A stretch of 64,000 nt of DNA, from assembly GCF_040546595.1 (NCBI RefSeq), contig NZ_JBEPOB010000001.1, forward strand, positions 4,279,001 through 4,343,000. The letters run 5' to 3'. This DNA comes from Bosea sp. OAE506. Lineage in GTDB: Bacteria > Pseudomonadota > Alphaproteobacteria > Rhizobiales > Beijerinckiaceae. Made by a program: the position numbers and the translations under genes. The notes under the pieces were generated by a model that worked only from the letters and a program-made list of their open reading frames with translations, did no database searches and was not told the DNA's origin. The first letter of the stretch is position 1, and each line of letters begins with the position of its first letter. Of this stretch, positions 1-64,000 are shown one piece after another.

Positions 1-485
1 AAGTAAACGCTGACCGCCAGTTCGATATCGAGCAGCACGACCTTGCTCAGGCTCGCCAGAGAATCGGCCAGCTGTTCGCTGTCATCGCCCCCGCCGAACC
101 AGCCCTTCCGGCGGCTCTGGGCGGAAATGGCGGCGCGGATCAGGTCCTCGAGGACAAGCGCGTAGCCACCGATGTACCAGCGCGGCTCTAGGCCGATGCG
201 GGCATGGGTCTGGCCGACGATGGAGACACGACGATAGTAGTCGTCGCCGAATTCGCCCTCGACGATGATATCCCAATGCGAAATCTGCCGATTCCGCGCC
301 GAGTTCATCATGTTTTCCGAGGCGAAGAACTTCCGCGTCTCAGGGTAACGCTTAATGTGATCATAAAAGCGCGCCAGAGCGACCGGCATCTGGGCGGCCA
401 CGATGGGCTTCAGGCGCTTGACGTCGTCTTTCGTCTTCTGGTCGATCTGCAGAAAGTCCAGGCGGTCGTGAATGGGCGACGTCAC
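1..485 (-). CDS. Globin-coupled chemoreceptor, N-terminal part (truncated by window edge)
   Basis: The reading frame starts at a GTG (483-485) preceded by GGAGG and runs off the left edge, so only about 161 residues are visible. They form a protoglobin domain: helices with RLKPIVAAQMPVALARFYDHI, then the motif QTHARIGLEPRWYIGGY with the likely proximal haem histidine at about residue 94. Globin-coupled sensors of this kind usually continue into a methyl-accepting chemotaxis signalling domain (aerotaxis, HemAT-like), but that part lies outside the window; a diguanylate cyclase output is the alternative. Fold assignment is from visible motifs; the output domain is inferred. Confidence 0.8.
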   Translation of the reverse strand, partial: MTSPIHDRLDFLQIDQKTKDDVKRLKPIVAAQMPVALARFYDHIKRYPETRKFFASENMMNSARNRQISHWDIIVEGEFGDDYYRRVSIVGQTHARIGLEPRWYIGGYALVLEDLIRAAISAQSRRKGWFGGGDDSEQLADSLASLSKVVLLDIELAVSVY

Positions 486-613
486 AGGGGCTCCTCCAGG
501 AAGTTAGATTTTATCTGACATAGTTTTGGGTCATCGGCCGCCGCGAGAGCGCCAATGCCATGGGGCAGCAAATGCTGCCCATCGAATTACACTAAGAAAA
601 AGCTAATAAATGA

Positions 614-628
614 TTAAACGCGAATTAT
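614..628. promoter_or_regulatory. CtrA-like box upstream of the globin-coupled sensor
   Basis: TTAA-ACGCGAA-TTAT matches the CtrA consensus TTAA-N7-TTAA at all but one position, in an AT-rich 265-base gap (486-750) between the sensor gene and maf. A second TTTAA follows 13 bases later, so the stretch is roughly symmetrical (TTAAACGCG...CGCTTTAA). CtrA commonly controls motility and chemotaxis genes in alphaproteobacteria. Nothing else recognisable lies in the gap. Confidence 0.4.
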
Positions 629-750
629 ACGCTTTAACGAAGGGGAATTCTATTACGTCATGCGATGAAACGTTCGCGTCTATCTGAATTTACACTGTAT
701 ACCGCCACGAGCGGTGACACTCTCCCCTGCGGCAGGTCGTTATCGGAGGA

Positions 751-1359
751 TCAGCCGACGTTCATCCAGCCGAAGCGGACCGGGAAGCCCTCGCCGCCCA
801 GCAGATTGACGGTTTCGTGAAGCGGCAGGCCGACGACGGCACTGTAGGAGCCGACCAGCTTGACCACGAAGGAGCCGGCGATGCCCTGGATGGCATAGCC
901 GCCGGCCTTGCCGCGCCACTCGCCCGAGGCGAGATAGGTCTCGATATCCTCGGTCGAGAGCCGCTTGAAGCGCAGCCGTGTCTCGACCACCCGTTCGCGG
1001 AGCGCGCCGCCGGGCGTTACCAGCGCAACCGAGGTGTAGACCCGGTGCGCGCGGCCGGAGAGCAGGCGCAGGCAGGCGGCCGCCTCATCGACGATCTCGG
1101 CCTTGGGCAGGATGCGGCGGCCCACCGCGACGACGGTGTCAGCGGCGACGATGTAGCAGCCTTCGAGATCGGGCCGGCTCGCGGCACCGATACGGGCGGC
1201 CTGGGCCTTCTCGCGGGCCAGCCGCCGGGAGAGATCGCGCGGGCGCTCGCCCTTCAGCGGGGTCTCGTCGAGATCAGCCGGCAGCAGCGCGTCCGGCTTC
1301 AGGCCGACCTGTTCGAGCAAAGCGAGCCGGCGCGGAGAGGCCGACGCCAGAACCAGCAT
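751..1359 (-). CDS. maf: Maf family nucleoside triphosphate pyrophosphatase
   Basis: Maf proteins hydrolyse non-canonical or excess nucleoside triphosphates to monophosphates in the cytoplasm and are linked to septum formation control. The sequence opens with [14 protein letters not shown], the family's N-terminal substrate-binding signature, followed by [17 protein letters not shown], the central YIVAADTVV and the GGYAIQG segment. The chosen ATG gives 202 residues, the usual family length; a TTG 14 codons upstream (1401) is also open but has no ribosome binding site. It stands alone, separated from the sensor gene by an AT-rich gap; about 330 bases upstream of its start hold no gene I can support. 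Confidence 0.9.
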
Positions 1360-1693
1360 CGGGCGCCAGCCGGGTTGTTTGGGAGCAGCGAAAAGGTTCA
1401 AGGGAAACAGACCGGTTGAGCGCGCGGACCGGACGCCGCGCGGCGCTGCATTGGCTCTAGAGCATTTTCGACGGCGGATAAATCCGCCTCTTGCGTCCCG
1501 CGCTGGACGCGGTTCGCTGCCCCGTTTTTCGCCACGCCATTCACCATGCGCATAATTGGTGCAGGGTTTGTCGCTCTCGCCGATTGCAAGTCTGGGGCGG
1601 CATCGGCAGAGTCGGAAGGCTGCAGGATCATTCAGGCTGGCCCCGCGTTGGGTTCAGGCGATCCGCGCACCAAGATCCGGAGTCCTCCCCCAC

Positions 1694-2083
1694 ATGCCCT
1701 CGACCCCACGCAAGGCCCGCGCCGCGATCGCGGCGGGCGGAGCAGCGCAGGCGCTGGCCGCGCGGATGGCTACGATGCAGGCCGATGCGGGCCTGACGAT
1801 CGCGATGCGGATGCCGATCCTGATGCAGGGCGCGCTCGGCGACAGCCGGGGCCAGCGCGAGGCGGCCCAGGCCGTGACGGAAAAGGTCACCGCCGTGCTC
1901 GAAAGTGGCTTTGCCGCCGGTCAGGCCGGCGCTCTGTTCTGGTGGGGTTTGATGCTGAGCCCGCTCGGCAGCGTCGATCTCGCGGACGCGGCCGCCAAGG
2001 TCGCCCATTCGACGCTGGAGCCGTTCTCGCGACGCACCAGCGCCAACGCCGCCCGTCTCGGGCGGTCGCGCCGCCGCGGCTGA
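1694..2083 (+). CDS. Phasin-like hypothetical protein
   Basis: A 129-residue protein with an alanine-rich, helix-forming N-terminus, a central amphipathic helix (AIAMRMPILMQGALGD), the segment QAVTEKVTAVLESGFAAGQAG and a basic tail (RRTSANAARLGRSRRR). This pattern resembles phasin-family proteins that coat polyhydroxyalkanoate granules and the phasin-like proteins common in Hyphomicrobiales; the resemblance is weak and no catalytic motif is visible. It is convergent with pssA, ending 10 bases from the pssA stop. The ATG was chosen because the preceding in-frame residues look non-coding. Function unproven. Confidence 0.6.
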   Translation: MPSTPRKARAAIAAGGAAQALAARMATMQADAGLTIAMRMPILMQGALGDSRGQREAAQAVTEKVTAVLESGFAAGQAGALFWWGLMLSPLGSVDLADAAAKVAHSTLEPFSRRTSANAARLGRSRRRG

Positions 2084-2092
2084 GAGCGCCGC

Positions 2093-2941
2093 TCAGCCGG
2101 CCGGGGGAGGTGCTTCCGCCGGCGCCGACGCGGCGGAGGCCGACGAGGCCATGTGCTCGCGGTCAAGCTGGCGATAGCGCGCGGCGCTGAGCGGGATCAG
2201 CGCGAGATAGGCGATCACGACGAGCGCCAGCATCTCGAAGGGGTAGGCGAAGAGCAGCCCCGCCACGACAACGACCGCGACGAAGATCGGCAGCACCTTG
2301 TCGCGCGGAATGCGCGTGCCGAGCGTCTTGCCGGCATAGCAGGGGATGCGCGAGATCGTCAGGAAGGCGATGAAGAGGATGTAGAGCCCGACCGGCACCG
2401 CGCCGTAATCCTGCACCGGCACGCCGATGAAATGCAGATAGAGCGGCAGCATGGCCGTGATCGCGCCGGCCGGGGCCGGCATGCCGACGAAAAAGTTCTT
2501 CTGCCATTCCGGCCGGTTGGGATCGTCGATCATGACGTTGAACCGCGCCAGGCGCAGCGCCATGGCGCAGGCCAGTGTCAGCACGATGATCCAGCCGAAG
2601 GATTTCAGATCGTGCAGGACGAAGATCCACAGCACATAGCCGGTGGCGACGCCGAAATTGACGAAATCGGAGAGCGAATCGAGCTCGGCGCCAAAGCGCG
2701 AGGTGCCCTTGAGCATGCGCGCCAGGCGTCCGTCGACGCCGTCCAGCGCCGCGGCGATCAGAATGCAGATCGTCGCCGTCTCGAGCTTGCCCTCGACGAC
2801 GAGGCGCATCGCGGTCAGCCCGAGGCAGAGCGCCAGCAGGGTGATGACGTTGGGCGCGATCAGCCGGAACGGAATCGGCTTGAAGCGCGCGCGCTTCGAT
2901 TCGACGCGCTCGGGCTCGAAGGGGGGAAATAGGTCGCTCAT
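2093..2941 (-). CDS. pssA: CDP-diacylglycerol--serine O-phosphatidyltransferase
   Basis: Makes phosphatidylserine from CDP-diacylglycerol and L-serine at the inner membrane. The CDP-alcohol phosphotransferase signature DG-x2-AR-x8-G-x3-D-x3-D is intact (LDGVDGRLARML then GAELDSLSDF at about residues 87-115), followed by several hydrophobic helices in a 282-residue protein. The proline/alanine-rich last 20 residues are probably disordered. It lies downstream of psd on the same strand, so the two steps of phosphatidylethanolamine synthesis are probably co-transcribed, although a palindromic repeat sits between them. Confidence 0.96.
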   Translation of the reverse strand: MSDLFPPFEPERVESKRARFKPIPFRLIAPNVITLLALCLGLTAMRLVVEGKLETATICILIAAALDGVDGRLARMLKGTSRFGAELDSLSDFVNFGVATGYVLWIFVLHDLKSFGWIIVLTLACAMALRLARFNVMIDDPNRPEWQKNFFVGMPAPAGAITAMLPLYLHFIGVPVQDYGAVPVGLYILFIAFLTISRIPCYAGKTLGTRIPRDKVLPIFVAVVVVAGLLFAYPFEMLALVVIAYLALIPLSAARYRQLDREHMASSASAASAPAEAPPPAG

Positions 2942-3000
2942 GCGAGCCGGGATACGCGGTTTTGGCGGCGGAGGCTAGGCGGGGCGATGGGTCAGGACAC

Positions 3001-3093
3001 CGTCATGCTCGGGCGTGACCCGAGCATCGCGTGCCGGAGGAGGCATCTGCGCCCTTCCGGCGGGAGCTTCTCGGGTCAAGCCCGAGAATGACG
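3001..3093. repeat. Intergenic palindromic repeat, family A copy 1
   Basis: The element begins CGTCATGCTCGGG and ends CCCGAGAATGACG. Each end forms its own small hairpin (GCTCGGGCGTGACCCGAGC; TTCTCGGGTCAAGCCCGAGAA). The same architecture recurs at 8364-8468 and 20312-20405, always outside genes. Here it sits between psd and pssA, so it would be transcribed within their mRNA. Confidence 0.8.
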
Positions 3094-3102
3094 AGCCCGG
3101 TA

Positions 3103-3804
3103 TCAGATACCCCTGAACGCCCGCACCGCCGGCTCGCTGCCGGCGAAATCGGCCAGCACCGTCTCGCCCGCGAAAGCCGTCTGGCCCTCGCCGACCAGCG
3201 GCACGACGCCGAGCGGCAGGTAGACATCGACGCGCGAACCGAAGCGGATCAGGCCGAAGCGCTCGCCGGTGCCGATGACCTCGCCTTCCTTGACGAAGGG
3301 CACGATGCGACGGGCGATCAGGCCGGCGATCTGGACGACCCCGACGATGCCGTGGGCGGTCTCGATCGCCAGCGCGTTGCGCTCGTTGTCATCGCTCGCC
3401 TTGTCGAGCTCGGCATTCAGGAACAGGCCCGGCGTATAGGCCATCTTGACGATGCGGCCCGGCACGGGGGCGCGGTTCACATGGCAATCGAAGACGTTCA
3501 TGAAAATCGAGATGCGCGTCATCGGCTCGGCCGGGAGGTTGAGCTCCGGCGGCGGCAGGGCCGAGGCCACCTGGCTGACGCGGCCGTCAGCCGGCGAGAT
3601 CACCAGCCCCTCGCGCTGCGGCGTGATGCGGATCGGATCGCGGAAGAAGTAGCAGATCCAGAGCGTGATGATCGCGCCGATCCAGCCGAAGGGCGACCAG
3701 AGATTGGCGAGCACGATCGTCGCGACGAGCGCGATGGCGATGAAGACGTAACCCTCCTTGTGGATGGGCACGATCACCTTGCGGACGGAATCGACGAGCG
3801 ACAT
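3103..3804 (-). CDS. psd: Phosphatidylserine decarboxylase proenzyme
   Basis: Converts phosphatidylserine to phosphatidylethanolamine. The 233-residue length fits the short, cytosolic-face bacterial class (Psd-A type). The self-cleavage site is visible as [11 protein letters not shown], where cleavage before serine would generate the pyruvoyl group; the upstream ADGRVSQV and [13 protein letters not shown] segments are also typical. Two hydrophobic helices near residues 15-55 would anchor it. It precedes pssA, with 161 bases between them filled by a palindromic repeat. Confidence 0.95.
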
Positions 3805-3978
3805 GGGTTTTGAATTCCGTGATGCGGAGCGCGCGGCTGTCGCGCCTCCCGATGCGGTCTGCGGCGGAAAGGGCCGCCGGTTCTGGGCGCTGTTTAGGGG
3901 GTTCGGGGCGCGCAGGGAAGAGCGTCATCGCCGCGCCCCATTCGACGCCGACCCTGTGCCCATAACAGGAGACCGGCC

Positions 3979-5343
3979 GTGACCACACTCGACGCCCTCG
4001 CCCTGACGCAGCCCCCGGGCCTGGTGGAGAGCCGCCGGGCGACGCTCTCGGTGATTGCCTCGCTGCTGCGCAACCCGCTCCAGGCGCTTCCGCCGGAGGT
4101 CTATCGCGAGCGGCTGGTGCTGGCGAAGACGGCCGGGCGATCCAGCCTCTATGTCTGCGACCCCGCCTTGATCCAGGAAGCGCTGACCCGCCAGGCCGGC
4201 AAGCTCGGCAAGGGCGAACTCATCCGCAAGGTGCTCGGCCCCGCCATCGGCGAGGGGCTGCTCACCGCCGATGGCGGGCATTGGCGCTGGCAACGACAGG
4301 CCGTGGCCTCGGGCTTCCAGCACGAGAAGCTGCTCGGCTTCCTGCCGGAGATGATCGAGGCGGCGCAGGCGACGCGGGGGCGCTGGCAGGCGGCCTCAGC
4401 GCCGCTCGATATCGGCCATGAGATGATGCGCACCACCTTCGACATCATCATCGAGACGATGCTGTCTGGCGCACAGGCGCTCGATGTCGGCAAGGTCGAG
4501 CAGGCGATCTCGGATTATCTCGAGCCGTCCAACTACATGTTCATCTACAACCTCTTCGGCCTGCCGGACTGGATGCCCTATCCCGGCCGGGCCAAGGCGC
4601 GCGCCTCGGTGACCTATCTGCGCGAAAATCTGCGGGCGCTGGTGGCGCAGCGCCGGGACGAGCCGCCGGAGAATGGCGACCTGCTCGACATGCTGCTGGC
4701 CAGCGCCGACCCCGAGACCAGCCGGGCGATGAGCGACGAGGAGATCGTCGACAACCTCCTGACCTTCGTCACCGCCGGCCACGAGACGACCGCGCTCGGC
4801 CTCGCCTGGACCTTCCATCTGCTGGCGAAAAACCGCGACTGGGAAGCGAAGGTTCTCGATGAGATCGCGGCCGTGACGGAAGGTGGCCCGCTGCAACCGC
4901 GCCATATCGCGGCGCTGCCGCTGACCAAGGCGGTGTTCCAGGAAGCGATGCGGCTCTACCCGCCTGCGCCGGTGATCACGCGGGAGGTCGAGGAGCCGTT
5001 CACGCTCGGTGGCGTCGCGCTCAAGCAGGGCATGGTTCTCTATGTGCCGATCCAGGCGGTGCACCGCCACGAACAGCTATGGGACCGGCCCGAGCAGTTC
5101 GACCCGTCGCGTTTCCTCGGCGATGCGGCCCGCGGGCGCCATCGCTACGCCTATCTGCCCTTCGGCGCCGGCCCCCGCATCTGCATCGGCAGCGCCTTTG
5201 CGACGATGGAGGCGGTCGCGATCCTGGCCGTGCTTCTGCCGGCGCTGCGGCTCGAACCGCTGCCGGGCAAGGCGCCCGAACCAACGCTCAAGATCACGCT
5301 GCGGCCGAAGCAGCCGCTGCGGATGCGCGCCGTCGCGCGGTGA
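3979..5343 (+). CDS. Cytochrome P450
   Basis: A haem-thiolate monooxygenase of 454 residues. The I-helix oxygen-activation motif AGHETTA (about residue 265), the K-helix ExxR as EAMRLYP (about 322) and the haem loop FGAGPRICIG with the cysteine ligand (about 402) are all present, and there is no N-terminal membrane anchor, so it is probably soluble and uses separate ferredoxin and reductase partners not seen here. The GTG start is chosen because the protein then begins directly before the first conserved region. Substrate unknown. Its position between phospholipid genes and an ABC exporter gives no clear hint; fatty acids or terpenoids are possible. Confidence 0.95.
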   Translation: MTTLDALALTQPPGLVESRRATLSVIASLLRNPLQALPPEVYRERLVLAKTAGRSSLYVCDPALIQEALTRQAGKLGKGELIRKVLGPAIGEGLLTADGGHWRWQRQAVASGFQHEKLLGFLPEMIEAAQATRGRWQAASAPLDIGHEMMRTTFDIIIETMLSGAQALDVGKVEQAISDYLEPSNYMFIYNLFGLPDWMPYPGRAKARASVTYLRENLRALVAQRRDEPPENGDLLDMLLASADPETSRAMSDEEIVDNLLTFVTAGHETTALGLAWTFHLLAKNRDWEAKVLDEIAAVTEGGPLQPRHIAALPLTKAVFQEAMRLYPPAPVITREVEEPFTLGGVALKQGMVLYVPIQAVHRHEQLWDRPEQFDPSRFLGDAARGRHRYAYLPFGAGPRICIGSAFATMEAVAILAVLLPALRLEPLPGKAPEPTLKITLRPKQPLRMRAVAR

Positions 5344-5349
5344 ACGGGC

Positions 5350-5838
5350 TCAGGCCGCGACGCGGTAGCTTGTGAAGCGCCGGGCCGCCAGCCAGGTCAA
5401 ACCGATGAAGGCGACGAGGAGAAGGCCCTCGGCAATCGCGAAGGGCGGCTCGGACCCGGTCGGCGCCAGCGCCCGCAGCGCCGGGACCTTCTGGAAGGAC
5501 TGCGCCACCAGCACGAAGAGCAGCAGGTAGAAGCTGAGCATCGCCGTAATCGCATAGATGCCGCGCCAAGGCCCGATCAGCATGCGCCCATAGAGCGCGA
5601 AGCCGGCCACGACCGCCAGCACGAGCGCCACGCCGCCGATGATGTGAGAGGGCAGCACACCGCTGAAGGGGAAGCCGAACCCGGTCGCGCTGGTGGCGAA
5701 GGCGGTGGACAGGAACACGCCGGTCCAGCGCGGGCTGACATGGCCCCGCAGCAGCCCCGCCGCGACCGGGAAACCGGCCAGGATGGCGATCAGGCTGAGC
5801 CAGGTGTGGAAGCCGACGAAACTCAGGGGATTGAACAT
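5350..5838 (-). CDS. Conserved integral membrane protein
   Basis: A 162-residue protein with four to five predicted membrane helices (around residues 8-28, 42-60, 66-84, 93-112 and 135-152). I do not recognise the family with certainty; no catalytic motif or metal ligand cluster is visible. It is convergent with the P450 gene, their stops being six bases apart, and lies downstream of the ABC exporter on the same strand. Function unknown. Confidence 0.75.
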   Translation of the reverse strand: MFNPLSFVGFHTWLSLIAILAGFPVAAGLLRGHVSPRWTGVFLSTAFATSATGFGFPFSGVLPSHIIGGVALVLAVVAGFALYGRMLIGPWRGIYAITAMLSFYLLLFVLVAQSFQKVPALRALAPTGSEPPFAIAEGLLLVAFIGLTWLAARRFTSYRVAA

Positions 5839-5929
5839 CGCATCGCCTCGTCGGGTGGGCCGGAGGTGGCGATGGCAGGATGCAGGAAGCGCGCCGCCAG
5901 GGCCAGCGACGCGCCTGCCGCGCCTGCCG

Positions 5930-7843
5930 TCAGGGCGCCAGCGTGACCCGAACGCTCGGCTCCTCCTCGGCGCTGGCGCGCTGGAGCGTCGCCTTGGCCT
6001 CGTCGACCTGACGCTGGCGGTTCCAAAGCGAGGCGTAGATGCCGTCCGCCGCCAGAAGCGTGGCGTGGCTACCGCGCTCGGCGATCAGGCCCTTGTCGAG
6101 CACAATGATCTCGTCGGCATTGATCACGGTCGAGAGCCGGTGAGCGATGACCAACGTGGTGCGGCCGCGGCTGACCAAATCGAGCGCGTCCTGGATTTCC
6201 TTCTCGGTGAAGGAATCGAGCGCCGAGGTCGCCTCGTCCAGCACCAGGACGGGCGGGCCTTTCAGGATCGTGCGGGCGATGGCGACGCGCTGCTTCTCGC
6301 CGCCGGAGAGCTTCAGGCCGCGCTCGCCGACCGAGGTGGCGTAGCCCTCGGGCAGCGACTTGATGAAGCGGTCGATCTGGGCGAGCCGGGCGGCCTCCTC
6401 GACCTCCTCCACCGTGGCCTCGGGCCGGCCATAGCGGATGTTGTATTCGATCGTGTCGTTGAACAGCACCGTATCCTGCGGGACCATGCCGATGGCGGCG
6501 CGGAGCGAGACCTGCTGGACATCGGCGATGGGCTGGCCGTCGATCAGGATGCGGCCGGTCTGCGGCTCGTAGAAGCGGAAGAGCAGACGCGAGATCGTCG
6601 ATTTGCCGGCACCTGACGGGCCGACGATGGCGATGGTCTTGCCCGCCGGCACGGTGAAGGAGATGCCCTTCAGGATCGGCCGCTCGGGGATATAAGCGAA
6701 GTGGACGTCCTCGAAGGAGACCTCGCCGGCGGGCACGACGAGCGGCTTGGCGCCCGGCTTGTCCTGGATCTCCGGGTCCTTGCCGATGAGGGAGAACATC
6801 TGCTCGATGTCGAGCGTCGCCTGCTTGATCTCGCGATAGACGGTGCCCATGAAATTCAGCGGCTGGTAAAGCTGGATCAGCATGGCGTTGATCAGCACGA
6901 AGTCGCCAACCGTCAGCGTACCCGCCCGGAAGCCCTGCACCGCCATCACCATCGAGATGGTCAGGCCCGCCGCGAAGATCGCGGCCTGTCCGAAGTTCAG
7001 CCAGGCGAGCGAGGTGTAAGCCTTGATCGAGTTGCGCTCATAGCGCGCCATCGAGAGGTCGTAGCGCGCGGTCTCCCGGGCCTCGGCGCCGAAATACTTC
7101 ACCGTCTCGTAGTTCAAGAGCGAGTCGATCGCCTTCGAATTGGCGTCGGTGTCGGACTCGTTCATCTGCGTGCGGATGGCGATGCGCCACTCCGTCGCCT
7201 TGATGGTGTAGGCCATGTAGGTCGTGACCATCACGACGAGCACGACGACATAGAGCCAGTTGAAGATCGTCAGCAGCACGGCGATGATCAGGACGAGCTC
7301 GATCGTCACCGGCACGAGCTGGTTGAGCCCGAGCCGCACCATTTCCTCGATGCCGTTGCGTCCGCGCTCCAGCACGCGCGTCAGCCCGCCGGTCTTGCGC
7401 TCGAGATGGAAGCGCAGCGAGAGATGGTGCAGATGCCCGAAGGTCTGCAACGCGAGCGTGCGCACCGCATGCATGAAGACGGGGGCAAACAGCGCATCCC
7501 GCGCCTGGATGAACGCCGCCGAGCCAACGCGCGCGAGGCCGTAGATCACCGTCAGCGCCAGCGGCGCGCCGACCAACCAGGGCAGCCAGTTCTGCAGGCT
7601 GGAGGGCGTGTTGGCGAGCGCATCGGTCGCCCATTTGAAGGCGAAGGGCACGCCCATCAGCACGATGCGGCCGATCACCAGCAGGGCGAAGGCGAGCACC
7701 ACGCGGCGGCGCAGATCGGCGCGGTCCGCCGGCCAGAGATAGGGCCAGAGCGCGCGGAAAGTCTCCACGAAGCCGGAGCCAGGCTGGAGCACGGCGGAGC
7801 GCGCGAAGGGCTTCGCCGGGGGCGGCGCGGCAGGCGATGACAT
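5930..7843 (-). CDS. Atm1/HMT1-type ABC exporter (fused permease and ATPase)
   Basis: A half-transporter of 637 residues from the chosen ATG: six membrane helices followed by an ATPase domain with Walker A GPSGAGKST, signature LSGGEKQRVAIA, Walker B VLVLDEATSALD and the switch histidine in VIAHRLST. The permease segment (VQGFRAGTLTVGDFVLINAM, LYQPLNFMGTVYREI) is characteristic of the Atm1/HMT1 group, which exports glutathione-linked sulfur or metal species. In Hyphomicrobiales a gene of this type often lies near psd and pssA, as here. An upstream in-frame start at 7978 would add 45 residues that look unlike the family. Confidence 0.93.
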   Translation of the reverse strand: MSSPAAPPPAKPFARSAVLQPGSGFVETFRALWPYLWPADRADLRRRVVLAFALLVIGRIVLMGVPFAFKWATDALANTPSSLQNWLPWLVGAPLALTVIYGLARVGSAAFIQARDALFAPVFMHAVRTLALQTFGHLHHLSLRFHLERKTGGLTRVLERGRNGIEEMVRLGLNQLVPVTIELVLIIAVLLTIFNWLYVVVLVVMVTTYMAYTIKATEWRIAIRTQMNESDTDANSKAIDSLLNYETVKYFGAEARETARYDLSMARYERNSIKAYTSLAWLNFGQAAIFAAGLTISMVMAVQGFRAGTLTVGDFVLINAMLIQLYQPLNFMGTVYREIKQATLDIEQMFSLIGKDPEIQDKPGAKPLVVPAGEVSFEDVHFAYIPERPILKGISFTVPAGKTIAIVGPSGAGKSTISRLLFRFYEPQTGRILIDGQPIADVQQVSLRAAIGMVPQDTVLFNDTIEYNIRYGRPEATVEEVEEAARLAQIDRFIKSLPEGYATSVGERGLKLSGGEKQRVAIARTILKGPPVLVLDEATSALDSFTEKEIQDALDLVSRGRTTLVIAHRLSTVINADEIIVLDKGLIAERGSHATLLAADGIYASLWNRQRQVDEAKATLQRASAEEEPSVRVTLAP

Positions 7844-8004
7844 CTTGGGACGATTCCAGGTTGGAGCGCCGATATAGGCCCATTCGGTCGCGATTGCATG
7901 GGGCAGGAGAACAACATTCTCCAACCTTTCGCCGCCTTGCTTCCGTCCCAAGGCGGGTGTCAGATCGTGCAGCGCCACGAGCGCGTCATTGGGGACGAAA
8001 TACC

Positions 8005-8352
8005 ATGACGATCAACCGACTTGTGCTCGCGGGCCTGCTCGCGCTTCCCGCCGGCCTGCTGGCGACGACACTGCCGGCCACCGCCCAAAGCGCCAAGCCG
8101 CCGGCCCAGATCACGGTCACCAATATGCGGTCGGTGCCGCTGACGCTGTTCGAGATCGCCACCGGCGGCGACCAGCCCCGCCTCGTCGGCAAGATCGCCA
8201 AGCCGCTGGCCCCGGGCAAGAGCATCGCGGTGAAGCTGAACAAGCCGGCCGGCTGCAGCTATTTCGTGCTCGCGCGCTTCGACGACGCCGTCGAGAGCGA
8301 CGCCGAGGACATGAATCTCTGCAGGGACAAGGTCATCCGCCTGACGGAGTAA
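8005..8352 (+). CDS. Small secreted hypothetical protein
   Basis: A 115-residue protein with an N-terminal signal peptide (hydrophobic run LAGLLALPAGLLATTL, probable cleavage after ATAQS). The mature part has a short beta-rich domain (ITVTNMRSVPLTLFEI) and two cysteines, one in PAGCSYFV and one in DMNLCRDK, that could form a periplasmic disulfide. I do not recognise the family. It is divergent from the Atm1-type exporter and followed by a family A palindromic repeat. Confidence 0.75.
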   Translation: MTINRLVLAGLLALPAGLLATTLPATAQSAKPPAQITVTNMRSVPLTLFEIATGGDQPRLVGKIAKPLAPGKSIAVKLNKPAGCSYFVLARFDDAVESDAEDMNLCRDKVIRLTE

Positions 8353-8363
8353 ACGGGGCAGCG

Positions 8364-8468
8364 CGTCATGGTCGGGCTTGACCCGACCATCTCTTGCCGG
8401 ACTGGCATCAAGCGCCGGACTTGTTCTGAGATCCTCGGGTCTGCGCTGCGCTGCGCCCGAGGATGACG
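8364..8468. repeat. Intergenic palindromic repeat, family A copy 2
   Basis: Begins CGTCATGGTCGGGCTTGACC and ends CGCCCGAGGATGACG. The left hairpin is GGTCGGGCTTGACCCGACC and the right one pairs CCTCGGGTC... with ...GCCCGAGG. It fills the gap between two convergent genes and is close in sequence to the copy at 20312-20405. Confidence 0.85.
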
Positions 8469-8476
8469 TAGGTGCC

Positions 8477-10075
8477 CTACCCCGTCGCGCCGGATCGCAT
8501 CAGCTTGTAGGTGATCGAGTCGACGAGCGCCTGGAAGGACGCGTCGATGATGTTGGCGCTGACGCCCACCGTGGTCCAGCGCTCGCCGGTCTCGTCCGCC
8601 GACTCGATCAGCACGCGGGTGACGGCATCCGTGCCGCCCTGGAAGATGCGGACCTTGTAGTCGACGAGGCGAAGCCCCGCGATCAGCGACTGGTAGCGGC
8701 CAAGATCCTTGCGCAGCGCGACATCGAGCGCGTTGACCGGGCCGGCCGCGCCCTCGGCGGCCGAGATCAGCACCTCGTCGCCGACCTTCACCTTCACGAT
8801 CGCCTCCGAGAAGGTGACGAGATCGCCGAGCGCGTTGTAGCGGCGCTCGACATTCACCTTGAAGCGCTCGACCTCGAAATAGGCCGGCACCTCGCCCATG
8901 ATCCGCTTGGCGAGCAGGTAGAAGGAGGCGTCGGCGCCCTCGAAGGCGTAGCCCTGCGCCTCCTTCTCCTTGACCTCCTCCAGCACGCGGCCGAGCCGGG
9001 GATCGTCGCGGCCGAGCGTGACGCCGATGCGCTCCAGCTCGGCGACGAGGTTCGACTTGCCGCCCTGGTCCGAGATCAGCACCTTGCGGCGGTTGCCGAC
9101 CGCTTCGGGCGGCACATGCTCGTAGGTGCGCGGGTCCTTCCGCACGGCCGAGGCATGGATGCCGGCCTTGGTGGCGAAGGCGGAGGCGCCGACGAAGGGC
9201 GCATGCCGGTTGGGCGCGCGGTTCAGCATCTCGTCGAGGGCGCGCGAGACCTGGCTGAGCTCGCCGAGCTGCTTCTCGTCGATGCCCAGCGCGAAACGCC
9301 CGCGATAGCGCTCCTTCAGCTTCAGCGCGCCGATCAGCGTCACCAGATTGGCGTTGCCGCAGCGTTCGCCCAGCCCGTTCAGCGTGCCCTGGATCTGGCG
9401 CGCCCCGGCCTCGATGGCGGCCAGCGAATTGGCGACGGCGCAGCCGCAATCGTCATGGGCGTGGATGCCGAGATGATCGCCCGGAACGACCTTCGCGACA
9501 GCTGCGACGATAGCGCCGATCTCGTCGGGCAGTGTGCCGCCATTGGTGTCGCAGAGCACGACCCAGCGGGCGCCGGCCTCATAGGCCGTGCGGGCGCAGG
9601 CCAGCGCGTAGTCCGGATTGGCCTTGTAGCCGTCGAAGAAGTGCTCGCAGTCGAGCATGACCTCGCGGCCGGCGGCCTTCGCCGCCTCGACGCTTTCGCG
9701 GATGCCGGCGAGGTTGTCCTCGAGCGGGATCTCGAGCGCGACATGGACATGGTAGTCCCAGCTCTTGGCGACGAAGACGATCGCGTCCGCCTTCGCCTCG
9801 AGCAGCGCGGCGATTCCGGGATCGTTGGCGGCCGAGCGTCCCGCCCGCTTGGTCATGCCGAAGGCGGCGAATTTGGCGTGTTTCGTCGGCTTTTCGGCGA
9901 AGAAGGCGGTGTCGAGCGGGTTGGCGCCGGGATAGCCGCCCTCGACATAGTCGATGCCCAACCGGTCGAGCAGGCCCGCCACGGCGCGCTTGTCGTCGAG
10001 CGAGAAATCGACGCCGGTGGTCTGCGCGCCGTCGCGCAGCGTCGTGTCGAACAGGTGGATGCGGGCCGCGCTCAT
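8477..10075 (-). CDS. cimA: (R)-citramalate synthase
   Basis: Condenses pyruvate and acetyl-CoA to (R)-citramalate, a threonine-independent entry to isoleucine synthesis; a 2-isopropylmalate-synthase relative. The 532 residues carry the HMGL-like signature DTTLRDGAQTTG (about 10-21), the metal-binding HAHDDCG, and a C-terminal LeuA-type regulatory domain (from about 400) that in the family binds isoleucine. The long insertion-free form with GNANLVTLI is typical of CimA rather than LeuA. Its ATG overlaps the stop of a 36-codon ORF in an ATGA, so its translation is probably coupled to the upstream chain from cysS. Confidence 0.92.
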   Translation of the reverse strand: MSAARIHLFDTTLRDGAQTTGVDFSLDDKRAVAGLLDRLGIDYVEGGYPGANPLDTAFFAEKPTKHAKFAAFGMTKRAGRSAANDPGIAALLEAKADAIVFVAKSWDYHVHVALEIPLEDNLAGIRESVEAAKAAGREVMLDCEHFFDGYKANPDYALACARTAYEAGARWVVLCDTNGGTLPDEIGAIVAAVAKVVPGDHLGIHAHDDCGCAVANSLAAIEAGARQIQGTLNGLGERCGNANLVTLIGALKLKERYRGRFALGIDEKQLGELSQVSRALDEMLNRAPNRHAPFVGASAFATKAGIHASAVRKDPRTYEHVPPEAVGNRRKVLISDQGGKSNLVAELERIGVTLGRDDPRLGRVLEEVKEKEAQGYAFEGADASFYLLAKRIMGEVPAYFEVERFKVNVERRYNALGDLVTFSEAIVKVKVGDEVLISAAEGAAGPVNALDVALRKDLGRYQSLIAGLRLVDYKVRIFQGGTDAVTRVLIESADETGERWTTVGVSANIIDASFQALVDSITYKLMRSGATG

Positions 10076-10182
10076 GCGTCGCGCCGCAGCTTGAAGCGCA
10101 ACACGCGCGGCACCACCATCGCCAACATGACGAGCTTGATGGCGACAGAGAGCGAGCCGGCGGGGCGGATCTTCGGGGTCAT
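10072..10182 (-). CDS. 36-residue ORF linking cysS and cimA
   Basis: Reads [18 protein letters not shown] then MLAMVVPRVLRFKLRRDA. The middle is a hydrophobic helix flanked by basic residues, so the product, if stable, could be a small membrane protein. Its ATG overlaps the stop of the 19-codon ORF and its stop overlaps the cimA ATG, both as ATGA. There is no recognised homologue I can name. It could be a real microprotein or only a ribosome relay; two consecutive four-base overlaps make translation likely. Confidence 0.5.
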   Translation of the reverse strand: MTPKIRPAGSLSVAIKLVMLAMVVPRVLRFKLRRDA

Positions 10183-10234
10183 GGCTGTTCTTTTTCAGGC
10201 TTGATGAGGATGGCGGCGGGCCGCGTGTCGCGGT

Positions 10235-10238
<4 letters not shown>
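10179..10238 (-). CDS. 19-residue ORF overlapping the cysS stop
   Basis: Reads [19 protein letters not shown]. Its ATG overlaps the cysS stop codon (ATGA) and its own stop overlaps the ATG of the 36-residue ORF (ATGA). It is too short for a folded protein; a leader that passes ribosomes from cysS to cimA, or the remnant of a larger gene once between them, are the two explanations I consider likely. Confidence 0.4.
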
Positions 10239-11773
<1,535 letters not shown>

Positions 11774-12094
11774 CGGGGTGTTGATCCTGGCGAACGGCGA
11801 AAGCGTGACGAAGGGCGATCCTGGCCGCTGGCCGGGGCGCTGTTGCGTCTTTACCGTTTCAGGATGAGGACGTGAGCAGCCGGCCAGCGAGAGCTAGCGG
11901 CAAATCATGCAGATAATGTTGAGGGCCCGCGTCATCCCGACACGCTTGCCTTCGCGCGCGCTTTCCGTCAAGAGGGCGCCCCGTTTTTGCTCCGGCCGCG
12001 CCGGATGCAGGACATTTTATTCAAATTTTAACCGATAGGAACCATCCTCGTGAGTCGAGGGTTGAGCGCCCATCGTTTGCGAGGAAGTCACCCC
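11774..12094. other. 321-base gap between cysS and a divergent small gene
   Basis: I see no gene here. The part near 12010-12045 is locally AT-rich (ATTTTATTCAAATTTTAA) and would suit a promoter for the gene starting at 12095; a short GGGCGCCCCGTTTTT at about 11974 resembles a weak terminator. No convincing -35/-10 pair can be fixed by eye. Confidence 0.4.
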
Positions 12095-12430
12095 ATGCGT
12101 CGCGCCGTTGCCTTGATCGGCCTGTTCGGGATCGTCGGAGCCGGACTTTCGCTGTCGGTCCTGCCGACGACGAAGACCGAGGCCGCCCCCAATGGGCAGC
12201 GCACCTTCCTGATCCCCGCCAGCGACGGCTACGGCGTCGCCGACTGCATCTCCAGCAAGTCGGAATGCGGCAAGATCGTCGCGGACGCCTGGTGCGAAGC
12301 CCAGGGCTATGCCCGCGCGAACTCCTTCGGACTGGCCTCTCGCGAGGATTTCACCGGATCGCTCTCGAAGGCTCGCACCGCCCCCGCTGCTGCTCCTGAG
12401 CAGCCTCTGGTCATCACCTGCGGCGGCTGA
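12095..12430 (+). CDS. Small secreted hypothetical protein
   Basis: A 111-residue protein. The ATG is preceded by GAGGAAG at a good distance, which decides the start over an upstream in-frame GTG. A signal peptide (RRAVALIGLFGIVGAGLSLSVL) is followed by a mature part with four cysteines (ADCISS, SECGK, ADAWCEAQG, VITCGG) that could form two disulfides. I do not recognise the family. It is convergent with the creA-like gene. Confidence 0.75.
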   Translation: MRRAVALIGLFGIVGAGLSLSVLPTTKTEAAPNGQRTFLIPASDGYGVADCISSKSECGKIVADAWCEAQGYARANSFGLASREDFTGSLSKARTAPAAAPEQPLVITCGG

Positions 12431-12439
12431 GGCCGTCGC

Positions 12440-12952
12440 TCACCTGATCCACTCGCTGCACCTGGCGGGCTCGGCCGTGCCGCCCCAGGGCATGATCGGC
12501 ACGCTCGAGGTCGAGTTCTTCGGCGAGCCGTCGATCAGCTTGTCGGAATAAACCATGTAGATCAGGACGTTGCGCTTGGCGTCGCAGCCGCGGACGATCT
12601 GCATCTTCTTCCAGATCAGCGAGCGCCGCTCGCGGAACACGACATCGCCCTGCTCGGCCTTTTCCTTGAACCGGATCGGGCCGATCTGGCGGCAGGCGAG
12701 CGAGACGTCCGAGACCTCCTCGGCCACGCCGAACATGCCGGACACACCGCCCTTCTCGGGCACGGTGTAGTGGCAGGCGACGCCTTCGACGACGGGATCG
12801 TCGACGCCGTAGACCGCCAGCTTGTCGTCAGGCGTCAGCATCTTCCAGACGGTCGACTTGCGGAAGATCAGATCTTCCTGCGCCGTGGCCGGGGCCGCCA
12901 GACCGGCAAGACCGAGGGCACCGGCCAGAAGGGCGGAAGCAAGGGCTTTCAT
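12440..12952 (-). CDS. creA: CreA family periplasmic protein
   Basis: A 170-residue exported protein of unknown biochemical role. The signal peptide ends near PATAQ; the mature part shows the family pattern: IFRKSTVWKMLTPDDKLAVYGVDDP, VEGVACHYTVPEKGG, SLACRQIGPI and CDAKRNVLIYMVYSDKLIDGSPKNS. The name comes from the E. coli cre locus, but function there is unclear. It precedes, on the same strand, nothing obviously linked; the downstream neighbour is convergent. Confidence 0.9.
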   Translation of the reverse strand: MKALASALLAGALGLAGLAAPATAQEDLIFRKSTVWKMLTPDDKLAVYGVDDPVVEGVACHYTVPEKGGVSGMFGVAEEVSDVSLACRQIGPIRFKEKAEQGDVVFRERRSLIWKKMQIVRGCDAKRNVLIYMVYSDKLIDGSPKNSTSSVPIMPWGGTAEPARCSEWIR

Positions 12953-13033
12953 GGGGTCGTCTCTCCAGCGGCGCGAGGGCCTCGCGCCGGATATGGTTGC
13001 GCTGGTCGGCTCCCGCCAGAGCCGGCGCGGCGT

Positions 13034-13567
13034 TCAGGCCGCCAGCGGTTTGAAGGCGAGATAGGCCGCAGCGATTGCGCCGGCGATGCCCGCCAGGAAC
13101 AGCACGAGCTTGAACTGCGTCGCCCGGCTGGCAAAGGCGACGTCGCCGGCCTCGACCTTCGGATACTTGTCGAGCAGACGGGCGACGGCGAGGTTTTCCG
13201 CCACGTCGCAGAGGCCGCCGAGCAGCCAGCCGCCGCCGCAGAGCGCCGCCACCCACCAGGGCTGACCGCGCATGGCGAGCCCCGCGATCAGGATCGCGCC
13301 GACGATGGCGTAGGTGAAGGCGAAGGCGACGTCGGCCGGGAGCACCCGGTTGCGGTAGCGGGCGCGGTGCGTCTCGCCATAGAGAGCGAAGAGCTTCTCG
13401 ACATCGTCGGCATTGTAGCCGTTCCAGTCGTTCTCCAGCATGCGCGGCACGCCCTGGCGGCTGGACCAGATGCCCGCGGCCCAGAACAGCACCATCACCA
13501 GCACCGGCCCCCAGACGAAGAAGGCGAGCGGGACGGTCTCGGGATAGAAGGCGACGGTTTCGATCAT
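13034..13567 (-). CDS. Hypothetical membrane protein
   Basis: A 177-residue protein with four membrane helices (about residues 12-33, 83-101, 105-123 and 150-170) and a soluble loop containing NDWNGYNADDVEKLFALYGE. No recognised family or catalytic motif. It lies 81 bases upstream of creA on the same strand and may share its transcript. The 130 bases upstream hold two near-identical 17-base stretches (GCCAAGCG at 13631 and 13661). Confidence 0.7.
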   Translation of the reverse strand: MIETVAFYPETVPLAFFVWGPVLVMVLFWAAGIWSSRQGVPRMLENDWNGYNADDVEKLFALYGETHRARYRNRVLPADVAFAFTYAIVGAILIAGLAMRGQPWWVAALCGGGWLLGGLCDVAENLAVARLLDKYPKVEAGDVAFASRATQFKLVLFLAGIAGAIAAAYLAFKPLAA

Positions 13568-13699
13568 CAGGCGTCGGCTCTCGCGGAGGATGTGCGGTTA
13601 TGCGGCAAGGTAGCGGGCGCCCCTGCGGCCGCCAAGCGGTACGACGCCAGGCCCCCTGACGCCAAGCGCTATGACGCGTGGGTGGCGCTACGGTTCCCC

Positions 13700-14524
13700 T
13701 CACCCGAGCGGCAGGATCTCCTGCTCGATCGCGCCGAAGATGGAATGGCCCGCCGCATCCTTCATCTCGATGCGGACGGTGTCGCCGAAGCGCAGCGGCT
13801 GCTCCTGCGGCATCGGCACGGCCCAGGCCAGGATCGTCCCCGCCTGCAGCGCCTGCCGCGCGGCCGCCTGTGCCAGCAGGCTTCCCGCTGCGATGCCCGC
13901 CGGCACCTCGCCCCGCTGCAGGGGCTGCTGGTTGACCCGGCGCAGCAGGGGCAGCTCGACGCGCCCATCGCGCCAGGCGGGGCCGATCTCGTCGGGCGTC
14001 ACGACGACCGGCGAGAAGCTGAAAGCCACCTCGCGGGCGGCGGCGTCAGCCTCGCTTGTGGCGCCCTTCGTTTCCAGCACCCGGCAGCCCAGCATCACGA
14101 GGCGGATCACGCCTGCCGCCTGCGGCGACCCGGACCGTGCCGCAAGGTCGCCCGCAATGACGGCCAGTCCCGCCTCGGCAACCAGACCGGCAGCCTCATC
14201 GACGGCGCGCACGGGCTGGCGGGGCCCCAGCGCCCCGGCCGAGGGGGCCGAAGCGAGTTCGCCCACCCCGCCCGTTGCGACGAACCGCCCGAAGGCGCGC
14301 GGCAGTGGCGCGGCACAGTCATGCTCGTGGAAGCGGAATGAGGGCACCGAGCCGTGCTCGAGCGCCTCCGCCAGATCGCCGAGGCGCGGGGCGAGCCGGT
14401 CCCAGTCGTCGAGTGCCGCCTGCAGGGTCGGCACGACGGGAAAGGCGTCGGTCGCCCGGGTGAGATCGCGTGAGACCACGACGAGACGGCCGTCGCGACC
14501 ATGCTCAAGTGAAGCGAGTTTCAT
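13700..14524 (-). CDS. Degenerate fumarylacetoacetase-like protein
   Basis: The ends match bacterial FAH-family hydrolases closely: MKLASLEHGRDGRLVVVSRDL with TLQAALDDWDRLAPRLG at the N-terminus, and FGDTVRIEMKDAAGHSIFGAIEQ at the C-terminus. The central region is shortened (274 residues against about 330) and altered. The metal-binding D-x-E-x-E segment expected near EAEVAVITGD reads EAGLAVIAGD, and the expected YQGGSD, SKPASAFSP and GSGTVSN segments are missing or replaced. It is therefore probably not a normal C-C hydrolase. Comparison is from memory of the family. It is divergent from the TRAP binding protein gene. Confidence 0.7.
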   Translation of the reverse strand: MKLASLEHGRDGRLVVVSRDLTRATDAFPVVPTLQAALDDWDRLAPRLGDLAEALEHGSVPSFRFHEHDCAAPLPRAFGRFVATGGVGELASAPSAGALGPRQPVRAVDEAAGLVAEAGLAVIAGDLAARSGSPQAAGVIRLVMLGCRVLETKGATSEADAAAREVAFSFSPVVVTPDEIGPAWRDGRVELPLLRRVNQQPLQRGEVPAGIAAGSLLAQAAARQALQAGTILAWAVPMPQEQPLRFGDTVRIEMKDAAGHSIFGAIEQEILPLG

Positions 14525-14587
14525 GTCTTTTCATTCCTCGCCTGACGGGCCAATAAGGGCAGAACAAGCCCGTGGGAGGATCACCTT

Positions 14588-15673
14588 ATGAAACGCCGCG
14601 ACTTTTTGAAAACAGGCGCTCTCGCCGCCGCCGCGACCCCTGTCGCGATGCCCGCGATCGCGCAGTCGCAGCCCGAGGTGAAATGGCGGCTGACCTCGAG
14701 CTTCCCGAAGTCGCTCGACACCATCTTCGGCACGGCGCAGCAGTTCTCGAAGCTGGTCAGCGAGGCGACCGACGGCAAGTTCCAGATCCAGGTCTTCGCG
14801 CCCGGCGAGATCGTGCCCGGCCTGCAGGCGCTCGACGCGGTGTCCTCGGGCACGGTCGAATGCGCGCATTCGCCGACCTATTTCTACATCGGCAAGGACC
14901 CGACGCTGGGGCTGGGCACCGGGATTCCCTTCGGGCTCAACGCCCGCCAGCAGCACAGCTGGTGGTATTTCGGCGGAGGCGAGCAGATCGTCAACGGCGT
15001 GCTCGACCGCTTCAATGCGTACTCGATCCCCTGCGGCAATTCCGGCTGCCAGATGGGCGGCTTCTTCCGCAACGAGCTCAAGGGCATCGACGACCTCAAG
15101 GGCCTCAAGTTCCGCATCGGCGGCATGGGCGGCGCGGTGCTGGCCAAGCTCGGCGTGGTGCCGACCCAGATCGCACCCGGCGACGTCTACCCGGCGCTGG
15201 AGCGCGGCACGATCGATGCGGCCGAGTTCGTCGGCCCCTATGACGACGAGAAGCTCGGCTTCATCCGCGTCGCCAAATACTACTACTATCCTGGCTGGTG
15301 GGAGGGCGGCGCGATGCTGCACCTGATCATCGGCAAGGAGGCCTGGGCCAAGCTGCCCAAGCACTACCAGGCGATCGTCCAGAATGCCTGCGAGGCGGCC
15401 AACAACTGGATGCTCGGCAAATACGACTTCGTGAACCCGGGCGGCCTGCGCCGGCTCGTCGCCCAGGGCGCGCAGCTGCGCCCCTTCCCGCTGCCGGTGA
15501 TGGAAGCGGCGCTGAAGGCGGCGGAGGAGTATTACGCCGAGACCTCGGCCAAGAGTGCCGACTTCAAGGCCGGCTACGACTCGATGGTGGCCTTCCGCGG
15601 CGAGAACCTGCTCTGGTGGCAGGTAGCGGAGTTGTCCTTCGACAGCTTCATGAACCGGCTGAAGGCGCGCTGA
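14588..15673 (+). CDS. TRAP transporter substrate-binding protein (DctP/TakP-like), orphan
   Basis: A 361-residue periplasmic binding protein for a TRAP carrier. The N-terminus MKRRDFLKTGAL with an alanine-rich core is a twin-arginine signal. The mature part has PKSLDTIFGTAQQFSKLV, GLKFRIGGMGGAVLAKLG with the conserved carboxylate-binding arginine, and WWEGGAMLHL, typical of the TakP-type group that binds 2-oxoacids or lactate, sometimes with calcium. No DctQ or DctM membrane subunit is encoded nearby, so it must pair with a transporter elsewhere. A MarR regulator follows 31 bases downstream. Confidence 0.9.
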   Translation: MKRRDFLKTGALAAAATPVAMPAIAQSQPEVKWRLTSSFPKSLDTIFGTAQQFSKLVSEATDGKFQIQVFAPGEIVPGLQALDAVSSGTVECAHSPTYFYIGKDPTLGLGTGIPFGLNARQQHSWWYFGGGEQIVNGVLDRFNAYSIPCGNSGCQMGGFFRNELKGIDDLKGLKFRIGGMGGAVLAKLGVVPTQIAPGDVYPALERGTIDAAEFVGPYDDEKLGFIRVAKYYYYPGWWEGGAMLHLIIGKEAWAKLPKHYQAIVQNACEAANNWMLGKYDFVNPGGLRRLVAQGAQLRPFPLPVMEAALKAAEEYYAETSAKSADFKAGYDSMVAFRGENLLWWQVAELSFDSFMNRLKAR

Positions 15674-15704
15674 GGCGCCGGCCGCGGGAGGCTGACGCCC
15701 AACC

Positions 15705-16199
15705 ATGACGACGAAGCCCCCCTCTCCCCAGCCGGAAGCGCCGCTCCGGCTGGAGCAGTTCCTGCCCTACCGCCTCAATGTCGTGGCCTTCCACTCGGCG
15801 CGCGCGCTGGGGCGCATCTACGACGCGCAATTCGGCATCGGCATTCCCGAATGGCGGGTGGTCGCGCAGCTCGGCGAGTTCGGCAAGCTGACCTCGCGCG
15901 ACATCGGCGAGCTCGCGCAGATGCACAAGACCAAGGTCTCGCGCGCCGTCTCGGAGCTGGAGAAGCGCGGCCTCGTCTCGCGCGCCGAGAACCGGCAGGA
16001 CCGGCGCGAATCCTTCGTCGCCCTGACCTCGGCCGGCGAGCGGATCTATGCCCAGATCGTGCCGCTGGCGCTGGCCTTCCAGGCGCGCTGGACAGAGGGC
16101 ATCGCGCCCGAGGAGCTCAAGGTCTTCGAGCGCGTGCTCTCGACCCTGACCGAGCGCAGCCGCCACCTCGCCGGCAGCTATCGCGACGACGAGGGCTGA
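15705..16199 (+). CDS. MarR family transcriptional regulator
   Basis: A 164-residue winged-helix repressor. The DNA-binding part reads TSRDIGELAQMHKTKVSRAVSELEKRGLV followed by the wing ENRQDRRESFVALT, which is textbook MarR. It lies directly behind the orphan TRAP binding protein on the same strand and may control it or an aromatic-acid pathway; target unknown. It is convergent with purC, with a long inverted repeat in the gap. Confidence 0.92.
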   Translation: MTTKPPSPQPEAPLRLEQFLPYRLNVVAFHSARALGRIYDAQFGIGIPEWRVVAQLGEFGKLTSRDIGELAQMHKTKVSRAVSELEKRGLVSRAENRQDRRESFVALTSAGERIYAQIVPLALAFQARWTEGIAPEELKVFERVLSTLTERSRHLAGSYRDDEG

Positions 16200-16224
16200 G
16201 GGGGGCTCGCCTTCCGTCTTCATC

Positions 16225-16342
16225 AGCCCTCATCCTGAGGAGCGCTTCGCAGAAGCGCGTCTCGAAGGATGCTCCAGGAGATTCCGAGAACACTGGAGCA
16301 TCCTTCGAGACGCCGCTGGCGCGGCTCCTCAGGATGAGGGCT
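16225..16342. repeat. Long nested inverted repeat between MarR gene and purC
   Basis: The outer arms are AGCCCTCATCCTGAGGAGC and its perfect reverse complement (16324-16342), 19 bases each. Inside is a second perfect pair starting GCGTCTCGAAGGATGCTCC. The whole folds into one long hairpin with a short loop around 16280-16290. Repeats starting with CCTCATCCTGAGGAG are widespread in genomes of this group (from memory). It may act as a bidirectional terminator for the convergent genes. Confidence 0.9.
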
Positions 16343-16348
16343 GGTTGA

Positions 16349-17299
16349 TCAAAAAAACCGCGCGAGATTGCGGCGGATGCGCTCCAGTGGCGGCTCGCCT
16401 GCCGGGGGCGGCTGGAAGGCCTGCCCGGTGATGGTCTCGAAAGCGCGGACATAAACGTCGGTCGTCTGCGCGATCAGCTCGGCGGGGATCGGCGGCAGAT
16501 CCTCCTTGTAGGGATCGCAACGGGCGACGACCCAGTTGCGAACGAAATCCTTGTCGAAGGAATCCGGCTTACCGCCCGCTGCGAAGCGCGCGGCGTAGCT
16601 ATCGGCCATCCAGTAGCGACTGGAATCGGGGGTGTGGATCTCGTCGGCGAGCAGGATCGTGCCGTCAGCGTCGGTGCCGAACTCGTATTTGGTATCGGCG
16701 AGGATCAGGCCGCGCTGCGCCGCCATCGCCTGGCCCCGCGCGAAAAGCGCCAGCGCGTAGCGGCTCACCGTGTCCCACTGCTCGCGGGTCAGCAGCCCCT
16801 CATCGACGATCTGCGCGGCCGAGAGCGGCTCGTCATGGCCGCCGTCGAAGGCCTTGCTGGTCGGGGTGATGATCGCTTCCGGCAGGCGCTCATTGTCGCG
16901 CAGGCCGTGGGGCAGGCTGACCCCGTACATCTCGCGCCGGCCCTGCTTGTACATGGTCAGGATCGAGGTGCCGGTGGTGCCGGCGAGATAGCCGCGCACC
17001 ACGATCTCGACCGGAAGGATGTCGAGCCGCTTGCCGACCACGACATTGGGATCGGGATATTCGAGCACGTGGTTGGGGCAGATGTCGGCGGTGTGCTCGA
17101 ACCAGTGGCGCGCGGTCTGGGTCAGGACCTGGCCCTTATGGGGAATCGCGGCGATGGCGCGGTCGAAAGCGCTGAGGCGATCGGTCGAGATCAGGATGCG
17201 CCGGCCGTCCGGCAGGTCATAGTTCTCGCGGACCTTGCCGCGATAGTAGTTCGGCAGCTCGGGGATGAAGGCGGCTTCCAGCGCCAGAGGTTCGGTCAT
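16349..17299 (-). CDS. purC: Phosphoribosylaminoimidazole-succinocarboxamide synthase
   Basis: Joins CAIR and aspartate using ATP to give SAICAR in purine synthesis. The 316-residue length matches the long PurC form. Signature stretches are [26 protein letters not shown] near the N-terminus and [11 protein letters not shown] in the middle, plus the [20 protein letters not shown] segment. It is monocistronic here, with a palindromic repeat after its stop. Confidence 0.97.
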
Positions 17300-17583
17300 G
17301 TCGGCATCGCCCGGTCGCTGCGCCCGCGCGACATGCGCGGATGGCTCGCGAGCCTTCTAGACAGTCGGCGCGCGCGCGCCAACCGGTCCCGCCCAAGGTG
17401 GTGCGACGATTGCCCGGCGGCGGCGGATATGGCATGCGAACGCCTGCAGGCCGCGCCCGCGGCGGCACCGCTCCATAGTTCCGTCGCGTTTGGCGGCTGT
17501 TGTGCTCCGGCGAGCCCGCCAGCCCTGGACAAGGGCCGTCTGGCATTCGAGACCGACAAGCAGGTGACGTGATCCGACCCGCG

Positions 17584-18765
17584 ATGCTCTTCAGACGCCT
17601 CCGACTGCGTTCCCCCGGCCGCCTCGGTGCGGCGCTGTTCGCGCTCGCCCTCACCGGCGGCGCGGCGGTGGCGCAGTCGCCCGCCTGCAATGCCTGGCGC
17701 TCCGAACTCGCCAGCCTGCAGGGCCAGCGCGGCGGCGGCGATCCGCGCGCGGCGCAGATGGCGCAACGCGTCGGCGCGCAGCTCGCGCAGGCGACGAACC
17801 AGTACCGCGCCATGGGCTGCGAGCGCGGCGGCTTCACCTTCTTCGGCGAGGGGCCTCCCCGCGAATGTGGCGGCCTGCGCGCGCAGATCGGCCAGTTGCA
17901 GGCACAGTACGCCAATCTCCAGCAGGCGGCGCAGGGCGGCGCCGTAGAGCAGCGCCGGGCGCAGCTCGCCTCCGCGATCAACGCCAACTGCCGCGCCCCA
18001 CAGCAGCGCGGCTTCTTCGAGACCATCTTCGGCCTCGAGCCACGCCGCGGAGAAATCGATTCGACGATGCCGGAGCTCGACCCCGAGCAGCCGATCGAGC
18101 CCGAAAAGCCGCGGATGGGCGGCCCCCAGACGGTTTGCGTGCGGACCTGCGACGGCTTCTTCTTCCCGCTCGCCAACAATCCCGGCGGACGCGACAGCTC
18201 CGACGAAATGTGCCAGGCGCTCTGCCCCGGCGTCGAGACGCTGGCCTATGGCATGACCAATGGCGGCGACATCCAGAACGCGGTCGCGCGCGCCACCGGC
18301 CAGCCCTATGCCTCACTGCCGAACGCCGGCAAGTATCAGCGCAGCTTCGATTCCGCCTGCACCTGCCGCGCGCAGGGCCAAAGCTGGGCGCAGGCCCTGA
18401 AGGAAGCCGAGTACCTGCTCGACAAGCGCAAGGGCGACGTCATCGTCACCGAGCAGCGCGCCGCGGAACTGTCGCGGCCGAAGGAGGCAAAGCCCGATCC
18501 GAAGCGGCGCGGCGCCGCAGCTCCTGCGGTGCAGCCGGCCGCTACGCCCGCGATTCCCGAAGAGAAGCCGATGCCGTCCGAGAACTCTCCGACCTCCGGG
18601 ACCGAGTCGGCCGGCGTCGGCCCGGCCTCGGTCGGCGAGCGCGTTCTCGACAAGGGCGATGGCCTCAAGCGGGAATCGCAGAGCGTGACGGGCGAACGCC
18701 GGACGGTGCGGATCGTCGCGCCGAACCTCGCGCCCAATCTCGGAAACGCGACCATCCGGCCCTGA
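17584..18765 (+). CDS. DUF2865 domain-containing exported protein
   Basis: A roughly 393-residue exported protein. The N-terminal signal peptide has the core LGAALFALALTGGAAVAQ. An alanine/glutamine-rich coiled region (about 40-140, two cysteine pairs) precedes the DUF2865 core: TVCVRTCDGFFFPLANNP, SSDEMCQALCPGVETLAYGM and FDSACTCRAQGQSW. The C-terminal 90 residues are rich in proline and alanine and probably flexible. Function unknown; family restricted to alphaproteobacteria as far as I know. A GTG at 17569 is an alternative start. Confidence 0.85.
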   Translation: MLFRRLRLRSPGRLGAALFALALTGGAAVAQSPACNAWRSELASLQGQRGGGDPRAAQMAQRVGAQLAQATNQYRAMGCERGGFTFFGEGPPRECGGLRAQIGQLQAQYANLQQAAQGGAVEQRRAQLASAINANCRAPQQRGFFETIFGLEPRRGEIDSTMPELDPEQPIEPEKPRMGGPQTVCVRTCDGFFFPLANNPGGRDSSDEMCQALCPGVETLAYGMTNGGDIQNAVARATGQPYASLPNAGKYQRSFDSACTCRAQGQSWAQALKEAEYLLDKRKGDVIVTEQRAAELSRPKEAKPDPKRRGAAAPAVQPAATPAIPEEKPMPSENSPTSGTESAGVGPASVGERVLDKGDGLKRESQSVTGERRTVRIVAPNLAPNLGNATIRP

Positions 18766-18962
18766 GGACGCAGGCTGTTCCATGCGCTGAGCGTATTGCA
18801 GTCGCGCAAAACCGAACTGGCTAGCCCGTGGACGCATGACGACGACGGCGCGATAGAGGAGGTAACGCCACCCTCATCGGGGCAGCGGACCCGAACCGCC
18901 TCGCCGATCGCCTCGCGCCGTCGTCGGCGGCAGGACCGGCCGCTCCCGCGCCGGAGACCGCC

Positions 18963-20291
18963 ATGTCCGACACCGCGACATCCCAGCCGCAACCGCATCC
19001 GATCGAATTCGCCGACGCGAAACGACGCCTGAAGGCGATCTTCGTCGGCTCCGTCGGCAATCTCGTCGAATGGTACGATTTCTACGCCTATACGGCCTTC
19101 TCGCTCTATTTCGCGCCGGCCTTCTTCCCTTCCAGCGATCCGGTGGTGCAGCAGCTCAATGCGGCGACGCTGTTTGCCGCCGGCTTCATAGTGCGCCCGC
19201 TCGGCGGCTGGCTGTTCGGCCATCTGGCCGACCGCTACGGGCGGCGCCTGTCACTGACGATCTCCGTGCTGATGATGTGCTTCGGCTCGCTGATCATCGC
19301 GCTGACGCCGACCTATGCGACGATCGGCTTCGCGGCCCCGGCCCTGCTGGCGCTGGCGCGCATCATCGAGGGTCTGAGCCTCGGCGGCGAGTACGGAGCG
19401 AGCGCGACCTATCTCTCCGAGATCGCCGATCCCGAGCATCGCGGCTTCTATTCGAGCTTCCAGTACGTCACGCTGATCGGCGGGCAGCTCACCGCCATCC
19501 TGGTGCTGCTGCTGCTCCAGAACGTCTTCCTGACGCATGAGCAGCTCGTCGCCTGGGGCTGGCGCATCCCCTTCGTGATCGGGGCGCTGCTGGCCGTCAC
19601 GGCGATGTTCATGCGCCGCCACATGCACGAGACGGAGTCCTTCACGGAAGCCAGCAAGAACCCGGTGAAGCGCGAGAGCTCGATCCGCGGGCTGATGCGC
19701 TATCCGCGCGAGATCGCGATCGTGGTCGGGCTGACCGCCGGCGGCACCGCGGCCTTCTACACCTTCACGACCTATATGCAGACCTTCGTACGGCAGACCG
19801 CCGGTTTCTCCGACATCACCACGACCTATGTCATCGCCGGATCGCTGATCTTCGCCGCGATCCTGCAGCCGATCTATGGCGCGATCTCGGACCGGATCGG
19901 CCGCAAGCCGATGCTGATCTTCTTCGGTGTCGCCGGCACGCTTCTGACGGTGCCACTGCTGACGACGCTGGCCGGCACCAAATCGCCCTGGGTCGCCTTC
20001 CTGCTGATCTCCGGCGCCTGGGTCTTCGTGGCCGGCTACACCTCGATCAATGCGGTGGTGAAGGCGGAGCTGTTCCCGACCTCGATCCGGGCCACCGGCG
20101 TCGCCGTCCCCTATGCGCTGACGGTCTCGATCTTCGGAGGCACAGCGCCCGCGATCGCGCTGTTCTTCAAGCAGCAGGGCCACGAGCAGTGGTTCTACTA
20201 CTACCTCGCCGGTGTGATCTTCATCTCGCTGCTGGTCTATTCGACGATGCGCGACACCAAGCATCAGTCGGCGATGCACCGGCACGATTGA
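18963..20291 (+). CDS. MFS transporter, metabolite:H+ symporter (MHS) type
   Basis: A 442-residue 12-helix proton symporter. The MHS pattern is clear: FVGSVGNLVEWYDFYAYT at the start, GGWLFGHLADRYGRR in loop 2-3, GLSLGGEYGASATYLSE in helix 4 and DRIGRKPMLIF in loop 8-9. Members carry dicarboxylates, 2-oxoglutarate, shikimate or betaines; the substrate cannot be told from sequence. It is preceded by 197 bases without recognisable signals and followed by a family A repeat. Confidence 0.93.
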   Translation: MSDTATSQPQPHPIEFADAKRRLKAIFVGSVGNLVEWYDFYAYTAFSLYFAPAFFPSSDPVVQQLNAATLFAAGFIVRPLGGWLFGHLADRYGRRLSLTISVLMMCFGSLIIALTPTYATIGFAAPALLALARIIEGLSLGGEYGASATYLSEIADPEHRGFYSSFQYVTLIGGQLTAILVLLLLQNVFLTHEQLVAWGWRIPFVIGALLAVTAMFMRRHMHETESFTEASKNPVKRESSIRGLMRYPREIAIVVGLTAGGTAAFYTFTTYMQTFVRQTAGFSDITTTYVIAGSLIFAAILQPIYGAISDRIGRKPMLIFFGVAGTLLTVPLLTTLAGTKSPWVAFLLISGAWVFVAGYTSINAVVKAELFPTSIRATGVAVPYALTVSIFGGTAPAIALFFKQQGHEQWFYYYLAGVIFISLLVYSTMRDTKHQSAMHRHD

Positions 20292-20311
20292 GGGATTGCC
20301 CGAGCAGGGGG

Positions 20312-20405
20312 CGTCATGGTCGGGCTTGACCCGACCATCTCGCAAACCCGTACCTACTGGTCATGAGATTCTCGGGTCGCTGCCTTGCAGCGCCCGAGAA
20401 TGACG
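20312..20405. repeat. Intergenic palindromic repeat, family A copy 3
   Basis: Begins CGTCATGGTCGGGCTTGACC, identical over its first 25 or so bases to the copy at 8364, and ends CGCCCGAGAATGACG. It lies between two convergent genes (MFS symporter and gltX), like copy 2. Confidence 0.85.
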
Positions 20406-20413
20406 GTCGGCCT

Positions 20414-21772
20414 TCAGGCGCTCTCGCCCTTGAGGCGCCGCAGCGCCTTGTCCCGCCCGATCAGCGGCAGCAGCGCCGCCAGCTCGGGTCCGTGGTCCTG
20501 TGCGGTCAGGGCCTGGCGCAGCGGCATGAACAGCGCCTTGCCCTTGGTCCCGGTCGCGGCCTGGACGGCGGCCGTCCAGCTCTTCCAGGTCGTCGCGTCG
20601 AAGGGTTCCGGCGGCAGCAGGGAAGCGGCCGTTTCGGCGAAACTTTCGTCCGCGACGACGGGCCGGATCGGCCCGCGCACGACGTCGTCCCACAGCCGCG
20701 CCTCGTCGAGCTTCGAGAGGTTGCCGCGGATCGCCAGCCAGAACGGCTCCGCCCCGCCGATGCCCAGCTCTGCCAGCCGCGGCGCGACCGCCGCATAGGG
20801 CAGTTGATGCAGCGTGCGGGCGCTCAGCGTGTCGAGATCGTGCTCGTCGAACTTGGCCGGGGCGCGCGAGACATGGGCGAGATCGACCAAACCCGCCAGC
20901 TCGTCGAGGCTGGCGACCGGGCGCACCGCATCGGAGGAGCCTGTCAGCGTGGCCAGCGCCGCCACCGCCAGCGGCTCGACGCCGGCTTCGCGCAGCCCGC
21001 GCAGCGAGAGATGGCCGAGGCGCTTCGAGAGCCCCTCGCCGCTCGCCGTGGTCAGAAGATTGTGGTGTCCGAAGGCCGGCAGCGCCGCACCCAGCGCCTG
21101 GAAGATCTGGATATGGACCGCCGTGTTGGTGACGTGGTCCTCGCCGCGGATGATGTGGGTCACGCCGGTCGCCGCATCGTCCACCACCGAGGGCAGATGG
21201 TAGAGATAGCTGCCGTCCTCACGGATCAGCACCTGGTCGGAGAGCGAGGCGCAGTCGACATGGGCGTCGCCACGGATCAGATCGGTCCAGGCGACAACGC
21301 GCGGCTCCAGCAGGAAGCGCCAATGCGGCCGGCGCCCTTCCGCCTCGAGCTTCGCCCGGTCCTCGGCGGTGAGCTTCAGCGCGGCGCGGTCGTAGATCGG
21401 CGGCAGGCCGCGGGCGAGCTGGCGCTTGCGGCGCCGTTCGAGCTCGTCGGCGGTTTCGTAGCAGGGGTAGAGGCGGCCCGCGGCGCGCAGATCCTCCGCC
21501 GCGGCATCGTAGAGCGAGAGGCGCTGCGACTGGCTGATGACGAGATCGGGGACGATGCCGAGCCAGGCGAGATCCTCCGCGATAGCGGCGGCATATTCCG
21601 GCTTCGAACGCGCGAGATCGGTGTCGTCGAAGCGCAGCATGAAGCGGCCGGCATGGCGCCGGGCATAGAGCCCGTTGAACAGGGCCGAGCGGGCATTGCC
21701 GATGTGCAGATAGCCCGTCGGCGACGGGGCGAAGCGCAGGAGCGGCGGGCGGGAAGGCGCGGGGCTGGTCAT
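20414..21772 (-). CDS. gltX: Glutamate--tRNA ligase (shorter GltX paralogue)
   Basis: Class I synthetase of 452 residues. The HIGH motif is in [20 protein letters not shown] (about 10-30) and the KMSKS equivalent is [16 protein letters not shown]. Alphaproteobacteria often carry two GluRS copies; the length and the LSKRLG motif suggest the shorter GltX type, but which tRNA it charges (Glu only, or also Gln) cannot be decided here. The ATG at 21772 is chosen since upstream in-frame residues look non-coding. The 234-base gap upstream contains a small hairpin (ACCCGG/CCGGGT, 21904-21922). Confidence 0.93.
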
Positions 21773-22006
21773 GGCGGCGCTTATGGCGCTTTTGGCCGGC
21801 AGCGACAATCGCCCGCGCGGCCATGTGCGGGGAGCATGGTGCAGCGCGCCCGCATCTCTTGCAGCGCAGCATGATCCATGACTGAATAAGAGTATTCGAA
21901 CGGACCCGGTGAAAATCCGGGTGGCTCTTCCGGCCGCCGATCCGCCGGACAACCCAACTGCCGATCCGCCTGAAGCCTGCGCAATCGCCGCGGGTTCCGA
22001 TCGCTC

Positions 22007-23500
22007 ATGGGTTCCTCAATGACAGCACTCTCCGCTTATCGCCGTGAATGGTTCTCCAACATCCGGGGCGACGTCCTCTCCGGCATCGTCGTGGCGCTTG
22101 CCCTGATTCCGGAGGCCATCGGCTTCTCGGTCATCGCCGGCGTCGACCCCAAGGTCGGCCTCTTCGCCTCCTTCGCCATCGCCTGCGTCTCCGCCGTGGT
22201 CGGCGGCCGGCCGGGGATGATCTCGGCGGCCACCGCTGCCACTGCCGTCCTCATGGTCACGCTCGTCAAGGAGCATGGCCTGCCCTATCTCTTCGCCGCG
22301 ACGATCCTGATGGGGCTGATCCAGCTCGGTGCCGGCGCGCTTCGGCTCGGACGCCTGATGAGCTTTGTCTCGCGCTCGGTCATCACCGGCTTCGTCAACG
22401 CGCTCGCGATCCTGATCTTCATGGCGCAGCTGCCGGAGCTGATCGGTGTTCCTACGCTCACCTATGCGATGATCGCGGCCGGACTCGGGATCATCTACCT
22501 CTTCCCCTATCTGACCAAGGCGATCCCCTCCCCGCTCGTGGCGATCGCCGTGCTGACGGCGCTGGCCTGGGGCTTCGGGCTCGATCTGCGCCGTGTCGGC
22601 GATCTCGGTGAGCTGCCCTCGACATTGCCAGTCTTCGCGCTGCCGCAGGTGCCGCTGACCTTCGAGACACTGCGGATCATTTTTCCGTATTCGGTCGCGC
22701 TGGCGGCGGTGGGGCTGCTGGAGTCGCTGCTGACGGCGCAGATCGTCGACGACATGACCGAGACGACCAGCAACAAGAGCCAGGAATGCTACGGCCAGGG
22801 CGCGAGCAACATCGCCTCGGCGCTGATCGGCGGCATGGGCGGCTGCGCCATGATCGGCCAGTCGGTGATCAACGTGACCTCGGGCGGGCGCGGACGACTC
22901 TCGACCTTCATCGCCGGCGCCTTCCTGCTCTTCCTGATCCTCGTGCTTGACGATCTCGTCCGCATCATTCCGATGGCGGCGCTGGTCGCGGTGATGATCA
23001 TAGTCTCGATCGGCACCTTCTCATGGCGCTCGATCCTCGACCTGCGCAGCAACCCGCTGCCCTCCTCCATCGTGATGCTGGCGACGGTGACGACCGTGGT
23101 GGCGACGCATGATCTCGCCAAAGGTGTGCTCGTCGGCGTGCTGCTCTCGGGCGTGTTCTTCGCCGGCAAGGTCGCGCGGCTCGTCGCCGTCGAGAGGGGC
23201 GACAGCGCGGACGGCACGGCCGCGACCTATGTGGTGCGCGGCCAGATCTTCTTCGCCTCGGTCGAGAGCTTCCTGCGCGGCTTTTCGTTCGAGGAGCGGC
23301 CGGCGCGCGTCACCATCGACCTGACCCATGCGCATTTCTGGGACATTTCGGCGATCGGCGCGCTCGACAAGGTCGTGCTGCGCCTCCGCAAAAACGGGGC
23401 GGAGGTCGAGGTGCTCGGCCTCAACGAGGCCAGCGCGACGATGGTCGACCGCTTCGGGCGGCACGACAAGGCGGATACGGGCGCAGCGCCGGTCCACTGA
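22007..23500 (+). CDS. SulP family anion transporter with STAS domain
   Basis: A 497-residue inner-membrane transporter: a multi-helix SulP core ([62 protein letters not shown]) followed by a cytoplasmic STAS domain from about residue 405 ([38 protein letters not shown]). The family moves sulfate, bicarbonate or dicarboxylates. The [13 protein letters not shown] segment marks a short-form bacterial subgroup. It is convergent with the NadE-like gene. A second ATG at 22019 is also possible. Confidence 0.92.
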
Positions 23501-23518
23501 AGGCCGGGTGCGCCGGCT

Positions 23519-25144
23519 TCAGAAATCGATGCTGTCTGCGCCCGGGCGCCCGATGCCGCGCACCAGCGTGGCGTCCGGCTCATTGGCCGGTTCGCCGCGA
23601 TCGACGAAGCCGTGGCGGACCGCGGCCTCATCGAGGCTCTCGGTGAGCCTGATCCGGGGCGCAGCGCGCCGGGGATCGGCAGCCGAGCGCTGCTCTTCCT
23701 GAAGCGCCATGACGGTCGCCGCGTCGTGGCCTGCTGCGACGATCTCGGCGATGCGCTGTCCGGCTGCGAGCGCGGACAGGATCGCGTCCCGCGGCTGCTC
23801 TTCCGGCGCCACCGGGAGGGCGGGGAGCAGCAGGCGGTCGGGCCCCAGCGCGCCCACAGGCTTCCAGCCACGACGCAGTTCCAGCAGGCGGTCGATCTCA
23901 GCCGGTGAGAGATCGCCAACGGGATTCAGATCGCCGATGACGGCAGCCGCTCCGGACGCCCCGAACCGGGGTGACGGCGCGAGCAGGGTGCGGTCCATCC
24001 CTCGCGCGAGGGCGGTCAGAAGGGCCGCGCGGGCCACGTCCATCCGATCCGGCGTGGCCTGGGCGCCGGAGGCCGGCAAGGCCACGTCGAGCGCCCCGAT
24101 CAGGCCCGCCATGGGCATCGTCCGCGCGGCCAGCCCCAGCACGGCCGCGGTCGCCGCGGCATCGGCCGGCGCGGCCTCGCCGGGCTCGCCCCCGGCCAGC
24201 AGGACGGCCTCGACCCGCTTCGGCCCCAGCGCATCCACCGCCAGGGCGGCGCAGAGCGCGCTGGCGGAGTTGGAGAGCTCGAGAACGGCGCCAGTCGCCC
24301 GCGTCAGGCGGACATGCTCGCGCAGGCCGAGCATGCAGGCAGCATAATCGGCCTCGTCGCCGGTTTCGATCGCAGCGACCTCGCCCGGCTCACTCGTCCA
24401 GACGCCGTCGCGACGAATCCATTGTGTGACGACGAGCGTTTCGCGGAAGGCCGGCAGATGATGCGTCAGGCTGCGGTCCGCAGCGAGGACGAAGGAGGCG
24501 CCATCGCAGACACCCGCCTTCCCTGCGCCCACGGCGTTGAGCCAGACCAGCGGCAGGTCCGTCTCGACGACGCGTGCCACGGCGCGGTTCAGGCGCCGGT
24601 CGGCGCCGCCCCGTCGGTAGAGCGCAGCGTCGCAAGCCAGCAGCAGCTCGGCGCCGGTCTCGGCGAGGCATTCCGGGACCTCCTCGTCGGCGAGATCCTC
24701 ACCCGGGACGAGGCCGAGGCGGAGAAGGCCGCGGAAGGGCACCGGGCCGGGCAGCGGCCCCGGCCGGAAGGCGCTCGCGCCCGCTTCGCCGATCCGGACC
24801 TTGAAGCGGACGGCCTGAATGACGCCGCCATCGAGGAGGGCCTGGGCATCGTAGAGGGCGCCGCCCTCGACCCAGGGCAGGCCGAGCAGCAGGGCCGGCC
24901 CACCATCGACGGTCTCGCGCGCCAGATCCTCGCAGGCCCGACGGCAGGCATCGAGGAAGGCAGGGCGATGCACCAGCCCCCCCGCTGCTCCACCGGCGAG
25001 AACGCCGTCGGGAAACAGCACGAGATCGGCCCCCGCCGCAGCAGCACGTCCCCGGGCGGCGCGCACGCATTCGGCATTGCCCGCCACGTCACCGAGGAGC
25101 GGGCTCGTCTGCGCGAGAGCGAGGCGGAAGGAGCGGTCGGTCAT
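23519..25144 (-). CDS. NAD+ synthetase-like protein lacking catalytic motifs (pseudoenzyme candidate)
   Basis: A 541-residue protein with the full two-domain layout of glutamine-dependent NAD+ synthetase, and clear similarity in structural segments: LRLAL-type start, PAFLDACRRACEDLA, VRFKVRIG, CLAETGAELLL, RLNRAVARVVETDLPLVW, CDGASFVLAADRSL and AVDALGPKRVEAVLL. Active-site elements are changed. The glutaminase glutamate is Asp46 (FPDGVL), the nucleophile cysteine of the usual ICEDIW becomes Gly148 (VPGEDL), LPNYGVFDE is absent, the P-loop SGGIDSA reads SNSASA (291-296), and TGNKSE is absent (SPRFGA). Lys115 may remain. It cannot be a normal NAD synthetase; a regulatory or binding role is inferred. 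Confidence 0.8.
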   Translation of the reverse strand: MTDRSFRLALAQTSPLLGDVAGNAECVRAARGRAAAAGADLVLFPDGVLAGGAAGGLVHRPAFLDACRRACEDLARETVDGGPALLLGLPWVEGGALYDAQALLDGGVIQAVRFKVRIGEAGASAFRPGPLPGPVPFRGLLRLGLVPGEDLADEEVPECLAETGAELLLACDAALYRRGGADRRLNRAVARVVETDLPLVWLNAVGAGKAGVCDGASFVLAADRSLTHHLPAFRETLVVTQWIRRDGVWTSEPGEVAAIETGDEADYAACMLGLREHVRLTRATGAVLELSNSASALCAALAVDALGPKRVEAVLLAGGEPGEAAPADAAATAAVLGLAARTMPMAGLIGALDVALPASGAQATPDRMDVARAALLTALARGMDRTLLAPSPRFGASGAAAVIGDLNPVGDLSPAEIDRLLELRRGWKPVGALGPDRLLLPALPVAPEEQPRDAILSALAAGQRIAEIVAAGHDAATVMALQEEQRSAADPRRAAPRIRLTESLDEAAVRHGFVDRGEPANEPDATLVRGIGRPGADSIDF

Positions 25145-25206
25145 GGCGGGGCTGTAGCGCGGCCCCGCCGGGCGAGCAACGCCGACGGGCCGGCACCGCG
25201 GCACGG

Positions 25207-25231
25207 GCTTAACCTGACGTTAGGGTTAAGC
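25207..25231. promoter_or_regulatory. Inverted repeat with CtrA-like half-sites before the porin-like gene
   Basis: GCTTAACC (25207-25214) and GGTTAAGC (25224-25231) form a perfect inverted repeat with a nine-base spacer. Within it TTAA-CCTGACG-TTAG is a one-mismatch CtrA box. It lies between the divergent NadE-like gene and the outer-membrane protein gene and could serve either. Confidence 0.45.
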
Positions 25232-25293
25232 GCGCATGAATCAGGAACGAGCCGCTCCTGCAAGATCGCCGGCCGTCGTTCGGAGAAACGACC

Positions 25294-26181
25294 ATGCGTA
25301 CCCGCCTCATTCATCGACCGGCCGCAGCTCTGGCCGCCGCCCTGCTGGCCGGCGTCGCGACCGCCCCGGGCGCCGCCCTGGCGGCCGACTACCCGGTGCT
25401 GCGTGGATCGCAGATCGACGACGCTCCGCCTGCGCCGGAATTCGACAGCAACACGAAGTGGTCCGGCTTCTATTTCGGCGGCGGTGCGGGCCTATCCGAC
25501 ACCAAGTTCAAGCCCGGCAACGGCCTGCAGACGCTGGCGAACTACGCCTACCGCAACACGCTTCTCGGCTCCGAGGCCAATCTCGGCTCTCTGGTGGGCA
25601 ACCTGCCCTCCAAGCGCGACAGCGGCTCGACCTTCTTCGGCTTCGCCGGCTACAACTTCGCCTTCGGCGACGTGGTTCTCGGTCTCGAGGCGGACTATAC
25701 CAAATCCGGCCACGAGTACCTGATCAGCGACTTCATCGGTCGCCGCTTCACGACCTCGGACGGCACACTCAACGACATCAGCATGACGACCCGGAATGGC
25801 GCGCAGTTGCAGGACTATGCCACGGCGCGCGTCCGCATGGGCTGGGCCTATGGCCGGATCATGCCCTATGCGACGGTCGGCGGCGCGCTCGGGCGCTTCG
25901 ATACGACCTCGACGATCGATGCCACATGGCGCTTCACCCGCATCAACCCGGTCTCGGGAGCTCTCGAGAACAATCTCGTCGCCGCGGGCTATCCGCTGCG
26001 GGTCGGCGAGACCAAGCGCAACGTCTATGGCTTCGGCCTCTCGGCGGGTGCGGGCATCGACATGGCGCTGACGGACAACCTCTTCCTGCGCGCCGAATAC
26101 CAGATCATCCGCTTCGCCGATGTCGAGGGCACCTCGACGACGGTGAACACCGGGCGCGTGGCGGCCGGCCTGAAGTTCTGA
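25294..26181 (+). CDS. Outer-membrane beta-barrel protein (Omp25/opacity type)
   Basis: A 295-residue exported protein. The signal peptide ends at ALAADYPVLRG, a start seen in many rhizobial barrel proteins. The mature part has alternating aromatic and polar residues: WSGFYFGGGAGLSD, FFGFAGYNFAFGDVVLGLEADY, ATARVRMGWAYGRIMPYATVGGAL, and ends in LKF with a terminal phenylalanine, the usual assembly signal for outer-membrane barrels. A strong bidirectional terminator follows. Confidence 0.9.
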   Translation: MRTRLIHRPAAALAAALLAGVATAPGAALAADYPVLRGSQIDDAPPAPEFDSNTKWSGFYFGGGAGLSDTKFKPGNGLQTLANYAYRNTLLGSEANLGSLVGNLPSKRDSGSTFFGFAGYNFAFGDVVLGLEADYTKSGHEYLISDFIGRRFTTSDGTLNDISMTTRNGAQLQDYATARVRMGWAYGRIMPYATVGGALGRFDTTSTIDATWRFTRINPVSGALENNLVAAGYPLRVGETKRNVYGFGLSAGAGIDMALTDNLFLRAEYQIIRFADVEGTSTTVNTGRVAAGLKF

Positions 26182-26204
26182 CGCAGCAACATCCTCTTCG
26201 AAGC

Positions 26205-26237
26205 AAAAAGGCCGGGGCGATGCGCCCCGGCCTTTTC
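26205..26237. terminator. Bidirectional Rho-independent terminator
   Basis: A 14-base-pair stem AAAAGGCCGGGGCG / CGCCCCGGCCTTTT with a three-base loop (ATG) gives a T-run on both strands. It sits between the convergent barrel-protein and DAHP synthase genes. Confidence 0.92.
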
Positions 26238-26263
26238 ATTTCAACCCCGAGACGGGTGGCCGA

Positions 26264-27649
26264 TCACTCGGCCGCCTCGACCTCCGGCCGGGCGCGGCCG
26301 GCGCGCTCGCGCTTCACCAACTCCGCCACGAGGAAGGCCAGCTCCAGCGCCTGCTCGGCGTTGAGGCGCGGATCACAGACCGTGTGGTAGCGGTCGTTGA
26401 GATCCGCATCGGTCATGCCGCGAGCGCCGCCGGTGCACTCGGTGACGTTCTTGCCGGTCATCTCCAGATGCAGGCCGCCGGCATGGGTGCCCTCGGCCTG
26501 GTGGACGGCGAAGAAGTTCTTCACCTCAGTCATGATCAGGTCGAAGGGGCGGGTCTTGTAGCCGCTGGCGGCCTTGACCGTGTTGCCGTGCATCGGGTCG
26601 CAGGACCAGACGACGTTGCGCCCTTCCCGCTTGGTGGCACGCACCAGGGCCGGGAGGTTGTCGAAGACCTTGTCGGCGCCGAAACGGCCGATCAGCGTCA
26701 GGCGCCCGGCCTGGTTCTGCGGATCGAGCACGTCGATCAGCTTGAGCAGGCCGTCGACCGTGGTCGAGGGGCCGCATTTCAGGCCGATCGGATTGCGGAT
26801 GCCGCGGAAGAACTCGACATGGGCGTGATCGAGCTGGCGCGTGCGGTCGCCGATCCAGACCATGTGGCCGGAGGTGTCGTACCAGTCGCCCGTCGTCGAA
26901 TCGACGCGGGTCATGGCCTGCTCGTAGCCGAGCAGCAGCGCCTCATGGCTGGTGTAGAAGTCCGTCGAGCGCATCTCGGGGTGCGTCTCGGGGTCGATGC
27001 CGATCGCGCGCATGAAGTCGAGAGCCTCGGTGATGCGCTCGGCGACCTCGTTGTAGCGCGAGGAGGCCGGGGCATCCTTGACGAAGCCGAGCATCCAGCG
27101 ATGCGCGTTGTCGAGGTTGGCGTAGCCGCCCGTGGCGAAGGCGCGCAGAAGGTTCAGCGTCGCCGCCGACTGTCTGTAGGCCTCGAGCTGGCGGCGCGGA
27201 TCGGGAATGCGCGCTTCCGGCGTGAAGGCGTTGTCGTTGACGATGTCGCCCTTGTAGCTCGGCAGCTCGACGCCGCCGATCGTCTCCGTCGGAGCTGAGC
27301 GCGGTTTCGCGAACTGGCCGGCGATGCGCCCGACCTTCACCACGGGCGAGCCGCCGGCGAAGGTCAGCACCACCGCCATCTGCAGGAAGAGCCGGAAGAA
27401 ATCGCGGATGTTGTCGGCCGAGTGCTCGCCGAAGCTCTCGGCGCAGTCTCCACCCTGGAGCAGGAAGGCCTCGCCGTTTGCGACTTTCGCGAGGGCCTTC
27501 TTCAGCTTGCGCGCCTCACCCGCAAAAACGAGCGGCGGAAAGCCGGCGAGCTGCTGCTCGACCGCCCTCAGGGCTGCCTGGTCCGGATAATCCGGGATCT
27601 GCTGGACGGGCTTGGCCCTCCAGCTCTCGGGCGTCCACCGCTCCGACAT
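26264..27649 (-). CDS. aroG: 3-deoxy-7-phosphoheptulonate synthase, class II
   Basis: First step of the shikimate pathway: phosphoenolpyruvate plus erythrose 4-phosphate to DAHP. The 461-residue sequence is of the class II (plant-like) type: [12 protein letters not shown] (about 62), [42 protein letters not shown] and [17 protein letters not shown]. It is monocistronic, with a terminator downstream and a 489-base gap upstream containing nested inverted repeats. Confidence 0.96.
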
Positions 27650-27790
27650 GGGTCCTGCTCCTGACTTCGCTCGCGCGGGTTAACCTCTTCGAAAGCGCGA
27701 AGGCGCGCCTATACACCTATGGCGCCGCGAAGGCCACCATGGCGAGCGAGCCCCACCGCGCCGACGCAACGCCCTTTATGGTTAGCGAAA

Positions 27791-27837
27791 GCTGAATCGA
27801 TCCAGCCGCTTGCCGGCAGCGGCTCGCAAATCGATTC
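27791..27837. promoter_or_regulatory. Nested inverted repeats in the gap upstream of DAHP synthase
   Basis: The 489-base gap 27650-28138 holds no gene I can support. In it GAATCGAT (27794-27801) pairs with ATCGATTC (27830-27837), and inside AGCCGCT pairs with AGCGGCT around a seven-base loop. The left part is also a near-perfect 16-base palindrome, GCTGAATCGATCCAGC, resembling LacI-family operators. Neither strand has a T-run after the hairpin, so a terminator is unlikely. Confidence 0.4.
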
Positions 27838-28138
27838 CGCTTGGTCACAGCGCAGATGAAGACGATGAAGCGCCGGCTGAACGGGTTCGACCCCTGATTC
27901 AACGCCGATGGCGTGGGTCGTACAGCTGTTGCAGTCGGGCCGGCGCGATCTCCGTGCGGCCGAAATTGTCAGCGCCGGCGAGGGCCATCCCGTCGCCAGA
28001 CCGGGGGATGCCGGGGCGGCATGGGCCCATTCCAGAGGCGCCGGCTCGAAGCCACGCCCGATGCTTGCCAGCCCGGAAACCGGCTCCTAGCCTCTCCCCA
28101 CAGACGCCGCGATCAGAGCGTCATGGAGGACTACGCCG

Positions 28139-29173
28139 ATGCCTTTCCGCTCATTCGCCGCTGCCGTGGCGCTCACCCTCGCCACCGCCGGCGCCGCACC
28201 GGCCGAGGAGCCCTTGGCCCTGCGCGGCATGGGTTCTTTCCATGTCGGCGGCAAGCTGGTCGAGATCTCGGGCCGGCCCGTGAAGGATGTGGTGTTCACG
28301 CCCGGCGGCACGCCGGCGCGGGTCGATCCGAACGGCACCTACCAGACCGGGCAGATGTATGTGCAGTACTTCCTGCCGCAGAACGAGCGCGGTTCGGTTC
28401 CGCTGCTGCTCTGGCACGGCGGCGGCATGACCGGCGTGAATTACGAGTCAACGCCTGACGGGCGCCGGGGCTGGCTCGAGTTCTTCCTGCGCAAAGGCTG
28501 GGCGGTCTACAATTCCGATGCGGTCGAGCGCGGCCGGTCCGGTTGGGCGATGTACCCAGACGTCATCCCCGGGGAGCCGGTCTTCCTGACGACGGCCAAT
28601 CCGTTCGAACGGTTCCGGATCGGCGACGGCGCCAACAGCTACAATGCCGATCCTTCCAAGCGGAAATACCTCGCCGGGAGCCAGTTCCCGCCGGATGGCT
28701 ACGACAACTTCGTCAAGCAGATCGTGCCGCGCTGGACGTCGACCGACCAGATGATCATCGACGCCTATATCGCCAAGGTCGACAAGGTCTGCCCCTGCGT
28801 GATCGCCTTCCACAGCCAGTCGGGCCAGTTCGGCTTCAAGGTAGCGCAGGCGCGGCCCGACAAGGTGAAGGCGCTGATCGCGGTCGAGCCCGCGGGGATC
28901 GGCGACCCCGCCAGGGCCGATGTCCTCAAGGACATCCCCGTCCTGATGGTCTATGGCGACTATATCGAGCAGGACGCGCGCTGGCCGGCGATCCGCAAGA
29001 CGGGCACCGATTTTGGCGACAAGATCCGGGCCGCGGGCGGCTCGGTCGACGTGGTCAATCTCCCGACCGTCGGCATCAAGGGCAATTCCCACATGATGAT
29101 GCTCGACAAGAACAATCTGGAGGTCGCCCAGCTGATCCAGGACTGGCTCGCCAAGAAGGGGCTCGTCCGGTAG
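28139..29173 (+). CDS. Exported alpha/beta hydrolase, esterase-713-like
   Basis: A 344-residue protein with a signal peptide (about 1-22). The alpha/beta fold is shown by PLLLWHGGGMTGVNYE (oxyanion region), the nucleophile elbow in FHSQSGQFG, an acid candidate in YGDYIEQDARW and the histidine in KGNSHMMMLDKN. The VCPC pair just before the nucleophile strand, and the GRSGWAMYPDV segment, resemble the periplasmic esterase 713 of Alcaligenes (family memory). Substrate unknown. It stands alone and is convergent with gor. Confidence 0.85.
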   Translation: MPFRSFAAAVALTLATAGAAPAEEPLALRGMGSFHVGGKLVEISGRPVKDVVFTPGGTPARVDPNGTYQTGQMYVQYFLPQNERGSVPLLLWHGGGMTGVNYESTPDGRRGWLEFFLRKGWAVYNSDAVERGRSGWAMYPDVIPGEPVFLTTANPFERFRIGDGANSYNADPSKRKYLAGSQFPPDGYDNFVKQIVPRWTSTDQMIIDAYIAKVDKVCPCVIAFHSQSGQFGFKVAQARPDKVKALIAVEPAGIGDPARADVLKDIPVLMVYGDYIEQDARWPAIRKTGTDFGDKIRAAGGSVDVVNLPTVGIKGNSHMMMLDKNNLEVAQLIQDWLAKKGLVR

Positions 29174-29182
29174 CGAGCGGCC

Positions 29183-30550
29183 CTACCCCGCCCGCGGCGT
29201 CCGCATCGTCACCAGTTCTTCGGCCGCGCTCGGATGCAGCGCGATGGTGCGGTCGAAATCGGCCTTGGTCGCGCCCATCGTCACGGCGATGGCGACGGCC
29301 TGGATGATCTCGCCGGCGTCATGGCCGAGGATGTGGACGCCGAGCACCTTGTCGGTCTGCGCGTCGACGACGAGCTTCATGTAGACGCGCTCGTTGCGGC
29401 CCGAGATCGTCGCCTTCATCGGCCGGAAGCCGGATTCGAAGATCCGCAACTCGTGGCCGGCCGCTGCGGCCTGGACCTCGGAAAGGCCGACCGTCCCGAT
29501 TTCCGGGGTGGTGAAGACCGCCGAGGCGATCATGCCATGGCTCATCCGCCAGGGCTTGTTGCCGAAGGTTGAGTCGGCGAAGGCGTGGCCCTCGCGGATC
29601 GCGACCGGGGTCAGGTTGACGCGGTTGGTAACGTCGCCGACCGCGTGGATCGACGGCACGCTGCTGGCGGAATCGTCATCGACCAGAACCTCGCCCAGCG
29701 GGCCGAGCTCGACGCCGGCCTCGGCGAGGCCGAGCCCCGCCGTGTTGGGACGGCGACCTGTCGCGACGAGCACGACATCGGCATCGATCGGCTCGCCGCT
29801 GGCGCAATGGGCACGGCGGGTGCCGTCCGGCAGCAGCTCGATGCGGCCGACCGTGCAGCCAAGACGGAAGTGGATGCCGGCTTGTTCGAGCGCGTCGCGC
29901 AGGCGATTGCGGATGTCCTCGTCGAAACCGCGCAGCACGTTGTCGCCGCGGTGGAGCACCGTGACCTCGACGCCAAGGCGAACGAAGAGGCTGGCGAATT
30001 CGAGCGCGATGTAGCCGCCGCCGACGACGAGCATGCGCTTCGGCAGGCTCGGCAGATGGAAGATCTCGTTGGAGGAAATGCCGAGCTCGCCGCCGGGAAT
30101 AGGCGGATCGAAGGCCGGCCAGCCGCCCGTGGCGACAAGGATGTGACGGGCACGAATCGTCTCGCCGCTTTTGGCGAGGCGCACGGTGTGGGCATCGACG
30201 ACGGTGGCGCGCTCCTCGCGGATGGTGACGCCCGCGCCGTTCAGCCCCTTGCGGTAGAGGCCGGAGAGGCGGGTGACCTCGTTGCCGACGGCGTCGCGCA
30301 GGGTCGGCCAGTCGAAGACCGGCTTCTGAACCGTCCAGCCGAAGCCCGCGGCGTCCTCGACATCCTCGGCGAAGCGGCTGGCATAGACGAAGAGCTTCTT
30401 GGGCACGCAGCCGCGGATGACGCAGGTGCCGCCGATGCGATCCTCCTCCGCGATCATGACGCGGGCGCCATGGCCGGCGGCGATACGGGCGGCCCGGGTT
30501 CCGCCGGAGCCGGCCCCGATGACGAAGAGATCGACGTCGAATTCAGCCAT
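29183..30550 (-). CDS. gor: Glutathione-disulfide reductase
   Basis: Reduces oxidised glutathione with NADPH. The 455-residue flavoprotein has the N-terminal FAD-binding GAGSGGTRAARIA, the redox disulfide GGTCVIRGCVPKKL, the NAD(P) fold VVGGGYIALEFASL with the following arginine-containing FDEDIRNRL typical of NADPH preference, and the C-terminal HPSAAEELVTMR with the catalytic His-Glu pair. It is downstream of the O-antigen-ligase-like gene with nine bases between. In relatives gor usually follows rpiA and a DUF2059 gene, which here lie 7 kb away. Confidence 0.95.
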   Translation of the reverse strand: MAEFDVDLFVIGAGSGGTRAARIAAGHGARVMIAEEDRIGGTCVIRGCVPKKLFVYASRFAEDVEDAAGFGWTVQKPVFDWPTLRDAVGNEVTRLSGLYRKGLNGAGVTIREERATVVDAHTVRLAKSGETIRARHILVATGGWPAFDPPIPGGELGISSNEIFHLPSLPKRMLVVGGGYIALEFASLFVRLGVEVTVLHRGDNVLRGFDEDIRNRLRDALEQAGIHFRLGCTVGRIELLPDGTRRAHCASGEPIDADVVLVATGRRPNTAGLGLAEAGVELGPLGEVLVDDDSASSVPSIHAVGDVTNRVNLTPVAIREGHAFADSTFGNKPWRMSHGMIASAVFTTPEIGTVGLSEVQAAAAGHELRIFESGFRPMKATISGRNERVYMKLVVDAQTDKVLGVHILGHDAGEIIQAVAIAVTMGATKADFDRTIALHPSAAEELVTMRTPRAG

Positions 30551-30559
30551 GATGTCCTC

Positions 30560-31828
30560 TTACGCCCCGCGATCATCGGCATCGGAGCCGACCGGCAGCC
30601 GATAGAGCCATAGCGCCGCCATGGTCAGCGCCGCAATCCACCAGCCCTGCCAGGCGCCATGCGCCACCGCGGCCACGGCGAAGGCCGAGGCGAAAAGCGC
30701 GAGCCGCGGCGCCAGATCCGCGGCCGCCAACCGCTTCAGCCGCAGCAGCAGGGCAAGCCCGGCGAAGGCGAGCAGCGCGACACCGACCGCGCCGGTCTCG
30801 GTCCAGGCCTGCAGCGGCGCATTGTGCGGGTGGCCCACGGCCAGCAACGCGCGACGCGGCGGCGAGACCTCGGCGGCAACGGGGTGGCGGTCGAGCGTCG
30901 GCGAGGTGCCGAAGCCGCTGCCGCGGATCGGCCGGGCCAGCGTCGCCTCCCCAAAGGAGAGCCAGATGTCGACACGGTCGCGCGAATGCGAATTGGCAAG
31001 ACGCTCGTGGAGCGCGGGCGGCAGCAATGCGTCGCCCAGGCGCCCGACGACGGGGGCCAGCACCATCGTCGCGACGAAGCCCAGAGCCACCGCAGCGAGC
31101 GCGAGGCGGGGGGCCAGGCGTGCGAGCACCGCGACGACCGCCATGACGAGCACGCCCAGACCGGCCGCACCGCTCTCCGACCCCAGGCAGGCCCAGGCGA
31201 CCGCGAGGACGAGAAGGACCGCCAGCGCCCCGTTCCAGCGCTGCGACGACCGGTGGCCAAACAGCGCCGCGAAGGCAACAGGCGCCAGGACCAGGCAGGT
31301 CAGCACCGGACGATTGAAGACGTAGGTGACCTGGCGACCGATATCGAGGGCGCGCCGGAGCGCCAGCCCCGTCGCGAGTTCCGCCATCATCAGCAGCGCC
31401 GCCGCGGCGACGGCGATCGCCAGGCCACGGCCAAGGGCCGGACTCGGGCGGAACCGGCCGGAGGCGGCGATCGCCGCGCCACAGGCGAGCGGCAGCGCGA
31501 ATTCGCCCCACGCGGCCAGGCTCGGCAGTGGCCGATGGCTCCAGGCGATCGTGGCGAGGGACCAGAGCAGGAAGCCGGACAGAGCAAGGCCGATCGGGCT
31601 TCGCAGCAGGAGCCCGGCGCGCCGGACCAGGGGGCGCCAGCCTTCGCCCGCTACGACCGCCGCGCAGAAGGCCCCGGCCGCCAGGGCCAGCACCAGCGGC
31701 GCGGAGCGGTTGGCGATCCACATGGCGAGCGGCAGCGAGACCAGAAGACCCGCGCCCAGCGCCGCGAGCCGCTCCGGCACCCGTCCGCCGGCCGGATGCG
31801 TCGCAAGGGAAGGGATCGGCTGGTTCAT
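30560..31828 (-). CDS. O-antigen ligase / polymerase family membrane protein
   Basis: A 422-residue protein with about 11 hydrophobic helices and one larger periplasmic loop (about 275-330) bearing RDRVDIWLSFGEATLARPIRGSGFG and GHPHNAPLQAWTETG, the Wzy_C/WaaL pattern. Such proteins join or polymerise surface glycans. No glycan-synthesis gene is near, so its acceptor is unknown; it is probably co-transcribed with gor, an unexpected partner. Confidence 0.85.
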   Translation of the reverse strand: MNQPIPSLATHPAGGRVPERLAALGAGLLVSLPLAMWIANRSAPLVLALAAGAFCAAVVAGEGWRPLVRRAGLLLRSPIGLALSGFLLWSLATIAWSHRPLPSLAAWGEFALPLACGAAIAASGRFRPSPALGRGLAIAVAAAALLMMAELATGLALRRALDIGRQVTYVFNRPVLTCLVLAPVAFAALFGHRSSQRWNGALAVLLVLAVAWACLGSESGAAGLGVLVMAVVAVLARLAPRLALAAVALGFVATMVLAPVVGRLGDALLPPALHERLANSHSRDRVDIWLSFGEATLARPIRGSGFGTSPTLDRHPVAAEVSPPRRALLAVGHPHNAPLQAWTETGAVGVALLAFAGLALLLRLKRLAAADLAPRLALFASAFAVAAVAHGAWQGWWIAALTMAALWLYRLPVGSDADDRGA

Positions 31829-31890
31829 GCGCCAGCGCTTACGCCATCGTCGGACCGAGGACTAGGGGCGCGCGCGGCCGGCGATTTGTC

Positions 31891-31911
31891 TTGACTCCGG
31901 ATTGATCAATC
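31891..31911 (+). promoter_or_regulatory. Candidate promoter -35 with palindromic operator before tctC
   Basis: TTGACT (31891-31896) fits a -35 hexamer and is followed by the perfect 12-base palindrome GATTGATCAATC (31900-31911), which would lie in the promoter spacer. This position suits a repressor. The tctC ATG is 89 bases downstream with GGAGG in front of it. Confidence 0.45.
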
Positions 31912-31999
31912 AGGCGCAATTGACGGCGTGCGCGGCGAAGTGCCACTGGCGAACGTCGCCCAAAAATCGCGCGGTTCAATCCGCGAGCGGAGGAAATAC

Positions 32000-32962
32000 A
32001 TGCTGACATCCCTTCTCAAGCGCTGTGCTGTCACCGCCGTCGCGGTGGCCGGCCTGTCGACGGCCGCCTTCGCCCAGCTCGAACTCAAGATCATGGCGCC
32101 CGCAGCCCCCGGCGGCGGCTGGGACGGCACGGCGCGCTCGATGCAGCAGGCGCTGACGGCGTCGGGCATCGCCAAGAGCGTGCAGGTCGCCAACGTCACG
32201 GGCGCCGGCGGCACGATCGGGCTCGCGCAGCTGATCAACGCCAAGGGCGATGGCAACCAGCTGATGGTCAACGGCTTCGTCATGGTCGGCGCGATCCTGC
32301 TGAACAAGTCGCCGGTGAACCTGACGCAGGTGACGCCGATCGCGCGGCTGACGGCCGAGGCGCTGGTCATCGTCGTGCCGACGGAGTCGCCGATCAAGAA
32401 CGCCAAGGACCTCGCCGAGCGCGTCAAGGCCGATCCGGCCAAGGTGACTTGGGCCGGCGGCTCGGCCGGCGGTGCCGACCATATCCTGGCCGCGCTCTTC
32501 GCCGAGGCCGCCGGCGGCGACCCGAAGAAGATCAACTACATCCCCTTCTCGGGTGGTGGTGAGGCTCTCGCCGCCATGCTCGGTGGGCGCGTGACCGCCG
32601 GCATCTCCGGCTATGGCGAGTTCGAAGGCCAGATCAAGGCCGGCAAGCTGCGCGTGGTCGGCGTCTCCTCCTCGAAGCGTCTCGACAACGCCCCCGACGC
32701 GCCGACCCTCAAGGAAGGCGGCGTCAATCTCGAGCTGATGAACTGGCGCTCGGTCGTCGCCCCTCCGGGCCTCTCGGCCGACCAGACCAAAAACCTCTCG
32801 GACACCGTCGCAAAGATGGTCAAGTCGAAGGAATGGGCCGAGATCCTCAAGGCCCGCGGCTGGGACGACGCCTATCTCGGCGGCGCCGAATTCGACGCGT
32901 TCCTGAAGGCCGAGCAGACGCGCGTCACCAAGGTGATGACGGATGTCGGCCTGGTGAAGTAA
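32000..32962 (+). CDS. tctC: Tripartite tricarboxylate transporter substrate-binding protein
   Basis: A 320-residue periplasmic binding protein (Bug/TctC family). The ATG follows GGAGG directly; a signal peptide ends at AAFAQ. Family stretches are LKIMAPAAPGGGWDGTAR (ligand loop), VTGAGGTIGLAQLIN, KVTWAGGSAGGADHI and GVNLELMNWRSVVAPPGL. Ligand not predictable; citrate-like tricarboxylates and other carboxylates are known. It heads the tctCBA cluster; a terminator after it should make its transcript more abundant than that of the membrane subunits. Confidence 0.94.
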   Translation: MLTSLLKRCAVTAVAVAGLSTAAFAQLELKIMAPAAPGGGWDGTARSMQQALTASGIAKSVQVANVTGAGGTIGLAQLINAKGDGNQLMVNGFVMVGAILLNKSPVNLTQVTPIARLTAEALVIVVPTESPIKNAKDLAERVKADPAKVTWAGGSAGGADHILAALFAEAAGGDPKKINYIPFSGGGEALAAMLGGRVTAGISGYGEFEGQIKAGKLRVVGVSSSKRLDNAPDAPTLKEGGVNLELMNWRSVVAPPGLSADQTKNLSDTVAKMVKSKEWAEILKARGWDDAYLGGAEFDAFLKAEQTRVTKVMTDVGLVK

Positions 32963-32987
32963 GCGCGGCGCATCGCGAGCAAGACCA

Positions 32988-33016
32988 GGGGGCCGGGGAC
33001 CGGCCCCCTTTTTTTC
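32988..33016 (+). terminator. Intra-operon Rho-independent terminator after tctC
   Basis: Stem GGGGGCCGG / CCGGCCCCC with a GGA loop, followed by seven or more Ts. It separates the binding-protein gene from tctB, so read-through would set the ratio of binding protein to membrane subunits. Confidence 0.9.
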
Positions 33017-33071
33017 CCCTCCACCCCGTCTCCACTGCCCCGCAGATCGAACCGTCGATGATGGATACGCC

Positions 33072-33551
33072 ATGACGAACGATGCCCCGTCACGCGGCGC
33101 CGACCGGCCCGCCCTCCTCGTCGGCCTGCTGCTGCTCGCCCTCGCCGGCGTCGTCTATTACGACGCCTCGCAGCAGACGATCACCTCGAATTACGGTCTC
33201 GGCCCCACCGCCATGCCGCTGGTGGCCTGCTGCGGTCTCGTCATCCTCGGCCTCGCGCATCTCGTCGTCGCCTTCAAGGGCGGGCTGCCGAAGCCGGAGG
33301 CGGCCGATGCCGGCGCGCTGCTGTGGATCGTCGGCGGCCTCGCCGGCCTCATCCTCTGCATCGCCACAGGCGCCGGCTTCGTGATCGCGATCACGATCCT
33401 CTTCGCCTGCACGGCGCGCGGCTTCGGCCGGCGGGCGCTGGCGGTCGATGCCGCCATCGGCTTCGTGCTCGGCCTCGTCATCTTCCTCGTCTTCGCCAAG
33501 CTCCTGACCCTGCTGCTGCCGGCCGGGCCGCTCGAACGTCTGTTCCTCTGA
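33072..33551 (+). CDS. tctB: Tripartite tricarboxylate transporter small membrane subunit
   Basis: A 159-residue protein with four membrane helices (about 14-27, 46-66, 84-106 and 126-147), the usual size and topology of TctB. The family is poorly conserved; assignment rests on topology plus the position between tctC and tctA, and on the segment [12 protein letters not shown] near the first loop. The tctA start is 13 bases downstream. Confidence 0.92.
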
Positions 33552-33564
33552 GGAGCGCCGGCCC

Positions 33565-35064
33565 ATGGACACCCTCGTCTCGCTTCTGAACGGCTTCGGC
33601 GTCGCGCTCGAGCCCTCCAAGCTGATGTTCTGCCTGATCGGCGTCTTCCTCGGCACCGCCGTGGGCGTGTTGCCGGGTATCGGCCCAGCGCTGACGGTCG
33701 CGCTTTTGCTGCCCGTGACCTTCAAGCTCGATCCCGCCGGATCGCTGATCATGTTCGCCGGCATCTATTACGGCGGCATGTATGGCGGCTCGACGACCGC
33801 GATCCTGCTCAACGCACCAGGCGAGAGCGCCTCGCTCGCAACCGCGCTCGAAGGCTCCAAGATGGCCAAGGCCGGCCGCGGCGGCCCTGCCCTGGCCACC
33901 GCCGCGATCGGCTCCTTCGTCGCCGGTCTCATCGCCACGATCGGGCTCGCCTTCCTCGCGCCCTGGCTGGTCGAGGTCGCGATCAAGTTCGGTCCCTGGG
34001 ACTATTTCGCGCTGATGATCGTGGCCTTTGTCACGGTCTCGGCGACCTTCGGCGATTCGCCCCTGCGCGGGCTCACCAGCCTGTTCCTCGGGATCACGCT
34101 AGGCCTCGTCGGCATCGACAAGCTGACCGGCCAGGCGCGACTGACCTTCGGCGTGCCGGAGCTGCTCAACGGCATCGAGGTGACGACGCTGGCGGTCGGC
34201 CTCTTTGCGGTCGGCGAAGCGCTCTTCGTCGCCTCCAAGCGCTTCCGCGATCCCGAGGAGATCATCCCGATCAAGGGCTCGCTGTGGATGAGCAAACAGG
34301 ACTGGAAGCGCTCCTGGGCGCCGTGGCTGCGCGGCACGGCCTATGGCTTCCCGATCGGCGCGCTGCCGGCAGGCGGGGCCGAGGTGCCGACCTTCCTGAG
34401 CTATTCGACCGAGAAGAAGCTCTGCAAATATCCAGACGAGTTCGGCAAGGGCGCGATCGAGGGCGTGGCGGGGCCGGAAGCGGCCAACAACGCCTCTGCT
34501 GCGGGCACGCTGGTGCCGCTGCTGACGCTCGGCCTGCCGACCTCGGCGACGGCCGCGATCATGCTGGCGGGCTTCCAGCAATACGGGCTCAACCCCGGCC
34601 CGCTGCTTTTTGCGGAGAAGCCGGATCTGGTCTGGGGCCTGATCGCCTCGCTGTTCATCGCCAACGTCATGCTGGTGATCCTGAACCTGCCACTGATCGG
34701 GCTCTGGGTGAAGCTGCTCGCCGTGCCGCAGCCCTGGCTCTATGCCGGCATCCTCGTCTTCGCGACGATGGGCACGCTCGCGGTCAACGCCTCGCCGGTC
34801 GAGCTCGGCATGCTCTTCCTCTTCGGCTATCTCGGCTATCTGATGCGGCGCTACGATTATCCGGTCGCGCCGATGGTCGTCGGGCTGATCCTGGGGCCGA
34901 TGGCGGAGGCGCAGCTGCGCCGGGCTCTCCAGATCAGCCTCGGCGATCCGATGATCCTGCTGGAGAACCCGATCTCGGCGACGCTGCTGGGCCTGGCCTT
35001 CGTCGCGCTGGTGGCGCCCTTCGTGATGAAGGGATTGAACAAGTTCAAGGCGAGCGAGGACTGA
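33565..35064 (+). CDS. tctA: Tripartite tricarboxylate transporter large membrane subunit
   Basis: A 499-residue protein with about 11 to 12 membrane helices, driving uptake by ion symport. The TctA signatures [20 protein letters not shown] (about 30-50) and [20 protein letters not shown] are intact, as is the second symmetric motif [18 protein letters not shown] with [11 protein letters not shown]. It is convergent with the SDR gene, stops seven bases apart. Confidence 0.95.
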
Positions 35065-35070
35065 CGCCCG

Positions 35071-36117
35071 TCAGCGGCCCGCGCCGACCAGTCCCAGCCG
35101 GATCAGGCTCTCAGCCGTCGCGGCGAGCGCCTCGGCGGCCGGCCGCGGTTCCCAGCCCAGCATGGCCTGCGCCTTGGCGCTGGTGGCTGTCTTGCGCCGG
35201 CCGAGTTCGGGCGTCGCCGCCTGTCGAGCGGCGGCACTGAACAGGGCGACGAAACGCACCACCCAGTCCGGCAGGACGCGCGTCGAGACGCGCGCCGCCG
35301 CCAGGCCGAGGCGCTCGCGCAGCGCCAGCGCGATCTCCTGCATGGTCAGGAAATCCCCCGCCGTGGCGATGAAGCGCTCATTCGCGGCGGCGGGGTGCGT
35401 CATGGCGCGCAGATGCAGCTCCGCCACATCGCGCACATCGACGACGCCGAACATCAGCCGCGGCAGGGCCGGCAGGCGCCCCTCCAGCATGCTCTTCACC
35501 AGCAGGATCGAGGCGGAAAGGTCGGGGCCGAGCAGCGGCCCGAAAATTCCGACCGGGTTGACGACCGCGAGTTCCAGCCCCCCGCCCTCGCGATCGACGA
35601 AATCCCAGGCAGCACGCTCGGCCAGCGCCTTGGATTTGGGATAGGCGGCGAGACCGGCATCCCCTGTGTCCGTCCAGTCGCTCTCGGTGAAGGGGCGCTC
35701 CAGCGTGCGGCCATAGCCGATCGCGGCGAAGGAGGAGGTCAGGACGACGCGACCGACGCCCGCCTCCCGGGCGGCGCGCAGCACCCGCAGCGTCCCCTCG
35801 CGGGCCGGGCGGATCAGTTCGTCCTCGTGGCGGGGCGCCGCTGCCGAGAGCGGCGAGGCTATATGCAGCACGCGGTCGCAGCCCACCGCCGCCTCCCGCC
35901 AGCCGTCATCGGCCATCAGATCGGCCTGCAGCACCGAAAGGCGCTCTCCGGCCACGCAGCCTGCCGCTGCGAGCGCAGCGCGCAGGGCGGCCTGTCGCCC
36001 CGGCGTGCGCATCGTCGTGCGGACGCTGTAGCCCGCCTGGAGCAGCGACAGGATGCAGCGCCCCGCCAGGAAGCCGGAGCCGCCGGTGACGAGGACGGTT
36101 CCAGGGGAGATCGACAT
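35071..36117 (-). CDS. NAD(P)-dependent extended SDR (dihydroflavonol-4-reductase-like)
   Basis: A 348-residue Rossmann-fold oxidoreductase. The nucleotide loop is VTGGSGFLAGR, the catalytic Ser and Tyr-x3-Lys are in VVLTSSFAAIGYG and AAYPKSK, and the downstream VVNPVGIFGPLLGPDL and GVVDVRDVAELH fit the atypical/extended dihydroflavonol-reductase branch. Physiological substrate unknown (aldehydes or ketones of secondary metabolism are common). It is divergent from an APC permease with about 140 bases between. Confidence 0.88.
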   Translation of the reverse strand: MSISPGTVLVTGGSGFLAGRCILSLLQAGYSVRTTMRTPGRQAALRAALAAAGCVAGERLSVLQADLMADDGWREAAVGCDRVLHIASPLSAAAPRHEDELIRPAREGTLRVLRAAREAGVGRVVLTSSFAAIGYGRTLERPFTESDWTDTGDAGLAAYPKSKALAERAAWDFVDREGGGLELAVVNPVGIFGPLLGPDLSASILLVKSMLEGRLPALPRLMFGVVDVRDVAELHLRAMTHPAAANERFIATAGDFLTMQEIALALRERLGLAAARVSTRVLPDWVVRFVALFSAAARQAATPELGRRKTATSAKAQAMLGWEPRPAAEALAATAESLIRLGLVGAGR

Positions 36118-36258
36118 GGGGGCTCCAGATGATCAGGCGGCGAGATGGATCGGCCAGCCAAGGCCCCTTCCATCACGGGGACAGGCCAGTTTCGGCACCG
36201 CGCTGAACAAATGCGGCATGACTGTGTTCATGAAGCGGCACGCCGACACGAGGATTCC

Positions 36259-37683
36259 ATGACCGACGCCAGCATTCCAGCCACCACCGCTTCGCCTGAA
36301 ACCCAACCCAGCCTCAAGCGGGTCATGGGACCGTGGCTGCTGCTGCTGTTCATCGTCGGCGACATCCTCGGCACCGGCATCTATGCGCTGACCGGGCAGG
36401 TCGCCAAGCAGGTCGGCGGGGTCGTCTGGCTGCCGTTCCTGCTCGCCTTCGTCGTCGCCCTAGTGACCGCCTTCAGCTATCTCGAACTGGTCACCAAATA
36501 TCCGCGCGCGGCCGGCGCGGCGCTCTACACGCACAAGGCTTTCGGCATCCACTTCATCACCTTCATCGTCGCCTTCGCAGTGATGTGCTCGGGGATCACG
36601 TCGGCCTCGACGGCTTCGCGCGCCTTCGCCGCCAATCTCTCGAGCGCGCTGGATCTCGGCCTGACGGGGACAGGCTGGATCACGGTGGTGGGGCTTGGCT
36701 TCATGGCGCTGGTCGCGGCCGTCAATCTGCGCGGCGTCGGCGAAAGCGTGAAGGCGAATGTCGTTCTCACCTGCGTCGAGCTGACAGGCCTGCTGATCGT
36801 CATCGTGATCGGGCTGATGGCGATCACGGCCGGCCAGGGCGACGTCTCGCGGGTGCTCGCCTTCAAGCCTGCGGCCGATGGCGGCCTGTTCTGGCCGGTG
36901 ATCGCGGCAACGACGCTCGCCTTCTTCGCGATGGTCGGCTTCGAGGATTCGGTCAACATGGCCGAGGAGTGCAAGGATCCCAGCCGCATCTTCCCCAAGG
37001 TGCTGCTGGCGGGGCTGGTGATCACCGGAGTGATCTATGTGCTGGTCTCGATCGCCGCGATCACGCTGGTGCCGCCGGAGGAGCTCGGCGAGGGAGAGAC
37101 GCCGCTTCTAAAGGTCGTACAGGCGGGGGCGCCCTCCTTCCCGCTCTGGATCTTCGGCTTCATCACCATGTTCGCGGTCGCCAACAGCGCCCTGATCAAC
37201 ATGCTGATGGCGAGCCGGCTGGTCTACGGCATGAGCCGCGAGCATGTGCTGCCGGCGGTGCTGGGGCAGGTGCATCCGGAGCGCCGCACGCCGTTCGTCG
37301 CGATCGGCTTCACCACGCTGCTGGCCTTCGGGCTCATCACCTTCGTCGGCGAGGTGCCCGCCCTGGGCGGGACGACGGCGCTGGTGCTGCTCTGCGTCTT
37401 CGCCGTCGTGAACGTCACGGTGCTGGTGCTGCGCAAGGACAGGGTGGCGCACGACCATTTCCGCACGCCGACCGTATTGCCGGTGCTCGGCGCCCTCGCC
37501 TGCGCCTTCTTCGCCGGTCCGTGGACCGGCCGCGACATGGTCCAGTACCAGATCGCCGGCGCGCTGATCGGCATCGGCGTGCTGCTGTGGTTCGTCACCG
37601 TGGCGGTGAACCGGGCCACCGGCCAGCCCACCGGCGCGCCGCGCGACGGCGAAGGCCACGCCCGCATCGGCCCGAAGAACTAG
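36259..37683 (+). CDS. APC family amino acid permease
   Basis: A 474-residue transporter with 12 membrane helices. The first helix has VGDILGTGIYALTGQVAKQVGG, the unwound glycine motif of the amino acid-polyamine-cation family; later AFFAMVGFEDSVNMAEECKDP is the helix 6 motif. The ATG at 36259 follows AGGA and begins at a sensible distance before helix 1; an upstream in-frame start adds unlike residues. Substrate not determinable. The C-terminal 25 residues are polar. Confidence 0.9.
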   Translation: MTDASIPATTASPETQPSLKRVMGPWLLLLFIVGDILGTGIYALTGQVAKQVGGVVWLPFLLAFVVALVTAFSYLELVTKYPRAAGAALYTHKAFGIHFITFIVAFAVMCSGITSASTASRAFAANLSSALDLGLTGTGWITVVGLGFMALVAAVNLRGVGESVKANVVLTCVELTGLLIVIVIGLMAITAGQGDVSRVLAFKPAADGGLFWPVIAATTLAFFAMVGFEDSVNMAEECKDPSRIFPKVLLAGLVITGVIYVLVSIAAITLVPPEELGEGETPLLKVVQAGAPSFPLWIFGFITMFAVANSALINMLMASRLVYGMSREHVLPAVLGQVHPERRTPFVAIGFTTLLAFGLITFVGEVPALGGTTALVLLCVFAVVNVTVLVLRKDRVAHDHFRTPTVLPVLGALACAFFAGPWTGRDMVQYQIAGALIGIGVLLWFVTVAVNRATGQPTGAPRDGEGHARIGPKN

Positions 37684-37762
37684 CCGCCGGACATGACAAC
37701 GCCGCCTGCCCGGGGCCGACGGCGCTTGTCTGGTCGTGGGAGAGACGGCCGGGCCGTCTGTC

Positions 37763-38281
37763 TCAGAGCTTGTGGCCGCGCTTGCGCATCTCTTCGCTGA
37801 AGCGGTCAAACAGGAAATTGCTGGTCTGCACGCTCCAGGGCTGGAGCAGGGCAAAGATCTCGTCGATCGCGCCCGGGCGCATGGCGTTGTAGCGCTGGCC
37901 GACCGGCGAGCGGAAGAAGGCGGCGACCTCCTTGAGATCGGACTCGCTCATGCGCTTGGCGAAGATATAGGATGCGGAGGCGACGATCTCCTGCTTGCGC
38001 TTCTCGGCCTCCGGGCGAAGCGCGTCGATGACCTGCTCCATGTCCTTGCGGACCTCGGGACGGGTCGTGGCCACGGTCTGGCTCACGCGCTCGCGGAACT
38101 CGCGATAGATCGAGTCGAAGGAATCGCCCAGGCCCGAGAGGACGACGACGTCGCGACCGGCCTCGAGCCAGCTCTGCGGAATCTCGGCCTGCGCCGGCGC
38201 AGGGGCCGTCTGCGCCTGGACAGGGCCGGCGAGCAGAAGCGCCAGGCTGACGGCCAAGCCGGCGAAATGGTGACGGATCAT
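37763..38281 (-). CDS. DUF2059 domain-containing exported protein
   Basis: A 172-residue protein with a signal peptide ending near PVQAQ. The DUF2059 pattern is seen in ASYIFAKRMSESDLKEVAAFF with RSPVGQRYNAM, a helical repeat pair. Function unknown. It follows rpiA on the same strand after about 260 bases, the usual neighbour order in Hyphomicrobiales. Confidence 0.88.
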   Translation of the reverse strand: MIRHHFAGLAVSLALLLAGPVQAQTAPAPAQAEIPQSWLEAGRDVVVLSGLGDSFDSIYREFRERVSQTVATTRPEVRKDMEQVIDALRPEAEKRKQEIVASASYIFAKRMSESDLKEVAAFFRSPVGQRYNAMRPGAIDEIFALLQPWSVQTSNFLFDRFSEEMRKRGHKL

Positions 38282-38540
38282 TCTGAGCCCCTTCGTCCTG
38301 CGCCGGATCGCGCCATCGTTGCTGGAGTGGCGGTCGGTGCCGCACCGGGCGACCCAGCCATTGGTTGAATCAGTCCTGCCCGGTTCCCACCGACTCAGGC
38401 GGCCCCGGTAGCGGAGCCCGCATCAGCGGTCTCCTTAGAGCATGAAAGCGCCGAGTGAAAAGGCATTTTAAGGCGAAGCGATGTCGCGCTCCGCCCGTTC
38501 CGGCCGACCGGGACATTGGGGAAGCCGCTCGCGGGCGGGC

Positions 38541-39242
38541 TCAGTCGAGGCGGCCGAGGATCGTCAGCCCACCCGCCCCGGCCAGGATCGCCGCATCGGC
38601 GAGGCCGAGGAACAGGCCGTGCTCGACGACGCCGGGAATCGCGGCGAGCGCCGCTGCCAGGGCCTCGGGCTGCGGGATCTCACCGAGGTGGGCATCGAGG
38701 ATCCAGTGCCCGCCATCGGTCACGAGGACGCTGCCGTCGGGCTTGTGCCGCAGGACGAGATCGCCGGCCGCTCCGGCCCCCGCCATGGCGGCGAGCACGG
38801 CACGACGCGTCGCCTCCATGCCGAAGGGCACGATCTCGATCGGCAGCGGGAAGCGGCCAAGACGCTCGACCAGCTTGGTGTCGTCGGCGATCACGACCAT
38901 GCGGGCCGAGGCAGCGGCGACGATCTTCTCGCGCAGCAGGGCGGCGCCGCCGCCCTTGATCAGGCGAAGCTCGCGATCGACCTCGTCGGCGCCGTCGATG
39001 ATGAGGTCGAGCTCGGGCGTCTCGTCCAGCGTCGACATCGGGATCGACAATGCACGCGCCTGCGCCTCCGTAACCTCCGAGGTCGAGACGCAGATCACAT
39101 TGAGGCCGGCCGCGACGCGCGCGCCGAGCAGATCGACGAAATGCTTCGCCGTCGAGCCGGTGCCGAGGCCCAGCCGCATGCCGGGCGTCACGAGTTCGAG
39201 TGCGCGCGCGGCGGCGAGCTTCTTCAGATCGTCGGGGCTCAT
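38541..39242 (-). CDS. rpiA: Ribose-5-phosphate isomerase A
   Basis: Interconverts ribose 5-phosphate and ribulose 5-phosphate in the pentose phosphate pathway. The 233-residue sequence carries [16 protein letters not shown], the catalytic [26 protein letters not shown] (Asp, Glu and Lys of the active site) and [11 protein letters not shown]. Downstream is the DUF2059 gene; a palindromic repeat lies just upstream. Confidence 0.96.
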
Positions 39243-39261
39243 GGTCCTGTCCTCAACTCGA

Positions 39262-39344
39262 CGTCATAGCGAGTGCAGCGACGCGATCCGGGACGAGCGC
39301 TTGCCGCACCGGATCGCCTTGTCGCGACGCTCCCCGCAATGACG
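39262..39344. repeat. Intergenic palindromic repeat, family D
   Basis: Starts CGTCATAGCGAGTGCAGCGA and ends CCCCGCAATGACG; internal parts pair (GATCCGG with CCGGATC, GCGACGC with GTCGC). Same boundary words CGTCAT/ATGACG as families A and B but a different interior. Lies between gabD and rpiA on the minus strand. Confidence 0.7.
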
Positions 39345-39360
39345 GCGGTCGCGGCCCGGT

Positions 39361-40812
39361 TCAAGCCCCGAGGCCGCCCATCAGCATGTATTTGATCTCG
39401 ACGAACTCCTCGATGCCGTGGAGCGAACCCTCGCGGCCGAGGCCGGACTCCTTGACGCCGCCGAAGGGGGCGACCTCGGTGCCGAGCATCGCCGAGTTGA
39501 TGCCGACCATGCCGTATTCGAGCTCCTCGGCGACGCGGAAGGCGCGGCCGAGATCCTTCGAGTAGAAATAGGCGGCCAGCCCGAAGGGCGTGTCGTTGGC
39601 GAGCGCGACGACCTCCTCCTCCGTGCTGAAGCGGTAGACCGGGGCGACGGGGCCGAAGGTCTCCTCGCGCGTCATCAGCATGGTGGTGGTGGCGCCGGCG
39701 AGCACGGTGGGCTCGTAGAACGTGCGACCCAGCGCATGGCGCTTGCCGCCGACCACGACCTTGGCGCCGTTGGCCACGGCATCCGCCACATGGCGCTCGA
39801 CCTTCTCGATGGCGCGCTCATTGATCAGCGGACCCTGGACGACGCCGACCTCGGTGCCGTTGCCGACCTTCATCTTGGCGACCTCGCCGGCGAACTTGGC
39901 GACGAACTCGTCATGGATGCCGTCCTGCACGAAGAGCCGGTTGGTGCAGACGCAGGTCTGGCCCATGTTGCGGAACTTGGCGGCGATCGCGCCCTGCACG
40001 GCGGCGTCGACATCGGCGTCGTCGAAGACGATGAAGGGCGCATTGCCGCCGAGCTCGAGCCCGACCTTCTTCACCGTCGAGGCCGCCTGCTGCATCAGGA
40101 GCTTGCCGACCGGCGTCGAGCCGGTGAAGCCGATGAAGCGCACGGCGGGGTGCGTCGTCATGACCTTGCCGATCGCGACCGCATCGCCCGTGACGATGTT
40201 GAGCACGCCCTTGGGGAAGCCGGCGCGGATGGCGAGCTCGATCAGGGCAAAGGCCGTCAGCGGGGTGTCCGGCGCAGGCTTGACCACGAAGGTGCAGCCG
40301 GCGGCCAGACCCGGCGAGCATTTGCGCGTGATCATCGCAGCCGGGAAATTCCACGGCGTGATCGCGGCGCAGACGCCGACAGGCTGCTTCTGGATGATGA
40401 TGCGGGAATTCGGGAAGGGCGAGGGAATGGTCTCGCCATAGATGCGCTTGGCCTCTTCCGCATAGAACTCGACGAAGGAGGCGGCATAGGCGACCTCGCC
40501 GCGCGACTCGGTCAGCGGCTTGCCCTGCTCGGCGGTCATGATCTGCGCCAGGTCTTCCTGGTTGGCCATGATCAGGTCGAACCATTTGCGCAGGATGACC
40601 GAACGCTCCTTGGCTGATTTCTTCGCCCAGGGCTTGAAGGCGCGCGAGGCGGCCTCGACGGCGGCGGTGGTCTCGTCGGCACCAAAGCGCGGCACCTTCG
40701 CCAGCAGTTCGCCGGTGGCCGGATTGTCGACCGCATCGACGCCCTCGCCGATCCAGGCGCCATCGACATGGCACTGCGACTTCAGGAGGGAGGGATCGTT
40801 CAGCTTGAGCAT
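39361..40812 (-). CDS. gabD: NAD(P)-dependent succinate-semialdehyde dehydrogenase
   Basis: Oxidises succinate semialdehyde to succinate, the last step of 4-aminobutyrate breakdown. The 483 residues show the aldehyde dehydrogenase motifs ITPWNFPAAMITRK, FTGSTPVGKLLM, the catalytic glutamate in LELGGNAPFIVF, the catalytic cysteine in GQTCVCTNRLFVQ and the GabD-type C-terminus VAPFGGVKESGLGREGSLHG. The second cysteine two residues after the nucleophile is typical of the GabD group and can form a regulatory disulfide. No GABA transaminase is nearby. Confidence 0.92.
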   Translation of the reverse strand: MLKLNDPSLLKSQCHVDGAWIGEGVDAVDNPATGELLAKVPRFGADETTAAVEAASRAFKPWAKKSAKERSVILRKWFDLIMANQEDLAQIMTAEQGKPLTESRGEVAYAASFVEFYAEEAKRIYGETIPSPFPNSRIIIQKQPVGVCAAITPWNFPAAMITRKCSPGLAAGCTFVVKPAPDTPLTAFALIELAIRAGFPKGVLNIVTGDAVAIGKVMTTHPAVRFIGFTGSTPVGKLLMQQAASTVKKVGLELGGNAPFIVFDDADVDAAVQGAIAAKFRNMGQTCVCTNRLFVQDGIHDEFVAKFAGEVAKMKVGNGTEVGVVQGPLINERAIEKVERHVADAVANGAKVVVGGKRHALGRTFYEPTVLAGATTTMLMTREETFGPVAPVYRFSTEEEVVALANDTPFGLAAYFYSKDLGRAFRVAEELEYGMVGINSAMLGTEVAPFGGVKESGLGREGSLHGIEEFVEIKYMLMGGLGA

Positions 40813-40953
40813 GGCGGGCTTCCGGGACGCGGAGGGATGGAGGCGCGCCCTTGATACCATGTGCCGCGCGCCGCTGACGACCGCGACAGGCAGCCGCTAT
40901 GCCACAGGTCCTGCGGTTTTGCGCCCGTCCTGCGGCCTAATGTTGCAAGCGCC

Positions 40954-41325
40954 CTACTTTGCCTGGGGCGTGCAGACCGTCTTGTCGTCGAAGACGTAGC
41001 AGATGCTCATCTCGCCGGTGCGGATGTTGACCCGGAAGATTCCGCCCTCGCGCTCATGCCGCGACGGCATCAGCGTGTAGTCGCTCGGCGCCTGCGCGCC
41101 GGCGCCCTCGCCCGGCGGGAAGCAGACGGTGACGCCGACGCCGCCCTCCTTGAGCTGGAACTGGCAGGCGGCGACCTCGCCGGTGGCCTTGTCGACGCGG
41201 TAGACCCGGTTCAGGTCCGTCTGCGGCGCGGGCGCGAAATCGAAGGGGGCAGCCTGCGCGGTGCCGGCCAGAGCCAGCCCGCCGAGGAGGGCCAGGGCGA
41301 CCAAGGGTCGGAGGGATCGAGACAC
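40954..41325 (-). CDS. Small secreted hypothetical protein
   Basis: A 123-residue exported protein. The GTG start is preceded by GGAAGGAA at a good distance, which decides it over an ATG ten codons upstream. A signal peptide (PLVALALLGGLALAGTAQA) precedes a mature part with two similar segments, VYRVDKATGEVAACQF and IFRVNIRTGEMSICYV, suggesting an internal duplication with paired cysteines (four in all). Family not recognised. Confidence 0.75.
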   Translation of the reverse strand: MSRSLRPLVALALLGGLALAGTAQAAPFDFAPAPQTDLNRVYRVDKATGEVAACQFQLKEGGVGVTVCFPPGEGAGAQAPSDYTLMPSRHEREGGIFRVNIRTGEMSICYVFDDKTVCTPQAK

Positions 41326-41479
41326 GGTACTGTTCCTTCCACGAATCGCCGGCACGATAGCATCAATGCCGGAGCCGACGATGTCTTCCCGGACGCTGCC
41401 CTGCCGCGCCGGGCGCGCTTGCCAAAAGCCCGTTCAGCCCGTTTATGCGCAGCGTCCACGCGCCAGGAGCGGCCTGCCC

Positions 41480-42193
41480 ATGACCCTGCCCCCGATCGTC
41501 GTCTTCGATCTCGACGGCACGCTTGCCGAGACCGCCCCCGACATCATGCGCGTGCTCAACGTCATCCTCGTGCGCGAGGGGCTGCCGGCCCTGCCGCTGG
41601 AGCGGGCGCGCGAACTGGTCGGCGCGGGCGCACGCGCACTGATTTCGCGCGGCTTCAAGGTCTCGGGCCGGCCGCTCGACGAGGAGACGCTGGAGCGGCT
41701 GTTCGAGGATTTCCTGCTGATCTATGCAGACGACGTCGCCTCCCATAGCCACCTCTTCGACGGCGTGCTCGGCGCGCTCGATCAGCTCGCGGCGGAAGGC
41801 TATCTGCTCGCCGTCTGCACCAACAAGCCGATCCTGCATACGCGGCTGATCCTCGACCATTTCGGCATCGCGCAGCGTTTCGCTTCGGTGGCCGGGCGCG
41901 ACAGTTTCCCCTTCCACAAGCCCGATCCGCGGCACCTGACGCTGACGATCGAGGCCTCCGGGGGCGATCCCGCACGCGCCGTGATGATCGGCGATTCGCG
42001 CACGGACATCGCCACCGCGAAGGCGGCCGGCATCCCGACGATCTGCGTGCCCTTCGGCTATACCGACGTGCCGATCGAGACGCTGGAGCCCGATGTCATC
42101 ATCCAGCATTTCGACGCCCTGCCCGCGGCCGTGCGGCAGGTGCTGGGCGGCGGCCATGCGGGGACGGCTGCGAAGGTCGTCGCCCATTCTTGA
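41480..42193 (+). CDS. gph: Phosphoglycolate phosphatase (HAD family)
   Basis: Dephosphorylates 2-phosphoglycolate, a DNA-repair and oxygenation by-product. The 237-residue HAD protein has the nucleophile motif VVFDLDGTLAETAPD, motif II VCTNKP, the lysine in FHKPDPRHL and motif IV MIGDSRTDIATAKAAG. The ATG places the nucleophile at residue 9, normal for the family. A tRNA gene follows. Confidence 0.92.
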   Translation: MTLPPIVVFDLDGTLAETAPDIMRVLNVILVREGLPALPLERARELVGAGARALISRGFKVSGRPLDEETLERLFEDFLLIYADDVASHSHLFDGVLGALDQLAAEGYLLAVCTNKPILHTRLILDHFGIAQRFASVAGRDSFPFHKPDPRHLTLTIEASGGDPARAVMIGDSRTDIATAKAAGIPTICVPFGYTDVPIETLEPDVIIQHFDALPAAVRQVLGGGHAGTAAKVVAHS

Positions 42194-42230
42194 CGACGCG
42201 GCGCGCGCCGACTAGGAGAGGCGCCGGTGC

Positions 42231-42305
42231 GGGCGACTAGCTCAGCGGTAGAGCACTCCCTTCACACGGGAGTGGTCACAGGTTCGATCCCTGTGTCGCC
42301 CACCA
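42231..42305 (+). tRNA. tRNA-Val (anticodon CAC)
   Basis: Acceptor stem GGGCGAC pairs with GTCGCCC; D arm GCTC...GAGC; anticodon stem CTCCC/GGGAG around the loop TTCACAC, giving anticodon CAC; T arm ACAGG-TTCGATC-CCTGT. The 3' CCA is encoded. It reads GUG codons, frequent in GC-rich genomes. No attachment-site duplicate or integrase is visible next to it. Confidence 0.97.
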
Positions 42306-42364
42306 TTTTCTCCCAGATGATCGCCTTGCCCTGATGTGCCGCGCGTTGTGCGTGCGGTCGTTCA

Positions 42365-42631
42365 TCACGCGTCGGCGAACTGCTTTTCCAGCATCACCAG
42401 CAGATCGAATGCGGCGCCCTGCGCCTCCACGAAGTTGCCGCACCGGCCCGAAGTGAAAGTGCCTTCGGGACGGCTCGGATGGCTGATCACGGCGCCCCAG
42501 CCGAGCGCGTTCTCGAACATCGTCACGCGGAACTGCCGGATCTCGATCTGCCAGTTGCCGCTGCGGTTGCGGTGCCAGCCCTTCAGTTTCGAAAACTGGC
42601 GGCGGCGCCTGACGAGCGGATCCCCGGCCAT
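42365..42631 (-). CDS. Small hypothetical protein
   Basis: An 88-residue protein (segments LKGWHRNRSGNWQIEIRQFR, TMFENALGWGAVISHP and FVEAQGAAFDLLVMLEKQF). The ATG has a strong ribosome binding site (GGGGGAGGG). Mixed aromatic and charged composition looks like a real cytosolic protein; no family recognised. It is convergent with the tRNA gene and divergent from the DUF1810 gene. Confidence 0.65.
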   Translation of the reverse strand: MAGDPLVRRRRQFSKLKGWHRNRSGNWQIEIRQFRVTMFENALGWGAVISHPSRPEGTFTSGRCGNFVEAQGAAFDLLVMLEKQFADA

Positions 42632-42714
42632 ATCGCCCTCCCCCAGACCGGCTGGCGCGGCCCGACAGCCCCACCGCGGCTTGCATCCGCCCGATCCTGC
42701 ACCACCTCCGGGGC

Positions 42715-43197
42715 ATGAGCGACCCCTTCGATCTGCAACGTTTCATCGCCGCCCAGGCGCCGGTCCACACTCAGGCGCTGGCGGAACTCCGGGAGGGTTG
42801 CAAGCGCAGCCACTGGATGTGGTTCGTGTTCCCGCAGCTGCGCGGGCTCGGATCGTCCGAGACGGCACGACATTATGGGCTCTCGGGGCTGGCGGAGGCG
42901 CGCGCCTATCTGGCGCATCCCGTGCTCGGCGCTCGCCTGAGCGCCTGCACGGAGACCGTTCTGGCGGTCGAGGGTCGGACCCTGCATGAGATCTTCGGCT
43001 CGCCGGACGATGTGAAGTTCGTCTCCAGCATGACGCTGTTCTCGCTCGCGGCCGAGGGCGAACAAAACCTGTTCACTGACGTGATCGCGCAGCGCTGCGG
43101 CGGGTCGGCCGATCAGCGCACGCTCGCTTTGCTGCGCGAGCGGGGCGATCTCACCCCCGCCCCTCATCGGCCCGGCGCAGCTCCCAGCGGCGGTTGA
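42715..43197 (+). CDS. DUF1810 family protein
   Basis: A 160-residue cytosolic protein. The DUF1810 pattern is complete: FDLQRFIAAQ, ALAELREGCKRSHWMWFVFPQLRGLG, AEARAYLAHPVLGARL, IFGSPDDVKFVSSMTLF. Biochemical role unknown. Its 3' end overlaps that of the convergent MFS gene by 47 bases, so the last 15 codons of each are read from both strands. Confidence 0.92.
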   Translation: MSDPFDLQRFIAAQAPVHTQALAELREGCKRSHWMWFVFPQLRGLGSSETARHYGLSGLAEARAYLAHPVLGARLSACTETVLAVEGRTLHEIFGSPDDVKFVSSMTLFSLAAEGEQNLFTDVIAQRCGGSADQRTLALLRERGDLTPAPHRPGAAPSGG

Positions 43198-44482
43198 GGC
43201 GCAGCGCCAGCAGCGTGACGATGGCGCCGGAGAGCAGATAGGCGCCCGCCGAGATCAGGCCGAAATGGGTCGAGAGCAGCAGCGCCGCCAGCGGCGCGAA
43301 GCCGGCGCCGAAGAGCCAGGCGAGGTCGGAGGTCAGGGCCGATCCGGTGTAGCGATAGGTCGGCGAGAAGGCCGAGGCGACCGAGCCGGAGGACTGGCCG
43401 AAGGACAGGCCGAGCAGGATGAAGCCGCCGATCATGAAGACGAGCTCGCCAATGAGGCCGCCGTCGAGCAGCTGCGGCGCGAAGCCGCTGAACACCGCAA
43501 TCGCGATGGCGCAGCCGCCGAGCAGCGCGCGCCGGCCGATCCGGTCGGCGATCATGCCCGATGCGACGATGGCGATGGCGCCGAAGACCGCGCCCACCGC
43601 CTCGATGACGAGGAAGCGCGCAGGCCCCTCATTGGTGAACAGGAAGACCCAGGAGAGCGGGAACACCGTGACCATGTGGAACATGGCGAAGCTCGCCAGC
43701 GGCGCGAAGGCGCCGATCACGACATGGCGCCCTTCGGCCCGCAGCGTCGCGGCGATCTTCGTGGGCTGCAGCTCGCGCGTCTCGAACAGGTTCTGGTAGT
43801 CCGGCGTCACCACCATGCGCAGCCGGGCGAAGAGCGCGACGACGTTGATCGCGAAGGCGACGAAGAAGGGGTAGCGCCAGCCCCAGCTGTAGAAGTCCTC
43901 GGCCGAGAGATTGCCGACGAAGAAGGCGAAGAGCCCGCTGGCGACGATCAGGCCGAAGGGCGCGCCGAGCTGGGGGATCATCGCATACCAGCCGCGATGG
44001 CGCTGGGGGGCATTGAGTGCGAGCAGGGATGCGAGCCCGTCCCAGGTGCCGCCGAGCGCGATGCCCTGGCCGATGCGGGCGAGCGCGAGCAGCCAGATCG
44101 AGGCCGCGCCGATGCTGTCATAGCTCGGCAGGAAGCCGATGGCGCAGGTCGAGGTGCCCAGCAGGAACAGGGCGAGCGTCAGCTTGGCGCTCTTGCCGGC
44201 CTTGCGGTCGATCGCGGTGAAGAGGACCGTGCCGAAGGGGCGCGCGATGAAGGCCAGCGCGAAGATCGCGAAGGAATACAGCGTTCCCGTCAGCGGGTCG
44301 GTGAAGGAAAAGACCAGCTTCGGGAAAACGATCACCGAGGCGATGGCATAGACGAAGAAGTCGAAGAACTCGGAGGTGCGGCCGATAATGACGCCGATCG
44401 CCATCTCGCCCGGGTTCACCTCGCCATGGCTCTCGCTGAGATGGCTGGCGTCGCGTTCCGCCGTGGTCGGCATCTGAGCCAT
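43151..44482 (-). CDS. MFS transporter, MHS-like
   Basis: A 443-residue 12-helix transporter: GRTSEFFDFFVYAIASVIVFP, FIARPFGTVLFTAIDRKAGK, RIGQGIALGGTWDGLASLL and MIADRIGRRALLGG match the metabolite:H+ symporter group, though the usual RWYDFYAYG start is changed to EFFDFFVYA. The ATG at 44482 is chosen because an upstream alternative at 44533 would read through a 21-base palindrome that looks regulatory. It is divergent from the cyo operon and shares its intergenic region with it. Substrate unknown. Confidence 0.88.
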   Translation of the reverse strand: MAQMPTTAERDASHLSESHGEVNPGEMAIGVIIGRTSEFFDFFVYAIASVIVFPKLVFSFTDPLTGTLYSFAIFALAFIARPFGTVLFTAIDRKAGKSAKLTLALFLLGTSTCAIGFLPSYDSIGAASIWLLALARIGQGIALGGTWDGLASLLALNAPQRHRGWYAMIPQLGAPFGLIVASGLFAFFVGNLSAEDFYSWGWRYPFFVAFAINVVALFARLRMVVTPDYQNLFETRELQPTKIAATLRAEGRHVVIGAFAPLASFAMFHMVTVFPLSWVFLFTNEGPARFLVIEAVGAVFGAIAIVASGMIADRIGRRALLGGCAIAIAVFSGFAPQLLDGGLIGELVFMIGGFILLGLSFGQSSGSVASAFSPTYRYTGSALTSDLAWLFGAGFAPLAALLLSTHFGLISAGAYLLSGAIVTLLALRLNRRWELRRADEGRG

Positions 44483-44514
44483 GATCTGTCCCGTCGCGCA
44501 TCGGTCACATGAAG

Positions 44515-44535
44515 GCATGGTGCGTCGCACCATGC
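44515..44535. promoter_or_regulatory. Perfect 21-base palindrome upstream of MFS gene
   Basis: Ten-base arms GCATGGTGCG and CGCACCATGC around a single T, no mismatch. It lies 32 bases upstream of the MFS start. The shape is that of a dimeric repressor operator; no regulator gene is adjacent. Confidence 0.6.
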
Positions 44536-44575
44536 CGCGGCAGCGGTTCTAGTGCCCCATCGGGCTGTCAGGCGG

Positions 44576-44596
44576 CATTGGGCAAATTGTCCAATG
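44576..44596. promoter_or_regulatory. Near-perfect palindrome upstream of cyoA
   Basis: The 21 bases start CATTGGGCAA and end TTGTCCAATG, 18 of 20 arm positions symmetric. It lies about 60 bases before the cyoA start, between the cyo operon and the divergent MFS gene. The core TTGG-N9-CCAA is not an FNR box; MarR- or LysR-type binding would fit. Confidence 0.55.
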
Positions 44597-44656
44597 TTAC
44601 CTTTGCTGCACCGCAGCTAGCTCTCCGGACAAGCCGATCAGCGAAAGGTGTCTGCC

Positions 44657-45868
44657 TTGAGCCCCCTGCGTGTCCTTGCCCTGCTTCCCCTGCTCGCCGC
44701 GCTCGGCGGCTGCAACCTCGTGGTCATGGCGCCATCGGGCGACATCGCCGCGCAGCAGCGCGACCTGATCGTGATCTCGACGGTGCTGATGCTCTTGATC
44801 ATCGTGCCGGTGATGGCGCTGACGGTTTTCTTTGCCTGGCGCTACCGCGCCTCCAACAAGGAGGCGACCTACAAGCCGGACTGGAACCATTCGACCGGCC
44901 TCGAGCTGGTCATCTGGGCGGCGCCGCTCCTGATCATCATCGCGCTCGGCGCGCTGACCTGGATGGGCACGCATCTGCTCGACCCCTACCGCAAGCTCGA
45001 CCGGATCGCCTCTGGCAAGCCGGTGCCGGCGACGACGAAGCCGCTCGAGGTCGAGGTCGTCGCGCTCGACTGGAAATGGCTGTTCATCTACCCCGAGCAG
45101 GGCATCGCTACCGTCAACGAGCTCGCCGCTCCGGTCGACCGGCCGATCCATTTCAAGCTCACCTCCTCCTCGGTGATGAACTCCTTCTACATCCCGGCGC
45201 TGGCTGGCCAGATCTACGCGATGCCGGCGATGCAGACGCGGCTCCATGCCGTGATCAACCGGCCCGGCCGCTACCAGGGCTTCTCGGCCAATTACAGCGG
45301 CGCCGGCTTCTCCGGCATGCGCTTCGCTTTCCTCGGCATGAGCGAGGGCGATTTCGAGGGCTGGGTCGCCAAGACCAAGGAGAGCGACGCCCGGCTCGAC
45401 CGCACGGCCTATCTCCAGCTGGAGCGGCCGAGCGAGAACGTCGCGGTGCAGCGCTTCGGCGCGACCGAGCCGCGCCTGTTCGACGCCATCCGCAATCTCT
45501 GCGTCCAGCCCGGCAAGATGTGCATGAGCGAGATGATGGCGCTCGACGCCAAGGGGGGGCTGGGCCTCGCCGGCCTGCATACGACGCTGCCGCTGGCCTA
45601 CGACAAGTATTCGCGCCGCGGCGGCAACCAGGCGCCCTTTGGCGAGGAGCCGCGCTACATCGCCTCGATCTGCACGGTCGAGGAGGCGAAGGCCATGATG
45701 GCGATGGCACCGCCCGACACCACCCCGCGCGACCTGACCCCAATCCGGGGCCTGGGCCTGACGCCTCCCCTCACAACGCTTGCTCCCTTGACGTTCGCCC
45801 CCCTGACGCCGCGCCGGCCGCAGACCTTTACCGAACTGCTCGGCCTCGCCCGTTCGTCACAGTCCTGA
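44657..45868 (+). CDS. cyoA: Cytochrome bo-type ubiquinol oxidase subunit II
   Basis: Lipoprotein subunit II of a quinol oxidase. The lipobox LGGC (cysteine near residue 18) is followed by two membrane helices and a cupredoxin-fold domain ([51 protein letters not shown]). The CuA ligands of cytochrome c oxidases are absent, as expected for a quinol enzyme. The TTG start has AGGTG six bases upstream; a GTG at 44648 is also in frame. About 404 residues. It heads a seven-gene operon. Confidence 0.95.
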
Positions 45869-45881
45869 AGCGAGAATCCCC

Positions 45882-47891
45882 GTGACCGACGCTTCCGTTG
45901 CCGCCACCTCTCCGATCTTTGGCAAGCTTACGCTCGCTGCCTTCCCGATCCACGAGCCGATCCTTGTCGCCACCTTCGCCGTCGTGGCACTCGGCGGCGC
46001 GGCGGTGGTCGGCGCGCTGACCTATTACCGGCTCTGGGGCTGGCTGTGGCGTGACTGGCTGACCAGCGTCGACCACAAGAAGATCGGGATCATGTACATG
46101 ATCCTCGGGCTGGTGATGTTGCTGCGCGGCTTCGCCGACGCGGTGATGATGCGCATCCAGCAGGCGATCGCCTTCAACGGGTCCGAGGGCTACCTCAACG
46201 CCCATCACTACGACCAGCTCTTCACCGTCCATGGCGTGATCATGATCTTCTTCGTCGCCATGCCGCTGGTGACGGGGCTGATGAACTATGTCGTGCCGCT
46301 GCAGATCGGCGCGCGCGACGTCTCCTTCCCCTTCCTGAACAATTTCAGCTTCTGGATGACGACGGCCGGCGCGGTGCTGGTGATGATCTCGCTCTTCGTC
46401 GGCGAGTTCGCGCGCACGGGCTGGCTCGCCTATCCGCCGCTCTCGGGGATCTCCTACAGTCCGGAGGTCGGCGTCGACTATTACATCTGGGCGCTGCAGA
46501 TCGCAGGCGTGGGCACGACGTTATCGGGCATCAACCTGATCTGCACGATCGTGAAGATGCGCTGCCCCGGCATGTCGCTGATGAAGATGCCGGTCTTCAC
46601 CTGGACCTCGCTGTGCACCAACGTGCTGATCGTGGCGACCTTCCCGGTGCTCACCGCGGTGCTCGCCCTGCTGACGCTCGACCGTTATGTCGGCACCAAC
46701 TTCTTCACGAACGACTTCGGCGGCAACCCGATGATGTACGTGAACCTGATCTGGATCTGGGGCCATCCGGAGGTCTACATCCTGATCCTGCCAGCCTTCG
46801 GCATCTTCTCCGAAGTCGTCTCGACCTTCTCGGGCAAGCGCCTCTTCGGCTACACCTCGATGGTCTATGCGACGGTCGTCATCACCATCCTGTCCTACCT
46901 GGTCTGGCTGCACCATTTCTTCACGATGGGCTCGGGCGCGAGCGTGAATTCCTTCTTCGGAATCACGACGATGATCATCTCGATCCCGACCGGGGCGAAG
47001 ATCTTCAACTGGCTGTTCACGATGTATCGCGGCCGCATCCGCTTCGAGCTGCCGATGATGTGGACCATTGCCTTCATGCTGACCTTCGTCATCGGCGGCA
47101 TGACCGGCGTGCTGCTCGCCGTGCCCCCCGCCGACTTCGTGCTGCACAACAGCCTGTTCCTGGTGGCGCATTTCCACAACGTCATCATCGGCGGCGTGCT
47201 CTACGGGCTCTTCGCCGGCATGATCTACTGGTGGCCGAAGGCGTTCGGCTTCCGCCTGCACCCGCTGCTGGGCAAGTTCTCCTTCTGGTTCTGGACGCTC
47301 GGCTTCCTGTTCGCCTTCATGCCGCTCTATGTGCTCGGCCTGATGGGCGTGACGCGGCGGATGCGCGTCTTCGACGATCCCTCGTTGCAGATCTGGTTCA
47401 TCATCGCCGGCTTCGGCGCCTTCCTGATCCTGCTCGGCATCGTCAGCTTCATTGCCCAGATCGCCTACAGCATCTGGAAGCGTGACGAACTGCGCGACCT
47501 CACCGGCGACCCGTGGGACGGGCGCACGCTGGAATGGGCCACGTCCTCGCCGCCGCCGGCCTACAACTTCGCCTTCACGCCGGTGGTGCACGACAACGAC
47601 GCCTGGACCGACATGAAGCGCCGCGGCTATGTCCGACCTGTCGAGGGCTTCAAGCCGATCCACATGCCGAAGAACACGCCGACCGGCCTCGTGCTGGCAG
47701 GGATCTCGGTGGCGCTCGGCTTCGCGCTGATCTGGCACATCTGGTGGCTGGCGGCGGTGTCCTTCGCGGGCATCCTCCTGGTCGCGATCGCCCACAGCTT
47801 CAACTACCACCGCGATTTCCACATTCCCGAAGAGGAGGTCGTCGCCGCGGAGAACGCGCGCACCCGCCTGCTCGCAGGATCGGGGGCCTGA
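45882..47891 (+). CDS. cyoB: Cytochrome bo-type ubiquinol oxidase subunit I
   Basis: Catalytic subunit, 669 residues, about 15 helices, carrying both haems and CuB. Visible are the quinol-site residues in [12 protein letters not shown] and [11 protein letters not shown], the CuB histidine and cross-linked tyrosine in [12 protein letters not shown], the CuB pair WLHHFF and the haem ligands in [12 protein letters not shown]. The GTG start lies 13 bases after cyoA. Oxygen reduction here pumps protons without cytochrome c. Confidence 0.97.
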
Positions 47892-47895
47892 CATC

Positions 47896-48528
47896 ATGGC
47901 ATCGACGATGACCGTTCCGCAGGGCGGCGACGCGCCCGTCTTCTATCTCAAGGACGAGCACCCGCATCCCGAGGGCCACAGCACGCCGCTGGGCTTCTGG
48001 CTCTATCTGATGAGCGACTGCCTGATCTTCGCGATCCTGTTCGCGATCTACGGCGTGCTCGGGGCGAACTACGCAGCGGGTCCCGCGCCGAAGGACCTGT
48101 TCGACCTCAACCTCGTCGCGATCAACACCGCGATGCTGCTCTTCTCCTCGATCACCTTCGGCTTCGCCATGCTGGAGATGGCGAAGGGCAAGGTCGCGGC
48201 GACGCAAGCCTGGCTGGCGGTGACGGGGCTGTTCGGCCTCGCCTTCCTCGCCATCGAGCTCTACGAGTTCCACCACCTGATCTCGCTGGGCGCGACGCCG
48301 CAGCGCAGCGCCTTCCTCTCCTCCTTCTTCGTGCTGGTGGGCACGCACGGGCTGCACGTCGCCTTCGGCCTGGTCTGGCTGACGGTGCTGATGACGCAGG
48401 TCGCCCGGCACGGGCTGATCGCCGCCAACCGCCGGCGCCTTCTGTGCCTGAGCATGTTCTGGCACTTCCTGGACGTCATCTGGATCGGCGTCTTCACCTT
48501 CGTCTACCTGATGGGGATGCTGCGATGA
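47896..48528 (+). CDS. cyoC: Cytochrome bo-type ubiquinol oxidase subunit III
   Basis: A 210-residue five-helix subunit. Typical are LGFWLYLMSDCLIFAILFA, the central FAMLEMAKG and FFVLVGTHGLHVAFGLVW, and the C-terminal MFWHFLDVIWIGVFTFVYL. It starts four bases after cyoB and its stop overlaps the cyoD start in ATGA. Confidence 0.96.
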   Translation: MASTMTVPQGGDAPVFYLKDEHPHPEGHSTPLGFWLYLMSDCLIFAILFAIYGVLGANYAAGPAPKDLFDLNLVAINTAMLLFSSITFGFAMLEMAKGKVAATQAWLAVTGLFGLAFLAIELYEFHHLISLGATPQRSAFLSSFFVLVGTHGLHVAFGLVWLTVLMTQVARHGLIAANRRRLLCLSMFWHFLDVIWIGVFTFVYLMGMLR

Positions 48529-48908
48529 GCTCCGAGACGAACGCCCAGCACCAGCCGGGCTACGAGCCTCATCCCGAGGACGAGGCCCATGGCTCTTTCC
48601 GCGGCTATATGACCGGCTTCGGCCTGTCGGTCGTCCTCACCGCCATCCCGTTCTGGCTGGTGATGTCGGGCGCGCTCGGCAACAACCAGCTCACAGGTTT
48701 CGTGGTGATGGGCTTCGCCGTCGTCCAGATCGTCGTACACATGATCTACTTCCTGCACATGAACGGCCGCGTCGAAGGCGGCTGGACGCTGCTGGCGCTG
48801 GTCTTCACCGTGATCGTCGTGGTGATCACGCTCGCGGGTTCGTTGTGGGTGATGTACCACCTGAACACCAACATGATGCCGGTGCACGATATGAGGCAGA
48901 TGCCGTGA
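48525..48908 (+). CDS. cyoD: Cytochrome bo-type ubiquinol oxidase subunit IV
   Basis: A 127-residue small subunit with three helices (GFGLSVVLTAIPFWLVMSG, VVQIVVHMIYFLHMN, FTVIVVVITLAGSLWVMYHL), needed for assembly of the CuB site. A polar 25-residue N-terminus precedes the first helix. Four-base overlaps join it to cyoC and to the SURF1 gene. Unlike the enterobacterial operon no haem O synthase gene (cyoE) follows. Confidence 0.95.
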   Translation: MSSETNAQHQPGYEPHPEDEAHGSFRGYMTGFGLSVVLTAIPFWLVMSGALGNNQLTGFVVMGFAVVQIVVHMIYFLHMNGRVEGGWTLLALVFTVIVVVITLAGSLWVMYHLNTNMMPVHDMRQMP

Positions 48909-49663
48909 CCTCCGCCGCCGCGGCCCGCGCGCCGCGGTCGCGCGCGGTCCTGGTCCTCGTCGCGCTGCTCGCGCTCGCGGGGATTGCCGGTTTCACGCGG
49001 CTCGGTGTCTGGCAGGTCGAGCGGCTGTTCTGGAAGCGGGCGCTGATCGAGCGGGTCGAGGCCCGCATCCACGCCGATCCCGTCGCGGCGCCCGGGCCCT
49101 CGGCGTGGCCCGCCATCGCGGAGGCCGAATACACCCGCGTCGTCGTCAAAGGTCGCTTCCTGCATGACCGCGAGGTCCTCGTGCAGGCGGTGACGGAGCG
49201 CGGTGCGGGCTCCTGGGTGCTGACGCCGCTGGTCACCGGTTCCGGCTTCACGGTCCTGGTCAATCGCGGCTTCGTGCCGCCGGAACGGCGCGAGCGCGCC
49301 AGCCGTGCACAGGCGCTGCCGGAGGGCACTGTCACCGTCACCGGCCTGTTGCGGCTCAGCGAGCCCGGCGGCGGGTTCCTGCGGGCGAATGCGCCGGCCG
49401 AGGATCGCTGGCATTCCCGCGACGTCGCGGCGATCGCCGCCGCGCGCCAGCTGACTCAGGCCGCGCCCTATTTCGTCGATGCCGATGCCACCCCCAATGC
49501 CGGCGGCTTTCCGGTGGGCGGGCTGACGGTGGTCCGCTTCTCGGACAACCATCTCGTCTATGCGGCCACCTGGTTTGCTCTCGCGGCCATGCTCGCGGCC
49601 GCTCTGGTCTTCGTGCTACGCCACGAATTCCGGCTGCGGCGGGCGCGGGAGCAGGCCCATTAG
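48905..49663 (+). CDS. SURF1 family oxidase assembly protein
   Basis: A 252-residue assembly factor with one helix near each end (about 14-32 and 220-240) and a periplasmic domain between, as in SURF1, which helps insert haem into subunit I of haem-copper oxidases. Conserved points are FTRLGVWQVERLFWKRALIE, GSWVLTPLV with VLVNRGFVPPE, and FSDNHLVYAATWFALA. The GTG start overlaps the cyoD stop (GTGA). Its place in the quinol oxidase operon suggests a dedicated SURF1. Confidence 0.93.
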   Translation: MTSAAAARAPRSRAVLVLVALLALAGIAGFTRLGVWQVERLFWKRALIERVEARIHADPVAAPGPSAWPAIAEAEYTRVVVKGRFLHDREVLVQAVTERGAGSWVLTPLVTGSGFTVLVNRGFVPPERRERASRAQALPEGTVTVTGLLRLSEPGGGFLRANAPAEDRWHSRDVAAIAAARQLTQAAPYFVDADATPNAGGFPVGGLTVVRFSDNHLVYAATWFALAAMLAAALVFVLRHEFRLRRAREQAH

Positions 49664-50951
49664 GTTCCAGGACACCACCAACCAGAAAAACCTGCTGCTT
49701 CTGGTGCAGCTGCGCTGGCTCGCCGTCGGCGGTCAGGTGGTGACGATCCTCTTCGTCGACCGCATCCTCGGCATCGCCCTGCCGCTCGGCGACATGATGC
49801 TGGTTCTCCTGCTGCTGGTGGTGCTCAATCTGGCGAGCCTGCTGCGCCACCACCGCGTCGCCGCCGATGTCCGCAATGGCGAGCTCTTCGCCGCCCTGCT
49901 GTTCGATCTCGGCGCGCTGACGACGCAGCTCTATCTCAGCGGCGGCGCGAGCAACCCATTCATCTTTCTGTATCTGCTGCAGATCGGCCTTGCGGCCGTG
50001 CTGCTGGAATGGTGGTCGACCTGGGTCCTGGTCGGGCTGGCGGGGCTGTGCTTCGTCCTGCTGATGGGCGCGCATGAGCCGCTGGCCCTGCCCGTCGCGT
50101 TCGATGACGGCGTGCCGCGCCTCTATCTCCAGGGCGTCTTCGTCTGCTTCCTGATCGCGGCCGGGCTGCTCGTCCTGTTCCTGCAGCGGATCAGCCGGAA
50201 TTTGCGCATCCGCGACGAAAAGCTCGCCGATCTGCGCCAGCGCGCCGTGGAAGAGGACCATATCGTCCGCATGGGCCTGCTCGCCTCTGGCGCGGCGCAT
50301 GAACTCGGCACCCCGCTCTCGACCCTGTCCGTCATTCTCAACGACTGGCGCCGGATGCCGGTGCTCAAGGCCGAACCAGAGCTGATCGCCGAGATCGGCG
50401 AGATGCAGGCCCAGCTCGACCGCTGCAAGACCATCGTCTCCGGCATCCTGATGTCCTCGGGCGAGACACGGGCGGAAAATCCGGGCTGGACCACCGTGCG
50501 CGGCTTCGTCGATGAGCTGATCGAACAATGGCGCTCGCACCGGGCGCCGATGCGGCTCGATTATGTCAACGCCTTCACCCCCGATGCGGAGATCGTCTCC
50601 GACCCCGCTCTCAAGCAGGTGCTTGGCAATCTGCTCGACAACGCACAGGAGGCCTCGCCCCAGGCGATGACGGTGCAGGTCGAGCGGCGCGGCGAAGACC
50701 TCGCCATCGTCGTGGCCGACGAAGGGCCCGGCTTCACGGCCGAGATTCTCGCCGGACTCGGCAAGCCCTACCGCTCGACCAAGGGGCGGCCCGGCGGCGG
50801 GCTCGGGCTGTTCCTGGTCAGCAACGTCATGCGCAAGTTCGGCGGCACGCTGGAGGCCCGCAACCGCGAAACGGGGGGCGCCTGCGTCACCGTGACATTG
50901 CCCCTGATGGCGCTCTCGCCCGTAGTGGTCTCCCAGGAGGATGCCCGATGA
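49659..50951 (+). CDS. regB: RegB/PrrB/ActS-type redox-sensing histidine kinase
   Basis: A six-helix membrane kinase. The quinone-interaction motif GGASNPF, the H-box ASGAAHELGTPLSTL, the redox-active cysteine position in LDRCKTIV and the ATP-binding boxes NLLDNAQEAS, VADEGPGF and GGGLGLFLV are all present, so it senses quinone pool or redox state. No ATG, GTG or TTG lies where the N-terminus is expected. Similarity begins at about QLRWLAVGGQ, the next upstream ATG (49560) gives 33 residues of SURF1-shadow sequence, and an ATT overlapping the SURF1 stop (ATTAG), with GGGAG eight bases before it, is the position I propose; a GTG at 49704 would be too late. Length about 430. Confidence 0.88.
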   Translation: MRFQDTTNQKNLLLLVQLRWLAVGGQVVTILFVDRILGIALPLGDMMLVLLLLVVLNLASLLRHHRVAADVRNGELFAALLFDLGALTTQLYLSGGASNPFIFLYLLQIGLAAVLLEWWSTWVLVGLAGLCFVLLMGAHEPLALPVAFDDGVPRLYLQGVFVCFLIAAGLLVLFLQRISRNLRIRDEKLADLRQRAVEEDHIVRMGLLASGAAHELGTPLSTLSVILNDWRRMPVLKAEPELIAEIGEMQAQLDRCKTIVSGILMSSGETRAENPGWTTVRGFVDELIEQWRSHRAPMRLDYVNAFTPDAEIVSDPALKQVLGNLLDNAQEASPQAMTVQVERRGEDLAIVVADEGPGFTAEILAGLGKPYRSTKGRPGGGLGLFLVSNVMRKFGGTLEARNRETGGACVTVTLPLMALSPVVVSQEDAR

Positions 50952-51481
50952 GCGACGAGAAGACGCTCCTGATCGTGGAAGACGATTCCGCCTTCGCACC
51001 GGTGCTGCGCCGCTCCTTCGAGCGCCGCGGCTATGCCGTGGCTGTCTGCGACGGCATCGAGAGCCTGCGGACCCTGCTCGAGACGGTGACGCCGGGCTAT
51101 GCCGTGGTCGATCTCAAGGTGGTCGGCGGGTCGGGACTGGAATGCGTCCGCCTGCTGCACGAGCGCGACGCGGAAATGAAGATCGTCGTGCTGACGGGCT
51201 TTGCCAGCATCGCCACCGCGGTCGAGGCGATCAAGCTCGGCGCCTGCCACTACCTCGCCAAGCCGGCCAACACCGACGATATCGAGGCGGCGTTCGAGCG
51301 CGTGCAGGGCGATGCCGAGGTGCCGCTGACCCAGCGCCAGACCTCGCTCAAGAACCTGGAATGGGAGCGCATTCACGAAACCCTGGTGGAGAGCGATTTC
51401 AACATCTCCGAGACGGCGCGGCGGCTCGGCATGCATCGCCGCACGCTCGCCCGGAAGCTCGAGAAGCGCCGCCTCACCTGA
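50948..51481 (+). CDS. regA: RegA/PrrA/ActR-type response regulator
   Basis: A 177-residue regulator: receiver domain with the acidic pair LIVEDDSAF, phosphorylated Asp in AVVDLKVVGGSGLE, switch Thr in VVLTGFAS and Lys in YLAKPAN, then a short Fis-type helix-turn-helix (NISETARRLGMHRRTLARKL). This is the RegA family, which controls respiration, photosynthesis or carbon metabolism genes in alphaproteobacteria. Its ATG overlaps the kinase stop. Direct feedback on the operon's own quinol oxidase is a natural inference. Confidence 0.95.
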   Translation: MSDEKTLLIVEDDSAFAPVLRRSFERRGYAVAVCDGIESLRTLLETVTPGYAVVDLKVVGGSGLECVRLLHERDAEMKIVVLTGFASIATAVEAIKLGACHYLAKPANTDDIEAAFERVQGDAEVPLTQRQTSLKNLEWERIHETLVESDFNISETARRLGMHRRTLARKLEKRRLT

Positions 51482-51611
51482 AATCGCAGCCGCGCCCCTG
51501 ACGGGAGCTGACAGCCGCTCTCGTCATTCTGCCCGCCTGAAACCCGATCGGCTCCCGCGCGTTGATCCGCGATCGGCGCCACGGCGTAGGCACTGGCTGG
51601 GGTGGGACATC

Positions 51612-52274
51612 ATGAGCGACATCATCGATACGGCCAGCAGCGCAGCGGCGTCCACGACGCTGGAACGCTTCTCGAGCCTGCATGACTGGCGCCGCCAAGT
51701 GGCCGATCTCTACGCCGCCATCCGCGCCCTGCCTGGCGAAGAGGGCTGGCTGCACTGGCGCAGCGTGCGCGACCGGCTGTTCCGCGAGCACCCGCAATCG
51801 CCGCTTTCGGCGGCACGCCGGGCGCAGTTCCGCGGTATCGACTGTTTCGCCTATGACCCCGCATTGCGCTTCACTGTCGCCACGGTGCCGGCGCATGACC
51901 GCGAGGTGATCCGCGTCGAGGCCGGCAAGGACGGCATGATGACACTGCTGCCCTTCGCGATGACGGACGGGCTTTTGGAGCCGCTGGGCAGGGAACTGAC
52001 GCTGTACTGGATCGAGAGCTATGGCGGCGGCGTTTTCCTGCCCTTCGGCGACGCCAGCAACGGACGCGAGAGCTTTGCCGGCGGACGCTACCTGCTCGAC
52101 ACGATCAAGAGCGCTGATCTCGGCAGCGACGGTGCGGGCCGGCTGATCCTCGACTTCAACTTCGCCTATTACCCCTCCTGCGCCTATTCGGAAGCCTGGG
52201 TCTGCCCGCTCTCGCCGGCCGAGAACCGGCTGCCTGTCGCGATCCGTGGCGGGGAACGAAACGCCGCCGACTGA
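51612..52274 (+). CDS. DUF1684 domain-containing protein
   Basis: A 220-residue cytosolic protein. The conserved C-terminal signature DFNFAYYPSCAYSEAWVCPL then SPAENRLPVAIRGGER is typical of DUF1684, as are ALPGEEGWLHWRSVRDRLFREHPQSPL and GGRYLLDTIKSADLG. Function unknown in the family. It stands alone between the regA gene and the ABC uptake operon. Confidence 0.9.
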   Translation: MSDIIDTASSAAASTTLERFSSLHDWRRQVADLYAAIRALPGEEGWLHWRSVRDRLFREHPQSPLSAARRAQFRGIDCFAYDPALRFTVATVPAHDREVIRVEAGKDGMMTLLPFAMTDGLLEPLGRELTLYWIESYGGGVFLPFGDASNGRESFAGGRYLLDTIKSADLGSDGAGRLILDFNFAYYPSCAYSEAWVCPLSPAENRLPVAIRGGERNAAD

Positions 52275-52404
52275 GCCGGGCGGACAGCGATCCTTCTCCC
52301 CCGGCGACCGGCGACAGCATCACGCGTCTTTGTCTCGCCCGCTCCTTGCATCGCACGCCCTGCTTGCTAGCCTGACCCTCACGAGCCCTCCCAAGGAACC
52401 AGCC

Positions 52405-53289
52405 ATGCGCCTTCTCAAAACGCTTCTCGGGGCCGCGGCCCTGCTGGCGACCGGCCTCTCGGTGGCCTCGGCCCAGACGGTCAAGATCGGCTCCAAAAAC
52501 TTCACCGAGCAGTTCATCGTCGCGGAGCTCTATGGCGCCGCACTGGAAGCTGCCGGCTTCAAGGTCGAGCGCAAGATCAATCTCGGCGGGACGCTGGTGG
52601 CGCATGAGGCGCTCAAGAGCGGCGCAATCGATCTCTATCCCGAATACACCGGCACGGGGCTGAACGCCGTGATGAAGGCGCAAGGGGTGACCGAGACCGA
52701 CCCCGAGAAGGTGCGCGGCATGGTCAAGGCCTTCTACGAGAAGGAGTTCAACCTGACCTGGCTGAAGCCGTCGAACATCAACAACGGCTATGCGATCGTG
52801 GTCCGGCCGGAGACGGCCAAGGAGTTCAACCTCAAGACGCTCAGCGATCTCGGCAAGGCATCGTCGAAACTGCGGCTCGGCGCCGGCACGGAATTCGTCG
52901 ATCGCCGCGACGGCATCGCCGGCCTCAAGGAGGTCTATGGCGCGCAATTCGCCGAGTTCAAGCAGTTCGCGGCCCTGCGCCTGCGCTACGAGGCGCTGAA
53001 CCAGAAGCAGATCGAGGTCGCCAACGGCTTCTCGACCGACTGGCAGATCGCGGCCGACAAGTTCGTCGCGCTCGAGGACGACAAGGCCCTGTTCCCGCCC
53101 TATTTCCTCGCGCCCGTCGTGCGCCCCGAGATCGCCGCCAACGAGAAGATCGTCGGCATCCTCGAGAAGGTCGGCGCTGCCCTCGACAACCCGACGATGC
53201 AGGAGCTCAACCGCCAGGTCGAGGTCGACAAGAAGGAGCCGCGGACCGTCGCGGCGGCCTTCCTCAAGGCCAAGGGACTGGTGAACTGA
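52405..53289 (+). CDS. OsmU/ProU-type (OpuBC) substrate-binding protein
   Basis: A 294-residue periplasmic binding protein with a signal peptide ending at SVASAQ. The family start VKIGSKNFTEQFIVAELYG and the segment NLGGTLVAHEALKSGAIDLYPEYTGTG are unmistakable OpuBC-type sequence, a group binding quaternary amines such as glycine betaine, choline, carnitine and ergothioneine (EgtU). The ligand cannot be named from sequence. It heads an operon in which a lyase-fold gene comes next, six bases after its stop. Confidence 0.92.
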   Translation: MRLLKTLLGAAALLATGLSVASAQTVKIGSKNFTEQFIVAELYGAALEAAGFKVERKINLGGTLVAHEALKSGAIDLYPEYTGTGLNAVMKAQGVTETDPEKVRGMVKAFYEKEFNLTWLKPSNINNGYAIVVRPETAKEFNLKTLSDLGKASSKLRLGAGTEFVDRRDGIAGLKEVYGAQFAEFKQFAALRLRYEALNQKQIEVANGFSTDWQIAADKFVALEDDKALFPPYFLAPVVRPEIAANEKIVGILEKVGAALDNPTMQELNRQVEVDKKEPRTVAAAFLKAKGLVN

Positions 53290-53294
53290 GCGCT

Positions 53295-54848
53295 TTGCCT
53301 GCGGCCGGCACCGACGAGCCGCCTGCCGCCATCATCCTCGGCGGCGAACCGGTCAAGTCGGCGGCGATCCTTGCCATCGCGCAGGACGGCGCTTTGGTGC
53401 GGCTGCATCCGGGCCTGCTTTCGCGGCTGGAGGCGGCGCGGGCCGTCGTGCTGCGGGCACTCGACCGAGGCGACAGCGTCTACGGCCTGACGACCGGGCT
53501 GGGAGCGGCGGTCGATACCCGCCTCCACGCAGACGCGATCCCAGCCTTTCAGGCCCGTGCGATCCGCGCGCGAGCCGTTGGCGTCGGCGAACCGCTCTCG
53601 ACGGTCGAGGTGCGGGCTCTACTAGCGGCGCGGCTTGTCGCGATCTGCAATGGCGCATCCGGCATCTCCCCTGTTCTGGCGCAGACGATCGCGGCCATGC
53701 TCAATGCGGGCGTTCACCCCGTGGTGCGTCGGACCGGCTCGCTCGGCGAAGCCGATCTCAGCCCACTGGCGCAGGCGTTCCTGCCGCTGATCGGCGAGGG
53801 CGAGGCCGAGTTCCGGGGCGCCATTCTGCCCGGTGGCGAGGCGATGTCGGCGGCGGGTATCGCGCTGCCCTTGCTCGGCCCCAAGGACGGGCTGGCTCTT
53901 CTGAATGCCAATGCGCAGAGCGTGGGAATGGCCGCGCTGGCGGCCGAGGCGATGGTCAAGGCGCTCGACGCCGTCATCGTCGCAGGGGCGCTGTCGCTGG
54001 AAGCGTTCCGGGCCAATCTCTCGCCGCTCGATCCCGACCTCGCGGTTCTTAGGGGGATGGCCGGCCACGCCGCCGGTGTCGACCGCCTGCGCCGACTGCT
54101 CGCCGGCAGCGATCTCTGGGCGCCCGGCGCAGCACGGCGGCTGCAGGACCCGATCTCGTTTCGCACCCTTGCGCCGGTCGCGGGCCACGCCTTGCGGGCC
54201 GTCGCCGCCGCCCGTCAAACGGTCGACGCCGAACTCGCGAGCGCGCCGGACAGCCCGGCCGTACTGGTCGAGCGCGATATCCTGCTCTCCAGCGTCAATT
54301 TCGACACGACCGAGCTCGCCCTGACCTTTGAAGCCGCCGGTCTTGCGCTTTCCCATCTGGCGGCGACCTCCGCCGCGCGCATCGTCAAGCTGATGAATGC
54401 CGGCATGAGCGATCTGCCGCGCTTCCTGACGCGCCATGGCGGCTCGCATTCAGGCTTCGCGACGACGCAGAAGATCGCCGCGGCGCTGGAGGCCGAAATC
54501 CGCCATCTCGCCCTGCCGCTGGGCGCCATGACGCTGCCCGTCGCCGACGGCGTCGAAGATTACGCGCCGATGACGCCCGCCATTGTCGAGAAGACGCATG
54601 CCATCGCGAGGCGCCTGACTCGGCTGGCGGCGGTCGAGCTTGTGGTGGCCGCGGAGGCCGTCGATCTGCGCGGCGACATCAGGCTCGGCCGTGGAACCGC
54701 CGTTGCACATAATTTCGTGCGCGCTCATGTCGCCCGCCTCGACGACGACCGGCCGATGGGGCGGGAGTACGAGGCGCTGGCGCTCGCGATCGAGGCCGGC
54801 GGGCTGATGCTGGCCGATGTGGCTGGGCCAGTCGGGATCGCGCCATGA
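53295..54848 (+). CDS. HAL/PAL-fold lyase lacking the MIO-forming Ala-Ser-Gly
   Basis: A 517-residue member of the aromatic amino acid lyase superfamily. Alignable HAL landmarks: VYGLTTGLG with the base Tyr63, TGSLGEADLSPLAQ at 148-160, LALLNANAQ near 205, LQDPISFR with Arg290, SSVNFDTTELAL, HGGSHSGFATTQKIAAALEAE and VEDYAPM with Glu421. At 151-153, where HAL has the Ala-Ser-Gly that cyclises to MIO, it reads Gly-Glu-Ala. HAL's imidazole-binding histidine (SHAAG) is an arginine (RARAVG). So it is probably not a histidine ammonia-lyase. The TTG start has GGTGA upstream; the stop overlaps the permease ATG. An elimination on an imported betaine is inferred. Confidence 0.85.
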   Translation: MPAAGTDEPPAAIILGGEPVKSAAILAIAQDGALVRLHPGLLSRLEAARAVVLRALDRGDSVYGLTTGLGAAVDTRLHADAIPAFQARAIRARAVGVGEPLSTVEVRALLAARLVAICNGASGISPVLAQTIAAMLNAGVHPVVRRTGSLGEADLSPLAQAFLPLIGEGEAEFRGAILPGGEAMSAAGIALPLLGPKDGLALLNANAQSVGMAALAAEAMVKALDAVIVAGALSLEAFRANLSPLDPDLAVLRGMAGHAAGVDRLRRLLAGSDLWAPGAARRLQDPISFRTLAPVAGHALRAVAAARQTVDAELASAPDSPAVLVERDILLSSVNFDTTELALTFEAAGLALSHLAATSAARIVKLMNAGMSDLPRFLTRHGGSHSGFATTQKIAAALEAEIRHLALPLGAMTLPVADGVEDYAPMTPAIVEKTHAIARRLTRLAAVELVVAAEAVDLRGDIRLGRGTAVAHNFVRAHVARLDDDRPMGREYEALALAIEAGGLMLADVAGPVGIAP

Positions 54849-55474
54849 GCTGGACGATCGAAAACTGGGACCGGCTGCTGATCGCGCTTTGGGAGCATAT
54901 CCAGCTCGTCGGCGTCGGGCTGGCGATTGCGCTCGCCATCGGCCTGCCGCTCGGCGTGCTCTCGGCCCGGCGGCCCGGTTTCGCGCTCGTCGTGCTGCTG
55001 GTCTCGGGCGCGCTCTACACCGTGCCGGCGCTGGCGATCTTCGCACTGCTGATCCCCTATCTCGGCTTAGGCTTCTGGCCGGCGATCGTCGCGCTCGTCG
55101 CCTATGCGCTCCTGATCATCATCCGCAATGTCGCGACCGGGCTGCAGGAGATCGCGCCCGACATCCTCGATGCTGCCGACGGCATGGGCTATGGCCGCTG
55201 GCGCCGGCTCTTCGCCATCGAGCTGCCATTGGCGCTCCCCGTCATCATCGCCGGCATCCGCATCACTGTGGTGACGCAGGTCTCGGTCGCCACCGTCGCC
55301 GCCTTCATCAATGCGGGCGGGCTCGGCGACATCATCTTCCAGGGCATTACCCAGGATTTCGGCGAGAAGGTCGTCGCCGGCGCGGTCGTGACCTCGGCGC
55401 TGGCGATCCTCTGCGACGAGAGCCTGCGCCGGGTCGAGCTGCGGCTGCGCGCCAACCAGGCGGAGACCGTTTGA
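54845..55474 (+). CDS. OsmU/ProU-type ABC permease (first)
   Basis: A 209-residue inner-membrane permease with five to six helices. The EAA-loop equivalent reads ADGMGYGRWRRLFAIELPLALPVIIAGIRI, the ProW-type coupling helix, and the early segment LYTVPALAIFALLIPYLGLG is typical of OpuBB/YehW proteins. Its ATG overlaps the lyase stop (ATGA) and its stop touches the next ATG (TGATG). Confidence 0.93.
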   Translation: MSWTIENWDRLLIALWEHIQLVGVGLAIALAIGLPLGVLSARRPGFALVVLLVSGALYTVPALAIFALLIPYLGLGFWPAIVALVAYALLIIIRNVATGLQEIAPDILDAADGMGYGRWRRLFAIELPLALPVIIAGIRITVVTQVSVATVAAFINAGGLGDIIFQGITQDFGEKVVAGAVVTSALAILCDESLRRVELRLRANQAETV

Positions 55475-56109
55475 TGGCCACCTGGATTTCCGCCAACCCC
55501 CAGATCTTCATCGTCGCGCTGCAGAACCATCTCTGGCTGACCGGGGTCGCGCTGGCCGCCGTGCTGCTGATCGCGCTGCCGCTCGGGCTGCTACTGACGC
55601 GCCATCGCGGTTTCGCCAACGCCGCCATCGCGATCGTCAACATTCTGCGGACCGTGCCCTCGCTCGCGCTGCTGGTGATCATGCTACCGCTGCTGGGCAC
55701 TGGCTTCCTGCCCTCGGTGGTGGCGCTGACGCTCTACGGGCTGCCTGCGCTGCTGCTGAATACCTATACCGGCCTGACCGAGGTCGACGCCGACATTGTG
55801 GACGCCGCGCGCGGTCAGGGCTTCTCGGACGCGCAGGTGATGACGCGCATCGAGATCCCGCTCGCCTTGCCTGTGATCTTCGCAGGCATTCGCACGGCGG
55901 CGGTGCAGATCGTCTCGGCGGCGACGCTGGCCGCCTTCATCGGCGGCGGGGGGCTTGGCGAACTGATCACCGCCGGCATGGCCAATTTCAACTTCCCGCA
56001 GCTCATCGCCGGCGCCGTCGCGGTTGCGGCTCTGGCACTGGCTGTCGAGATCGGATTTGCGGGGATCGAACGCCTGATGACACGCCAGTTGCGGATGGGA
56101 GCCTCATGA
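55474..56109 (+). CDS. OsmU/ProU-type ABC permease (second)
   Basis: A 211-residue paralogue of the preceding permease: NILRTVPSLALLVIMLPLLGTG, ARGQGFSDAQVMTRIEIPLALPVIFAGIRTA (coupling helix) and AAFIGGGGLGELITAGM. Two permeases of this size form the heterodimeric channel of OsmU/YehWY-type importers. Its stop overlaps the ATPase ATG. Confidence 0.93.
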   Translation: MATWISANPQIFIVALQNHLWLTGVALAAVLLIALPLGLLLTRHRGFANAAIAIVNILRTVPSLALLVIMLPLLGTGFLPSVVALTLYGLPALLLNTYTGLTEVDADIVDAARGQGFSDAQVMTRIEIPLALPVIFAGIRTAAVQIVSAATLAAFIGGGGLGELITAGMANFNFPQLIAGAVAVAALALAVEIGFAGIERLMTRQLRMGAS

Positions 56110-57059
56110 CGATCCGGCTGGAGAAGGTCACCAAGCTGTTTCCCGGCGTTGCCAAGCCGGCGGTGGACGCGCTCGACCTGACGATCGAGACCGGACAGGT
56201 CTGCGTGCTGATCGGCCCCTCGGGCTGCGGCAAGACCACGACGATGCGGATGGTCAACCGTCTGATCGAGCCGAGTTCGGGGCAGATTTTCGTCGGCGAC
56301 CGCGACGTCACCAAGGCCGATCCGGTCGAGCTGCGCCGTCATATCGGCTACGTTATCCAGCAGATCGGCCTGTTCCCGCATATGACGATTGCGCAGAACG
56401 TCGCGACCGTGCCGAAGCTTCTGGGCTGGGAGGCGCCCCGCATCAAGGCGCGCGTCGCGGAGATGCTAGACCTCGTCGGGCTCGATCCGTCCCAGTTCCT
56501 ATCGCGCTATCCGCGCCATCTCTCGGGCGGGCAGCGCCAGCGCGTCGGGGTGGCGCGCGCGCTCGCCGCCGATCCGCCGGTGATGCTGATGGACGAGCCT
56601 TTCGGCGCCGTCGACCCGATCGTACGCGGGCGGCTGCAGGAGGAGTTCCTGGCGATCCTGAAGCGGCTGAAGAAGACGGTGATCCTCGTCACCCACGACA
56701 TCGACGAGGCGATCCGCATGGGCGATGTCGTCGCGATCCTGAAAGATGGGCGGCTGGTGCAATACGACACGCCCGACCGGCTGCTGGCCGCGCCGGCGAA
56801 CGATTTCGTCGCGGATTTCGTCGGCGCCGACCGGGCCCTGCGCCGGCTCTCGCTGGTGCGCGCGACGGAAGCCGTCGAGCCCGGCGAGGCTGCGGGCGGC
56901 TTCGCGCTGCCGGGCACGCTCTCGCTGCGGGAGGTGCTGTCGGCGCTGCTGGCCGAAGGCCGCGACGCCGCGACGATCCGCAGCGAGGACGGCGCGGCGC
57001 TGGGACAGATCACGCTGGCGGGCATTCGCGCGCGGAGTGCGGGGACGGTACTGTTCTGA
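56106..57059 (+). CDS. OsmU/ProU-type ABC ATPase
   Basis: A 317-residue ATPase: Walker A GPSGCGKTT (about 36-44), Q-loop GYVIQQIGLFPHMT, signature LSGGQRQRVGVARAL, Walker B VMLMDEPFGAVDPI and switch histidine VTHDIDEA. The C-terminal extension (about 240-317) takes the place of the tandem CBS osmosensor of OpuA-type ATPases and is too short for it, suggesting control by substrate rather than by ionic strength. A palindromic repeat follows the operon. Confidence 0.94.
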   Translation: MTIRLEKVTKLFPGVAKPAVDALDLTIETGQVCVLIGPSGCGKTTTMRMVNRLIEPSSGQIFVGDRDVTKADPVELRRHIGYVIQQIGLFPHMTIAQNVATVPKLLGWEAPRIKARVAEMLDLVGLDPSQFLSRYPRHLSGGQRQRVGVARALAADPPVMLMDEPFGAVDPIVRGRLQEEFLAILKRLKKTVILVTHDIDEAIRMGDVVAILKDGRLVQYDTPDRLLAAPANDFVADFVGADRALRRLSLVRATEAVEPGEAAGGFALPGTLSLREVLSALLAEGRDAATIRSEDGAALGQITLAGIRARSAGTVLF

Positions 57060-57072
57060 ATTCAACCCTCGC

Positions 57073-57179
57073 CGTCATCCCGGCCGAAGCGAAGCGGAGC
57101 GCCGGGATCCATCGAAGGGGGCTGCGCTCTCCGATGGATCCCGGATCTGCGCCGCTATGCGGCTTGTCCGGGATGACGG
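57073..57179. repeat. Intergenic palindromic repeat, family B
   Basis: Starts CGTCATCCCGGCCGAAGCGA and ends TTGTCCGGGATGACG; inner arms GGGATCCATCG and CGATGGATCCC pair perfectly around GAAGGGGGCTGCGCTCTC. It fills the gap between the convergent ABC operon and the PhnD-like gene. Confidence 0.85.
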
Positions 57180-57206
57180 AGAGGTTCCGAAGCCACCGTT
57201 TTCGCC

Positions 57207-58010
57207 TCAGCCCGGCTGGAGGTATCCCGCGCTATCCGCCGCATCCGCCTCTTCGACCAGCACGCGGTAGGCCTCCAGCTCGACGGCGGCGAAGCCTGAT
57301 AGTCGGAGCCGGGCGAGGATCGCGCGTCCCTCCTCGTCCCCATGAGCGGCCAGCAGCGCCGCCCGCAACCGCGCGATGACCGCCTCCCCGACACCGTTCG
57401 ACGCCACCAGCAGCGGCATTGGCCGCAGCGCCGTCGTTTCGACGATGCGCAAACGTGCGGCGGTGTGCGGCTCGGCCACCAGCAGCAGGTCGTAAAAGTA
57501 GGAATCGAGCGGGCCGATGTCGATTTCGTCGGCCAGCAGCGCGTCGATCACCCGCCGCGGCGTCAGCAAAGGCCCGATGCTCTTCGCATAGAGCGGACCC
57601 CTCGCCTGCCAGTGCGGCAGGAGGTGGGTCCGCAGCGCGTTGAAGCCCGATTGCGAGTGCGCGACCGTCCAGCCGAGGCGGCCGCCGAAGCTGTCCGAGA
57701 GCGTGGCGATGTCGCTCTCGGCCCGCACGACGAGATGGGTCGCATAGAGTGGGCGGCCATCACCCGAGGCTGGAACAGGTGCGGCGACGGGCTGCACGGG
57801 GAAGCCACCCCGCGCGAACGGGTAGCCGCAAATGAAGGCGAGCCCGAGATCGTCGCGCCGCCAGAGGTCTTCCAACGGGGCCGGCGCCGCATGCGGGATG
57901 ACCGCGAGCGGGACGCCGGCCATCTCCGCGATCCGGGCGAAGAGCGCCGTCCAGTTCGCCGCCGTCGCGGCATCGACGGCATACATGCGGGCGTTGGCAA
58001 TGAGCCTCAC
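57207..58010 (-). CDS. PhnD-like binding-protein-fold protein without signal peptide
   Basis: A 267-residue protein of the phosphate/phosphonate-binding (PhnD, PF12974-type) fold: ANARMYAVDA start, WRRDDLGLAFICGYPFA, LYATHLVVRAESDIATLSD, GRLGWTVAHSQSGFNALR and IGPLDSYFYDLLL. The start GTG overlaps the stop of the upstream ornithine-cyclodeaminase-family gene (GTGA) and the protein begins directly with fold sequence, so no export signal is present and it probably acts in the cytoplasm. No ABC partner is encoded with it. Role unknown. Confidence 0.85.
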   Translation of the reverse strand: MRLIANARMYAVDAATAANWTALFARIAEMAGVPLAVIPHAAPAPLEDLWRRDDLGLAFICGYPFARGGFPVQPVAAPVPASGDGRPLYATHLVVRAESDIATLSDSFGGRLGWTVAHSQSGFNALRTHLLPHWQARGPLYAKSIGPLLTPRRVIDALLADEIDIGPLDSYFYDLLLVAEPHTAARLRIVETTALRPMPLLVASNGVGEAVIARLRAALLAAHGDEEGRAILARLRLSGFAAVELEAYRVLVEEADAADSAGYLQPG

Positions 58011-59017
58011 GCGTAGCGCAGCCTCTGGCCGAGGCCCATGGTCTTGGCTTTCTCCAGCATGAAATGGCCGAGCGCGATGTCCGAGAGCGAAAGGCCACGA
58101 TGCCAGAACAGGATGGTCTCGTCGTCGCGCTCGCGGCCGGGTTTGAGGCCGGCGACGATCTGGCCCATCTCGGCATGGAGCGTTTGTTCCGAGAGCTTGC
58201 CGGCCTCGACATGGGCGCGCAGGCTGCCGAAGGGGCCGCCCTTGCACTGGCCCCAATCGTCGACGACGAGCTTGCTCATGATGTCGGTGAGCGACAATTC
58301 GACCGCGCTCATCGTGCCATAAGGCACGACGAAGGCGCCCGGCTTGATCCAGTCGGTCTTCAGCATCGGCTCCGGCGCGTTCAGCCGGGAAGCCTCGACC
58401 ACGATGTCGGCGCCCTCGACGCAGCTCTGCCAATCCTCCGTCACGACCACGCGCTTGCCGAGATCGGCCGAGAGGCGAGCCCCGAAGGCGTCGCGGCTCT
58501 CGGGCCGGCGGGAATGGACCCGAATCTCGTCGAAATCGAATAGGGAATCGAGCAGTCGGACGTTCCAGTAGGCCGTTCCGCGCGCGCCGATATGGCCCAG
58601 CACCTTCGAGCCCTTGCGGGCGAGATGTTTGGCGCCGATCGCGGTGATCGCGCCTGTGCGCATGTCGGTGAGATGGCTGCCGTCGACGATCGCGGTGGGG
58701 ACACCGGTCATCTGGTCCATCAGCAGGAGCAGGCCCATCTCTGAGGGCAGGCCCTGCTTGTAGTTGTCGACGAAGTCGCCGATCACCTTGACCCCGGCGC
58801 GGGCGATCGGCGCGCGGAAGGCGCCGCGCAGCACGTTGAAATGGCCGTTGGCGCCAGCCTTCGGCATCAGATGGACGCGCGGCTCGATCTCGGTCTGGCC
58901 GCGGCCCTGGGCGGCAAGACCTGCCTCGACCGCGGCAATGATTTCCGCATCGGTGAGCTTCAGCGCCTCGACGTCGAGCGCGTTGAGGAAGTCGATATAG
59001 AGCGGCGGATGGGACAC
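58007..59017 (-). CDS. Ornithine cyclodeaminase / mu-crystallin family protein
   Basis: A 336-residue NAD(P)-dependent enzyme family: cyclodeaminases, alanine dehydrogenases and ketimine reductases. Visible are EPRVHLMPKAGANGHFNVLRG, the catalytic region GVKVIGDFVDNYKQGLP, SHLTDMRTGAITAIGAKHLA and the Rossmann loop VLGHIGARGTAYWNVRLL. The GTG start has GAGG seven bases before it. It overlaps the PhnD-like gene in GTGA, so the two are a translationally coupled pair, convergent with the ABC/lyase operon. Substrate undetermined. Confidence 0.9.
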   Translation of the reverse strand: MSHPPLYIDFLNALDVEALKLTDAEIIAAVEAGLAAQGRGQTEIEPRVHLMPKAGANGHFNVLRGAFRAPIARAGVKVIGDFVDNYKQGLPSEMGLLLLMDQMTGVPTAIVDGSHLTDMRTGAITAIGAKHLARKGSKVLGHIGARGTAYWNVRLLDSLFDFDEIRVHSRRPESRDAFGARLSADLGKRVVVTEDWQSCVEGADIVVEASRLNAPEPMLKTDWIKPGAFVVPYGTMSAVELSLTDIMSKLVVDDWGQCKGGPFGSLRAHVEAGKLSEQTLHAEMGQIVAGLKPGRERDDETILFWHRGLSLSDIALGHFMLEKAKTMGLGQRLRYA

Positions 59018-59190
59018 GCGGCAACCTCGGCACGGGGTTCGGGAGCGGGCGAAGCCCGACAATACACGGCTGTGCGCCTCCGCCCCGGCCTTTCGCGACA
59101 GCGCCGCATGCGCTGCGCTATCAGGGTGCGCGGAACTGGCAAGGAACTTGCTGCGACCGGTCGGGGGAAGTCACTCGGTAGGGACATCCA

Positions 59191-59442
59191 ATGGACGCCT
59201 TCACCATGATCATCCTCGCCTGCATCGCGGGCGAGCCGAAATGCACGTCTGCCCGCGTTGCGGAGACGCAATTCACCAGCATCGAGGCCTGCGAGGCGCG
59301 TATCGACGCCGTCGCTACGGAGATGACGCGCAAGCTCGGCCAGCGGCCGGAACTCAAGGGCCGGGCGGTGACCTATGATGTGAGCTGCATGGACCGCAAG
59401 CAGCTGCTGCAGAGCTTCGGGATCGCCGATCTCGACATCTGA
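59191..59442 (+). CDS. Small hypothetical protein with possible signal peptide
   Basis: An 83-residue protein (MDAFTMIILACIAGEPKC start) with four cysteines, CIAGEPKCTSARV, IEACEARID and VSCMDRKQLL, spaced like two disulfides. The short hydrophobic start could be an export signal. Family not recognised; a similar small protein type is common in Hyphomicrobiales in my memory. It is followed by a weak hairpin (TGCAGGG...CCCTGCA) in a 187-base gap. Confidence 0.7.
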   Translation: MDAFTMIILACIAGEPKCTSARVAETQFTSIEACEARIDAVATEMTRKLGQRPELKGRAVTYDVSCMDRKQLLQSFGIADLDI

Positions 59443-59629
59443 GCCGGCGTCCGGCACGCCATGTTGCAGGGGCGCAACGAGGCCCTGCAAAGCCCTGTGG
59501 ATCGCACCGATGTGATGCAGGTCGGATTGCGCCTGTGACCGGACTCTGACAGGAAATTGAGGAGATGTTGACGTTTTCGCGTCAGCTTTTTGCCGTCCGC
59601 TCCCCTTCTTGCCGCCGCCCGAGGTCCCG

Positions 59630-60208
59630 ATGAACCGCTTCTTCCGTATGGCCACGCTCAGTGGTCTTGGCCTGCTCGCCCTCGCGACCACTGCCCGCGC
59701 CGAGATCGACCCGCTGACGCGCCAGCCGCTGTTCGTCTTCGAGGATCCGGCCAAGGCTCAGGCCACTGCGATCCCACGCGAGATCGTCTCCTATGACGGC
59801 AAGCAGCGCCCCGGCACCATCGTGATCAACACCTCCGAGCGGCGCCTCTATCTGGTCATGCCCGATGGCAAGGCGATGCGCTACGGCGTCGGCGTCGGCC
59901 GCCCCGGCTTCGACTGGGCCGGCGCCCAGACCATCACCCGCAAGCAGGAATGGCCGACCTGGACGCCCCCGGCCCAGATGCTGAAGCGCCGCCCCGACCT
60001 GCCGCGCTTCATGCCCGGCGGCCCGGAGAACCCGATGGGCGCCCGCGCGCTCTATCTCGGCTCGACCCTCTACCGCATCCACGGTTCGAACGAGCCGGAG
60101 ACGATCGGCCAGGCCGTCTCCTCCGGCTGCATCCGCATGCTCAACGAGGACGTGATCGACCTCTACGAGCGCGTTAAGGTCGGCACCCGCGTCGTCGTCG
60201 CGCGCTGA
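59630..60208 (+). CDS. L,D-transpeptidase (YkuD family)
   Basis: A 192-residue periplasmic enzyme that makes 3-3 peptidoglycan cross-links or attaches outer-membrane proteins. A signal peptide (about 1-24) precedes PGTIVINTSERRLYLVMPDG, and the catalytic motif HGSN...SSGCIRM with the nucleophile cysteine near the end. GAGG precedes the ATG. The catalytic domain lacks LysM or other wall-binding modules. A terminator follows. Confidence 0.95.
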   Translation: MNRFFRMATLSGLGLLALATTARAEIDPLTRQPLFVFEDPAKAQATAIPREIVSYDGKQRPGTIVINTSERRLYLVMPDGKAMRYGVGVGRPGFDWAGAQTITRKQEWPTWTPPAQMLKRRPDLPRFMPGGPENPMGARALYLGSTLYRIHGSNEPETIGQAVSSGCIRMLNEDVIDLYERVKVGTRVVVAR

Positions 60209-60230
60209 GCCGAGGCGTCTGTTCCTTTCG

Positions 60231-60260
60231 AAAGGGCCGTCCTCCGGGGCGGCCCTTTTT
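60231..60260 (+). terminator. Rho-independent terminator after the L,D-transpeptidase
   Basis: Stem AAAGGGCCG / CGGCCCTTT (9 base pairs, extended by CC/GG) with a short loop, followed by a T-run (TTTTT). Confidence 0.9.
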
Positions 60261-60325
60261 CTGTGGCGCCGCCAGCTGGCATCCTGCTTGCGAGTGGCTG
60301 GGCCCGGCCTTTTTCAGGATCGATC

Positions 60326-61498
60326 ATGGACGATACCGTCAACGCTTTCGTACCCGGCACGCTGATGCCGCTCTCGGGCAAGGCCGGGTGGGCACTCGAC
60401 GGGCTGAGCTTCGCGGTCAAGGACCTGTTCGACGTCGCGGGCCTGCCGACCGGCGGCGGCAATCATGACTGGGCGATGGTCAATCCGGTCCCCCAGCGCC
60501 ATGCCTGGGCCGTCCAGACCCTGCTCGACGCCGGCGCCAGCTTCATCGGCAAGACGATCACCGACGAGGTGTCGCTCGGCATTCTCGGCGAGAACGCCTT
60601 CGACGGCACGCCGATCAACACCGCGGCGCCCGAGCGCGTGCCGGGCGGCTCCTCCTCGGGTTCGGCCGCGGCGGTAGCAGCGGGCCTGTGCGACACCGCG
60701 CTCGGCACCGACACGGGCGGTTCCGTTCGCGTGCCGGCGAGCTTCTGCGGGCTCTACGGCATCCGCCCGACGCATGGCCGCCTGGACACGACCGGCATGC
60801 TGCCGCAGGCGCCGAGCTCGGACACGACCGGCTGGTTCGCGCGCGATGCCGAGACCTTCGCCCGCGTCTCCACCGCGCTGCTGGGCGAGGCTCCGGGAGC
60901 GCTGCCGACGCGGCTGCTGATCGCGACGGACGCCTTCGCCTTCGCCGACCCCGAGGTGGCGGAGGCGCTGCAGCCCATGGTCGCGCGCCTGAGCCGGATC
61001 GTCGGCGAGGTCCGCGAGGAGATCATGGCGCCGCAGGGCCTGTCCGTCTGGGCGCGGGCGCAGCGCACGCTGCAGCCGGTCGAGGCCTGGAACACCTTCC
61101 GCGGCTGGGTCGAGACCGCCAATCCGCGCATGGCCTTCAGCGTCGTGGCGGGCCTGCTCAACGGCGCTAGAATGCCCGAAGGCGAGCGGCAATGGGCCGA
61201 GATGATGCGGCTTGAGGCCCGCGCGCGGCTGCGCCATCTGCTGCCGCCGGGCACGATCCTGTGCCTGCCGACGACCGCCTTCCCGGCACCGCTGCGCGGG
61301 CTGTCGCAGCCGGCGCTGCAGCCGCTCAAGGACCGGATCAGCTGCCTCTGCTCGCAGGGTGGGCTCACCGGCTCGCCGCAGGTCAGCCTGCCCGGCGCAA
61401 CCGTGAACGGCGCCCCTGTCGGCCTCTCCATCATCGGCGGGCGCGGCACGGACGCCTCGCTGATCGCCGTCGCCCGCGCCATGGGAGCTGCCGCATGA
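60326..61498 (+). CDS. Amidase signature family hydrolase
   Basis: A 390-residue amidase. The Ser-cisSer-Lys triad is intact: Lys in LSFAVKDLFDVAG, cis-Ser in VPGGSSSGSAAAVAAG and the nucleophile in GTDTGGSVRVPASFCGLYG. The length and the absence of an N-terminal helical extension place it with the shorter AtzE/allophanate-hydrolase-like amidases rather than GatA. Its stop overlaps the start of an AtzH-like gene, so the two are translationally coupled and probably act on the same ureido or amide compound. Confidence 0.9.
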   Translation: MDDTVNAFVPGTLMPLSGKAGWALDGLSFAVKDLFDVAGLPTGGGNHDWAMVNPVPQRHAWAVQTLLDAGASFIGKTITDEVSLGILGENAFDGTPINTAAPERVPGGSSSGSAAAVAAGLCDTALGTDTGGSVRVPASFCGLYGIRPTHGRLDTTGMLPQAPSSDTTGWFARDAETFARVSTALLGEAPGALPTRLLIATDAFAFADPEVAEALQPMVARLSRIVGEVREEIMAPQGLSVWARAQRTLQPVEAWNTFRGWVETANPRMAFSVVAGLLNGARMPEGERQWAEMMRLEARARLRHLLPPGTILCLPTTAFPAPLRGLSQPALQPLKDRISCLCSQGGLTGSPQVSLPGATVNGAPVGLSIIGGRGTDASLIAVARAMGAAA

Positions 61499-61899
61499 CC
61501 GATCTCACCCCGAACCGTCCCGAAATCGTCGCCGAGGTCTCGGCGCTGTTCGAGGCCTATGAGCAGGCGCTGATCGACAAGAATGTCGACGTGCTCGACG
61601 CGACCTTCTGGAACAGCCCGCACACGATCCGCTACGCGCTGCACGAGAACGGCTACGGCTTCGACGAGATCCATGCCCACCGCGTCGCCCGCCCGCCCGG
61701 GCCGGGCATCAAGGAAAAGCGGATCCGGCTGGAGATCCTGACGCTGGGCCGCGACATCGCCACCGTGAACCTCGAGTTCAAGGTGCGCGGGCGCGACCTC
61801 GTCGGCCGGCAGAGCCAGAGCTGGGTGCGCTTCCCGGAGCTGGGCTGGAAGGTGATCTCCGCCCATGTCTCGACGATGGATGGGCTGAAGCTCTACTGA
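61495..61899 (+). CDS. AtzH/HpxZ-like (DUF3225) protein
   Basis: A 134-residue NTF2-fold protein: VSALFEAYEQALIDKNVDVLDATFW, YALHENGYGFDEIHAHRVAR, TVNLEFKVRGRDLVGRQSQS and GWKVISAHVS. Members act in s-triazine (AtzH) and oxalurate/purine (HpxY, HpxZ) catabolism, next to amidases, as here. Its ATG lies in the amidase stop (ATGA). Convergent with the DUF971 gene. Confidence 0.9.
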   Translation: MTDLTPNRPEIVAEVSALFEAYEQALIDKNVDVLDATFWNSPHTIRYALHENGYGFDEIHAHRVARPPGPGIKEKRIRLEILTLGRDIATVNLEFKVRGRDLVGRQSQSWVRFPELGWKVISAHVSTMDGLKLY

Positions 61900-61920
61900 G
61901 CCGCAGGCCCGAGGGAGGCC

Positions 61921-62290
61921 TCAGCGGCGGCGCTGCGGCTCCCGCGACAGGCCCTGCGCCTCCAGCGCGTCGAGATAGGCCTGGAACTTCGCATCCGCCG
62001 GTTTCACCGAGCTCGCGAAGATAGTCCCAGCCGAAGATGCCGGTGTCGTGCATGTCGTCGAAGGTTAGCTTCACGGCATAGTGACCGACCGGCTCGACCT
62101 TGAGGATCTCGACCTCGCGCTTGCCGGGGATGGTCTTCTTCTGCGTCGGGCCATGGCCCTGGACCTCGGCCGAGGGGCTTTCGACCCGCAGCAGCTCCGC
62201 GGCCAGCGCGTGGCTCGCGCCATCGTCGAAGCTGACGTGGAGGGTGCGGCGGTCCTTCGAGAGACGGATCTCGGTCGGCCAGGACGACAT
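61921..62290 (-). pseudogene. DUF971 gene with a frameshift near its 3' end
   Basis: From the ATG at 62290 (GGAG upstream) the first 90 or so codons give a good DUF971 domain: [42 protein letters not shown] and DDMHDTGIFGWDYLREL. The frame then runs into unlike proline/arginine sequence past 61921, while the neighbouring frame gives VKPADAKFQAYLDALEAQGL and a stop at 61921-61923, a normal family C-terminus. One base too many (or two too few) at about 62010-62020 explains it. It is either a real lesion or a sequencing error. Confidence 0.75.
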
Positions 62291-62291
62291 G

Positions 62292-63491
62292 ATGGACACT
62301 CCGCTGGCGGTCCGCGACGATCGCTCCCGCTTGACCTCGGCGGCTGCAATGCCAATGTCTCCGGCTCAACGCAATGCCGGGATGGGTTTAAGCCTGCCGC
62401 AAACCCGGCCACCGAACGGACAGTTGCCGATCGTGCTTCTCGACAGCCCTCTGCCAGATGCCGCCGCACGGCCGGGTATCGCGCCCCTGGCGCGGCCCGT
62501 GTTGACCGACCCGTTCGGCCGCGACATCTCCTATCTGCGCATCTCGGTGACGGATCGCTGCGATTTCCGCTGCGTCTACTGCATGTCCGAGGACATGACC
62601 TTCCTGCCGAAGCGCGACCTGCTGACGCTCGAGGAAATCGACCGCCTCGCCACGGCCTTCATCGCGCGGGGAACGCGCAAGCTGCGCCTGACCGGCGGCG
62701 AGCCGCTGGTGCGGCGCGACGTGATGAGCCTGTTCCGCTCGCTCTCGCGCCACCTGACCTCGGGCGCGCTCGAGGAGCTGACGCTGACCACGAACGGCTC
62801 CCTGCTCGACCGCTACGCGCAGGAAATGGCCGATTACGGCGTGCGGCGGATCAACGTCTCGCTCGACACGCTCGACCCCGACAAGTTCCGCCAGATCACG
62901 CGCTGGGGCGATCTCGACAAGGTGCTGGGCGGTATCGAGGCAGCCCGCAAGGCGGGAATGCGGGTCAAGATCAACGCGGTTGCGTTGAAGGGCGTCAACG
63001 AGGACGAGATCGAGAGCCTGATGGTCTGGGCTCACGGCCTCGGCATGGATCTGACGCTGATCGAGGTGATGCCGCTCGGCGAGATCGAGCCCGGGCGCAT
63101 CGACCAGTTCCTGCCGCTCTCGGTTGTGCGGGCCCGGCTGATGGACAAGTACAACCTCGTCGAGGACCCCTACCGCACCGGCGGGCCGGCCCGCTATGTC
63201 CGCGTTCAGGAGACCGGCGGGCTCGTCGGCTTCATCACGCCAATGACGCACAACTTCTGCGAGAGCTGCAACCGCGTGCGGCTGACCTGCACGGGCACGC
63301 TCTATATGTGCCTCGGCCAGGAGGATGCCGCCGATCTGCGCGCGCCGCTGCGCGCCTCCGCAGACGACGCGCTTCTGCACAGGGCGATGGAGGAGGCGAT
63401 CGCGCGCAAGCCGAAGGGCCATGACTTCGTCATCGACCGTCGCCGCGCGAAGCCGGCCGTCGGGCGCCATATGAGCGTCACCGGCGGTTGA
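62292..63491 (+). CDS. moaA: GTP 3',8-cyclase
   Basis: Radical SAM enzyme starting molybdenum cofactor synthesis. The SAM cluster is CDFRCVYC, preceded by [29 protein letters not shown] is the glycine-rich SAM loop; the second cluster is in [18 protein letters not shown] and the C-terminus ends in the Gly-Gly needed for activity. The ATG at 62292 has AGGA before it but gives an N-terminal extension of about 75 residues; ATGs at 62349 or 62382 are alternatives. Its start is divergent from and abutting that of the DUF971 gene. Confidence 0.94.
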
Positions 63492-63609
63492 GGGCGATTT
63501 TCCGGCCTGGAAACCAAGCGCGACGGGGCTTTTGCCTGACGTTGCGGCGCCTTGACGCGTCGCGGCAAAGCCCCGACCTTGGTTCCGTGGTGGAGGTTGC
63601 GAGCGTCCG

Positions 63610-64000
63610 ATGATCAGGAGCCTGTGGTCCCGGCTGCGTTCGGCCGGGCAATCCGTCTGGCATTTCGTGCTCGAGACGCAGATTGCGCGGCTCGCGATCA
63701 TCGCGCGACGGCTCTGGCCGGACCTCAAGCTCCCGTCGGCACTCGTCGCGCTGCTGGTTTGCGGGTGCCTCGCTCTGGCCCTCTCGACTGCCTGGACCGT
63801 CCATCTGACGCTGTTGCCGGCCTCCCCCACCGGGATCGGGGCCTGGCTCGCCGCCGCTATTGCCTTCTTGCTCGTTCTCGAACTCGCCGCCCTGGCGGCC
63901 ACGGCGGGCCTTGGCCTGACCCTGCAGCTCGCGCGCGATCTCGGCCGCCACCGGATCGCGGCCCTTCTGGCGCTGGCGACATTTCTGGCCGTCGCCGTCA
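63610..64000 (+). CDS. Hypothetical membrane protein, truncated by window edge
   Basis: An open frame runs from the ATG to the right edge without a stop (130 codons): MIRSLWSRLRSAGQSVWHFV, then three hydrophobic helices (LPSALVALLVCGCLALALST, AWLAAAIAFLLVLELAALAA, IAALLALATFLAVAV). The basic N-terminus is probably cytoplasmic. No family recognised; its 3' part lies outside the window. Confidence 0.6.
   Translation, partial: MIRSLWSRLRSAGQSVWHFVLETQIARLAIIARRLWPDLKLPSALVALLVCGCLALALSTAWTVHLTLLPASPTGIGAWLAAAIAFLLVLELAALAATAGLGLTLQLARDLGRHRIAALLALATFLAVAV

What the first reader, a model, noticed from the sequence alone, without database searches (positions are those of the whole stretch)
52405..57059. 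Quaternary-amine-type importer operon carrying a HAL-fold lyase without the MIO triad
Five genes on one strand (binding protein, lyase, permease, permease, ATPase); the last four are joined by ATGA or TGATG junctions and the lyase starts six bases after the binding-protein stop. The lyase aligns with histidine ammonia-lyase throughout and keeps Tyr63, Arg290 and Glu421 positions, but the MIO-forming Ala-Ser-Gly is Gly-Glu-Ala (151-153) and HAL's substrate-imidazole histidine is an arginine. Known: OpuBC-type binding proteins include EgtU for ergothioneine, and ergothionase, which removes trimethylamine from ergothioneine, belongs to the HAL superfamily and, as far as I recall, does not use MIO. 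Inference: this operon imports an aromatic or imidazole betaine and removes its amine by a MIO-independent elimination. No thiourocanate-processing gene is in the window.
Basis: partly seen in the sequence, partly recalled or inferred. Interest (0 to 1): 0.88.

Follow-up and report, generated by a model that had tools for sequence, protein, structure and literature searches.

The report
MIO-free lyase in betaine-import operon
A soil bacterium of the Bosea type carries a gene cluster that appears to import a trimethylated amino acid (a betaine) and split off its amine with a relative of histidine ammonia-lyase that lacks the usual built-in cofactor; the enzyme belongs to a large, mostly unstudied group whose closest studied member is ergothionase, and its exact substrate is still unknown.

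Summary
The five genes, their junctions, and the lyase without an Ala-Ser-Gly (MIO) triad are all there; the triad region is one residue shorter than in HAL (GSLGEADL against GSVGASGDL). The best solved relative is the MIO-free ergothionase of Treponema denticola.

(1) HAL's ring-contacting His is Arg93. Arg is the commoner form in a deep MIO-less family, and the His-type enzymes of ergothioneine clusters are a nested subclade. (2) The binding protein keeps a quaternary-amine cage and carboxylate clamp but not EgtU's ergothioneine determinants. (3) The genome has no thiohydantoin desulfurase and no EgtD, but a complete hut set.

OCD neighbours 60 of 71 Arg-type lyases and 0 of 8 His-type ones. 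A HutC-type palindrome precedes the Arg-type operon in 25 of 84 loci, though not in the window. Two distant loci put the lyase beside hut genes.

Best reading: a MIO-independent amine lyase for an imported histidine-type betaine. OCD's role is unexplained.

The parts
51612..52274 (+). DUF1684 protein (PF07920), 220 aa; possible accessory gene
   Evidence: Pfam; next to the operon in 15 Bosea-clade loci (L007-L018, L024, L025, L079) and, 52% identical, directly after the Arg-type lyase of Rhizobium sp. CC-CFT758, L117
52405..53289 (+). OpuBC/ProX-type periplasmic binding protein for a quaternary-amine carboxylate
   Evidence: PF04069; cage Y81, Y129, F209, Y233 with N127; carboxylate clamp K31, T84, R167 (positions from passages of PMC9732360)
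53295..54848 (+). MIO-less HAL-superfamily lyase, Arg type, 517 aa (TTG start)
   Evidence: PF00221; below the HutH equivalog cut-off, 324 against 539 bits; best PDB match ergothionase 6s7j, E 2.4e-69
53571..53573 (+). codon of Arg93, at the position of HAL His83
   Evidence: alignments
53736..53759 (+). GSLGEADL, the shortened MIO-triad region (residues 148-155)
   Evidence: alignments
54845..55474 (+). ABC permease 1
   Evidence: PF00528
55474..56109 (+). ABC permease 2
   Evidence: PF00528
56106..57059 (+). ABC ATPase, ProV-like
   Evidence: PF00005; TIGR01186 proV 315.5 bits, just under its cut-off of 326.6
57207..58010 (-). PhnD-like protein without signal peptide, overlapping the OCD gene (start inferred at GTG 58010)
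   Evidence: PF12974; N-termini of the window protein and nine relatives read by eye, none looks like a signal peptide; found with OCD beside 52 of 71 Arg-type lyases
58007..59062 (-). ornithine cyclodeaminase/mu-crystallin-family enzyme, a narrow conserved subfamily (ORF as listed; the true start may be internal)
   Evidence: PF02423; alignment A4, 61-77% identity to eight relatives; beside 60 of 71 Arg-type lyases

Best explanation
The operon is a catabolic import-and-cleave module. The periplasmic protein binds a zwitterion with a quaternary ammonium group and a carboxylate, and the two permeases and the ATPase import it. The lyase binds the alpha-carboxylate as HAL does and, without MIO, eliminates the tertiary amine (trimethylamine if the cargo is a trimethyl betaine), giving an aryl-acrylate; a quaternary amine leaves without the activation that MIO gives to a primary amine. 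The cargo is most likely a histidine-type betaine, hercynine or a ring-modified relative (the first rival below is a special case of this), so that the product is urocanate or a substituted urocanate handled by the hut pathway or by lineage-specific genes. The convergent OCD-family enzyme and PhnD-like protein are probably part of the same pathway, in a step not identified. Shown here by sequence: no MIO triad; family placement; SBP pocket; OCD linkage; HutC and hut linkage in relatives. Inferred: the reaction, the substrate, and the role of OCD. Separate estimates: MIO-independent lyase 0.9; quaternary-amine substrate 0.7; histidine-type substrate 0.5; hercynine itself 0.3.
For: Best solved match is MIO-free ergothionase, with the same shortened triad and the loss of the Tyr280 region. 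HAL's carboxylate-site residues are kept (Arg290, Tyr63, Asn206; roles recalled). The SBP clamp and cage are kept in 57 of 59 rows, 49 of 51 distinct ones; the window's own locus is among these rows more than once, and the two exceptions are SBPs beside GSVGYL lyases. Arg-type lyases neighbour OCD in 60 of 71 rows, His-type in 0 of 8. In 25 of 84 loci (L003-L086) the exact palindrome TGTATATACA lies 32-154 bases before the first matched gene of the Arg-type lyase operon: 31 sites in all, 0.25 (mononucleotide) or 0.04 (first-order Markov) expected; most of these loci are Rhizobium, the others Martelella, Hoeflea, Ancylobacter, Salinicola and one titled Mycobacterium. In L071 the same palindrome lies between hutF and hutU. 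Six of six tested HutC proteins pass the TIGR02018 cut-off, including those beside the lyases of L003, L005 and L072. L071 (Salinicola): hutU, hutI, hutG, then the Arg-type lyase on one strand, with hutC upstream and hutF on the other strand. L161: BCCT transporter, a GSVGYL HAL-like gene, hutI, hutG, then Arg-type lyase, SBP, OCD, PhnD-like, permeases, ATPase on one strand. Own genome: complete hut set, one urocanase, no S-Me-THD, no EgtD. L063 joins ergothioneine-cluster genes with CoA-transferase, SDR and MaoC genes, so such genes do not exclude a histidine-type betaine.
Against: No activity or ligand data. The window operon itself has no HutC palindrome and no hut gene, so the histidine link rests on relatives, many of them Rhizobium strains and not independent. 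An OpuBC-type SBP lies near only 39 of 71 Arg-type lyases, and 25 of the 60 loci with OCD lack one, so the betaine inference from the SBP does not cover the whole family. Rhizobium and Ancylobacter operons carry CoA-transferase, MaoC and SDR genes, which suggests an acrylate degraded through CoA esters rather than by urocanase. If the GSVGYL-type lyases in L161, L029 and L031 already take hercynine, the Arg type must take something else. A canonical HAL also lies near the L071 cluster. OCD and the PhnD-like protein have no place in a plain hercynine-to-urocanate route, and OCD also occurs without any linked lyase.
Confidence: 0.5

Rival explanations
1. Special case of the best reading: the lyase is a trimethylamine-lyase for ergothioneine sulfonate or another hercynine with an anionic ring substituent, which Arg93 binds; later steps remove the ring substituent.
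For: Position 93 is HAL's ring-contacting position (recalled), and Arg there suits an anion. Rhizobium rhizogenes carries the Arg type (P0185; that its contig is chromosome II of strain K84, also called Agrobacterium radiobacter, is recalled from the length). A bacterial ergothioneine-sulfonate pathway paper is cited as reference 43 for A. radiobacter in PMC13405746 (passages read); that paper itself is not held. A sulfate-exporter-family gene precedes the operon in R. johnstonii and lies beside OCD in Paracoccus saliphilus.
Against: No desulfonating gene was recognised in the window cluster. Whether the published pathway uses this enzyme, and in which strain, was not verified. The R. rhizogenes genome of L031 also holds two lyases without ASG and with His at that position of the GSVGYL and GSAGYL kinds and one GSIGCADI lyase with His (L176, L185, L187), so the Arg type is not its only candidate; I lowered this rival from 0.20 to 0.17 for that. 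Arg93 is the commoner state in the family and could serve other ligands.
Confidence: 0.17
2. It is an ordinary ergothionase acting on ergothioneine.
For: Best solved match is ergothionase; same triad form with Glu (GEAD/GEGD). PMC13405746 lists A. radiobacter among holders of ergothionase (passages); if that strain is of the R. rhizogenes group, its Arg-type lyase is one candidate for that activity (raised from 0.12 to 0.14 for this).
Against: Nine His-type enzymes, among them those of the ergothioneine clusters L063 and L076, form a separate nested clade. In L063 and L076 the lyase is His-type with urocanase, S-Me-THD, amidohydrolase and M20 genes and no OCD. EgtU determinants are absent in the SBP. 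No S-Me-THD in the genome.
Confidence: 0.14
3. The substrate is a non-imidazole aromatic betaine (hypaphorine, tyrosine or phenylalanine betaine), or an aliphatic one; the acrylate is degraded through CoA esters or decarboxylated by UbiD.
For: CoA-transferase, MaoC and SDR next to many Arg-type lyases; UbiD next to an Arg-type lyase in L021; luciferase-like monooxygenases in L085, L086, L117, L118, L124.
Against: HutC proteins and palindromes, and hut genes beside the lyase in two distant lineages; no such genes next to the Bosea operon; the same CoA-transferase, SDR and MaoC kinds also occur in an ergothioneine cluster (L063).
Confidence: 0.12
4. It is a HAL that makes MIO or an equivalent from another tripeptide and deaminates histidine.
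For: Whole-length similarity to HAL.
Against: Triad shortened, Tyr280 region lost, score far below the HutH cut-off, and a canonical HAL in the same genome's hut operon.
Confidence: 0.03

Closest known systems
Ergothionase (ergothioneine trimethylamine-lyase), T. denticola, PDB 6s7j
   Same: HAL fold family, no MIO triad, identical shortened triad length with Glu, loss of the Tyr280 region, kept Glu421, Arg290 and Tyr63 positions
   Different: 31% identity; Arg93 instead of His; OCD and PhnD-like neighbours here; no S-Me-THD in this genome
His-type MIO-less lyases in ergothioneine clusters of Rhizobium setariae (L076) and Ancrocorticia (L063)
   Same: same family in the tree; L076 is 66% identical to an Arg-type Rhizobium enzyme, P0123
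   Different: His at position 93; clustered with urocanase, S-Me-THD, amidohydrolase and M20; no OCD
EgtU ergothioneine importer (PMC9732360, passages read)
   Same: subcluster F-III-type cage and carboxylate clamp; Glu at the E375 position
   Different: Asn32 for I243, Phe33 for G244, Tyr81 for F293, Phe209 for Y419; SBP and permeases are separate genes (EgtUBC is a fusion)
Archaeoglobus fulgidus ProX (glycine betaine), PDB 1sw2
   Same: Phe at the G244 position and Tyr at the F293 position, as reported for AfProX in PMC9732360
   Different: fourth cage position is Phe here; linked to a lyase
Sinorhizobium/Pseudomonas HutXWV with HutH (recalled, not tested)
   Same: quaternary-amine-type ABC importer beside a HAL-family gene
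   Different: different SBP subfamily as recalled; known as a histidine importer; an ABC importer with a divergent SBP beside L029 and L031 goes with a GSVGYL lyase

Membership tests
Ergothionase | HAL-superfamily enzyme without the Ala-Ser-Gly triad | tested here: met
Ergothionase | His at the HAL His83 position, as in 6s7j and in the ergothioneine-cluster enzymes L063 and L076 | tested here: not met
   Arg93
Ergothionase | linked or genome-encoded thiourocanate route (S-Me-THD desulfurase and a second urocanase) | tested here: not met
   no PF06032 in the genome; one urocanase only, in the hut operon
Ergothionase | trimethylamine release from ergothioneine | not testable with these tools
   needs assay
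Histidine ammonia-lyase (HutH) | MIO-forming Ala-Ser-Gly | tested here: not met
Histidine ammonia-lyase (HutH) | TIGR01225 curated cut-off | tested here: not met
   324.1 against 539.15 bits
Quaternary-amine SBP of the ProX/OpuBC/EgtU type | aromatic cage with Asn base and carboxylate clamp Lys/Thr/Arg | tested here: met
   with residues; spacings 50/48/38 against 51/48/38 computed from the EgtU numbers
EgtU | F293, G244 and I243 determinants | tested here: not met
   Tyr81, Phe33, Asn32
EgtU | E375 contacting the imidazole | tested here: met
   Glu163; Glu in 54 of 59 SBP rows; this Glu also occurs in the sensor precursor 6uru (alignment), so it is not specific
HutC regulon | HutC-type palindrome upstream of the operon | tested here: not met
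   absent in the window; present in 25 of 84 related loci

The most novel reading that the evidence does not exclude
The Arg-type MIO-less lyases with their OCD partner and a PhnD-like protein without signal peptide define an undescribed catabolic pathway for histidine betaines (hercynine or its oxidised or ring-substituted forms), common in rhizobia and other Alphaproteobacteria and in part under HutC control; the ergothionases of proteobacterial ergothioneine clusters evolved from it by an Arg-to-His change with loss of OCD.
Probability: 0.35. Interest if true: 0.72.

Novelty: new variant of a known kind. Interest (0 to 1): 0.58.

Why it matters
Databases often name these proteins histidine ammonia-lyase (names), yet they lack the triad that forms the cofactor of that activity. 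If they are amine lyases for imported betaines, a large group of soil and root-associated bacteria has an unnoticed route for breaking down histidine betaines and releasing trimethylamine, and the family offers a natural Arg/His switch for studying how MIO-free elimination chooses its ring. It also gives a concrete, testable puzzle: why an OCD-family enzyme accompanies the lyase across deep branches of the family.

Tried and rejected
Ergothionase orthology was considered first and lowered after the tree and genome tests. A sequencing error was rejected (many relatives share the triad). An opine or aminopolycarboxylate substrate (suggested by OCD, Opp-type transporters and luciferase-like monooxygenases) was set aside because the window's SBP keeps a quaternary-amine cage; it is not excluded for loci with Opp-type transporters or without an OpuBC SBP. 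Contexts of OCD without a linked lyase (L133-L158) gave no shared pathway. Of 36 OCD-positive genomes found, 33 were searched for lyases (left out: G000, G105, G229); at least 20 of 33 hold a lyase without ASG somewhere (17 with the shortened triad, 3 GSVGYI). In ten others the one match read has ASG and further matches were not read; in two (G650, G662) no match was read; one (G494) had none. No matched background rate was computed for this. The tree is a quick one (SH-aLRT only, midpoint drawing root); three of its 12 His rows (T. denticola ergothionase, L099, L029_1) lie outside the nested His clade, and the T. denticola enzyme is on a long branch of unsure place. Literature: nine searches listed nothing whose title or abstract start describes an OCD-linked or Arg-type MIO-less lyase; only passages of two papers were read; one search matched 27,575 papers of which 10 were listed, so it tests little; most subscription papers are not held.
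Full report
WHAT IS THERE. The window (a 5.0 Mb single-contig genome; Bosea-like by its best protein relatives) holds five tightly spaced genes at 52405-57059: an OpuBC/ProX-type binding protein, a HAL-superfamily lyase, two permeases and an ATPase. The lyase's best match among solved structures is the MIO-free ergothionase of Treponema denticola (E 2.4e-69, 237.8 bits), ahead of the best HAL (E 4e-54). It scores far below the HutH equivalog cut-off (324 against 539 bits). The region that forms MIO in HAL, GSVGASGDL, is GSLGEADL here: one residue shorter, no Ala-Ser-Gly. Ergothionase has SSIGEGDI, the same length. HAL's QDPYSLR is QDPISFR, as in ergothionase (QDPLSFR). Tyr63, Arg290, Asn206 and Glu421 are kept; His83 of HAL is Arg93 (HAL residue roles recalled).

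Convergent with the operon lie an ornithine cyclodeaminase/mu-crystallin-family gene (58007-59062, minus) and, overlapping it, a PhnD-like gene (57207-58010, minus) whose product shows no signal peptide by eye, nor do nine relatives. In Rhizobium johnstonii and Martelella the same genes lie in one run with the lyase and the importer. In Azospirillum, lyase, OCD and PhnD-like sit with an Opp-type transporter instead. A DUF1684 gene precedes the operon here and in 15 Bosea-clade loci; a 52% identical one follows the Arg-type lyase in Rhizobium sp. CC-CFT758.

FAMILY SURVEY. A scan of one genome per species gave 323 confirmed stretches, of which the best 80 were kept. Among 81 lyase rows from 79 of these loci (L018 had no called lyase), 71 have Arg at position 93 and 10 have His; two of the His rows are secondary GSVGYL genes in L029 and L031, whose loci also hold an Arg-type lyase. 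OCD lies within the fetched flank in 60 of 71 Arg rows and in 0 of the other 8 His rows. Of the 11 Arg rows without OCD, six are on stretches under 12 kb. An OpuBC-type SBP lies in the locus of 39 of the 71 Arg rows; 25 of the 60 loci with OCD have none, mostly Rhizobium and Azospirillum. So the lyase-OCD linkage is broader than the lyase-importer linkage. Many loci are Rhizobium and not independent, but the OCD linkage recurs in Bosea, Enterovirga, Azospirillum, Hoeflea, Inquilinus, Ancylobacter, Phyllobacterium and Sinorhizobium. In a tree of 71 rows the nine MIO-bearing HALs form one side of a branch (support 100). The 50 Arg-type rows make up several deep branches. Nine of the 12 His-type rows without ASG, among them the lyase of L076, form a subclade (99) inside the Arg type; the other three (T. 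denticola ergothionase, L099 and the GSVGYL gene L029_1) fall on the HAL side. L076 and L063 carry urocanase, S-Me-THD, amidohydrolase and M20 genes beside the lyase, which fits the known ergothioneine route as recalled. The simplest reading is that these ergothionases arose from an Arg-type ancestor. The placement of the T. denticola enzyme is unsure (long branch).

BINDING PROTEIN. Using residue numbers read in passages of PMC9732360, the SBP has K31, T84 and R167 at the EgtU carboxylate positions K242, T296 and R379, and Y81, Y129, Y233 and N127 at the cage positions F293, Y341, Y443 and N339, with spacings 50/48/38 against 51/48/38. These seven residues are kept in 57 of 59 aligned SBP rows, 49 of 51 distinct ones (the window's own locus is among them more than once); the two exceptions are the SBPs beside the GSVGYL lyases. 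The position of Y419 is Phe209 here and varies among the rows (F 31, A 22, Y 4, T 2 of 59). EgtU-specific positions differ (N32, F33, Y81), and Phe33 and Tyr81 match what that paper reports for the glycine-betaine protein AfProX. So the window's cargo very likely is a quaternary-amine carboxylate, and ergothioneine is not the favoured guess.

LINK TO HISTIDINE-TYPE CATABOLISM. Several Arg-type operons contain or adjoin a HutC-family repressor; six of six HutC proteins tested (three of them beside Arg-type lyases) pass the TIGR02018 cut-off of 220 bits (261-320 bits). The exact 10-mer TGTATATACA occurs 31 times in 25 of the 84 loci L003-L086, where 0.25 (mononucleotide) or 0.04 (first-order Markov) would be expected. 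In all 25 loci at least one site lies 32-154 bases before the first matched gene of the Arg-type lyase operon. Most of the 25 are Rhizobium; the rest are Martelella, Hoeflea, two Ancylobacter, Salinicola and a record titled Mycobacterium. In L071 the same core also lies between hutF and hutU, an internal control. None of the eight His-type loci has it. In L071 (Salinicola) the lyase follows hutU, hutI and hutG on one strand, with hutC upstream and hutF on the other strand; a canonical HAL lies just beyond the fetched stretch. OCD with PhnD-like also occurs in or beside operons with canonical HutH (L119, L120, L123, L160). That HutC answers to urocanate is recalled. The window operon itself has no such palindrome.

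OWN GENOME. It has one canonical HAL and one urocanase in a complete hut set (hutC, F, I, H, G, U), no S-Me-THD and no EgtD-type methyltransferase. Urocanate could therefore be used; thiourocanate by the known route probably not; the host does not seem to make hercynine itself.

MECHANISM. With a quaternary ammonium as leaving group no MIO is needed; the enzyme binds the carboxylate at Arg290 and its neighbours, takes a beta proton and expels the tertiary amine. This follows ergothionase by analogy; the step is inferred. The ring is likely read by Arg93 and Glu421. Hercynine fits the absence of recognised ring-processing genes in the Bosea cluster and the hut links. Ergothioneine sulfonate fits an anion-binding Arg and the presence of the Arg type in Rhizobium rhizogenes (P0185; identity of its contig with K84 recalled), since a sulfonate pathway paper is cited for Agrobacterium radiobacter in PMC13405746 (passages read). 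But the same passages list A. radiobacter as a holder of ergothionase, and the R. rhizogenes genome of L031 has further ASG-less lyases with His (GSVGYL, GSAGYL, GSIGCADI), so that clue is open. CoA-transferase, MaoC and SDR genes in Rhizobium, and UbiD in L021, suggest that some members make a different acrylate, although such genes also stand in the ergothioneine cluster of L063. OCD stays unexplained: it is a sharply bounded subfamily (27 of 385 class genomes and 11 of 398 phylum genomes at E under 1e-110, every match at 1.7e-156 or lower) that also occurs without linked lyases.

CHANGES ON CHECKING.

VERDICT. A MIO-independent amine lyase coupled to a betaine importer is well supported for this operon; a histidine-type betaine is the likeliest cargo; ergothioneine itself is unlikely. 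New variant of a known kind (ergothionase-like lyases), in a gene setting that nine literature searches did not turn up.

Noticed in passing
L161:15478-17112, L029 and L031 near 560-2000, L211, L212, L218, L226, L184, L185, L179: A second HAL-like type with GSVGYL, GSVGYI or GSAGYL in place of the MIO triad but His at position 83; in L161 it stands with a BCCT transporter and hut genes, in L029 and L031 with an ABC importer. Possibly another MIO-less betaine lyase.
   Followed up: partly
L186 and L187 (genomes of L029 and L031): A divergent HAL-like lyase with GSIGCADI and His at position 93, unlinked to the Arg-type cluster.
   Followed up: no
L074, L084 and L021: UbiD (with UbiX in L074 and L084) beside MIO-less lyases, suggesting decarboxylation of the acrylate product in some lineages.
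   Followed up: partly
L004:11986-23279 (Paracoccus aminophilus pAMI4): A His-type MIO-less lyase followed by an ABC substrate-binding protein, a GNAT gene and six luciferase-family oxidoreductases, with CoA-transferase, SDR and MaoC upstream.
   Followed up: no
L006:1662-2597 and L122:9344-10300: A fatty-acid-desaturase-family gene close to OCD in L122 (PF00487) and, by similarity, in L134, L135, L138 and L153; a similar-looking gene lies near OCD in L006.
   Followed up: partly
L119, L123 and L160: OCD, PhnD-like and a TctC-type protein inside or beside hut genes with canonical HutH; their role there is unknown.
   Followed up: partly
L056 (contig NZ_VCCH02000021.1): A record titled Mycobacterium sp. 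KBS0706 carries an operon close to the Rhizobium/Inquilinus type; the name may be wrong.
   Followed up: no
window 49560-51481: A sensor kinase and a response-regulator-like protein upstream of the cluster, by eye of the RegB/RegA kind; not tested, apparently unrelated.
   Followed up: no
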